This document shows positions 1-35,196 of a stretch of DNA of 35,196 nt, one piece after another. How positions within the stretch are numbered: position 1 is the stretch's first letter; the number at the start of each line of letters is the position of its first letter. The stretch comes from Magnetococcales bacterium (GTDB lineage: Bacteria > Pseudomonadota > Magnetococcia > Magnetococcales > JADGAP01). The translations under genes were made by a program, and so were the position numbers. The DNA lies in assembly GCA_015231965.1 (NCBI GenBank), contig JADGAP010000016.1:1-35196 (forward strand). Direction: 5' to 3'. Under the pieces are notes generated by a model, which had not been told where the DNA came from, made no database searches, and worked only from the letters and a program-made list of their open reading frames with translations.

Positions 1-117
1 CTCATAATCACTTTTGTCAAGGGCTGACGCAGCTTCTACTGGGCTGAACGGTTACAAAAAGTTCGGATACTTACGTACTCCTCAATATAAAAAATCTCTC
101 CCGGAGCACCATAAGAA

Positions 118-2232
118 ATGAGTGAACCGAATGAACTACCCCCTGGAACAGAACTCATAGGCCAATACACCATTAAAAGAGTACTTGGAAAAGGTGGTTT
201 TGGAATTGTATACCTTGCAGATGACAACCTAGGAAGAGAAGTTGCTATCAAAGAATTCTTCCCACAGCAGTACGCAAAAAGAGACGGCGATATCATCATT
301 CCACTTCCAAACAAAAATGATCACTTCCAACGTGAAAAAGAAAAAATCAAGAGCGAGGCGCGCAGAATCGCTCAATTAAATGACACATCGATTATTAAGA
401 TAATCACCATGTTTGATATCAACAAAACATGCTATTTTGTAATGGAATACAAGGATGGCGACAATCTCGAAAAGATTATAAATAATAGGCCTGAAGAGTC
501 TCCTTTTTCAGAGGAAGAATTACTGGAATTTACAAGGGAGATGATCGATGCCCTCGCAAAAGTCCACAAACTTGAAACGTGCCATAGAGATATCAAGCCT
601 GAGAACATCTACATCTGCTTTGATGGGACCCCTGTTATAATTGATTTCGGATCCGCTAGAGAACTCTCCCCCCAGAATAATAATTTAACTATTGTTACAA
701 GCGACGGATATTCACCACCGGAGGTCTATACAGGTGTTAGTAAATTACATGGACCATGGACGGACATTTTTTCCTTAGCTGCAGTACTATATAAAACAAT
801 CACAAGAATCACTCCTCATAACTCGATAAATAGAAAAGCTAGAATTGAGCTCGGCGAAACCGATCCAATATTGAATTTCACCGATAGATTAGCATCCAAA
901 TATTCTAATAAATTCTTAGAAGCAATCCTAATTAGCCTAAATGTTGACCACTCAAAACGCCCCCAAACATTTGATGAATTTTACTCACTACTTTCCGGAG
1001 AAACGCAGTGGCTGAATGAGGAACAAGACTTAACTCCAAGCACTTCACCAGACACAGGAAATAAGTGCGTGCAACCAGACTCGCAACTAAACAATGCCAA
1101 CACAATATTAAACTTATATTCACACTCCGAGGAACCGATTTCACATCATTCTGACGACTCCTTTAAGACAAACTTACCCTTACAATTCGAGACATCACTA
1201 CTTCAGGACAAAGACCACCACTCAAATAATATCTCCTCACAAGAAACTAATATTCCCGTAACCGCCGAAAATCATCATTCGATTCCACAGCAGCCGCTAC
1301 TAGGAAGCGTAATCGATAACTCAAATAAAGAAGATCCCCCAACTAGCCTTACCTCAACAAAGTTCACTTCTCCAAGCGATTATCGACAAACATTCTTTCT
1401 GCTATTATCTTCAACAATCATCATCACTCTCCTAATATACTTAAACTACAACTTATCAATACTTACCAAATCTCTGAACGCCATCCCTTCTAAATATGAA
1501 AGCGCCCTATCCCTCGCAAAAGACGCTGGCATCAATAACGCACACTCTATTGAATCCATCACGGAGAAGTTATCGATTATTCATACATCCTTGACTGATA
1601 ACCGTATAATCGCAAATCAACAATCTGATAAAATTTCCTTACTTGAAACTAATATGAACGACATAAAGAACAACCTATTGATCGCAACTGAAGCTCTTAA
1701 AAGCAACAGTCATCCAAAAAACAAGGTTAACCCGCTAGAAAAACTGTCATCTTCATTATCCCCCCAACCTAAACATCCAGTCCTCCCAACGGAACCACCT
1801 CCAATTGACACTCCGACCACCAAAATGGATTTTATTGAGATCAAACCTGTTGATGAAATGAGCAATAAATCTGCTTTCTGCAGAAGAAAGGGCAGAATAT
1901 ATCTAGGAGTTGATCATCTAATTTGTTCTGTCGAAAGGCTTGAGACTTTAAATGATCAATTGAGTGGAGAATGGAATAAATTGAAAAATTCGTCTCCTAA
2001 TTTCAAAATTGACTTAGAAAATCAACAGACTTGGATTGCGCGCTACGGAAAGAACTGTGGGATAAATAGAGAAAGCGCTAGTGTAGGCTCTAGAATAAGC
2101 GTGGAACAAGTCGATTGTATAGCAAATGAGATTTTGACTAGAATATCAGAAATCAAGGAAATAACAAGATCATACATTGAGAACAGAAAGATATCCACAA
2201 TAAATAAGTTAGGTGAGACTGGAGACCCCTAA
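118..2232 (+). CDS. Membrane Ser/Thr protein kinase with C-terminal LprI-like domain
   Basis: This is a Hanks-type protein kinase. The glycine loop is GKGGFG at residues 24-29, the VAIK lysine is K45, E80 is the likely helix-C glutamate, HRDIKPEN spans 156-163 (catalytic D158), DFG is 176-178 and a PPE motif follows near 200. A low-complexity Ser/Thr/Asn-rich linker (about 300-420) leads to one membrane helix at about 426-445, then a coiled-coil-like stretch. The last ~110 residues hold four cysteines (588, 603, 647, 667) and a QQTWIARYGKNC segment, which resembles LprI/DUF1311 lysozyme-inhibitor-type domains. The kinase would face the cytoplasm and the Cys-rich domain the periplasm. Base composition is strikingly AT-rich compared with everything downstream, which suggests acquisition by transfer. 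The start is the first ATG, with a GGAG about 13 nt upstream. The kinase call is firm; the C-terminal domain is a motif-level inference. Confidence 0.9.
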   Translation: MSEPNELPPGTELIGQYTIKRVLGKGGFGIVYLADDNLGREVAIKEFFPQQYAKRDGDIIIPLPNKNDHFQREKEKIKSEARRIAQLNDTSIIKIITMFDINKTCYFVMEYKDGDNLEKIINNRPEESPFSEEELLEFTREMIDALAKVHKLETCHRDIKPENIYICFDGTPVIIDFGSARELSPQNNNLTIVTSDGYSPPEVYTGVSKLHGPWTDIFSLAAVLYKTITRITPHNSINRKARIELGETDPILNFTDRLASKYSNKFLEAILISLNVDHSKRPQTFDEFYSLLSGETQWLNEEQDLTPSTSPDTGNKCVQPDSQLNNANTILNLYSHSEEPISHHSDDSFKTNLPLQFETSLLQDKDHHSNNISSQETNIPVTAENHHSIPQQPLLGSVIDNSNKEDPPTSLTSTKFTSPSDYRQTFFLLLSSTIIITLLIYLNYNLSILTKSLNAIPSKYESALSLAKDAGINNAHSIESITEKLSIIHTSLTDNRIIANQQSDKISLLETNMNDIKNNLLIATEALKSNSHPKNKVNPLEKLSSSLSPQPKHPVLPTEPPPIDTPTTKMDFIEIKPVDEMSNKSAFCRRKGRIYLGVDHLICSVERLETLNDQLSGEWNKLKNSSPNFKIDLENQQTWIARYGKNCGINRESASVGSRISVEQVDCIANEILTRISEIKEITRSYIENRKISTINKLGETGDP

Positions 2233-2358
2233 AGCTAAACTATTGGTGAACTTTCTACCAGTCCAGATTCCGTGCTTCGCCACTTCTAGGTTCATCGGAC
2301 GTCATCCTCGCCGTGATGCCCCCGCCAAAACCTCCAATTGACCCCCGCCTCCATCACG

Positions 2359-2393
2359 CCCCCTTCTCTCTACCACTTGGAGAGAGAAGGGGG
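2359..2393. repeat. 12-bp perfect inverted repeat (hairpin)
   Basis: Arms at 2359-2370 and 2382-2393 are perfect reverse complements of the CCCCCTTCTCTC type, with an 11-nt loop. The element lies in the 259-bp gap between the kinase gene and the convergent DUF1640-like gene. No T-run follows on either strand, so it is a weak candidate for a terminator; it could instead be a dispersed repeat. The rest of the gap shows nothing else recognisable. Confidence 0.55.
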
Positions 2394-2491
2394 GGGGATC
2401 CGGCGCATCACAAAAACATTATATACATCTTATATCATAGTGCGTTCCACGACATACGGGGCGGTCAGCCCAAACACTCCCATCAACCTCT

Positions 2492-2899
2492 TCAATGGGC
2501 GGCGGGAATCGCCCGGAGAATGGCGAGAAGGAGCCCCCCCACCAAACCGAGTTGGGCCACCGCCAAGCCCACCATCCACTTGATCAAGTCGGCCTTGGTT
2601 TCGGCGATCTCCTTGCGCAGCGTGGCGCTCTCCGTGGTGATGCGGGCTTCCAGCCGGATTTCCAACTCCTTGATGTCCCGCTTGAGATTGGCTTCCACCG
2701 TCGCAATGCGGACATCCAGTTCCTTGATATCCCGCTTCAACTCCGCCTCGACCCGGGCGAGATCGGTCTTGGTGGCCAAGCGATCCTCCACCAACGCCAT
2801 CAAAGCTTCCGCCTGGATGGCCGCCTGGGGTTCCGAAAACCCCGCATCCCGCATTTTTTTTACAAAGGCATAGGTGTCAAAGGCGATGGCACCGCTCAT
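2492..2899 (-). CDS. DUF1640-like coiled-coil protein with C-terminal membrane helix
   Basis: The product is 135 residues. Residues 1-40 (FDTYAFVKKMRDAGFSEPQAAIQAEAL) match the usual N-terminus of DUF1640/CCDC90-like proteins. A long heptad-rich coiled coil follows at about 40-105, containing an internal near-duplication around the repeated LKRDIKELxxR unit. A single hydrophobic helix at about 108-128 (WMVGLAVAQLGLVGGLLLAIL) ends the protein. The ATG is preceded by AAGGAG at good spacing. The molecular function is unknown. Bacterial members are often small, variable in repeat number and scattered as single genes, as here. It is separated from rnhB by 57 nt and shares its direction. Confidence 0.8.
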   Translation of the reverse strand: MSGAIAFDTYAFVKKMRDAGFSEPQAAIQAEALMALVEDRLATKTDLARVEAELKRDIKELDVRIATVEANLKRDIKELEIRLEARITTESATLRKEIAETKADLIKWMVGLAVAQLGLVGGLLLAILRAIPAAH

Positions 2900-2956
2900 C
2901 CCGAAGTCTCCTTTTCCTCCATCTTATCCCAATACTCGCCGTTTCCGCAAAACAAA

Positions 2957-3628
2957 TCACGGCGGGCCTCCCGGACCGGCGGGAGAGGCCAGGAGCCGTT
3001 TCACCGGGCCGAAGGTGCGTCGGTGTTCGGGGGTGATCCCCAGGGTTTGCAGCGCCGCCAGGTGTTCCGGGGCGGGGTAGCCCTGGTTGCGCTCCCAGCC
3101 GTAGCCGGGGTGACGTTGGGCCAGTTGGCCCATGATCCGATCCCGGGTGGTCTTGGCGACAATGGAGGCCGACGCGATGGAGAGGCTGACGCCGTCGCCG
3201 CCCACCACCCCCCGGGCCGGACAGGGCAGAGCCCCCGGAATTTTGGGGCCGTCCACCAGCACGAAATCCGGCGCCAGGGGCAAGGCCGCCACCGCCCGTT
3301 CCATGGCCAGCAGCGCCGCCCGCAAAATGTTCAGCCCATCGATCTCCTCCACCGTCGCCAAACCCACCCCCACCCCCAGGGCCTGGGCGAGGATCCGCTC
3401 CGCCAAAACCTCCCGCTGGCTGGGGGAGAGTTTTTTCGAGTCGTTGATCCCCGGGGGAAAGGGAATGTCCGGCGACCAAAGCACCGCCGCCGCCACCACC
3501 GGACCGGCCAGGGGACCGCGTCCCGCCTCGTCCACCCCCGCCACCCTCCCCCACCCCTCGACCAACAGCGCCGCCTCCAGATGGAAATCCGGGGCCGAGG
3601 CGGCGCTCTTGAGACGGGATGAGATCAT
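2957..3628 (-). CDS. rnhB: Ribonuclease HII
   Basis: RNase HII cuts the RNA strand of RNA-DNA hybrids and removes ribonucleotides misincorporated in DNA. The N-terminal signature GVDEAGRGPLAGPVV lies at residues 31-45, with acidic residues D33 and E34. The central VDGPKIPG motif and the SIASASIVAKTTRD segment carry the remaining active-site region. At 223 residues it is of normal length. The ATG at 3628 follows AAAGGAG. The gene comes after the terminator of the ribosomal-protein operon, so it is probably expressed from its own promoter or by readthrough. Confidence 0.96.
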   Translation of the reverse strand: MISSRLKSAASAPDFHLEAALLVEGWGRVAGVDEAGRGPLAGPVVAAAVLWSPDIPFPPGINDSKKLSPSQREVLAERILAQALGVGVGLATVEEIDGLNILRAALLAMERAVAALPLAPDFVLVDGPKIPGALPCPARGVVGGDGVSLSIASASIVAKTTRDRIMGQLAQRHPGYGWERNQGYPAPEHLAALQTLGITPEHRRTFGPVKRLLASPAGPGGPP

Positions 3629-3648
3629 GATGGGCTCCTTTCACACGC

Positions 3649-3683
3649 AAAAGACCTCCGAGATCGTCTCCCGGAGGTCTTTT
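3649..3683 (-). terminator. Rho-independent terminator after rplS
   Basis: A perfect 12-bp stem (3649-3660 with 3672-3683, AAAAGACCTCCG type) encloses an 11-nt loop and ends in TTTT on either strand. It lies between the rplS stop and the rnhB start. On the minus strand it would end the rpsP-rimM-trmD-rplS transcript. Confidence 0.85.
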
Positions 3684-3814
3684 CCATCCTCTCCTTCACT
3701 CCCAGCCCCAACCGGATAGACCGCGCCGCGAGGCGGGGGACGGTTGGGGAGTCGTCATGAACCTGCTCACTGCCTTGATTCCGCCGCCTCAAGAGAGAGG
3801 AGGGCGGCGACGGA

Positions 3815-4234
3815 TCAATAGTCGCGCTTTTCGCGGATGCGGGTGGCCTTGCCGGTGCGCTCCCGCAGATAGTAAAGCTTGGCCCGGCGAACGTCGCCGC
3901 GACGAGCTACCTCAATTTGCGCCAGGCGGGGGGAGAAGAGGGGGAAAACCCGCTCCACGCCCACGCCGAAGGACATCTTGCGCACCGTGAAGGTGGAGGT
4001 GAGCCCCGCATTGTGACGGGCGATGCAGACCCCCTCGAAGATCTGGATGCGCTCCCGCATCTCCACCTTGGCCTCGACGCGGCTGGCCTTGGCGGTCTTG
4101 CTCTCTTTCTTGTCCTTCTTGGCGTCGGACTTGCTGTCCGTCACCTTGACGTGAACCCGCAAAGTGTCGCCGGGGCCGAAGCGGGGCGCCTCCTGGGGGA
4201 TCTGAGATTGTTCAAACCGCTGCAACTCGTTCAT
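3815..4234 (-). CDS. rplS: 50S ribosomal protein L19
   Basis: L19 is a protein of the large ribosomal subunit. The sequence shows [13 protein letters not shown], the [77 protein letters not shown] core, and the basic C-terminus typical of the family. I place the start at the ATG at 4234 (MNELQRF), because GGAG sits 7 nt upstream; a longer in-frame version would begin with TTG at 4249. A lysine-rich insertion ([21 protein letters not shown]) after the first beta strand makes the protein longer than the common ~115 residues. It is the last gene of the rpsP-rimM-trmD-rplS operon. Confidence 0.97.
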
Positions 4235-4375
4235 GCGAAGACTCCCCAACCGAAAAACGGACGCCTCGACGCCCCATGATCGTCTTTGATGGTCACCGAA
4301 TCCAACCCATCGCCCGGACGCCTCTTTTCGCCGTTCCGGAGCGATTCGTCATGCCACACGTTCCGGCGCAACCCT

Positions 4376-5215
4376 TCAGAGCGGCTCGTCGCCGGCCTCC
4401 TCCAAATCCCGCCGCAAGGCCTCCAACAGACGCCGTTCCGCCTTGTCCAACCGGGCCCCCGCCAGCAGATCGGGACGTCGGATCAAGGTGCGCAACAAGG
4501 CCTGACGCCTTCTCCAGGCCGCCGCCGCGCCGTGATCGCCGGAGAGCAGCACCAGCGGCGGGACGCTCTCACCCACCGTCGCCGCCCCACCATCCCCCTC
4601 CCCCCCCTGCGGCGTCCAACGGGCCGGACGGGTGTAGTGGGGATGATCCAGCAATCCCTCGGAGAAGGAGTCGGCGGAGGCGCTTTCGGCATCCCCCAGC
4701 ACCCCCGGCAGCAGCCGAACCACCGCGTCCAGCACCGCCATGGCGGGAATTTCGCCGCCGGTGAGGACAAAGTCCCCCAGCGAGATCTCTTCATCCACCC
4801 GCAGGCGGCAAAAACGTTCGTCCACCCCTTCGTAGCGCCCGCACAGCAGGATCAGATGATCCAGTTGGGCCAAGCGTTGGGCGTCGGCCTGGGTGAAGGG
4901 CTTGCCCTGGGGAGAGAGGTAGATCACCCGCCGCGAACCCGCCGCCGAAGGGGCGAAATCCGTCACACCCCCCTCCTCCGTCCCGGCGAGGGCGGCGTGC
5001 AGGGCGTCGTCCAGCACGTCGGGACGCAACACCATGCCGGGGCCGCCGCCGAAGGAGGCGTCATCCACCACCCGGTGACGGCCCAGGCCGAACTCCCGGA
5101 TGGAGAGGGGGCGAATGCGCGCCACCCCCCGCTGTTGCGCCCGTCCCACCATGCCCACCGTCAGAACCCCGGAAAAAATCTCGGGAAAGAGGGTGAGCAG
5201 GGTGATTCGCACCAC
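4376..5215 (-). CDS. trmD: tRNA (guanine-37-N1)-methyltransferase
   Basis: TrmD methylates N1 of G37 next to the anticodon, using S-adenosylmethionine, and prevents +1 frameshifts. The N-terminus ([13 protein letters not shown]), [50 protein letters not shown] and the [30 protein letters not shown] block are classic SPOUT-class TrmD motifs, including the trefoil knot. The start codon is GTG at 5215, supported by GAGGA 6 nt upstream. At 279 residues it is slightly long. It lies between rimM (52-nt gap) and rplS in the conserved order. Confidence 0.97.
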
Positions 5216-5267
5216 GGAATGTCCTCAACTCTCAAACCATCACACCCCGGCCATCCCGCCCCGGCCT

Positions 5268-5906
5268 TCACATGCCCGGCAGGGGATGGACCACCAGCAG
5301 GCGTTGGGCTAGGTCCACGATGGGTGCCACCTCCTTGGTGAAGGGGAACCACCGTTCGCCGCCCGGACCGCGCACCACCAAAACGTCATTGGCCCCGGTG
5401 GCGAACAGATGGCTCACCGTTCCCAACTCCACCCCTTCGCCATCCACCACTCGGCAGCCGATCAAATCGTTCCAATAAAAGGACTCTTCGTCGGCTTCCG
5501 GCAGGATCTCCCGGGGGACGTAAATCTCCCATCCCCGCAACGCCAGGGCTTGGTCCCGGTCGTTCACCCCTTCCAACTGGACCACCACCCCGTCCGCGCC
5601 GTGGGGGCGGCCTTGGATCACGCGCACCTCCCGTCCGGGAAGGGCCGTGCGTTCCGTCGCCCCTTCCGCCGGGCTCACCAATCGCCAGGGGGTGAGTTCC
5701 AACACCGAGGCGGGTTCCTCGGTGAAGGGATTCACCTTCAGCTCGCCGCGCACCCCGAAGGCGGTGGCGATGCATCCCACGACCACCCAGTAGGGAGGAT
5801 CCACCCCCTCGACGGTCGGTTCCGGGGGATGGACCGGCTCCGGCGTCCGAGCTTGGGATGCCTCCCCCTGCCGCAGATCCATCTTTCCGCCCGATGTTTT
5901 TTTCAT
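5268..5906 (-). CDS. rimM: 16S rRNA processing / ribosome maturation factor RimM
   Basis: RimM helps assemble the 30S head around S19. The RimM core starts near residue 38 with VVVGCIATAFGVRGELKVNPFTEEP and continues through WEIYVPREILPEADEESFYWNDLIGCRVVDGEGVELGTVSHLFATGANDVLVVRG into the C-terminal PRC-barrel half (WFPFTKEVAPIVDLAQRLLVVHP). The N-terminus has about 35 extra Pro/Glu-rich residues. The ATG at 5906 and an internal ATG at 5882 both have weak ribosome-binding sites, so the exact start is uncertain. It lies 16 nt after rpsP in the same operon. Confidence 0.95.
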   Translation of the reverse strand: MKKTSGGKMDLRQGEASQARTPEPVHPPEPTVEGVDPPYWVVVGCIATAFGVRGELKVNPFTEEPASVLELTPWRLVSPAEGATERTALPGREVRVIQGRPHGADGVVVQLEGVNDRDQALALRGWEIYVPREILPEADEESFYWNDLIGCRVVDGEGVELGTVSHLFATGANDVLVVRGPGGERWFPFTKEVAPIVDLAQRLLVVHPLPGM

Positions 5907-5922
5907 GGGGCGGGCCGAGGGG

Positions 5923-6177
5923 TCAACCGGCGGCGGCGAGCAGCCCCTGCTTGCGCAGGTAGATGGCCACTCGGTCGCTGGGGGTGGCGCCGTTCTTCAG
6001 CCAATGGTTCACCCGATCCGGATTGACGCTGAACGGATCGTTCTCCTTGAGGGGATCGTAGGTGCCGAGTTTTTCCAGAAAACGCCCGTCGCGGGGCATG
6101 TCTTGATCGGCGGCCACCACCATGTAGAAGGGCCGCTTTTTGCAACCGCGCCGCTGCAACCGAATGCGAACTGCCAT
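5923..6177 (-). CDS. rpsP: 30S ribosomal protein S16
   Basis: S16 is a small-subunit protein needed for 30S assembly. From the ATG at 6177 the product is MAVRIRLQRRGCKKRPFYMVVAADQDMPRDGRFLEKLGTYDPL..., ending after VAIYLRKQGLLAAAG; this is 84 residues and covers the whole family. I chose this start over an upstream in-frame codon at 6291 because AAGGAG precedes it and the family begins here. It is the first gene of the rpsP-rimM-trmD-rplS operon, about 95 nt downstream of a consensus promoter. Confidence 0.97.
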   Translation of the reverse strand: MAVRIRLQRRGCKKRPFYMVVAADQDMPRDGRFLEKLGTYDPLKENDPFSVNPDRVNHWLKNGATPSDRVAIYLRKQGLLAAAG

Positions 6178-6206
6178 GGAGACTCCTTTTTCGTCAACCT
6201 CTGCTG

Positions 6207-6253
6207 GCCGAAACGAACCCCGGTTCGTCATGGGACGAGGCGCGCGTTTCGGC
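6207..6253 (-). promoter_or_regulatory. Mutually exclusive hairpins in the rpsP leader
   Basis: The predicted 5' leader of rpsP holds a 9-bp inverted repeat (6207-6215 with 6245-6253) and an internal near-palindrome (6213-6219 with 6222-6228, 7-bp arms). They share bases 6213-6215, so full formation of both at once is not possible. Such alternatives occur in leaders of ribosomal-protein operons under feedback control, but no known S16 element is recognised here. Confidence 0.4.
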
Positions 6254-6279
6254 GTGATCCGCAAAACTGGAAACTCGGC

Positions 6280-6307
6280 ATTATAATTCAATGGTCGGAC
6301 AAGTCAA
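6280..6307 (-). promoter_or_regulatory. Sigma-70-type promoter for rpsP operon
   Basis: Read on the minus strand, TTGACT (complement of 6302-6307) is followed after exactly 16 nt by a perfect TATAAT (complement of 6280-6285). It lies between the ffh stop and the rpsP start and would start transcription near 6273, giving a leader of about 95 nt. Confidence 0.8.
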
Positions 6308-6365
6308 GCCGCCAGACCGGGGAAAGCGTCCCGTCCCGCGCTTCTTTTTTCGCCCGACCGGGGGA

Positions 6366-7736
6366 TCACCCCCCCCGCCCGAAGGGATTGGGCAGTCCCA
6401 GACCGGACATCATGCCGCCGCGCATGAACCCCTTTTGCCCCAGCCGCCCCAGCCGCTTGAACATGTCCTGGGTCTGGACGAACTGCTTGAGCAGGGTGTT
6501 GACGTCCTGCACCGAGGTTCCCGATCCCTTGGCGATGCGTCGCTTGCGGGAGGCGCTGATGATTTGATGCTTGCGCCGCTCCTCCAGGGTCATGGAGAGG
6601 ATGATCGCCTCGACGCGCCGCAGTTGGCCCTCGTCGACGTTCATCTCCTTGCCCTTCATCGCCTGTTTGACCCCGGGGATCATGCTCATGATGTCGCTCA
6701 GGCTGCCCATCTTTTTCACCTGACGCATCTGCGCCAGAAAATCCTCCAGGGTGAACTCGGCCTTGCCCAGCTTGGTCTGGAGCTTGGCGGTGGCGTCCAG
6801 GTCCATCTTTTCCATGGCCGTTTCGACCAGGGTCAGCACGTCCCCCATGCCCAGGATGCGGGAGGCCACCCGCTCCGGATGGAAGGGGTCCAGCCCGTCC
6901 AGCTTCTCCCCCGTGCCGAGAAATTTGATCGGCTTGCCGGTGACGTGGCGAATCGACAGGGCCGCCCCGCCCCGGGCGTCGCCGTCGCTCTTGGTGAGGA
7001 TCACCCCGGTGATGTTCAGCCGCCGATCGAAATGTTCCGCCACCGTCACCGCGTCCTGACCGGTCATGGAGTCGGCGATGAAGAGCAGTTCGATGGGCTG
7101 GACGATCTCCTTGACCTCCGCCAGTTCGGTCATCAGCTCCTCGTCCACGTGGAGCCGTCCGGCGGTGTCCAGAATCAAAACGTCGTAGCCCCCCATCCGG
7201 GCCTTTTCCAGGGCGTCCCGGGCGATGACCCGGGGATTCTCCCCCAATCGGGCGGGCAGCACGTCCACCCCCGCCTGCTTGCCCACCGTGGCCAACTGGT
7301 CCATGGCCGCCGGACGGTAGATGTCCAGGCTGGCCAGCAGACATTTTTTCCGCTCCCGCTCCTTCAACCGCTTGGCCAGCTTGCCCGTGGTCGTGGTCTT
7401 GCCCGACCCCTGCAACCCCACCATCATCACCACCGCCGGGGGTTGGGTGGCCAGATTCAGGCGTTCGTTGGCCGAGCCCATCAGCTCCACCAGCTCGTCG
7501 TAGACCACCTTCACCACTTGCTGACCCGGCGACAGGGAGGTGAGGACGTTCTGCCCGATGGCCTTCTCCTGAGCCCGGGCGATGAACTCCTTGACCACCT
7601 TCAGGTTGACGTCCGCCTCCAGCAGCGCGATGCGCACCTCCCGCATCGCCTCCTTGATGTTCTCCTCGGTGAGGGAGCCCCGCCCCCGCAGCTTTTTGAA
7701 CAGGGCTTCAAAACGATCCGACAGGGTATCGAACAT
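6366..7736 (-). CDS. ffh: Signal recognition particle protein Ffh (SRP54)
   Basis: Ffh binds signal sequences and 4.5S RNA and targets nascent membrane proteins to FtsY. The N domain (MFDTLSDRFEALFKKLRGRGSLTEENI) is followed by the G domain with GLQGSGKTTTTGKLAK (P-loop), DTAGRLHVDEELM and TKSDGDARGGAALS. The methionine-rich M domain carries DFLAQMRQVKKMGSLSDIMSMIPG and SASRKRRIAKGSGTSVQDVNTLLKQF. The protein is 456 residues, full length, and ends in a Gly/Met-rich tail. It is in the same direction as the downstream rpsP operon, which has its own promoter. Confidence 0.98.
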   Translation of the reverse strand: MFDTLSDRFEALFKKLRGRGSLTEENIKEAMREVRIALLEADVNLKVVKEFIARAQEKAIGQNVLTSLSPGQQVVKVVYDELVELMGSANERLNLATQPPAVVMMVGLQGSGKTTTTGKLAKRLKERERKKCLLASLDIYRPAAMDQLATVGKQAGVDVLPARLGENPRVIARDALEKARMGGYDVLILDTAGRLHVDEELMTELAEVKEIVQPIELLFIADSMTGQDAVTVAEHFDRRLNITGVILTKSDGDARGGAALSIRHVTGKPIKFLGTGEKLDGLDPFHPERVASRILGMGDVLTLVETAMEKMDLDATAKLQTKLGKAEFTLEDFLAQMRQVKKMGSLSDIMSMIPGVKQAMKGKEMNVDEGQLRRVEAIILSMTLEERRKHQIISASRKRRIAKGSGTSVQDVNTLLKQFVQTQDMFKRLGRLGQKGFMRGGMMSGLGLPNPFGRGG

Positions 7737-7799
7737 GGACGAACGCCTTCCTTCCTCAAAAATAATCCCCGCGCCACGCTCCGGCGCCGGTCATGCGGA

Positions 7800-8903
7800 T
7801 CATGCCACCGCCGTTCGCACCACCTCCGCCACCCGCCGGGCCTGCTCCCGGGTCAGGGAGAAGGAGGAGGGCAGCCACAGCCCCTTGCGGGAAACTTCGA
7901 GAGCGCCACCGAAGTCGTCATCGGGACGGCGATAGGGTGCCTGGCGATGAAGCGGCAGCCAGAACCCCCGACTGCCCATCCCCTGGGCCGCCAGGGCCGC
8001 CTCCACCTTGGCCCGGTCCTCCACCAGAATGTCGGTCCATTGGGGAATCTCCCCCCCGGCCTCATCCCACGGCGGGAGACAGACCCCCGGAACCTCCCCC
8101 AAAAACTCCCGATACCATTGTTCCCGCTGACGAAAGAGGTCCAGCCGCGCCGCCAGGCGATCCCACTGGGCCAGGGCCACCGCCGCCTGGAGATTGGTGT
8201 ACTTGAAATTATAGCCCATCACCGGGTGAAGATCCGCCCCTCCCGTGCCCCCGGCGCGACGTCCTTGATCCTTCAACTCCCGCAAACGATGCAACCTCCC
8301 CTCGTCGTGCAGGGCGATCATCCCCCCCTGCCCCGAGGAAACGGTTTTGTTGGCGGAAAAGGAGAAGCAGCCCGCGTCGCCGAAACTCCCCAAGGGCTTG
8401 CCCTGCCAGCGGGAGCCCAACCCCTCGCAGGCGTCGCTCACCAGGGCCAGCCCGTGACGCCGGGCGATCTCCTCCAAGGCGACGTAGTCCGCCCCCCGCC
8501 CGTTGACATCCACCGGCAGCAGGGCCCTGGTCCGACGGGTAATCGCCGCCTCCGCCCGCTCTGGATCCAGGGCGAAGCGGTGGGGATCCACGTCCACCAA
8601 CACCACCTCCGCCCCGGCGAGGCGCACGGCGTTGGCGGTGGCGACAAAGGTCAGGTCGGGAACGATCACCTCGTCCCCCGGACCCACCCCCACGGCCATC
8701 AGCGCCAGGGCCAGGGCCGCCGTGCCGCTGGTCACGGCCACGGCGTGGGGCGTTCCGAGAAGATCGGCGACGCTCCGCTCCAGTTGACGCGCCACCGCCC
8801 CGTCGTTGAGATAGCCCGAGGCCATCACCTCGGCCACGGCGCGGCCCTCGGCCTCGCCGGTCTCCAGTTGGAACCAGGGGATGGTTTCGCGAGGCGTGGT
8901 CAT
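7800..8903 (-). CDS. DegT/DnrJ/EryC1/StrS-family PLP aminotransferase
   Basis: This family of PLP enzymes usually transaminates keto-sugars for surface glycans or antibiotics. The sequence has IPWFQLETGEAEGRAVAEVMASGYLNDGAVARQLE at the N-terminus, SGTAALALALMAVGVGPGDEVIVPDLTFVATANAV (phosphate-binding loop), LPVDVNGRGADY, LVSDACEGLGSRWQGKPLG and FSFSANKTVSSGQGGMIAL, where the lysine is the expected Schiff-base residue. At 367 residues it is full length. No other nucleotide-sugar genes are adjacent; a glycosyltransferase lies some 20 kb away. The exact substrate cannot be read. It lies 58 nt downstream of argH and 63 nt upstream of ffh, so it may be co-transcribed with argH. Confidence 0.92.
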   Translation of the reverse strand: MTTPRETIPWFQLETGEAEGRAVAEVMASGYLNDGAVARQLERSVADLLGTPHAVAVTSGTAALALALMAVGVGPGDEVIVPDLTFVATANAVRLAGAEVVLVDVDPHRFALDPERAEAAITRRTRALLPVDVNGRGADYVALEEIARRHGLALVSDACEGLGSRWQGKPLGSFGDAGCFSFSANKTVSSGQGGMIALHDEGRLHRLRELKDQGRRAGGTGGADLHPVMGYNFKYTNLQAAVALAQWDRLAARLDLFRQREQWYREFLGEVPGVCLPPWDEAGGEIPQWTDILVEDRAKVEAALAAQGMGSRGFWLPLHRQAPYRRPDDDFGGALEVSRKGLWLPSSFSLTREQARRVAEVVRTAVA

Positions 8904-8961
8904 GACCCGTTCACTGTGGAAGAACCTTCCAGGACATAGGGAAGCGAGACGGCGCGTCCCG

Positions 8962-10353
8962 TCACTTCACCCGCCGCCACGCCTCGTGCAGGGCGGCCCG
9001 CACCGTGTCGACGGCGGTGCCTCCGGGGGCGCGGCGGGCGTTGATGGAGGACTCCACGGTCAGTACGTCCGGCGCCTCGGCGGTGATGCGCTCATCCACC
9101 CGTTGCATCTCCTCCACCGGCAGATCGCTCAAGCGTCGTCCGCTGGCCGCCGCCAGGGCGACGATCCGCCCCACCACGCCGTGGGCCTCGCGGAAGGGAA
9201 CCCCTTGCCGCACCAACCAGTCGGCCAGATCGGTGGCGGTGGCGTAGCCCTCCTCGGCCAGGGCGGCCATGCGCTGGGGACGGGGGGTGATGCCGGGAAC
9301 CAACTCGGAAATGGCCCGCACGCAATTTCTCGTCGTCTCCATCAGGTCGAACAGGGGCTCCTTGTCCTCCTGCATGTCCCGATTGTAGGCCAGGGGCAAC
9401 CCCTTCATGGTCACCAGCAGGGAGATCAACGCCCCATGGACCCGCCCCGTCTTGCCCCGCACCAGTTCCGCCACGTCGGGATTTTTCTTTTGCGGCATGA
9501 TGCTCGATCCGGTGCAAAAGGCGTCGGGCAGATCGATGAAGCCGAAGGCCGGAGACATCCAGAGAATCAACTCCTCGGCGAAGCGGGAGAGGTGGGTCAT
9601 GATCAACGAACAGGCGGCGGCCAGTTCGATGGCGAAATCCCGGTCCGAGACCGCGTCCAGCGAGTTGCGGCAGAGGCCGTCGAAGCCCAGTTCCCGGGCC
9701 ACCCACTCCCGGTCGATGGGGAAGGGCGTCCCGGCCAGCGCCGCCGCTCCCAAGGGCAGTTGATTCATGCGCCGCCTCAGGTCGGTGAGTCGGCCATGGT
9801 CCCGCTCCAGCATTTCGACGTAGGCCAAAAGGTGATGGGCGAAGCTCACCGGCTGGGCGATTTGCAGATGGGTGAAGCCGGGCATGACCGTCTCCACATG
9901 ATGTTGCGCCAGCCCCACCAACTGCCGCTGCAGGCCGCGAATCCCCTCCTCCGCCAGCAGATCCACCTCATCCCGCAGATAAAGACGGATGTCGGTGGCG
10001 ACCTGATCGTTGCGCGAGCGGGCGGTGTGCAACTTGCCCGCCGTCGGCCCGATAAGCTCCTTGAGCCGGGACTCCACGTGCATGTGGATGTCCTCCAGCC
10101 GGGGGGAAAAGGGGAGCTTCCCCTCCTCCAACTCCTGTTTCACCTGATCCAGCCCGCCGACGATGGCCCGCGCCTCGTCGTCGCCGAGGATCCCCTGCCG
10201 CGCCAACATCCGGGCATGGACCTGGGAGGCCCGGATGTCGTGGCGAAACAGCCGGTAATCGTAGTGAATGGAGGCGGAAAAGGCCTCCACGAAGGCGTCG
10301 GTGGGCTGGGTGAAACGGCCCCCCCAGGGTTTGGCGGCGTCGTGGCTGGTCAT
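8962..10353 (-). CDS. argH: Argininosuccinate lyase
   Basis: ArgH splits argininosuccinate into arginine and fumarate, the last step of arginine synthesis. It begins [27 protein letters not shown] and contains [61 protein letters not shown] and the fumarase/aspartase-superfamily signature [16 protein letters not shown]. The length of 463 residues matches the family. The ATG has GGAG 5 nt upstream. It lies downstream of argG with an 83-nt gap that contains a 9-bp GC hairpin. Confidence 0.98.
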
Positions 10354-10394
10354 CGGCGCTCCGTATGATTCTGGTGATGATCGCGAAAGGAGAA

Positions 10395-10422
10395 CCGGGC
10401 CGGAGGCCTCCCCCCGGCCCGG
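10395..10422 (-). repeat. GC-rich hairpin between argG and argH
   Basis: Perfect 9-bp arms (10395-10403 with 10414-10422, CCGGGCCGG type) enclose a 10-nt loop. No clear T-run follows on the minus strand, so it is more likely a transcript-processing or stability element, or a weak terminator. Confidence 0.45.
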
Positions 10423-10436
10423 CGCGAAACTCCCGG

Positions 10437-11654
<1,218 letters not shown>

Positions 11655-11699
11655 TGCGCTCTCCTTGCGAATCTTGCGAATCTTGACCAACCCCCTGCG

Positions 11700-11727
11700 A
11701 AAAAGCCCCGGCGGCCCAACGCCGCCG
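11700..11727 (-). terminator. Terminator-like hairpin between argF and argG
   Basis: On the minus strand a 7-bp GC stem (11709-11715 with 11721-11727) with a 5-nt loop is followed by GGGGC and then five T residues (complement of 11700-11704). It lies between the argF stop and the argG start. It could end or attenuate transcription from argD/argF before argG. Confidence 0.6.
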
Positions 11728-11746
11728 CTTTAAGCCGACGTCCGGA

Positions 11747-12730
11747 TCACCATCCGGAGCCGCCGCGCATCAACCATTCCAAAATCGCCTTCTGCACGTG
11801 CAGGCGATTTTCCGCCTCGTCCCACACCACCGATTGAGGGCCGTCGATCACCTCGGCGGAGACCTCCTCGCCGCGATGGGCGGGCAGGCAGTGCATGAAC
11901 AGGGCCTCCTTGTCGGCCAGGGCCATCAGGGGACCGTCCACCACGTAGCCTTTAAAGGCCTCCTGCCGCCGCAGCCGCTCCTCCTCCTGGCCCATGGAGG
12001 TCCAGACGTCGGTGGTCACCAGATGAGCCCCGGCGGCGGCCTCCCGGGGATCCCGCACCACCTCCACCGAGGCGTTGGCCCCCGATTCGGCGATGAGGCG
12101 GCGGGTTTTGTCCAGCACCGCGTCGCAGGGTTGATACTCCCGGGGGCAGGCGATGACCAGATGGAACCCCGCCATGCGGGCCGCCTGAATCCAGGTGTTG
12201 GCCATGTTGTTGCCATCGCCGATCCAGGCCACCTTCTTGCCCCGCAGGGAGCCCACCCCCCGCTGCTCCTCGAAGGTGAAGAGATCCGCCAGCACCTGAC
12301 AGGGATGAAAGCTGTCCGACAGACCGTTGATCACCGGAATGCCGGCGTGTTGCGCCATCAGCTCCACGTTTTGGTGGGCGAAGGTGCGCACCATCAGGCC
12401 ATCGACGTAACGGGACAACACCCGGGCGCTGTCGGCGATGGGTTCGCCCCGCCCCAACTGCAACTCCCGCGACGACAAAAACAACGCCATCCCCCCCAAT
12501 TGAAACATCCCCGCCTCGAAGGAGACCCGGGTGCGGGTGGAGGATTTTTCAAAAATCATCCCCAGGGTGCGTCCCTCCAGGGTGCGGTGGGGCTCCCCCC
12601 GATGTTGCATTCCCTTGAGGACGCCCGCCCGGTGAAACAGATGGGACATCTCCTCCGGACGCACGTCGTCCAGGGTCAAGAGATCGTGTTTTTTGGGGAG
12701 AGGATTAGGCATGGGGTTATCCAAGTTCAC
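11747..12730 (-). CDS. argF: Ornithine carbamoyltransferase
   Basis: ArgF makes citrulline from ornithine and carbamoyl phosphate. The carbamoyl-phosphate site FEKSSTRTRVSFEAGMFQLGG, the HPCQVLADLFTFEE motif and the ornithine-side motif MHCLPAHRGEEVSAEV are all present. Length is about 327 residues. The frame opens at GTG 12730, and an in-frame ATG at 12712 (MPNPLPKKHDLL) is an alternative; neither has a strong ribosome-binding site. Upstream is the cyclase-like gene, 46 nt away, which separates argF from argD. Confidence 0.97.
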   Translation of the reverse strand: MNLDNPMPNPLPKKHDLLTLDDVRPEEMSHLFHRAGVLKGMQHRGEPHRTLEGRTLGMIFEKSSTRTRVSFEAGMFQLGGMALFLSSRELQLGRGEPIADSARVLSRYVDGLMVRTFAHQNVELMAQHAGIPVINGLSDSFHPCQVLADLFTFEEQRGVGSLRGKKVAWIGDGNNMANTWIQAARMAGFHLVIACPREYQPCDAVLDKTRRLIAESGANASVEVVRDPREAAAGAHLVTTDVWTSMGQEEERLRRQEAFKGYVVDGPLMALADKEALFMHCLPAHRGEEVSAEVIDGPQSVVWDEAENRLHVQKAILEWLMRGGSGW

Positions 12731-12776
12731 GTTACGGAGAAATACTCAAAAGCAATCCATGGTCCAGATCCAGTCC

Positions 12777-13955
12777 TCACGGTGGGTTCACGCCATGTCG
12801 CGTAGCCATCAATCCAAGTGCTTCCACCGTGTCATCCGGATCTTCCAAGGTTTCCGTACCATAAGAATCAGGCGGCGTATCGGTACGGGATTTGTTCCAC
12901 AACGCCGCCAAGACTCTCAACCTCTTCCGATGCCTTTCCGGAACATCGATGGAATCCTCCAGGGAATCCCGGTTCCATACAAAGGGACGCATGACATGAC
13001 CGCCCTCCTGGGACGCGAAAAACGCCTCACAAAATTCCTGAACCGCTTGAGCTTCGGGCATCTTTTGATCCTTCAGTTTATCTTCAAGATCGTGTAGCGA
13101 TTTATTGGGCTCGGAATCCTCCATGTCTATCCAAAAAAAGGGGTAGGGGCGTCCAGCCGTAACGCCCTTCAACTCGATTCCGCCATCATATCGAAAAAAC
13201 ATCGTCAACTCTGGATCGTTCCTGACAAGATCACTCACATTACGGTAGGTGCTGGAAAGCATCCACGCCAGATCCACCGTCAGCGCCAGCTTTCTTGGCG
13301 TTGCGCGAGTAGCGACCCGGAATCCCGTGTCCATTGAAGGACCGATGAAGTCGCGAATCAGCCCCGCGCGCCCGAAGGGCTCCGGCGAATAATACGTATT
13401 CAGGCATTTCATGTTGGAAACGACGGAGTCGTCGTCATCGCAATCATCTTCAAGACGACCGCGGAATCTCGACCTTAATACGACTTCCGTGTTGTTGACG
13501 GGAAATCCCGCGAGCCATGCCGCCGCCTTGAGGTCCAATTTTGGAAACTTGCTTTTCAACTCGGGACGATACTGATTGACCGCCATCTTCCAGGCGAGTA
13601 CGCATGTCAGGATTTGATGTTGATCGCTGATTATTTTCTGATAAATGACCTCGTCTCCTGCGGCTTTCCAAAATTCAGGTGCCTCGCCGGGTTGCCATCT
13701 TTTACGAGTTCTCAGGAGATGGGACGTCCTTTGCCAATAATCAGCGAAGTATTTTTCGATTCTTCCATAAAATTGCGTAATAGGAACAAACCACGGCTCC
13801 GACGTCGCCTCATCCGCCTGATCTCCACCTCCCTTGGAGGCATCCTGCTTGAAAGCCGTCGAGTTGACGACATCGACGCTCAAGAAAAGCCTCAACTTGG
13901 GATGAAGAAATTCCGGCCAAGTTTCCGGCGGCGGATCTCGGTCATGTTCGCTCAA
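12777..13955 (-). CDS. Divergent class III nucleotidyl cyclase-like protein
   Basis: The 392-residue product has the layout of a class III adenylate/guanylate cyclase catalytic domain. LRLFLSVDVVNSTAF at 21-35 supplies a metal-binding Asp (D28). FWKAAGDEVIYQ at 95-106 supplies the second (D101), with K97 at the usual base-recognising position. LKAAAWLAGFPVNNTEVVL at 142-160 fits the central strand. FIGPSMDTGFRVATRATPRKLALTVDLA at 203-230 sits where cyclases carry the D-x-x-N-x-x-x-R motif, but the Asn position is not conserved. No membrane helix or sensor domain is visible; the C-terminal ~170 residues are unrecognised. The start is TTG at 13955, overlapping the peptidase stop by 4 nt with GGAGAG 8 nt upstream, so the two are probably translationally coupled. 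Composition is less GC-rich than the flanking arg genes. The cyclase fold is well supported by motifs; the activity and nucleotide used are unknown. Confidence 0.75.
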   Translation of the reverse strand: MSEHDRDPPPETWPEFLHPKLRLFLSVDVVNSTAFKQDASKGGGDQADEATSEPWFVPITQFYGRIEKYFADYWQRTSHLLRTRKRWQPGEAPEFWKAAGDEVIYQKIISDQHQILTCVLAWKMAVNQYRPELKSKFPKLDLKAAAWLAGFPVNNTEVVLRSRFRGRLEDDCDDDDSVVSNMKCLNTYYSPEPFGRAGLIRDFIGPSMDTGFRVATRATPRKLALTVDLAWMLSSTYRNVSDLVRNDPELTMFFRYDGGIELKGVTAGRPYPFFWIDMEDSEPNKSLHDLEDKLKDQKMPEAQAVQEFCEAFFASQEGGHVMRPFVWNRDSLEDSIDVPERHRKRLRVLAALWNKSRTDTPPDSYGTETLEDPDDTVEALGLMATRHGVNPP

Positions 13956-14500
13956 TGAACCAACTCTCCAGTCAGCCCCAGAGAGTCCGCACGAATTTTC
14001 GCTGCGGAAACGGATACATCGAAATGCTTGGCGATGGCCATCGGATCGCCGTCATTCTCGAAGAAGACGTTGCGAAACGCTGATTCCGGCATGAGAAACG
14101 CCGCGGCGAACCAGTGCGCCTCGGATTCGGTTCTGCCCGACCCGTATCGGGCCACTTTCAAGGGCCGTTGATCTTGTTTCAGGATCTTCAGCGGATACAG
14201 AAAGTGGAGGATGTAATGGCCGATCTCGTGCGCAATGGTGAACCGATCCCGTTCATGGCTGGAGCTGCGTCCAAGATAGATCTTGAAGTCGCCTACGCCG
14301 TCAATTTGAATGGAACCGTCCATGGTGGAGTCGAGATCCCAGAAATTCTGGAAGATGATCTTCCCTCCCATTTGCTCGACGATAGGCGGCATGGGAGTTC
14401 CCGGCTTGTATTCAAGCTGCCTGGCGACGGATTCCGCCAGTTGCATCACGGACTGTTTCGTCAGATTGCATGGTTCCGGTCCACTGTACGCGCTTTCCAT
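13952..14500 (-). CDS. ImmA/IrrE-family zinc metallopeptidase
   Basis: The product is about 182 residues and has the zinc motif FTIAHEIGHYILHF (HEIGH at 91-95) and a downstream ESEAHWFAAAFLMP segment, whose Glu should be the third ligand. The C-terminal AIAKHFDVSVSAAKIRADSLGL helix pair is standard for ImmA/IrrE proteins. Family members cleave specific transcriptional repressors (for example ImmR or DdrO) upon a signal. No helix-turn-helix domain is fused and no repressor gene is adjacent. I place the start at ATG 14500, preceded by GGGAGA, rather than GTG at 14530, which lacks such a site. The stop overlaps the TTG of the cyclase-like gene. The pair interrupts the arginine cluster between argD and argF. 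Confidence 0.9.
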   Translation of the reverse strand: MESAYSGPEPCNLTKQSVMQLAESVARQLEYKPGTPMPPIVEQMGGKIIFQNFWDLDSTMDGSIQIDGVGDFKIYLGRSSSHERDRFTIAHEIGHYILHFLYPLKILKQDQRPLKVARYGSGRTESEAHWFAAAFLMPESAFRNVFFENDGDPMAIAKHFDVSVSAAKIRADSLGLTGELVH

Positions 14501-14553
14501 CGTCGCTCTCCCGTGTTCGCGCGTGATCACCCGACAGTTTAGACGATTTCAAC

Positions 14554-15723
14554 CTAGAAAAGGTCCGTCATGGCCCCATCGAGAATGGCCACGGCCTGGT
14601 CCATCTCCGCTTCACTGACCACCAGGGGGGGGAGCATGCGCAGGGTGGTTCCCAGTTGGCAGCTGATGAGCAACCCCCGGGAGAGACAGATGGCGTTGAG
14701 TTCCTCGGCGGGGCAGTTGAGTTCCACCCCCACCATCAACCCCCGCCCCCGCACCTGCTTGACCAGCTTGTGCCGTTGGATGAGGGGTTGCAGCTTGGCC
14801 CGCAACTGTTCGCCCTTGGCCGTCACCGAGGCCAGCAGGCCGTCATCCAGCAGAACCTCCAGGGTGGCGAGGGCGGCGGCGCAGGCCAGGGGATTGCCGC
14901 CGAAGGTGGAGCCGTGGGAACCCTGGGAAAAGGAGGCGGCCACCTCGGCCTTGGCCAGGCAGGCCCCCATGGGAACCCCGCCGGCGATGGCCTTGGAGGC
15001 GGTCATGATGTCCGGAACCACGTCGCTCCACTGATGAGCCCACATTTTGCCGGTGCGGCCCATCCCGGTCTGCACCTCGTCCAGCACCAGCAACAGGCCA
15101 TGGCGGTCGGCGATGTCACGCAACGCCGCCAGATAGCCCTCCTCCGGCAGCCGCACCCCGCCCTCGCCCTGGATCGGCTCCATCAGGATGGCGGCGGTGT
15201 AGGGTCCGATGGCCTTTTCCACCGCCGCCGGATCGTTGTACGGCACGTAGTGGAAGCCGGGCAGCAGCGGATCGTACCCTTTATGCACCTTGCTCTGGCC
15301 GGTGGCCGAGAGGGTGGCCATGGTCCGCCCGTGGAAGCTGTTTTCCGCCGTGATGATCTCGAAGCGTCCGGGCAGGCCCCGGTCCTTCATGCATTTGCGC
15401 ACCAGCTTGATGGCCGCTTCGTTGGCCTCGGCACCGCTGTTGCAAAAAAAGACCTGATCGGCGAAACAGGTGGACACCAACCGCTCGGCCAACCGCTCTT
15501 GCAGCGGAATGCGGTAGAGATTGGAGGTGTGCATCAGGGTTCCGGCCTGACGGCGGATCGCCTCCACCACCTTGGGGTGGCAGTGGCCCAGATTGTTCAC
15601 TCCGATGCCGGAGAGAAAATCCAGATATTCCTTGCCCTGCGAATCCCACAGCCGAACCCCCTCCCCCCGCTCGAAAGCGACGGGAAAACGTCCGTAGGTG
15701 GGCATGACCGCGCTGCTGTTCAT
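14554..15723 (-). CDS. argD: Acetylornithine aminotransferase
   Basis: ArgD is a PLP class III aminotransferase that makes N-acetylornithine. Motifs include LDFLSGIGVNNLGHCHPKVVEAI, FFCNSGAEANEAAIKLVRK, SFHGRTMATLSATGQ, EPIQGEGGVRLPEEGYL, LLVLDEVQTGMGRTGKMWAHQ and TASKAIAGGVPMGACLAK, where the lysine is the expected PLP residue. I favour ATG 15723 because GGAG lies about 6 nt upstream; ATG 15735 in the same frame has none. The length is 389 residues, normal. It probably heads the argD-F-G-H group, now split by the peptidase/cyclase islet. Confidence 0.97.
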   Translation of the reverse strand: MNSSAVMPTYGRFPVAFERGEGVRLWDSQGKEYLDFLSGIGVNNLGHCHPKVVEAIRRQAGTLMHTSNLYRIPLQERLAERLVSTCFADQVFFCNSGAEANEAAIKLVRKCMKDRGLPGRFEIITAENSFHGRTMATLSATGQSKVHKGYDPLLPGFHYVPYNDPAAVEKAIGPYTAAILMEPIQGEGGVRLPEEGYLAALRDIADRHGLLLVLDEVQTGMGRTGKMWAHQWSDVVPDIMTASKAIAGGVPMGACLAKAEVAASFSQGSHGSTFGGNPLACAAALATLEVLLDDGLLASVTAKGEQLRAKLQPLIQRHKLVKQVRGRGLMVGVELNCPAEELNAICLSRGLLISCQLGTTLRMLPPLVVSEAEMDQAVAILDGAMTDLF

Positions 15724-15755
15724 CCTCCGCTCCATGAATAAACGTCAAAATGTTC

Positions 15756-15784
15756 TTTTTAGTCCAACCGTCCCCGGGGTTCAA
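15756..15784 (-). promoter_or_regulatory. Possible argD promoter
   Basis: On the minus strand TTGAAC (complement of 15779-15784) and TAAAAA (complement of 15756-15761) are 17 nt apart in an AT-rich pocket between the adaptor gene and argD. The match to the -10 consensus is only fair. Confidence 0.35.
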
Positions 15785-16944
15785 TTCTTTTTTTCACGAA
15801 TCTCCGGCGGAATCGCCTCGCCGGAGTGGGCGGGAAGGGGTTCCACGGCCAGGGGGGCTCCTTCCTGGAGCCCTTCCCGCCCGGCCACCACCACTTGGGC
15901 GGCGCGCACCCCCTCCGGCAGCGGGACGGGACGCCCTTCCCGGGCCTCCGGCAGGGGGAGAAAGCGGGCCTTGCCCTGATCCACGACAAACACCCCCAGC
16001 CCTCCGTCGCGGCGCACCAGCAGGTTGGAGGGAAGATGGGGTTCCGCCCGCGTCCAGCGCAGCACTCCGGCGGACCCCGGCGGGGCGAGATGGGCGGTGA
16101 AGCGGAAACGCCCCTCCCGGGTGCGGCTCCGTTCGTCCAGCAGCGCCGACAGGGCACGCAACGTCACGGGATGCTCGCCCCCCACCGCGACAAAGCGCAG
16201 CCCCTCGCCCCGGGAGGCCTCTTCCGCCTCCTCTGGACGAAACCGGGCCGAAACCTCCACCCGGGCCGGGTCCACCAGACGAAAGAGGGGGGTTCCGGGG
16301 GCGATCCAGGCCCCGACCTGGGCCATCCGTTCCGCCACGATCCCGGCGAAGGGGGCCTGGATGCGGGTTTTGTCCAAACGCAGCCGCGCCTCCTCCACCA
16401 TCGCCTCCTGACGTCGCAGCGCGGCGGCCAGGGAGGTCTGCTCCGTCTCCCGTCGTTCCAGCGCCTCCCGCGAGGCGTGATCCTGGCGGGTCAACTCCTT
16501 GGCCCGACTCCACAAGCGCCGGGCCAGTTGCAACTCGGACAGGAGCCGATCCCGATCCGCCTGGGCCTGTTCCAGGGCGAGGCGCTGGGGCCAGTCGTCG
16601 AGGCGGGCCAGCACCGCCCCCGCCGCCACCCGCTCCCCGACCTCCGCCCCGATTTCGCCGACGATCCCGGCAATTTCGGGGCTCAACAGACTGTCGTTCA
16701 GACTGATCGCCACCGCCGGGGCCTCGCCCTGGGGATGGAAGGCCAGCGCCAGGATGGGGGCGGCGGTCACGCGCAAGGGGGCACCGCCGGAGGACAAGGC
16801 GTTCTCCGGCGCGGCGGGAGCGGCCCGAAGCTCCGGGGCGACGATGAGCGCCAGAACGAGGACGAGGAGCGCCGCCCCTCTCCCCATGCCCCGGAACCCT
16901 CCCAGATTCGGAGGCATCGCCTTGATCAACCTACGGAAGTCCAT
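15781..16944 (-). CDS. RND-type efflux periplasmic adaptor (membrane fusion protein)
   Basis: The 387-residue protein starts with a basic region and a hydrophobic helix (GAALLVLVLALIVAPELRAAPA) that fits a Sec signal peptide. A split biotinyl/lipoyl-like domain follows: SPEIAGIVGEIGAEVGERVAAGAVLARLDDW, then a long alpha-helical hairpin at about 105-170, then DKTRIQAPFAGIVAERMAQVGAWIAPGTPLFRLVDPARVEVSARF. A beta-barrel and a membrane-proximal domain (VVVAGREGLQEGAPLAVEP) complete the fold. These are features of AcrA/HlyD-like adaptors that link inner-membrane pumps to outer-membrane channels. The start at ATG 16944 is set by family extent. No pump or channel gene is adjacent: argD follows and rluD precedes (32-nt gap). 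The partner is therefore unknown. Confidence 0.88.
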   Translation of the reverse strand: MDFRRLIKAMPPNLGGFRGMGRGAALLVLVLALIVAPELRAAPAAPENALSSGGAPLRVTAAPILALAFHPQGEAPAVAISLNDSLLSPEIAGIVGEIGAEVGERVAAGAVLARLDDWPQRLALEQAQADRDRLLSELQLARRLWSRAKELTRQDHASREALERRETEQTSLAAALRRQEAMVEEARLRLDKTRIQAPFAGIVAERMAQVGAWIAPGTPLFRLVDPARVEVSARFRPEEAEEASRGEGLRFVAVGGEHPVTLRALSALLDERSRTREGRFRFTAHLAPPGSAGVLRWTRAEPHLPSNLLVRRDGGLGVFVVDQGKARFLPLPEAREGRPVPLPEGVRAAQVVVAGREGLQEGAPLAVEPLPAHSGEAIPPEIREKKN

Positions 16945-16976
16945 GGTTATCGAACCCCTCCCAACCCGCCCCCGGA

Positions 16977-18083
16977 TCACCCCAGGGAGCGCAATGCTTC
17001 GATCAAGCCCGCCAGATCCTCCGGCAGGGGGGCGGAAAAACGCATGGTTCGCCCGGACAGGGGGTGAACGAAGGTCAACTTGGCGGCGTGCAACGCCTGC
17101 CGGGGAAATTCCTCCACCACGCGCCGCACCTCGGCGGGCCAGCGTCCTGGGGGGTGGAATGGCTTGCCATAGACCGGATCCCCCAGCAGGGCGTGGGCGA
17201 TGTGGGCCATGTGGACCCGAATCTGGTGGGTTCGGCCGGTCTCCAGCCGACAGGCGAGGAGGGCCACCCCGGAAAAGCGTTCCACCACCCGCCAGTGGGT
17301 GACGGAGCGCCGCCCGCCGTGGGGGACCACGGCCATGCGGGTGCGGGCGGTTTCGTGTCGGCCGATGGGGGCGTCCACGGTTCCGGAGGAGGCGTTGAAA
17401 ACGCCCCGCGCCACCGCCCAATACGTGCGGAACGCCGAATGGTCCTGAAACTGCTCCGCCAGTTTGCGGTGGGCGACGTCGGATTTGGCGGCGACGATCA
17501 AGCCGCTGGTCTCCTTGTCCAGGCGATGGACGATCCCCGGACGCTCCACCCCGCCGATCCCCGACAATCCCCCGGCGCAGTGGTGCAGCAGGGCGTTGAC
17601 CAGGGTTCCGTCGGGGGCACCCGCCCCGGGGTGGACCGTCAGGCCCGCCGGTTTGTCGATCACGATGAGGGATTCATCCTCGAAGACCACCACCAGCGGG
17701 ATCGCCTGGGGGACGACCAGGGAATGGCGCGGCGGAATCAAGGTCGCCGCCACCCTCTCCCCGCCCCGCAATTTCACCCCCGGATCCAGGGTCACGACCC
17801 CATCCCGGGTCAACCTCCCCTCCTTCACCACCCGTTGCCACTCCGCCCGGCTGCGGGAGGGGTCCAGCGCCGCCAGGATTTTATCCATCCGCTCCCCCCG
17901 GGCCGTCTCCGGAATCTCCAGGGTAAGAACCACCGGCTCCCCCTCGGCGGCGAGGTTTATGGACAGAAGTTCATCCTCTGGCGTATCCTGCTCGTCGTTT
18001 TCCTCGATCTCCCCGGTTTCCTCGATCTCCGCGGATTCCGCCTCGTTCACCGCCAACCCGCGGGAGGGTCCATCCTTGCCCAT
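16977..18083 (-). CDS. rluD: 23S rRNA pseudouridine synthase, RluD type
   Basis: RluD-family enzymes convert uridines in 23S rRNA helix 69 to pseudouridine. An S4-like domain (ERMDKILAALDPSRSRAEWQRVVKEGRLTRDGVVTLDPGVKLRGGERV) is followed by the catalytic core: VVFEDESLIVIDKPAGLTVHPGAGAPDGTLVNALLHHC, then GIVHRLDKETSGLIVAAKSDVAH with the HRLDKxTSG active-site Asp, and LETGRTHQIRVHMAHIAHALLGDPVYG. The N-terminus has an acidic stretch rich in Glu. The start is uncertain: ATG 18083 would overlap the divergent gene by 8 nt, while GTG 18050 or TTG 18056 would not. None has a clear ribosome-binding site. Confidence 0.94.
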   Translation of the reverse strand: MGKDGPSRGLAVNEAESAEIEETGEIEENDEQDTPEDELLSINLAAEGEPVVLTLEIPETARGERMDKILAALDPSRSRAEWQRVVKEGRLTRDGVVTLDPGVKLRGGERVAATLIPPRHSLVVPQAIPLVVVFEDESLIVIDKPAGLTVHPGAGAPDGTLVNALLHHCAGGLSGIGGVERPGIVHRLDKETSGLIVAAKSDVAHRKLAEQFQDHSAFRTYWAVARGVFNASSGTVDAPIGRHETARTRMAVVPHGGRRSVTHWRVVERFSGVALLACRLETGRTHQIRVHMAHIAHALLGDPVYGKPFHPPGRWPAEVRRVVEEFPRQALHAAKLTFVHPLSGRTMRFSAPLPEDLAGLIEALRSLG

Positions 18084-18390
18084 TCTCAAAGCCATCGTCA
18101 TCCTCGGGGGGCTTGCCCTGCTGGTTGGATTCGCCATGCTTTTCCAGCAATATCGCTCCGATTCCGCGGCCAAGGAGAAAGGGCGCGCCACCCTGGAGCG
18201 TCCCGTCCCCCTGCCGGAAGGGAGCAAGGTGAACGAGATCATCGCCCACCCCAACGGCTTGACGGTGGTCATTCAATCCGCCGACGATCAAGTGCTGAGC
18301 CTGCTCTTCGTCGATCGCAACGGCGACCCGCAAAAAATCGTCACCCTCACCGCCACCGGCGGTCTCTCCGGGATGAAGGCGAGCCGATGA
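18076..18390 (+). CDS. Small single-helix membrane protein, DUF6476-like
   Basis: This 104-residue product starts at TTG 18076, which has GGGAGGG 7 nt upstream; there is no nearby ATG. The N-terminus is one membrane helix (ILKAIVILGGLALLVGFAMLFQQY), followed by a polar domain ending in IIAHPNGLTVVIQSADDQVLSLLFVDRNGDPQKIVTLTA. Small proteins of this design (DUF6476) are often divergent from rluD in alphaproteobacteria, and this arrangement is seen here. The 5' end overlaps or abuts that of rluD. Function unknown. The assignment to DUF6476 is from memory of layout and gene order and needs a profile search. Confidence 0.7.
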   Translation: MPILKAIVILGGLALLVGFAMLFQQYRSDSAAKEKGRATLERPVPLPEGSKVNEIIAHPNGLTVVIQSADDQVLSLLFVDRNGDPQKIVTLTATGGLSGMKASR

Positions 18391-18450
18391 GTTCCGCCGC
18401 GAACAGGCGTTCCATGCCCTCGGGCTTCCTGTTTCTGGTTTCTGGCAACG

Positions 18451-18491
18451 TGGGATGGTCCATCACCCAACGACGATCATGAACCATCCCA
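18451..18491 (+). repeat. Inverted repeat downstream of the small membrane protein gene
   Basis: Nine-base arms (18451-18459 with 18483-18491, TGGGATGGT type) with a 23-nt loop lie 60 nt after the stop codon. No T-run follows, so a terminator role is uncertain. Confidence 0.35.
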
Positions 18492-18586
18492 GAGTCCCCC
18501 GCAAGAAGTCAAAAATCTCCCATCGATCGGCCTGGTAGAGTAGTTCCAAATCAATTTTGCACATTGCCAACTAAAAAAATTTCGCT

Positions 18587-18732
18587 CGTCATTCCTGCAA
18601 AAGCGGGAATCCAGGAAAGCCGATCGGTGAATGGCTCCCTTCAAACAAACGGAAAGGAGGCTTGGTTGCTCGTCGCGATCTCGGCATTTCTCTTCCCCGC
18701 CCCCTGGATTCCCAACCTTCGCGGGAAGGACG
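18587..18732. repeat. Inverted copies of a dispersed proteobacterial repeat
   Basis: The left arm (18587-18615) carries the motif CATTCCTGCAAAAGCGGGAA followed by TCCAGG; the right arm (18703-18732) carries its diverged reverse complement, starting CCTGGATTCCC. Both resemble the widespread GTCATTCCCGCGAAAGCGGGAATCC repeat of proteobacterial genomes. About 85 bp lie between the arms. With the hairpin at 18451-18491, this is all that is recognisable in the 18391-18817 intergenic stretch; no gene is supported there. Confidence 0.6.
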
Positions 18733-18817
18733 TCTTCGCGGTTGAGGAGTTGGTTGCATAACCCAGGTGCGGCTTAATGACAGGTGTAATTTTAAAATAG
18801 CATAGCTATCAATCCAA

Positions 18818-18869
18818 ACGAATCTCACCCCTTGTCGTCCGACACGAATCTCACCCCTTGTCGTCCGAC
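18818..18869. repeat. 26-bp perfect tandem duplication at the end of the HEAT-like gene
   Basis: Two identical 26-bp copies abut at 18818-18843 and 18844-18869. The second copy contains the last codons and stop of the HEAT-like gene (ends at 18851); the first lies just beyond the stop. The duplication also gives an alternative reading frame the same C-terminal SDDKG ending. Confidence 0.95.
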
Positions 18870-19561
18870 GCCGCCCGCTCCTCGAACCGGGGGCTCTCCT
18901 CCAGGGCTTGCCGGGCGAAGCGCTCCACCGACTGGGTGACGAATTCGGCGGTTTCGGGATCGAAGACCGCCACCGGGTCCGCCGCCGTTTCCACCTCCTC
19001 GAACTCCGGCAGACTCCAGCCGCCGTCGGGCGTCCCCCGGCGAATGGCCCCCACCGCCCACCAGGCGTGGGCTCGAACCTCCGCCTCCCGATCCCGGGTA
19101 AATCCGCTCAAGGTGGGCCACACCTCCCGCACCAACTCCGGATCCCGGCTTCCCACCCGTCCCACCGCCCACAGCGCCGCGCAAAGCACACGAACGTTGC
19201 GGTTGGTGCCGCGGCAGGTCTCCTCGTCCTCGAAGTAGTGGACAATGATGCGCACCACGTCTCGGGTCAATGCGGGGCGGGCCGCCGCCATCTCCCCCAC
19301 CGCCGGGGCGTTCATCCAGGCGCAGATGGTGGCCTCGTCGTTGAGGGCGAAGGCCAGCCGACTCAAGGCACGACGCACGGGATCCGGTCGATGGCGGGCC
19401 AACACCCCGAATCCCAACACCGCCCGCCACGCCAACAACGGCTCTCGGTCGAACAACAGACTGAAAAGCTTGCGGACCGTCGCCGGCTCCTGGTCCACCA
19501 GGGCCGGCAGACGGTCCCACTCTTTATTCCACAGCAAACGGGCCAGCCCTTCCTTGATCAT
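18851..19561 (-). CDS. HEAT-repeat-like protein of the dsr locus
   Basis: The 236-residue protein has helical pair repeats: LFSLLFDREPLLAWRAVLGFGVLARH, NVRVLCAALWAVGRVGSRDPELV and REAEVRAHAWWAVGAIRRG are HEAT-like. It resembles DVU0298-type proteins found near sulfite reductase genes, but that match is from memory. It has no visible catalytic motif or signal peptide, so a scaffold or binding role in the cytoplasm is plausible. It lies 27 nt after dsrH in the same direction and is the last gene of the locus. Its 3' end is part of a 26-bp tandem duplication. Confidence 0.6.
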   Translation of the reverse strand: MIKEGLARLLWNKEWDRLPALVDQEPATVRKLFSLLFDREPLLAWRAVLGFGVLARHRPDPVRRALSRLAFALNDEATICAWMNAPAVGEMAAARPALTRDVVRIIVHYFEDEETCRGTNRNVRVLCAALWAVGRVGSRDPELVREVWPTLSGFTRDREAEVRAHAWWAVGAIRRGTPDGGWSLPEFEEVETAADPVAVFDPETAEFVTQSVERFARQALEESPRFEERAASDDKG

Positions 19562-19588
19562 GGTTGGGCCGATCCCGGGGAAAGCGCA

Positions 19589-19882
19589 TTACAGCCAGGC
19601 ATGAACCAGATTTTGCTCCACCAGATCGACAAACCCGGCGTAGTCGGTGACTTTGACCCCCTCGATCAGGTTGGTCAAGGCGCGGGCCTTGAGATCGGCG
19701 GAGAGGACGTAGACCTGATGATTTTTCAGCGCCTCTTCCACCAACGCCGACTTGCCCGTACCCGCCGCCGCGCCGTAAACCCCATCCTCGATCAAGAGGA
19801 TGGCGTCTCCGGATTGGGTGAAGCGCAGGCAGCTCTCCAGCGATTGGTTCATGAACGGGGACTTGTTCACGGTATGAAGCAT
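19589..19882 (-). CDS. dsrH: Sulfur relay protein DsrH (TusB family)
   Basis: The 97-residue sequence begins MLHTVNKSPF, the family signature, and continues SLESCLRFTQSGDAILLIEDGVYGA and KNHQVYVLSADLKARAL. C18 is the candidate conserved cysteine. DsrH forms the DsrE2F2H2 hexamer, which passes sulfane sulfur to DsrC in sulfur-oxidising bacteria. It lies 16 nt after dsrF, and the three genes share direction, so they should be co-transcribed. Confidence 0.93.
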   Translation of the reverse strand: MLHTVNKSPFMNQSLESCLRFTQSGDAILLIEDGVYGAAAGTGKSALVEEALKNHQVYVLSADLKARALTNLIEGVKVTDYAGFVDLVEQNLVHAWL

Positions 19883-19898
19883 CGCTCTGGGCTCCGTC

Positions 19899-20297
19899 TC
19901 AAAAGGGGAGAATGTTATGCTGTTCGGCCATCATGGCGGCGATTTCGGAAGAGTCGATCACCTGGGGCCTGATGGGCTCCTCGGTGTCCTCGTCCTCGCC
20001 GATGACCAGCAGGTCGTCTTCGGTCATGCCCCGCTCTTCCATGGACTGGCGGTCGGCGTAGACCTGGCTGATTTCGTAATCCACCAAGGCCCCGTAGGTG
20101 GCCTCGAAGCCCTTGATCCCCAGCTCCTTGGTGTTTTGCCCCGCCTTCAGGGCCAACACGCCGTCATCCATGAAGACCACGGAGATATCGGCGTCGTAGG
20201 CGGCCATGATCAGTTTGACTTCCAGCCCTTCGTAGACGTAGATGGTTCCGTGGGGCGGCTTGCGCACCGTGAACATGATCTTCTTTTTCTCGGACAT
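19899..20297 (-). CDS. dsrF: Sulfur relay protein DsrF (TusC family)
   Basis: The protein has KKKIMFTVRKPPHGTIYVYEGLEVKLIMAAYDADISVVFMDDGVLAL, the typical TusC/DsrF start, and a DEIS-like region VDYEISQVYADRQSMEERGMTEDDL. It has 132 residues and no cysteine, as expected for the structural partner in the DsrEFH complex. Its ATG has GGGGAGG 10 nt upstream. It lies 21 nt downstream of dsrE. Confidence 0.93.
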   Translation of the reverse strand: MSEKKKIMFTVRKPPHGTIYVYEGLEVKLIMAAYDADISVVFMDDGVLALKAGQNTKELGIKGFEATYGALVDYEISQVYADRQSMEERGMTEDDLLVIGEDEDTEEPIRPQVIDSSEIAAMMAEQHNILPF

Positions 20298-20318
20298 GTC
20301 GGATCAGCCTCCCCCTCG

Positions 20319-20675
20319 TCAGTCGCCGAAAGTCACCACGCGGTCGGCCTCGATGGCCATCATGGTCAACTGGCCCAAGCCGGAAATGCGCACGTTGGAG
20401 ACCAGCACCTCATCCTTGATGCCCCGCCGCTTGGCGGCGGCGATGCAGACCACGATATCCACCCCCTTGGCCCCGATCTCCGACCAACGATTGGCGATGT
20501 GCCGATCGTCCTGAGGGGGTTCCATGAGTTTGGTGACGTTGTAAACGCCATCATGATAGAAAAAAATGCCCCGGATCTCGTGCCCCTTGGCCAGCGCCGC
20601 CTGAACGAAATTGTACGCGCTGTCGGAAGCCTCGTGATTGTAGGGGCCTTCGTAGACCACCACCGCGAGTTTCAT
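20319..20675 (-). CDS. dsrE: Sulfurtransferase DsrE (TusD family)
   Basis: DsrE accepts persulfide sulfur for transfer to DsrC. The 118-residue product starts MKLAVVVYEGPYNHEASDSAYNFVQAALAKGHEIRGIFFYHDGVYN and contains GVDIVVCIAAAKRRGI, with the active-site Cys and flanking motif of TusD/DsrE. I chose ATG 20675 because the family begins here; the frame extends to 20714 without conserved sequence. It is the first of the dsrEFH trio and follows a terminator-like hairpin that separates it from the DsrD-like gene. Confidence 0.94.
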   Translation of the reverse strand: MKLAVVVYEGPYNHEASDSAYNFVQAALAKGHEIRGIFFYHDGVYNVTKLMEPPQDDRHIANRWSEIGAKGVDIVVCIAAAKRRGIKDEVLVSNVRISGLGQLTMMAIEADRVVTFGD

Positions 20676-20751
20676 GCCTTGAACCCCCGTTCTTCCCCGA
20701 CCGTTCCAGTCCATGCTCTCCCCACCGGGATCCCGAATTGGGAGAGCGCGT

Positions 20752-20787
20752 AAAAAGACCGCTCCGAACCCAAACGGTCCGGAGCGG
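20752..20787 (-). terminator. Terminator-like hairpin between dsrD-like gene and dsrE
   Basis: On the minus strand a 12-position stem (left part complement of 20776-20787, right part complement of 20759-20770) has one mismatch and a 5-nt loop. It is followed by a run of five T residues (complement of 20752-20756). Placed between the DsrD-like gene and dsrEFH, it could separate or attenuate expression of the two halves of the locus. Confidence 0.7.
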
Positions 20788-20810
20788 CGTTCACTCCTGG
20801 GAACGACCGA

Positions 20811-21047
20811 TCAACCCTTGGCCGCCCCTTCTTGATAGGGAAGTTCCAACCACGTGCCGCCGAAGTAGCTGTAGACCAGCCGACCGTCCTCGGTCAGGGC
20901 GCGGATGGCCAGCTTGGCCTGATCCTTGTCCGCTCCCAGCTCTTTTTGCACGTGCTTGATCAGATCACCGGGCTTGAAACGCTTTTTGCCGGAAAACTGC
21001 TCCACTTCCTTGAACATGCACTCCGCAACTTCCTCGACCGTAGCCAT
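20811..21047 (-). CDS. dsrD: DsrD-like winged-helix protein
   Basis: This 78-residue protein follows dsrB by 36 nt. It fits a winged helix: KKRFKPGDLIKHVQKELGADKDQAKLAIRALTEDGRLVYSYFGGTWLEL matches in pattern the FYFNDF...REVKKILTALVNDEVLEYWSSGSTTMYGL core of DsrD, and the length is the same. DsrD is known as an activator of sulfite reduction by DsrAB and normally lies right after dsrB in sulfate reducers. The identity rests on position, size and pattern, not on a database match; another small winged-helix protein is possible. The start ATG is preceded by GAGGGG. Confidence 0.65.
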   Translation of the reverse strand: MATVEEVAECMFKEVEQFSGKKRFKPGDLIKHVQKELGADKDQAKLAIRALTEDGRLVYSYFGGTWLELPYQEGAAKG

Positions 21048-21083
21048 GGCGCGCCCCTCTTAATCAATGTTCCGTGAACCGGG

Positions 21084-22202
21084 TCAGAACCGGATGTGGC
21101 AGGACATGTTCATGGTCCGGGTGGCGAGCTTGTAGTCGTCGATGTGGTACTTGGTGAACTCGAACCCGGTGAGTTCAAAGAACTTGGGCCAGCCGATGCG
21201 GTCGATCCAGTCGCCCACCCGCTCCCAGTCCTTGGCGTTGCTGGCGTACACATCCACGATCTTGCGCACCGCCTGGGTCACTTCCGGCCACTTGGGCGGG
21301 TTGTTGGGCAGGAAGGGGATCGCCAGCTTGGAGAACTTGGGCTTGCTGCGGGCGTTGGCCACCTTGCCGCCGACCCAGATGGAGATGCCGTCGTTGATGG
21401 CGTTGTGGATCGGCATGGAGGGGCAGGTGGTGTAGCAGTTGCCGCAATACATGCACTTGGACTCCACCACTTCCACCGAGGGCTTGCCGTTCACGGTGGT
21501 GGGACGAATCGCGCCGGTGGGGCAGGAAGCGACGGTGGTGGGGATTTCGCACAGGTTGGTCAAGGTCGAGTGGTTGACCTTGGGCGGACGGCGATGGATG
21601 CCCAAAATGGCGATGTCAGAGCAATGTACCGCGCCGCACATGTTGAGGCAGCAGGCGAAGGCCACCTTCACGCGTTGGGGCAGTTTGTGGCCCTTGAACT
21701 CGCCGATCATCTCCTCCATCACGTTCTTCACCACGCCGGAGGCGTCGGAAGCGGAGGTATGGCAATGCACCCACCCTTGGGTGTGGGTGATGTTGGAGAT
21801 GGAGTTGGCGGTGCCGCCCACCGGGATGCCCATGGATTCCAACTTGGCGATCAAGGGCTCGATCTTGCTCTTGTCGGCCAGGTTGAACTCGATGTTGAAC
21901 CGGGTGGTGAAGCGCAGATAGCCGTCGGCGAACTCATCGGCCACCTTGCAGATGGACTCCATCCAGGTGGTGCCCACCAGACGGGGGGAGGCGCAACGGA
22001 CGACGTAGCAGGATTCGCCGCTGGCGGCGCGATATTCGATGACGCCCGGGCGCAGGAACTCGTGCCACTCCCACTGGCCGTAGTTGCGCTGGATGACCGG
22101 CGGCAAAAATTGTTCGAAGTGCGGCGGGCCCATGTCGCTGGGACGTTTTTTACGGACCGCGGCGCGCTCTTTCAACTCCTCTTCACTGATATTAACCCAC
22201 AT
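21084..22202 (-). CDS. dsrB: Dissimilatory sulfite reductase beta subunit
   Basis: DsrB holds the catalytic siroheme and [4Fe-4S] centre of sulfite reductase. [14 protein letters not shown] and [26 protein letters not shown] at 182-207 supply the cluster cysteines. [18 protein letters not shown] and the ferredoxin motif [12 protein letters not shown] at 250-261 bind a second cluster. The C-terminal [27 protein letters not shown] is standard. The length is 372 residues, complete. Many stretches resemble my recollection of Desulfovibrio DsrB, which suggests a reductive-type enzyme, but a tree is needed. It follows dsrA with a 120-nt gap containing a strong hairpin. Confidence 0.97.
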
Positions 22203-22251
22203 GCTTCACTCTCCACGAAGACACAAGCGCCGAATGGGAAGGACCGGGAGT

Positions 22252-22287
22252 GGGGAGGGGAAGGCCGTTCCGCCTTCTCCCCTCCCC
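22252..22287 (-). repeat. Strong hairpin between dsrA and dsrB
   Basis: GGGGAGGGG plus AAGGC (22252-22265) pairs with GCCTT and CCCCTCCCC (22272-22276 and 22279-22287), giving 14 bp with a 2-nt bulge and a 6-nt loop. No T-run follows on the minus strand, so it may protect or process the dsrAB mRNA. Confidence 0.65.
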
Positions 22288-22322
22288 GATGCCTGATCCG
22301 CAAGGGACGATGGGGAGCGGGT

Positions 22323-23552
22323 TCAGCCCGCCGCCTCCTCTTCCTCGTCGAAGAACTCGTCGTAGAAGATATAGGGGTTGTCGCGAGGAGCGTTGATCTG
22401 GTTCGGATTGGGCTCCAACTCCAACTGCTGGAGGAAGTAGGCCAACCCCACCCGCTGGATGGTTTCGCCGATGCGCTCGCGGTTTTGTCCGTTCTCTTCC
22501 CAGTAATCCCAGGTTTTCTCCAGAAGATCCTTGAAATCCTGGTAATCGTCATCCTTGTCCATCTTCATGAAGGGAACCAGCACGGTGCCCATCAAGGCCC
22601 CTTCGACGATGGGGGCCTTGGCACCCATCAGGATGACCGCGCCGGTGTCCTCGCCCACATGCAGCGCCTTGGGCATGACGTTAATGCAGTGCATGCACTT
22701 GACGCACTCGCCGTTGCGAATATTGAGGGTTTCGGCGTTGACGTCCACCTCGATGCAGCGGGAGGGGCACATCAGGGCGACATGGTTGACCATGTCGAAT
22801 CCCTGCTTGGGATCCTTGTGCTTGGCGAAGTAGTTCTTCAACTCGGCGGCGTTGATCCGGATGTCGTCCTTCCAGATGCCGATGATCGCCAAGTCGGAGC
22901 GGGCGTTGGCCGCGACGCAGTCGTTGGGGCAGCCGGAGGCCTTGATCTTGAACTTGTAGGGGAAGGCCGGGCGGTGGAGTTCATCCATCACGTGGTTGGT
23001 GATGTTGTGGATGAGGTCCATGGTGTCGATGCAGGCGGCGTCGCAACGGGACTTGCCCAGGCAGGCGGAGGGGGTGCGGTTGGACGAGCCGGAGCCGCCC
23101 AGATCCCATCCCGCCGCGGCGAGTTCGTCCCACATCAGCTCCAGGTGGTTGGTGCGGGTGCCCAGGAAGATGATGTCGCCGGTGGTGCCGTGCAGGTTCA
23201 TCAGGCCCGAGCCGTACTTGTTCCAAATCCCCATCAGGAAGCGTAGCGCCTCGGTGGTGTAGTAGAGGCCGGTGGGGGGAATGACGCGCACGGTGTGAAA
23301 CTGCGCCACCCCGGGAACCTCGTTGGGGATGTCGGTGTAGCGCCCGATGATGCCCGCGCCGTAACCGGTCACGCCCACCAGACCGCCGTGCTTCCAGTGG
23401 CCCCGGTTGTCCGAGTAGGAGATTTCCAACTGCTTCAGCATGTCGTTGTTGTAGCGGGGGGTGTGAACCGCCTCCTGCTTGATCTGGTCGACAAAGCTGG
23501 GCCATTGCCCGCCCGAAAGCTCGTCCAGCATCGGTGTTTTAACGTCTGACAT
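22323..23552 (-). CDS. dsrA: Dissimilatory sulfite reductase alpha subunit
   Basis: DsrA pairs with DsrB in the alpha2beta2 enzyme that converts sulfite and protein-bound sulfide. TPMLDELSGGQWPSFVDQIKQEA starts the family region. DLGGSGSSNRTPSACLGKSRCDAAC at 150-174 and ASGCPNDC at 205-212 supply siroheme-cluster cysteines, and ECVKCMHCINVMPKALH at 282-298 is the ferredoxin site. KHGGLVGVTGYGAGIIGRY and GAKAPIVEGALMGTVLVPF resemble the reductive bacterial type in my recollection. The start ATG 23552 follows AGGAGG at ideal spacing. The product has 409 residues. The C-terminus is an acidic EEEEAAG tail. Confidence 0.97.
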   Translation of the reverse strand: MSDVKTPMLDELSGGQWPSFVDQIKQEAVHTPRYNNDMLKQLEISYSDNRGHWKHGGLVGVTGYGAGIIGRYTDIPNEVPGVAQFHTVRVIPPTGLYYTTEALRFLMGIWNKYGSGLMNLHGTTGDIIFLGTRTNHLELMWDELAAAGWDLGGSGSSNRTPSACLGKSRCDAACIDTMDLIHNITNHVMDELHRPAFPYKFKIKASGCPNDCVAANARSDLAIIGIWKDDIRINAAELKNYFAKHKDPKQGFDMVNHVALMCPSRCIEVDVNAETLNIRNGECVKCMHCINVMPKALHVGEDTGAVILMGAKAPIVEGALMGTVLVPFMKMDKDDDYQDFKDLLEKTWDYWEENGQNRERIGETIQRVGLAYFLQQLELEPNPNQINAPRDNPYIFYDEFFDEEEEAAG

Positions 23553-23759
23553 TCCATCTCCTCCTGGTGGGGTTTCGAGAGGACGGTGCAGCCCGGACGA
23601 AACGAGCCGCCCCGGGGGGTCCCTGTAGTGGTTAAACGCGCCCTTCCGGCTCTTTTCGACCGCTTTCCCGTCCCCACCGAAGGGGTGGGAACGCATGGGC
23701 GGGGCCGGTACTCAAACAGTCTATTAGCATATCGTTATGCCATAATATTAAATGAAACG

Positions 23760-23787
23760 AATATAAAGCTTCGGGGGCGGGTGTCAA
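23760..23787 (-). promoter_or_regulatory. Sigma-70-type promoter upstream of dsrA
   Basis: On the minus strand a perfect TTGACA (complement of 23782-23787) is followed after 16 nt by TATATT (complement of 23760-23765). It lies just after the dsrN stop and would give a leader of about 200 nt before dsrA. An AT-rich pocket follows, with the small dyad GCATA/TATGC near 23727-23740, a possible operator. No gene is seen in 23553-23804. Confidence 0.75.
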
Positions 23788-23804
23788 GGGGGAAGCCTAG
23801 CGTC

Positions 23805-25193
23805 TCACGCCCCGCGCCGCCAAAAATCGACCAAAAATTCCGCCCATCCGGGGGCACCGTCGGCGTGCAGGTGGGCGTAGGAGGCCAAAACGTTGCGATA
23901 AATCAGACCATCCCGCCGTTCCCCCAGCCCCACGCCGCGCCCTAAGCGATAAGCGAATTTTATGTCGCTTTCCATCCGCTCCACCTGGGAGTGATGAAAT
24001 TCGTGGCCCCGCACCACTTGGCCCGGGGGGGGCCAGGGGAGGGCACCGGTCCCTTCCAGGGTGACGTAACCGAATCCCTGGGGGCGGCGATGCATGGCCA
24101 CATCCACCGGCAGCACCCCGGCCATGGGGGCGACGCGCTCCCCCCAGCGGATAAAACGGGAGAGCAGCATCAACCCGCCGCACTCGGCGTAGATCGGCAT
24201 CCCCGCCTCCGCCGAACGGCGAATGCCCTCCAGCAGGGGGCGGTTGGCGGCCAGGGATTCCATGAACATTTCGGGAAAGCCGCCGCCGATGAACAGCCCG
24301 TCCACCTCGGGCAGGACGGGATCCTCCAGCAGATCGAAGGGAACCAGCTCCGCCCCCGCCCGTTCCAGGGCCTCCAAATTTTCCGGGTAGTAAAAATGGA
24401 AGGCCCGGTCTTTGGCATAGCCTACCCGCACCCGGGGGAGGGGGGAGAGGCGCGGCGGGGAGGGATCGGGTGCCGCCGCCGTTGCGGTCCAAGCCGGGGC
24501 GCGGCGGGCCAGGGCGAGCAGCCCCTCCAGATCAACGTGGGCGGCCACGTGGTCGCGGATCACCGTCAGGCGTTGCGCCAGATCCTCCCGCTCGTTGACC
24601 GGGGCCAACCCCAGGTGGCGTTCGTCGATGGCCACGGTCTCGGAGCGGGGAATCACCCCCAGCACCGGCGGCGAGCCGTAATGGACCAGCGCGGCCTTGA
24701 GCCGACCTTCCTGGCGGGTCGAAGCGACGTTGTTGAGGATCACCCCGGCGATGCGCTCGCCGCCGGGAAACCCCACATGCCCCAGCACCAGCGGGGCCAC
24801 CCCCCGGGAGAGTCCGGCGCAATCCACCACCAGGAGGATGGGGGTCTCCAGCCAGCCGGCGACGGCGGCGCCGCAGTCGGAGCCGTCCAGATCCTGGCCG
24901 TCGAAGAGCCCCATGTTGCCTTCCACCAGGGCCAGTTCCGCCCCGGCACCGTGGCGCAGAAAGTTGCGCGTCACCCCTTCCCGCCCCATGGAAAAGGGGT
25001 CCAGGTTGCGGCAGGAGCGCCCGGTGGCGGCGGAGTGCCACAGCGGATCGATGTAATCCAGCCCCTTCTTGAAAGCCTGCACCCACAGCCCGCGATGGGC
25101 AAAGGCGGCCCCCAACCCCACCGTGAGCAGCGTCTTGCCCGAACTTTTGCGCGGCGCACCGATGTAGAGCCGGGGAGGAGCGGTCAAGATCAT
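23805..25193 (-). CDS. dsrN: Siroheme amidase DsrN (CobB/CbiA-type glutamine amidotransferase)
   Basis: DsrN amidates siroheme to siro(haem)amide, the cofactor of DsrAB. The N-terminal ATPase has IGAPRKSSGKTLLTVGLGAAF (P-loop at 12-21), AFKKGLDYIDPLWHSAATGR and LALVEGNMGLFDG, all typical of CobB/CbiA. The C-terminal glutaminase half has GLFIGGGFPEMF and MPIYAECGGLMLLSRF (Cys near residue 338) and ends in GHEFHHSQVE. At 462 residues it is full length. Family similarity alone would fit cobyrinate a,c-diamide synthase in vitamin B12 synthesis; its position directly before dsrA favours DsrN. The start at ATG 25193 fits the family; a TTG frame extends to 25229. Confidence 0.85.
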   Translation of the reverse strand: MILTAPPRLYIGAPRKSSGKTLLTVGLGAAFAHRGLWVQAFKKGLDYIDPLWHSAATGRSCRNLDPFSMGREGVTRNFLRHGAGAELALVEGNMGLFDGQDLDGSDCGAAVAGWLETPILLVVDCAGLSRGVAPLVLGHVGFPGGERIAGVILNNVASTRQEGRLKAALVHYGSPPVLGVIPRSETVAIDERHLGLAPVNEREDLAQRLTVIRDHVAAHVDLEGLLALARRAPAWTATAAAPDPSPPRLSPLPRVRVGYAKDRAFHFYYPENLEALERAGAELVPFDLLEDPVLPEVDGLFIGGGFPEMFMESLAANRPLLEGIRRSAEAGMPIYAECGGLMLLSRFIRWGERVAPMAGVLPVDVAMHRRPQGFGYVTLEGTGALPWPPPGQVVRGHEFHHSQVERMESDIKFAYRLGRGVGLGERRDGLIYRNVLASYAHLHADGAPGWAEFLVDFWRRGA

Positions 25194-25354
25194 CGACGTC
25201 CCATCCTCGCGACTTCGCAACCGTGACAAAAATGGACGCCATTCAACGGGAATTTTTGCATCCCCGGGAAGTTCAAGGCTACCATGGATTCGTTCAGGAG
25301 TGAGTTCCTTGCGTCAACAGCTTCCACCCGTTTTTCCGCCTCCGGCCCAGGGCC

Positions 25355-25576
25355 ATGATCAAAATTCGCCTCAAGGAGTTGGTCCAACGCCCGCCGCAAG
25401 ACCACTCCAGCTCTTGTCGGCAAAATTGCGACCTGTGCCGGGATCCCTGCGCCAAACAGGGACGCTATTCCAAGAGCGGCTTGACCTCCGGCCATCTGGA
25501 GATCGGCAGGGCGATGGATTCGCCGCTGCAAGCCCCCTCCCCTCCGTCCGAAAAAAAGTCCCCCTCCCAGGAATAA
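25355..25576 (+). CDS. Possible Cys-rich small protein
   Basis: This 73-residue frame is divergent from dsrN. It has a compact SSSCRQNCDLCRDPCAKQGRY motif, with cysteines 21, 25, 28 and 32 (CX3CX2CX3C), and a Pro/Ser/Lys-rich tail. Third codon positions are mostly G or C, as in real genes here, but the Shine-Dalgarno match is poor. The motif could bind a metal or Fe-S cluster. I do not recognise the family. It is the only gene candidate in the 450-bp stretch between dsrN and the Mrp gene. Confidence 0.4.
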   Translation: MIKIRLKELVQRPPQDHSSSCRQNCDLCRDPCAKQGRYSKSGLTSGHLEIGRAMDSPLQAPSPPSEKKSPSQE

Positions 25577-25642
25577 AGGCCGTTCACGCCACCCAGGAGA
25601 ATGAACCCGAGTCACGGGCTTCCAGGCTTGCCCCGACTTCCC

Positions 25643-26497
25643 TCATCCCCGGCCCCGCCCGCGACGGGTCAACGCCAGGGGGGGAACCGCCTGACTCACC
25701 TTTTCGGCGATGGCCAGATAGCGCAAGGCGTATTCCGACGTGGGATCGGCCAACACCAGGGGGACGCCGGAGTCGCACTGTTCGCGAATCACCGGGGCCA
25801 GGGGAATGTCGCCCAGAAAGGGCACCCCCTTGAGGTCCGCCTCCCGCCGTCCGCCGCCGTTGGCGAAGACGTCGGTGCGCTCGTGGCAGTGGGGGCAGAC
25901 GAAGTAGCTCATGTTTTCCACGATGCCCAGAATCGGAACCTGGGCCAGGTTGAACAGGGTGATGCCCCGCCGCACGTCGCTCAAGGCCACGTCCTGGGGC
26001 GTGGTGACGATCACCGCCCCCGCCACCTCGATCTGCTGCACCATGGAAAGCTGAACATCCCCGGTGCCGGGGGGCAGATCGATCACCAGATAGTCCAGAT
26101 ACTCCCCGTAGGGAACCCACTTGACCTCGTGGAAAAATTGCTGGATCACCTGGAAGAGCAACGGCCCCCGCCACGCCAGGGCCTGCTCCGGGTTGACCAT
26201 GAAACCGATGGACATCAACGGCATGTTGTGGGCCATCACCGCCCGAATCCGTCCCATGACGTCGGGCTTGGGCTCCTGCTTCACCCCCAGCATGGTGGGA
26301 ATGCTGGGTCCGAAGAGGTCCGCGTCCAGCAACCCCACCTTGTGTCCCAACTGCTTGAGGGCGAAGGCCAGGTTCACCGCCAGGGTGGATTTGCCCACGC
26401 CCCCCTTGGCGCTGGCCACCGCGATGACGTTCTTCACCCCTTCCACGGTCTGCTTTTGCGGCAGACCGGCGTCGCTCCGGGTCTCCGTACCGCTCAT
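25643..26497 (-). CDS. Mrp/NBP35-type P-loop Fe-S cluster carrier
   Basis: Mrp (ApbC) proteins carry and transfer [4Fe-4S] clusters using a deviant Walker A ATPase. NVIAVASAKGGVGKSTLAVNLAFALKQLG at 23-51 has KGGVGKST. LLDADLFGPSIPTMLG, DYLVIDLPPGTGD and NMSYFVCPHCHERTDVF (C200xxC203, the cluster ligands) follow. The protein has 284 residues and lacks the N-terminal MIP18/DUF59 domain seen in many Mrps. The ATG has AGGAAGG upstream. Location near dsr may reflect need for Fe-S clusters in DsrAB, but the gene is also close to an ABC exporter and could serve elsewhere. Confidence 0.93.
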   Translation of the reverse strand: MSGTETRSDAGLPQKQTVEGVKNVIAVASAKGGVGKSTLAVNLAFALKQLGHKVGLLDADLFGPSIPTMLGVKQEPKPDVMGRIRAVMAHNMPLMSIGFMVNPEQALAWRGPLLFQVIQQFFHEVKWVPYGEYLDYLVIDLPPGTGDVQLSMVQQIEVAGAVIVTTPQDVALSDVRRGITLFNLAQVPILGIVENMSYFVCPHCHERTDVFANGGGRREADLKGVPFLGDIPLAPVIREQCDSGVPLVLADPTSEYALRYLAIAEKVSQAVPPLALTRRGRGRG

Positions 26498-26519
26498 GTC
26501 GATCCTTCCTGTTTGAAGT

Positions 26520-27338
26520 TCATGGCGTCCCCACCGCCGACGCCGGATCGGCCCCCCGCTCCACCTGTCCCACCCGCCATAACGCCAGGGCCAAGCATCC
26601 CACCGCCCACGCCGTCGAGACCGCCAAACCAGTGAGATAGCCGGAGTGGGTCAACAGTTCCGCCGGGGAGTGATAAAACGGCAGACGGATCAATTGCAAG
26701 GCATGACTGACCGGATTGACCGTCATCAACCCCCAAAGCCAGCCGGGAGCCCCCTCCAGGGGAAACAACGCCCCGGAGAGCATCCACAACGGCATGAGAA
26801 AGACCGACATCACCGCGTGAAACCCCGCCGTGCTTTCCATTGGCCAGGCGATGAGAAATCCCAGGGCGGTGAACCCCAGGGAGGCGAGGACGAAGCCGCC
26901 CAGGATCATCAGCAAACTCCCCGGACCGGGGGTCAGACCGATAAAGGGGGCGGCGGCCAGCAGCACCAGGCTTTGCAGCAGGGCGATGGCCATGGCCCCC
27001 AGGGTTTTGCCCAGCACCACCGACAATCGCGACGCCGGCGAGACCAAAACTTCCTGCAACAGCCCGGCGTTGCGATCCTCGATGATGGTGATGGTGGAAA
27101 AAATGCCGGCGAACAGCATGGTCATGAGCAAAATGCCGGGGTAGAAATATTCCAGATAGCTCACCCGCTCCATCCCCGCCCCGGCCATGCGAAAGGCGGG
27201 AGAGAAGCCGCTGCCAAGAAAAATCCAGAACAGCAGGGGCTGGGCGAAGCTGCCCACCACCCGGTGGGGCTGGCGGAAGAAGCGCACCAGCTCCCGCATC
27301 GCCAGGGCCCGCACCGGGGGAATCATCGAGGGGCTCAT
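26520..27338 (-). CDS. ABC-2-type transporter permease
   Basis: The 272-residue protein has an N-terminal amphipathic start (RALAMRELVRFFRQPHRVVGSFAQPLLFWIFLGSGF) and about six membrane helices, with YFYPGILLMTMLFAGIFSTITIIEDRNAGLLQEVLVSPASR characteristic of ABC-2 exporters such as the NodJ/DrrB types. The start codon overlaps the stop of the ATPase gene by 4 nt (ATGA), so the two are translated together. The substrate cannot be inferred. Confidence 0.92.
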   Translation of the reverse strand: MSPSMIPPVRALAMRELVRFFRQPHRVVGSFAQPLLFWIFLGSGFSPAFRMAGAGMERVSYLEYFYPGILLMTMLFAGIFSTITIIEDRNAGLLQEVLVSPASRLSVVLGKTLGAMAIALLQSLVLLAAAPFIGLTPGPGSLLMILGGFVLASLGFTALGFLIAWPMESTAGFHAVMSVFLMPLWMLSGALFPLEGAPGWLWGLMTVNPVSHALQLIRLPFYHSPAELLTHSGYLTGLAVSTAWAVGCLALALWRVGQVERGADPASAVGTP

Positions 27339-28306
27339 GGGGCGCCTCCGCCGGAAAGCCGCGTCCCCTCGCTCTCCTCCTGTTCCAGGGAGCGTCCGGT
27401 GAGGTGGATGTAGACATCCTCCAACGACGGCTCCTTGAGGGAGATGGCGCGAATGCCCTCGGGCCGGTTGAGAAATATTTCCTGCACCAAGGCGGTCATG
27501 TCCGGCCCTTCCACCCGCACTTCCCCCTCCCGGGTCTGCACCTTCAGGCCGGGACGCACCGCCAGCTCGGCGGCCAACGGGGCCGCTCCGGTGGTCTGGA
27601 TCACCAGCAACTCCCGCCCCAGGGAGGCCCGCAACCGGGCCGGGCTCTCCCGCGCCAACAGTCGCCCCTCCTTGAGAATGGCCACCGCGTCGGCCTCCTC
27701 GGCCTCGGAAAAGATGTGGCTGGTCATCAGCACCGTCATCCCCCGCTCCCTTTGAATCCGCCGCACCATGTCGACAAACCCCCGGCGGGTTCCCGGATCG
27801 AGCCCGGTAGAGGGTTCATCCATAATCAGCAGCGACGGATTGTGGAGCAGCGCCTTGACCAACTCCACCTGCCGCGCCAACCCCCCGGAGAGGCTGCCCA
27901 CCCGATGGTTCAGACGGTCGGCCAAACCGGTCCAACTCAACCCCTCGTCCAGTCGACGACGATAATCCGACGGGGCGACGCCGTAAAGATCGGCGTGAAT
28001 CTTGAAATTTTCCTCCACCGAGAGGTGGACGTCCAGGGCCGGTTTCTGGAACACCACGCCCATGGCGGAGCGGGCGGCGGCGGACTCCCGGAGCAGATCC
28101 AGGCCCCGGATCAACACCCGCCCGGCGCTGGGCCGCATCAACCCGCACAGGATGCGAAAGAGGGTCGATTTGCCCCCGCCGTTGGGGCCGGTGAGAACAA
28201 AAAAAGTCCCCTCCGCCACCGTCAGATCCAGCCGGTCCAGGGCCAGCCTGGGGGGCTGTTTCCGACGGGCGGGATAAACGTGGGTCAACTGCTCAACGCG
28301 AACCAT
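27335..28306 (-). CDS. ABC transporter ATP-binding protein
   Basis: The ATPase partner of the adjacent permease. Walker A is GPNGGGKSTLF, the signature is SLSGGLARQVELVKAL (a slight variant of LSGGQ), Walker B is LLIMDEPSTGLDPGTRRGF, and the switch His lies in VLMTSHIFSEAEEADAVAIL. The C-terminal ~100 residues form the extension common in NodI/DrrA-like exporters. At 323 residues it is normal. Confidence 0.95.
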   Translation of the reverse strand: MVRVEQLTHVYPARRKQPPRLALDRLDLTVAEGTFFVLTGPNGGGKSTLFRILCGLMRPSAGRVLIRGLDLLRESAAARSAMGVVFQKPALDVHLSVEENFKIHADLYGVAPSDYRRRLDEGLSWTGLADRLNHRVGSLSGGLARQVELVKALLHNPSLLIMDEPSTGLDPGTRRGFVDMVRRIQRERGMTVLMTSHIFSEAEEADAVAILKEGRLLARESPARLRASLGRELLVIQTTGAAPLAAELAVRPGLKVQTREGEVRVEGPDMTALVQEIFLNRPEGIRAISLKEPSLEDVYIHLTGRSLEQEESEGTRLSGGGAP

Positions 28307-28358
28307 TCCCCACTCCCCTTCCTGGGCGTCCTTTCCGGCTGCCGCGAGAACTCCGCCT

Positions 28359-29540
28359 TCAGCGGATCATCCCGCGCAGCCAGGCGTCCAATTGATCCGC
28401 TCGCTGTTCCCAATCGTTGGCCAGGGCCACGGCCCGGCGCTGCTCCGGCGCCGCCGCGCCGCCGTTTTCCAGGGCGTGGCGGATGGCCTGCTCCCACTCC
28501 TCCACCGTTTCGGCGATAGCCGCCACGTTGGAGAACTCCCGCTTCACCACCTCTTGCGCCCCGGCGACCACCGGCGGTCCGGCGGCCAGATATTCGTGCA
28601 ACTTCACCGGATAGCCATGCCCCACCCAGTCGTCGTCGCCGGTGCGGTAGGGAATGAGATTCACCGCCATCCCCCGGACAAAGGCGGGAACCCGCTCCCG
28701 GGGTTGGGACGGGATCCAGTGGACGTTGCCCAGGGCCAACGCCCGCTCCCAGGCGGCCCGGGCGAGGCGGTCCCGGGGGCGGCCTCCCCCCAGCATCACC
28801 GGTCCGACAAAGACCCAGGACCACTCGGGGTGGCGCTCCGCCAGGGTGGCGATCATCTCCAGGTCCAGCTTGGCGTTGATCGTCCCGGCGTAGCCGATGC
28901 GCGGCGAGGGGATTCCGGCCAATTCCAAGGGGAGGGGCGAACGGTCCTCGGCGAACAGACGGGAGTCGGCTCCGTTGGGCAAGCGCCGCGCTTTGTCGCA
29001 TCCCGGCGCGGGCAAACAGGCGGCCATGCCCGGCGAGGCGGCGGTGATGAGATCGGCCCGTTCCACCAGCCGTTGCTGGCAGGCGTTCAGGGCGGGGGTC
29101 CAGTCGTCCATGCGGTCGAACACGTCATAGACGTGATAGACCACCCACCGGGGGGCCACCCGCTCGATCCAGGGCTCGAACTGGGGATGAAAGAGGAACA
29201 AAATCACCTCGCCCTCCCCCACCGCTTGCCGCAACCGGCGGGCGTGGAGATCCAACACCGCCCGCTCCAGTCGGGGTCTTCCCGGGGTGCGCAACAGCCA
29301 GCGGGCGGGGCGCTCCACCCGGACCCCGTTTTCCGCCGAACGCCATCCGCCGAGCCAGGATCCGGAACGCCACAACAGGGTTCCCCGGTCCCACGGCTTG
29401 AGCGGACCAAAGGAGAACCACACCGGCCACCCCCGCGCCGCCAGCCGGGAGAGCAACTGCTGTCGGCTCAACCAACGGTCGTCCCAGGCGTGGGGGGCCA
29501 GGGCGAGAATGGGTGGAAGTCCCCTGGCTGGCGCGAACAT
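28359..29540 (-). CDS. GT-B glycosyltransferase
   Basis: From the ATG at 29540 the product has 393 residues and a two-domain GT-B layout. ILALAPHAWDDRWLSRQQLLSRLAARGWPVWFSFGP starts the N-terminal domain, ADLITAASPGMAACLP lies at its end, and the C-terminal domain has IGYAGTINAKLDLEMIATLAERHPEWSWVFVGPV and GYPVKLHEYLAAGPPVVAG, the family E-box-like region. The donor and acceptor are unknown. The longer frame to 29639 lacks family sequence. A promoter-like pair and two 10-bp palindromes lie upstream, so it is probably its own unit. Confidence 0.88.
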   Translation of the reverse strand: MFAPARGLPPILALAPHAWDDRWLSRQQLLSRLAARGWPVWFSFGPLKPWDRGTLLWRSGSWLGGWRSAENGVRVERPARWLLRTPGRPRLERAVLDLHARRLRQAVGEGEVILFLFHPQFEPWIERVAPRWVVYHVYDVFDRMDDWTPALNACQQRLVERADLITAASPGMAACLPAPGCDKARRLPNGADSRLFAEDRSPLPLELAGIPSPRIGYAGTINAKLDLEMIATLAERHPEWSWVFVGPVMLGGGRPRDRLARAAWERALALGNVHWIPSQPRERVPAFVRGMAVNLIPYRTGDDDWVGHGYPVKLHEYLAAGPPVVAGAQEVVKREFSNVAAIAETVEEWEQAIRHALENGGAAAPEQRRAVALANDWEQRADQLDAWLRGMIR

Positions 29541-29599
29541 GGCGGCGTGGTCCCTCGGATGGCGTCGAGCCGCGGCGAAACCTCCTCCGCGCCATTTTC

Positions 29600-29639
29600 G
29601 GTCTAGACCAATTCTAACCGGGAACGTTCCAGGGAACAA
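29600..29639 (-). promoter_or_regulatory. Promoter with two palindromic operators before the glycosyltransferase
   Basis: On the minus strand TTGTTC (complement of 29634-29639) and TAGAAT (complement of 29611-29616) are 17 nt apart. A 10-bp palindrome GGAACGTTCC (29621-29630) lies in the spacer, and GGTCTAGACC (29600-29609) lies just past the -10. Both are positioned to block RNA polymerase. Confidence 0.5.
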
Positions 29640-29711
29640 CCGAACCCCTTGAGCCAGGGGAGGGCCAAACGTCGGGAAAACGCTGGGGAGGAGAGGAAGA
29701 ATCCAAGATCG

Positions 29712-30200
29712 TCAAACGGGTTGGGGTGCCAGGAAGCCCACCAACCGCCCCATGGTGGAAGGCCGCGTCACCCGCGCCACCATCCAGTCGAAGGGGATCG
29801 GATCGCGGGAAAAAAGGGCGAACGGCGACGGGGCGTCGAGCAGGTCGAAGGGTTCATGGGAACCCAGCACGACCAACTCTGCCCTCAGCGCCCCGGCCAG
29901 GGCGATGGCGGCCCGCCGCCCCCGACCGGCCCGGGCGGAAACCACCGTCTCCGGCCCCAGCCCGAGGCGATCCGCCATCCCCCGCAGACGGCGCTCCGTC
30001 TCCCGAACCATGGCCGCCTGAATCTCCCCCGGAGTTTGGAAGGGAACATGGTCGGATTCGCAGCCGCAGTCGAATTCCACCAACGACGCCAGGGCCAGCG
30101 AGGCCCCGTGCAACCGCGCCAGTTGATGCCCCTTGCGCACCACCTGCATCCCCAAGGGGTCGGGCGTCGTCAAGACCAGGATGCGCTGATAATCGCCCAT
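29712..30200 (-). CDS. Universal stress protein (UspA-like)
   Basis: The 162-residue product starts MGDYQRILVLTTPDPLGMQVVRKGHQLARLHGASLALASLVEF and contains VVSARAGRGRRAAIALAGALRAELVVLGSHEPFDLL, the UspA fold, although the classic GxxGxxGS ATP motif is not clear. The ATG at 30200 follows AAGGAG, which settles the start. It is 23 nt downstream of the SulP gene and likely co-transcribed. USP genes are often found next to SulP transporters. Confidence 0.85.
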   Translation of the reverse strand: MGDYQRILVLTTPDPLGMQVVRKGHQLARLHGASLALASLVEFDCGCESDHVPFQTPGEIQAAMVRETERRLRGMADRLGLGPETVVSARAGRGRRAAIALAGALRAELVVLGSHEPFDLLDAPSPFALFSRDPIPFDWMVARVTRPSTMGRLVGFLAPQPV

Positions 30201-30223
30201 GATGTTCTCCTTGAAGCCGGTCC

Positions 30224-32089
30224 TCAGACCGGACCCGCCGCGTTGAAAAAAGCCCCCATGGGGGCCGTCATGGGTTCCAGCGAAACCGGACCCCGGCCCC
30301 GCTCTTCCGTCGTCAAGCGCATCGCCTTCTCTTCCGGACGGGCGCATTCGAGAAATATCCGCTTGTCGCACCGGCGACAAACCTCTGGATCCAACCGGGA
30401 GAAGATCCCCCCGATGGCCTCGCGCTTGGAGGAAAAGAGATGGTCCGAGCCGATCACCGCCAGCGCCCCGCTCTTTTCCAGGGTCTGCCGCACCGGCTGC
30501 TTGACCCGGATGAGATACAATCCCCCTCCGGCGGCGCGACGACGTTCCGCCTCCTCGGCCAGCCACTCCGCCCCGGCCATGTCGACAAAGTTGACGCCGC
30601 TGGCCACCACCGCCAGGTGGGGATGAAAGCCGTTTTTCTCGTCCATCCGGTCCAACGTCCGGTGAACGTGGTGAATCGCCCCGTAGAACAGGGAGCCGTC
30701 GATGCGCGCCAACCGCAGTTGCGGGCATTCGGGCAGGGCGGCGTCGGAGGTGAAGCCCCGGCGCGGATCCCGGGGATCCGGAACCCGGGCGACGATGCGG
30801 GGTCGGGAGGTGCGCCGCAAATAGAGCCCCAGGGAGAGCATCGCCCCCAACAGAATCGCCTCCTCCAGCCCCACCAACACGGTGGCGGCGAAGGTCAGAA
30901 CCAGCACCGCCGTTTCGGAAAGGCTGGTGTGAAAGGCGTGGCGGAGGTGGGCGAAATCGATGAGGGTGTAGGAGACGATAAAAAGAACCCCGGCCATGGC
31001 GGCGTTGGGCAGATACGCCAAGGCCGGGGCAGCCAGGGGGGTCAAAAGGGCCAGGAACAGTCCGCCAAAAATGGCCGCCAGGGGGGTGCGCGCCCCGCTG
31101 GCCAGATTGACCGAACTGCGGTTGAACGATCCGGTGGCGACATAGGAGGAGAAAAACGACCCCACCAGGTTGGATAACCCCTGGCCGATGAACTCCTGGT
31201 CGCCGTCGATGCGCTGGCCGGTGCGCGACGCCATGGCGCGAGCGATGGAACCCGCCTCGGTGAGGGCCAGCAAGGTCACCGCCAGGGCGGGGGCCAGCAT
31301 CCCCCGCATCCCCTCCAGCGACCACTCGGGGGACGACAGGGGCGGCAGCGAGGCGGGAATCGCCCCCACCGTCACGATGGCGGCGGCGGCTTGCGGATCC
31401 AGTTTTTTCCACAAGAGAGCGAAGAGGATTCCCCCCAACAACGCCGCCAGCATGTAGGGAATCCGCGGGACGAAGCGTCGGAAGAGCATCCCCACCAGCA
31501 GCGTCGCCGTCCCCACCGCCGGAATCAACGGGTTGATCTGGGACAGGTGTTCCACCCAGTAGCCCCAGGCGTGAAAAAAGGAACTCCCCTGAGGGATCGG
31601 CAAACCGAAAAAATGTTTCAACTGCTGGGTGGCGATGAGCAGCGCCGCCCCGGCGGTGAACCCCGTCACCACCGAATGGGAGACGAATTGCAGCACCACG
31701 CCCAGACGAAACACCCCCATCAGCAGTTCCATCAACCCCACCACGAAGGTAAGGGTGAGCGCCAGTTGAACGTAGGCGGCGGATCCGGGTTCGGCGTGTT
31801 GCGACAGGATGGAAAACAGCACGATGGAGGCGGCGGTGGTGGGTCCAGAGACCAGGTGCCACGACGATCCGAAAAGGGCGGCGAGGATCGCCGGAACCAT
31901 TCCCGAATAGAGCCCGTATTCCGGGGGCATGCCGGCGATGGCGGCGAAGGCCACCCCCTGGGGCGCGGCGATGATCGCCCCGGTCAGACCCGCCGTCACA
32001 TCCTGGCGCACCGTCCGACCGCTGATCCGGGAGCGCCAGCGTAAAAAGGGAAACACCCGTTCCATGGGAAACCGCGTCAGACCGTTCAT
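30224..32089 (-). CDS. SulP-family anion transporter with STAS domain
   Basis: SulP carriers move sulfate, bicarbonate or similar anions across the inner membrane. The family signature is DVTAGLTGAIIAAPQGVAFAAIAGMPPEYGLYSGMVPAILAALFGSSWHLVSGPTTA; many helices follow up to about residue 400. The C-terminal STAS domain includes LRLARIDGSLFYGAIHHVHRTLD and GVNFVDMAGAEWLAEEAERR. A Cys-rich tail (CRRCDKRIFLEC) is unusual. It is about 621 residues. The frame opens with GTG 32092 and ATG 32089. The upstream DNA has four 11-bp-phased repeats, suggesting control by the adjacent two-component system. The substrate cannot be read, but sulfate fits the nearby dsr locus. Confidence 0.93.
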   Translation of the reverse strand: MNGLTRFPMERVFPFLRWRSRISGRTVRQDVTAGLTGAIIAAPQGVAFAAIAGMPPEYGLYSGMVPAILAALFGSSWHLVSGPTTAASIVLFSILSQHAEPGSAAYVQLALTLTFVVGLMELLMGVFRLGVVLQFVSHSVVTGFTAGAALLIATQQLKHFFGLPIPQGSSFFHAWGYWVEHLSQINPLIPAVGTATLLVGMLFRRFVPRIPYMLAALLGGILFALLWKKLDPQAAAAIVTVGAIPASLPPLSSPEWSLEGMRGMLAPALAVTLLALTEAGSIARAMASRTGQRIDGDQEFIGQGLSNLVGSFFSSYVATGSFNRSSVNLASGARTPLAAIFGGLFLALLTPLAAPALAYLPNAAMAGVLFIVSYTLIDFAHLRHAFHTSLSETAVLVLTFAATVLVGLEEAILLGAMLSLGLYLRRTSRPRIVARVPDPRDPRRGFTSDAALPECPQLRLARIDGSLFYGAIHHVHRTLDRMDEKNGFHPHLAVVASGVNFVDMAGAEWLAEEAERRRAAGGGLYLIRVKQPVRQTLEKSGALAVIGSDHLFSSKREAIGGIFSRLDPEVCRRCDKRIFLECARPEEKAMRLTTEERGRGPVSLEPMTAPMGAFFNAAGPV

Positions 32090-32179
32090 CACCCTTCCTG
32101 ACCTGATGTCATGGGATCGCCCGGGAGGGGTGGGCGGAGCCTCTCCCCCCGGGCAGAATTCCCCCCTTTGATGGATGGA

Positions 32180-32234
32180 ATCCTATTCCCGAGCAGGTCA
32201 AGAAGGGGTCAACGGAAGGTCAAGTTTGGGTCAA
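32180..32234 (-). promoter_or_regulatory. Four phased direct repeats and -10 upstream of sulP
   Basis: GGTCAA occurs at 32196, 32207, 32218 and 32229, each exactly 11 bp apart; in the gene direction this is TTGACC four times. A TAGGAT -10-like element (complement of 32180-32185) lies 10 nt past the last repeat, the geometry of PhoB/OmpR-activated promoters where repeats replace the -35. The last repeat overlaps the histidine-kinase stop codon. Confidence 0.75.
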
Positions 32235-33565
32235 GAGGGGGAAAAAAGGGTGGGCGAGGGTGAATTTTTTCCCCGGGAGGGGAGGTCGGCGGCGGGAGGA
32301 AAGCACAGCACCGCCTCCGTCCCCTCCCCCTCCCGACTGGTGATGATCACCTCCCAACGACACCGCTCGCAAATGCGCTTGACCAGCGACAGGCCGATGC
32401 CCGCCCCCTGACTGGTCACGCCCCGGTAGTGACGATGGAAAATCCGGGAGAGTTCATCGGCCCGAATGCCGCTCCCGGTGTCGGCGACGGAAAGGCGGTT
32501 CGCGGTCAGGGTGAGGCGAATTTCCCCTTCCCGGGTGTAGGAAAAGGCGTTGCGCACCAGGTTGCCCACCACGATGTGGAGAAACACCCAATCCACCGGC
32601 AACTGGGGATCCGCCTGGAGATCCAGCGCCACCCCCACCGGCTTGTCCCCCAGCAGATACCGGCTCTGCTCGACCACGGCCCGCACCACCTCGGCGGCGG
32701 AACAACGGGTTTCGGTGCGGGCCTGCAGCGACTCCTCCCGGGAGAGCAGGAGCAAGGCGGTGGTCAGAACCGTCATCTCCCGCGCCGCCCGGTCGGCCCG
32801 CTCCACCCGCCGTCGCGTCCGGGGCGAGAGGTCGTCGTCGTCCAGTAAAATTTCCACCGCCCCTTGAATGATGGCCAGGGGGGTGCGCAATTCGTGACTC
32901 ACATCGGCGGTAAAGGCCCGTTCCCGTTCGAGGAAGGCCTGCAATTGGGCGTGGCGTTGATCAAAAACCTGGGCCAACTCCCCCACTTCGTCGCCGGAAT
33001 AGGGGTTCTCCCGGGAGGCGCTTTCGTCCATTCCCAGGGTGCGCACCCGCTCCGCCAGCTCCGACACCGGCGCGATGACCCGACCCGCCAACCACAGCCC
33101 CCCCGCCGTGGCAAAGAGGATCATCGCCCCCGCCCCCAAGGCGAGAAAGAGCAAAAATCGGGACTCCCGCCGTTGATGCAGCGTGACGTTGTACAACAGG
33201 GAGTAGCGGACCCCTTGCTGCTCATGCACCGCCACCCGCCACTGGGCGTCTCGCCACGCCAGATCGCTCCGCCCCAGGGGCAGGTCGCTCAACTCCGGGG
33301 GAAAGGGGGGATCGGTGGGAATTTCCGGTTGGACGAACCCCAACACCGTCGCCGTGGCCGGGGGCAGGGAGCGGGGATTGCGTCCCCGCCGGGCGACGTA
33401 GTCCTCCAACTCGGCCTTGAGAATTTCGTCGATCAAGCGCACGCCCAAATCGTGGGCGGTAAAATAGAGGCTCACCGCCAGCAACAGGCTCACCACCCCG
33501 CCAAACGAGGCGAAGGCGACGGCGACGCGAAACCGCAGATGGCGCCACTTAAGCCGAAGTCGCAT
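32231..33565 (-). CDS. Two-component sensor histidine kinase
   Basis: The 444-residue protein has a membrane helix at about 14-34, a ~100-residue periplasmic sensor domain, a second helix at about 137-160 and a HAMP-like linker. The phosphorylation site is FTADVSHELRTPLAIIQGA (H224). The ATPase domain has NLVRNAFSY (N339), VADTGSGI and GAGIGLSLVKRICER. The sensor domain has no recognised ligand motif; it is Pro-rich (PEIPTDPPFPPEL). It overlaps the response-regulator gene by 17 nt, so they are co-translated. The next gene, sulP, has the candidate operator for this system. Confidence 0.95.
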   Translation of the reverse strand: MRLRLKWRHLRFRVAVAFASFGGVVSLLLAVSLYFTAHDLGVRLIDEILKAELEDYVARRGRNPRSLPPATATVLGFVQPEIPTDPPFPPELSDLPLGRSDLAWRDAQWRVAVHEQQGVRYSLLYNVTLHQRRESRFLLFLALGAGAMILFATAGGLWLAGRVIAPVSELAERVRTLGMDESASRENPYSGDEVGELAQVFDQRHAQLQAFLERERAFTADVSHELRTPLAIIQGAVEILLDDDDLSPRTRRRVERADRAAREMTVLTTALLLLSREESLQARTETRCSAAEVVRAVVEQSRYLLGDKPVGVALDLQADPQLPVDWVFLHIVVGNLVRNAFSYTREGEIRLTLTANRLSVADTGSGIRADELSRIFHRHYRGVTSQGAGIGLSLVKRICERCRWEVIITSREGEGTEAVLCFPPAADLPSRGKNSPSPTLFSPS

Positions 33566-34238
33566 CGGGATCCGCCATTTGATACCCCACGCCCCGCACG
33601 GTGCGGATCAACGGCGCTTCGCCGGGTTTGTCCACGGCGTCCCGCAGCACGTGCATGTGGGCCTTGAGGGCATCGCTGTCGGGGGGGGAGTCGCCCCACA
33701 CCGCGAACTCCAGATCCGCCCGGCTGACCACGCTGGGCTGACGGCGCAGCAGTATTTCCAGCAACTTGAAGGGGATCGGCGGAAGTTCGAGGCGCCGTTC
33801 GCCCCGGCGCGCGACGCGGGATTCCAGATCCAGCAGCAGATTCCCTGCCTTCAGCCGGTTTTCCGTCACCCGGCCCTGGGCGCGGCGCACCAGGGCCCGC
33901 AGCCGGGTCTCCACCTCCCGCAGGGCGAAGGGTTTGACCACGTAATCGTCGGCCCCGCTCTCCAGGCCCGTGACCTTGTCCTCCAGCGAATCCCGGGCGG
34001 TGAGCATCAACAAGGGGGTCTCCTTGCCCCCCTCCCGCCGCAGTTTGCGGCACAGGGTGATGCCGTCCATCCCGGGCAGAATGAGGTCGAGAACGATCAC
34101 GTCGTAGTCGTTGACCAGGGCCAGGTGCAACCCGGTGACGCCATCCCCCGCCGTGTCCACCACGTGGCCCTTGCCCTCCAGATAGTCGAACATGTTGGCG
34201 ACCAGATCCTGATTGTCCTCGATCACTAGGATGCGCAT
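33549..34238 (-). CDS. OmpR-family response regulator
   Basis: The 229-residue product has a receiver domain with MRILVIEDN (acidic pocket), phosphoacceptor D51 in VIVLDLILPGMDGITL, T80 and K102, then an OmpR/PhoB winged helix from about 130 (LPPIPFKLLEILLRRQPSVVSRADLEFAVWG ... LKAHMHVLRDAVDKPGEAPLIRTVRGVGYQM). ATG 34238 has GGGAAGG 7 nt upstream; the frame extends to 34343 without family sequence. Family members bind paired direct repeats 10-11 bp apart, which matches the repeats before sulP. Confidence 0.96.
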   Translation of the reverse strand: MRILVIEDNQDLVANMFDYLEGKGHVVDTAGDGVTGLHLALVNDYDVIVLDLILPGMDGITLCRKLRREGGKETPLLMLTARDSLEDKVTGLESGADDYVVKPFALREVETRLRALVRRAQGRVTENRLKAGNLLLDLESRVARRGERRLELPPIPFKLLEILLRRQPSVVSRADLEFAVWGDSPPDSDALKAHMHVLRDAVDKPGEAPLIRTVRGVGYQMADPDATSA

Positions 34239-34521
34239 GACGCGACCTTCCCTTCGCCTCGATGATCCGATGAAAATCGGCTTTCCATCCCCCGCCAGAG
34301 GATGCCCTTGAACGCGCCAAGGCGGGTCGATCAACGCCTCCAAGTGCGCGGCGAGCCTGTTGGGGGAGATCCCCCCAAATGGGCGTCAAGAGCCAACAGC
34401 GGGTTGTCCATGCCGTTGGCCCCCCGCCGCCGCCCCAATCCCGCCCCTCAGGGCCAGCAGATGGATGGGCGGAAAACGCCCCTTCCATCCCCTCCCCCAT
34501 GCCCACCAACGCCACCATGAT

Positions 34522-34544
34522 CCGCCATCCCTCGAGGATGGCGG
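34522..34544. repeat. 9-bp inverted repeat upstream of the two-component system
   Basis: Perfect arms 34522-34530 and 34536-34544 (CCGCCATCC type) with a 5-nt loop. A second small dyad, TGAACC/GGTTCA, lies at 34621-34635. No gene is supported in 34239-35106; open frames there have no family-like sequence. Confidence 0.5.
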
Positions 34545-34657
34545 CGGTGCCAGGAAATCGGCCCCGCGGTTCAGAAACGGCGCGAATCTCGCCGCCCTCG
34601 GCCATGGTGTTGGAACCCATTGAACCATCGGTTCATTCTAGCGAACATCCCCCCTTT

Positions 34658-34844
34658 GATCACGGATCGTTCACCGATCATCCACAGGATTTTCCACCCC
34701 CCATCCCCCTGTGATGCACCGGTCGCCCCCTCTTTTTTCCAACCTTATCCCCCGGTTTTCCACCGTTGATTCACAGACTTTTCCACACCCTTCGCGGCCC
34801 GTTATGCCCCCCCTGTCAACCCATGGTCCACCGGGTTATCCACA
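34658..34844 (+). other. Candidate replication origin: DnaA-box and GATC cluster
   Basis: A perfect TTATCCACA DnaA box lies at 34836-34844. One-mismatch boxes are at 34678-34686 (TCATCCACA), 34767-34775 (TGATTCACA) and 34779-34787 (TTTTCCACA), and two-mismatch versions are at 34690 and 34756, all on the same strand. Three GATC sites lie within 22 bp at 34658-34679. Genes to the left all run away from this site, while the partial ORF to the right runs the other way. Origin function is inferred. Confidence 0.55.
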
Positions 34845-35106
34845 GGATTCGGGCAGGTTTTCCGCCGCTCTCCCAGCCACGGCGTCGTCCTTGAACCACG
34901 CACATCAAAATCAACACCTGAAGGCATTCTAAAGTTATCGTCCGTCGGTTCGAAGAGACCCCGAAGTGGACCCGCGGTCGCCAAGGCGGCATGACGCTGA
35001 ACCTCCATGGAACGGCTTGAACCAGGGGGTGCTGAATCGTCAGGAATTATCCTCTCGTGACGTCCACTCGATTCCCCGGTAAACTGGCCCTCCCTTCCCC
35101 ACCTCG

Positions 35107-35196
35107 ATGGACCCGCCTCCCCCCGTGAGCCCGATGGACGACTTCACCGACGCCCCCCCCCTGTCCAACGGAAGAGCGTCGTGTAAGGAAGAGGTA
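35107..35196 (+). CDS. Partial ORF running off the right edge
   Basis: From ATG 35107 (or ATG 35134) a frame stays open to the window end: MDPPPPVSPMDDFTDAPPLS and on. No clear ribosome-binding site is seen, and the sequence is too short to assign. Its position right of the DnaA-box cluster makes a replication- or partition-related gene conceivable but unsupported. Confidence 0.3.
   Translation, partial: MDPPPPVSPMDDFTDAPPLSNGRASCKEEV

Follow-up and report, generated by a model that had tools for sequence, protein, structure and literature searches.

A two-gene islet within an arginine gene cluster

The analysed window is a stretch of 35,196 nucleotides from a Magnetococcales bacterium (contig JADGAP010000016.1, forward strand). 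Reading of its open reading frames gave the minus-strand gene order argD, protease gene, cyclase gene, argF and argG (Table 1). The protease frame extends to a first GTG at 14530 (13952-14530), and the ATG that follows GGGAGA is the likelier start. A GGAGA-like site precedes each of the two likely starts (ATG at 14500 for the protease, TTG at 13955 for the cyclase), and the overlap of the protease stop codon with the cyclase start codon suggests that translation of the two genes is coupled. No same-strand promoter- or terminator-like site for the pair was found at the islet, and the gaps to argD (end at 14554) and argF (start at 12730 or 12711) are short, which places the pair within an operon.

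Table 1 Features of the islet and its flanking genes, in window positions
Feature	Positions	Strand	Description and basis
argF, downstream flank of the islet	11747..12730	-	GTG at 12730, ATG at 12711 possible; ORF
Divergent class III nucleotidyl cyclase (predicted)	12777..13955	-	392 aa, TTG start; ORF, fold model, conserved residues
Cyclase C-terminal tail	12777..12882	-	Residues from about 359 to 392 and the stop codon; disorder predicted
TTGA overlap, protease TGA stop and cyclase TTG start	13952..13955	-	4 nt; sequence reading
ImmA/IrrE (M78) zinc metallopeptidase	13952..14500	-	182 aa, ATG at 14500; protease domain alone, without HTH
argD, upstream flank of the islet	14554..15735	-	ORF; synteny

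The GC content of the islet is 53.2%, against 65.1% for argD, 64.8% for argF and 63.8% for argG, and GC3 is 0.58 in the cyclase gene and 0.67 in the protease gene against 0.84-0.85 in argD and argF. When argF was searched in 48 genomes of Magnetococcales and the 29 best loci from other genomes were inspected, argD directly adjoined argF in all 29, indicating that the pair is an inserted islet that is co-directional with the arg genes. No flanking repeats were found at the argD-argF insertion. The initial annotation had described a tightly coupled cyclase and ImmA/IrrE pair inserted in the arginine cluster with GC below that of its neighbors, and the overlap, the base composition and the gene order elsewhere all bear this out. 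Separately, a Ser/Thr kinase-like gene of low GC (about 39%) at the window start (118-2232, plus strand) is possibly another foreign islet.

A divergent cyclase recognized by its fold

The cyclase has no match at E ≤ 1 to models of Pfam, NCBIfam or PADLOC, its aligned relatives are likewise without a library-model match, and a sequence search against the PDB returned nothing significant. An AlphaFold2 model computed with 69 relatives (mean pLDDT 87.8, pTM 0.88) was compared with the PDB by Foldseek, and the 50 best matches were all adenylyl or guanylyl cyclases (probability 1.00), with the Pseudomonas aeruginosa adenylyl cyclase CyaB at the top (3r5g, 7.8e-9) and CyaC at around 1e-7. Since the sequence libraries gave no match, the earlier call of a divergent class III nucleotidyl cyclase-like protein had rested on motifs; profile searches and structure prediction have now been run, and the fold model confirms the call. 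Membership in the DUF2652 family was considered and rejected, as the window cyclase family contains no DUF2652 match.

Residues D28, K97, G100, D101, E102, D209, R213 and G264 are invariant in all 69 aligned relatives. They include both metal positions (D28 and D101), the lysine of the base-recognition pair (K97) and the transition-state arginine (R213), while the position of the usual transition-state asparagine is occupied by Asp209. The second base-recognition position, 202, is Asp in 66 relatives and Glu in three, and position 263 is Lys or Arg. The register of D202, D209, R213 and K263 was taken from a weak, correctly aligned profile match to Rv1900c (E 1.3). Further invariant residues of the family are K36, W55, W96 and P152.

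Lys and Asp at the base-contact positions constitute an adenylyl signature (PMC4215837), and PycC enzymes have other base contacts (PMC11224242). The asparagine is lost in some active cyclases, and the active Rv1900c has His in its place (PMC4886424), so that Asp209 at this position need not preclude activity. Given the adenylyl-type Lys97/Asp202 pair, cAMP is our first guess for the cyclic-nucleotide product. The window protein is best described as a predicted enzyme, a divergent class III cyclase whose catalytic residues, the adenine-type Lys/Asp pair among them, appear complete apart from Asp209 in the Asn position. One relative (L017:1258-2724, the same gene as L056) is fused at its C-terminus to a Nudix-like domain (1.2e-7 to 3ees, the best PDB match), which links the cyclase family to nucleotide handling.

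A compact M78 protease

The assignment of the upstream gene to the ImmA/IrrE zinc peptidases held, with a match to PF06114 in Pfam (E 4e-17; score 62.6 bits, cut-off 22) and a match to the PADLOC capP profile (5e-25, spanning profile positions 3-150 of 242). The protein contains a HEIGH motif and an EAxxFA motif, which provides the third ligand. Its structural model (pLDDT 93.6) has no added nucleotide-binding domain. The best PDB match is CapP (7t5t, 3.5e-6), in an alignment that stops at CapP residue 177 of 291, the C-terminal sensor region being missing from the window protein. The 182-aa protein also matches the M78 half alone of the antitoxins RmrA and spr1629, and has no HTH. It appears to be a stripped-down protease of CapP/PprI type without the sensor domain that switches on PprI and, presumably, CapP.

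ImmA peptidases usually cut HTH repressors. The initial annotation had invoked this activity, which is usual for ImmA, but no HTH gene lies in the islet and the protease has no repressor partner beside it. HExxH is present in all listed partner proteases except two (L078:5342-5956, with QMLGH, and L108:5322-5954, with KQLGH), in which the other conserved residues are kept; cutting may therefore not always be needed.

The pair is a conserved unit

Scanning 84,980 species genomes with a sequence pattern recovered 267 cyclase relatives, and the best 80 of these were read together with 10 viral contigs. Directly upstream of the cyclase gene and in the same orientation, 69 of the 90 loci encode an M78 protease that belongs to the same subfamily; in most cases the two genes overlap or lie at most 25 nt apart. 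The protease-less loci number 21, and 18 of them form a single, fully supported Caulobacterales/Phenylobacterium clade in the tree. Within Magnetococcales, cyclase relatives are found in 14 of 48 genomes; of the 15 protease matches, 13 adjoin a full cyclase, one (G035) adjoins a cyclase fragment that lies at a contig end, and one (G003) is itself at a contig end.

Searching with the protease first is the stricter test, because M78 is a very large family. With the window protease as the sole query against 72,556 plasmids (E ≤ 1e-10), six records were recovered, identical to the six found with the cyclase. Distances in the cyclase and protease trees correlate (Spearman 0.54, against 0.32 for the best of 999 permutations), and 20 of 63 splits are common to both trees. 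Comparison of neighboring genes across the family revealed no conserved third gene other than lineage-specific ones, and no conserved repressor gene. Since the pair is kept across phyla, its adjacency is not due to chance; the coupling first noted at this one locus recurs at most of the loci surveyed, and the cyclase and protease constitute a real, widespread unit. The conditions named as refuting the initial annotation, a pair rarely adjacent and a failed fold prediction, were checked and neither applied. The one exception seen among the proteases is on a Leptospira plasmid (NZ_CP092745.1; L226:1418-1912; 87917-88411), which carries a second such protease (WP_225740635.1) without a cyclase; a small ORF and a dprA-like gene come after it.

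Distribution and mobility

Cyclase relatives occur in at least six phyla (Pseudomonadota, Spirochaetota, Actinomycetota, Verrucomicrobiota, Planctomycetota and Acidobacteriota), the Acidobacteriota copy being without a protease. Relatives are also found on plasmids (6 of 72,556), in prophages and in the Leptospira phage LE1. HTH regulators are encoded near the pair on Leptospira plasmids and prophages, while the Sphingomonas and IMG/VR copies are placed among phage head genes, a position typical of cargo. PADLOC defense-gene matches are present among the neighbors of relatives, an observation of presence rather than of enrichment. In phage LE1 (L029:84-1799), the annotation names the product of the protease gene an immunity-region protein, and a gene for a CI-like repressor is located close to the pair.

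The argD-argF insertion, the cargo position among phage head genes, the placement in the LE1 immunity region and the plasmid copies identify the islet as one mobile two-gene module. Because these two genes move jointly among numerous bacteria, plasmids and phages, they resemble a two-part signaling module that is so far undescribed and that probably serves stress or phage defense.

A predicted disordered cyclase tail mostly accompanies the protease

Residues 361-392 of the cyclase model have a mean pLDDT of 44-56. This predicted disordered tail (about residues 359-392) is present in protease-linked cyclases and mostly absent from protease-less ones. The segment that follows P272 has a median length of 124.5 residues in protease-linked cyclases (at least 107 in 78 of 80) and of 87 in protease-less ones (at most 92 in 24 of 27). 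The difference in length corresponds to the predicted disordered segment, and protease-less cyclases, which retain a full active site, mostly end where the ordered fold ends. Three protease-less cyclases are exceptions in having a long tail: L099; L100, which is a broken frame with a protease linked to its first half; and L103, whose close sister is linked to a protease. Phylogenetically independent contrasts of tail against protease gave two that agree, none that disagree and one that is uninformative, a small number of contrasts (p 0.5). We hypothesize that the disordered tail is likely the docking or cutting site of the protease.

The cyclases of the Caulobacterales clade (L087-L090, L098, L099, L104, L107, L110-L114, L117, L120-L122 and L130) have an intact active site and mostly a short C-terminus. 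Neighbor families shared within the clade suggest vertical inheritance, and these single-gene members represent a natural experiment on the role of the protease.

PycTM effectors adjoin some relatives

Relatives with an adjacent PycTM effector gene were found at four loci (L071, L072 from Methylomonas fluvii, L179 and L074). Across 251 Methylococcales genomes, the PycTM gene is immediately upstream of the protease gene in all three pairs; the two such genes checked against Pfam exceed the PF18967 cut-off, and that of L179 is a close homolog. In a prophage of Sphingomonas sp. BK235, the pair and a convergent PycTM-like gene (PF18967 score 29.0 against 27.2; PADLOC 2TM 7e-36 and PycTM 1e-21) have a phage head gene on one side and a gene for a head-tail connector on the other. 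All four PycTM cassettes retain a protease with an intact HExxH motif, which indicates that the protease is no replacement for an effector. Two further candidates were discarded: the gene upstream of the pair in L075 is a resolvase rather than a PycTM gene, and the operon next to L074 is not a separate CBASS or Pycsar unit, its other genes being phage head genes.

PF18967 is not rare in the phylum, occurring in 29 of 399 genomes, so the PycTM linkage rests on adjacency and not on presence. In a motif screen with flanks of about 1.5 kb, many high-scoring PF18967 matches had no cyclase nearby (L180-L191), and the Pfam family therefore seems broader than Pycsar.

At the window locus, the pair is flanked by argD and argF without an adjacent cyclic-nucleotide effector, and its genome contains no PycTM. 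The absence of a separate effector, part of the initial annotation, is thus correct at the window but too broad for the family, in which four relatives have PycTM genes. The window genome does contain 31 stretches with a match to the cNMP-binding domain, and a receptor could therefore act in trans. The proposed resemblance to the Pycsar cyclase likewise held in part: the fold is class III, but the base-contacting residues are of adenylyl type and no PycC was recognized, with no PADLOC match at E ≤ 1 (in a library that may or may not include PycC models). As hhalign gave no match to the PycTM-linked cyclase of L197 or to a canonical cyclase, a sequence-level link of the window cyclase to PycC was rejected.

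Possible functions of the pair

The reading that we favor, with confidence somewhat short of even, is a protease-gated cyclase signaling module in which the protease serves as dedicated gatekeeper of the cyclase. The second gene would produce a soluble, presumably homodimeric class III cyclase able to convert NTP to a 3′,5′-cyclic nucleotide. A stress or phage cue would direct the protease to the cyclase, with the disordered C-terminal tail as the probable site of action, and cyclic-nucleotide synthesis would thereby be either released or ended. The cyclic nucleotide would then act on PycTM where this is encoded (the Methylococcales operons and the Sphingomonas prophage), and elsewhere, including the window, on a host cyclic-nucleotide-binding protein. 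A gatekeeper role is preferred over an effector role because the PycTM cassettes keep an intact protease. Several observations count against it: PycTM is present at four loci alone, three of them close relatives, and is missing from the window genome; PF18967 is not rare; the tail contrasts are underpowered; and the L078 and L108 proteases have no HExxH. The purpose of the module is probably defense, a role that the mobile-element, prophage and PycTM links make plausible.

The protease may instead be the effector, a reading that we consider unlikely. The cyclase would sense infection, and the cyclic nucleotide or the cyclase itself would activate the protease to cut a host protein and stop growth. 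This would account for the lack of any other conserved partner gene at most loci, the window included, and for a protease subfamily that is almost never found without the cyclase; loss of the built-in sensor also means that control must come from something else. However, the PycTM operons retain the protease, two relatives keep a protease without HExxH, and the protease model has no added nucleotide-binding domain. It is quite improbable that the pair represents an undescribed immune or stress class in which a cyclic mononucleotide or the cyclase directly activates an executioner zinc protease, with neither a repressor nor a classical cyclic-nucleotide-binding effector.

Regulation of a mobile element is very unlikely. 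The pair would control lysogeny of a prophage, plasmid or ICE, the protease cutting a CI-like repressor under control of the cyclase, much as ImmA in ICEBs1 cuts the element's own repressor. The immunity-region position near a CI-type gene in phage LE1 and the HTH regulators near the pair on Leptospira plasmids and prophages fit such a role, but the pair has no conserved repressor gene nearby, the window copy stands alone between arginine genes with no surrounding element, and the Sphingomonas and IMG/VR copies are in a cargo position among head genes.

A toxin-antitoxin function, in which the cyclase would be the toxin, acting by signal overload or by draining NTP, and the protease an antitoxin like those with ImmA domains, has a lower probability again. 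Gene order, overlap and mobility are antitoxin-like, and the M78 domain is common to the RmrA and spr1629 antitoxins; these, however, have an HTH that the window protease does not, and intact cyclases persist alone in the whole Caulobacterales clade, unlike a toxin that depends on its antitoxin. Least probable of all is a metabolic or stress regulator that benefits the host and has no connection with phages, such as a stress signal carried by cAMP, which would suit the one clade kept without a protease, the 31 cNMP-binding matches in the host and the adenine-type residues, but not the patchy mobile distribution, the prophage and plasmid carriage or the PycTM linkage.

The analysis exposes a cyclase family that is missed by Pfam, NCBIfam and PADLOC and spans at least six phyla, along with the protease subfamily that matches it. 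If protease gating of the cyclase or execution by the protease is correct, cyclic-nucleotide immunity would have a new form of control or execution, through a protease tied one-to-one to a cyclase for cyclic mononucleotides, and the PycTM-linked members offer an immediate test bed.

Comparison with known systems

We found no description of this pairing of an M78 peptidase with a nucleotidyl cyclase in the open-licence literature. The pair shares with Pycsar a class III cyclase fold, mobility and, in four relatives, PycTM in the same cassette. It differs in its K/D adenine-type base contacts, in its near-constant protease partner, in the lack of an effector at the window and in its cyclase sequence, which has no detectable similarity to that of the PycTM-linked enzyme of L197.

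CapH and CapP, found in CBASS and other immune operons, are among the regulators that control such operons, including Pycsar, via an HTH repressor (PMC13373217). CapP shares the M78 fold and is the best PADLOC and PDB match of the window protease, whereas the islet has no CapH HTH repressor, its protease has no C-terminal sensor, its partner is a mononucleotide-type cyclase, and at most loci the pair is not appended to the promoter-proximal end of an immune operon. The M78 core is also common to PprI (IrrE) of the Deinococcus PprI/DdrO system, but PprI needs a C-terminal GAF-like domain for activation by ssDNA (PMC10904395) and the islet has no DdrO-like repressor. The RosmerTA and spr1629 antitoxins likewise place an M78 domain in a two-gene unit, but combine HTH and M78 in one protein opposite a non-cyclase toxin.

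Among cyclases, the window family shares with CyaB, CyaC and Rv1900c the fold, the two metal Asp residues, the Lys/Asp base pair, the transition-state Arg and the LKG lysine. Unlike them, it has Asp209 for Asn, the additional invariant residues K36, W55, W96, E102 and P152, and its own C-terminal helices and tail, and it falls below Pfam detection. DUF2652 proteins are another divergent, fold-detected class III branch with a different residue pair, and the available portion of their description reports no M78 partner (PMC4886424). Being kin in logic to Pycsar and to CapP control but without some defining features of each among those compared, the pair appears to be a variant of cyclic-nucleotide signaling.

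Follow-up and report, generated by a model that had tools for sequence, protein, structure and literature searches.

A phased, same-strand DnaA-box array in a Magnetococcales draft genome as a possible non-origin DnaA site near the replication origin

Does a dense cluster of DnaA boxes in a non-coding stretch mark the place where this chromosome begins to replicate? The question arises close to the right end of a 35,196-nucleotide stretch (the window), which is the entire contig C77 of a 3,824,539-base draft in 314 contigs, and where a first-pass annotation had suggested a replication origin. The closest relatives compared belong to the same order as the window's genome. They include one complete genome (G010; one contig, 4,719,581 bases), which we take to be Magnetococcus marinus MC-1, so that the order would be Magnetococcales.

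The boxes behind that suggestion are present as described, one perfect and three near-perfect on a single strand: the perfect box TTATCCACA (34836-34844, plus strand) forms the right end of the array, and TCATCCACA (34678), TGATTCACA (34767) and TTTTCCACA (34779), all on the plus strand, each have one mismatch. In 2000 dinucleotide shuffles of 34240-35196, boxes with at most one mismatch averaged 0.17, and none of the shuffles (0/2000) placed four within 158 bp. No second cluster of at least four boxes within 200 bp occurs in the 608,036 of the genome's 3,824,539 bases examined. Beyond the four boxes first noted, five plus-strand sites have two mismatches, so that 34670-34853 holds nine plus-strand sites with at most two mismatches to TTATNCACA (starting at 34678, 34690, 34712, 34745, 34756, 34767, 34779, 34802 and 34836) and none on the minus strand; shuffles reached at most four. 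This array (34667-34846, plus strand) was not found elsewhere in the sequences examined, and it is the strongest same-strand array in 2.57 Mb of scanned loci, a total that counts overlaps and comes from loci largely chosen for holding boxes. The three GATC sites reported within 22 bp are likewise there (34658-34679; starts 34658, 34665 and 34676), and the window has just one other GATC triple within 25 bp.

The spacing of the sites is as regular as their orientation is uniform. Their offsets (0, 12, 34, 67, 78, 89, 101, 124 and 158) fit an 11.25-bp lattice with R = 0.953 when sites are picked by the DnaA consensus, and 2 of 5000 random placements fitted as well. In a consensus-free test, 34670-34850 matches itself at shifts that are multiples of 11.25 bp, with a periodicity z of 8.2, the highest among 15 regions tested; the top z among 34 control windows was 5.6. 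Degenerate box-like units occupy most other lattice steps, bringing the array to approximately 16 units in all. A chance pattern arising in C-rich intergenic sequence, or a tandem repeat that is decaying and has no function, would find some footing in the composition of the region (skew -0.19) and in a dispersed repeat nearby, but no shuffle among 2000 matched the array in periodicity, just as none did in box number, and we consider this explanation highly improbable. DnaA binding at 34667-34846, as predicted from the sequence, is well supported by the quality, density and phasing of the boxes.

On the left, an OmpR-type response regulator gene (33552-34238, minus strand, start at 34238) reads away from the array, next to a sensor histidine kinase gene (32231-33565, minus strand) whose HAMP, HisKA and HATPase_c domains make it the presumed partner; the Pfam search of the window covered 19 reading frames. 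The earlier view that the flanking genes diverge from the cluster therefore stands for the left side only: on the right no gene is seen, only an open frame from an ATG at 35107 (35107-35168, plus strand), a possible gene start, and then the contig end. The last 28 bases (35169-35196) align with Illumina adapter read-through at 27 of 30 identical columns and are probably a sequencing artefact. Because these bases look like adapter, the ribosome-binding site apparent among them is an artefact as well. A degenerate copy of a dispersed repeat (34967-35037, including GAACCAGGGGGTGCTGAAT) lies between the array and the possible gene start; it has copies at or near the ends of contigs C199, C288, C299, C257, C241 and C189, several of them at the very ends, and it probably breaks the assembly. 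At the opposite end of the contig, a Ser/Thr protein kinase gene (118-2232) lies in a low-GC stretch (39% versus approximately 65% in most of the window).

Two candidates for the right-hand neighbor were rejected. The genome's own dnaA (C135:4176-5306) is truncated by the end of its contig and showed no overlap with the window, and the visible N-terminus at 35107 is, by eye, unlike DnaA; MnmG (gidA) is encoded on C277 and not at the window. The dnaA neighborhoods of relatives that were examined contain no such cluster, except for one in G054, which is outside the order.

OmpR/PhoB-type regulators bind direct repeats approximately 11 bp apart, and here 11.25-bp direct repeats adjoin an OmpR-type gene, so the array could be an operator of the neighboring regulator that resembles DnaA boxes by chance. 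This is very unlikely, since the sites fit the DnaA consensus down to variation at its free position, one of them is a perfect box, and a comparable upstream array is absent from all 19 loci with relatives of the regulator (59-67% identical). The same absence speaks against a conserved promoter function. Rfam gave no match, and a scan of named genomes with the histidine kinase returned distant kinases only. Alternatively, the array could be a DnaA-controlled promoter region serving the right-hand gene or the left-hand two-component system: it sits between a minus-strand gene start and the possible plus-strand start at 35107, and in E. coli DnaA boxes repress promoters such as those of dnaA and mioC, according to a passage in PMC4585315. 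However, no sigma-70-like promoter was found in the array's intergenic stretch, and approximately 430-610 bp separate the array from the start codon on the left and 260-440 bp from the ATG at 35107, which together with the 19 relatives makes this reading unlikely.

Among known DnaA systems, the array shares features with both origin and non-origin sites of E. coli. Passages in PMC6727663 describe low-affinity DnaA sites in E. coli oriC that come in groups of four with 2-bp gaps and thus at an 11-bp pitch, and same-direction boxes favor head-to-tail DnaA oligomers in the account excerpted from PMC10316083. Like the oriC arrays (C1-I3-C2-C3 with R4; R5M-tau2-I1-I2 with R1) as sketched in parts of these two papers, the array has a strong end box and weak sites that run in one direction at a pitch of approximately 11 bp, the arrangement of an E. 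coli-type DnaA oligomer array. Unlike E. coli oriC, with its two facing four-site arrays and DUE, some 16 units run one way here, and neither a DUE nor a facing array was seen. The sequence to the right of 34844 is GC-rich, and up to 35168 no AT-rich unwinding element was found beside the boxes. As an intergenic DnaA-box cluster the array also resembles E. coli datA and DARS, which a section of PMC4585315 presents as non-origin sites, datA lying near oriC. datA consists of five boxes plus an IHF site, and the array is likened to it by layout alone, not by sequence relationship.

The origin of the order can be placed from the complete relative. Sampled GC skew in G010 is positive from 0 to approximately 2.5 Mb and negative beyond 2.75 Mb, and across the 479,581 bases surrounding position 0 the minimum of the cumulative skew falls at 25,761, between an aroE-like gene and hemE (both named by eye; hemE served as the search query). 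The Caulobacter and Rickettsia origins occupy the hemE position according to part of PMC1914354, and among the papers listed from the open-access library searched, none dealt with a Magnetococcus origin. Upstream of hemE at 21 loci, this genome's included, at least three boxes lie within 750 bp in 13 and no boxes in six, the own genome being among the latter. In several families, the boxes stand at matching distances upstream of hemE, with a TCCACAG box last and an AT-rich element following. This last box and AT-rich core were captured in a sequence-only model (R1) of 18 rows linked to hemE, which were selected by eye among 31 upstream stretches (the G004 row coming from a separate analysis), with rows lacking a box beside AT-rich sequence excluded. 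R1 also matches a second G010 site (23,547-23,619; 26.2 bits). The two G010 core matches, at 23.5 kb and 26.9 kb (L112 3547-3619 and 6859-6943), lie approximately 3.3 kb apart in opposite orientation and flank the skew minimum, and perhaps they form a bipartite origin.

Compared with the hemE-type oriC of the order (G010, approximately 25.8 kb), the array is similar in being intergenic and holding several TTATCCACA-type boxes, but it has other gene neighbors, with neither hemE nor the gene that usually precedes oriC (P0006 type) at the window, and it has no plus/minus box pair 15 bp apart and no last box with AT-rich core. The own hemE (C105:739) and the P0006-type relative (C244:23822) lie elsewhere, both without boxes. 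R1 at E values up to 10 gave no matches in the window or in 16 other loci of this genome, and unfiltered it scored at best 5.5 bits in the intergenic stretch 34200-35196. Run over the whole genome, it found C314:40205-40294 (minus strand; 20.4 bits, E = 0.0013), with a runner-up at 9.3 bits, and at E values up to 1 it gave no match in 38 further loci (699 kb). The suggestion that the cluster is a replication origin thus holds for DnaA binding, which the boxes and their phasing support, and not for the oriC core, which is absent here and has its only significant match on C314. Because the core reaches at most 5.5 bits here versus 20.4 bits on C314, the array is more probably a site of DnaA titration or regulation than oriC itself.

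The element on C314 has features of its own. It is a near-copy of the AT-rich core accompanied by weak boxes, with no cluster of at least three boxes having at most one mismatch, and since only weak boxes stand beside a conserved core, it could be a relic. Skew on C314 is mixed and does not switch clearly where the core lies. The match (L229 / L231 10205-10294) is intergenic, between V-ATPase-I-like and vWA-like genes named by eye, and a dispersed hairpin repeat flanks it in inverted copies.

Gene order provides a separate view of where the window lies. Window genes at 8,965-15,744 match G010 genes 16-21 kb to the left of position 0, colinear and with the origin to the right, which puts them approximately 45 kb from the G010 origin; the test covered 480 kb around that origin plus 360 kb of samples, and the window matches amount to one block of neighboring genes. 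Genes of C314 match G010 at 90-97 kb to the left of position 0. GC skew in the window is negative in most 2-kb bins and up to the right end, and this, with the G010 synteny, suggests that the window may be near the origin. The array could then be the chromosomal oriC of the lineage, moved away from hemE, with an unwinding element that is unusual or lies past the contig end and with the C314 element as a relic or second half; an origin could also lie just to the right of 34844. This synteny and skew, a box density in the array unmatched in the 608 kb of this genome examined, boxes better than those at C314, and the box-free own hemE and P0006-type loci, which imply a displaced oriC, all argue for such a move. 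Nevertheless, we regard it as rather doubtful given that no AT-rich unwinding core lies within reach of the boxes, that the core model scores so much lower here than at C314, and that the hemE-type origins tested in three relatives, unlike the array, have no 11-bp pitch.

Periodic box clusters do occur elsewhere in these genomes. Of the other 14 regions tested, only a G023 cluster beside a gene for an MtaB-like radical-SAM protein (z 4.6) and a G003 cluster (z 4.7) exceeded z 4. Their periodicity of approximately 11 bp, absent from the three hemE-type origins, leans towards a non-origin DnaA site. An MtaB-like radical-SAM gene accompanied a DnaA-box cluster at 12 of the 30 tandem-box loci compared, and this genome has its own copy (C270; L235 5051-5330); a conserved DnaA titration locus is possible there. 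The MtaB-linked cluster of the order is like the array in its tandem same-strand boxes, 12 bp apart, and in G010 it lies far from the skew minimum; it differs in its genes, and the copy in this genome, at C270:5051, is separate from the array.

Further clusters were considered and set aside. The G010 MtaB-linked cluster (six perfect boxes, 1,197,362-1,197,654; L158 1501-1793) was rejected as an origin since skew keeps its sign there. G007, the genome with the closest DnaA, carries a one-strand array of seven sites on its contig C60 (L133 1489-1643; offsets 0, 22, 33, 69, 101, 134 and 146), but as an orthologue this array (C60:13936) was rejected because its gene neighbors differ. A G026 box cluster near a relative of the regulator falls inside a coding gene.

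Taken over the alternatives, the reading we prefer, at close to an even chance, is that the array is a non-origin DnaA titration or control site organized head-to-tail in origin-proximal chromosome, with the origin likelier at the hemE-type core on C314. At such a site, the strong boxes would dock DnaA, and a DnaA-ATP oligomer would then spread one way along the weak units. By analogy with datA in E. coli, the site would titrate DnaA or alter its activity. More speculatively, and tentative at best, the approximately 16 units at 11.25-bp pitch could be a one-way DnaA track for one long DnaA-ATP filament; in this Magnetococcales lineage, such a track would serve either as an origin that has been displaced or as a DnaA sink of a new kind.

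For the order, this comparative work places the Magnetococcales origin beside hemE, as in Caulobacter and Rickettsia, and suggests that in the present lineage the origin core has become separated from hemE. DnaA arrays of such length and regularity, lying away from the ancestral origin, would let one test in a natural setting how DnaA oligomers are guided and how they are counted.
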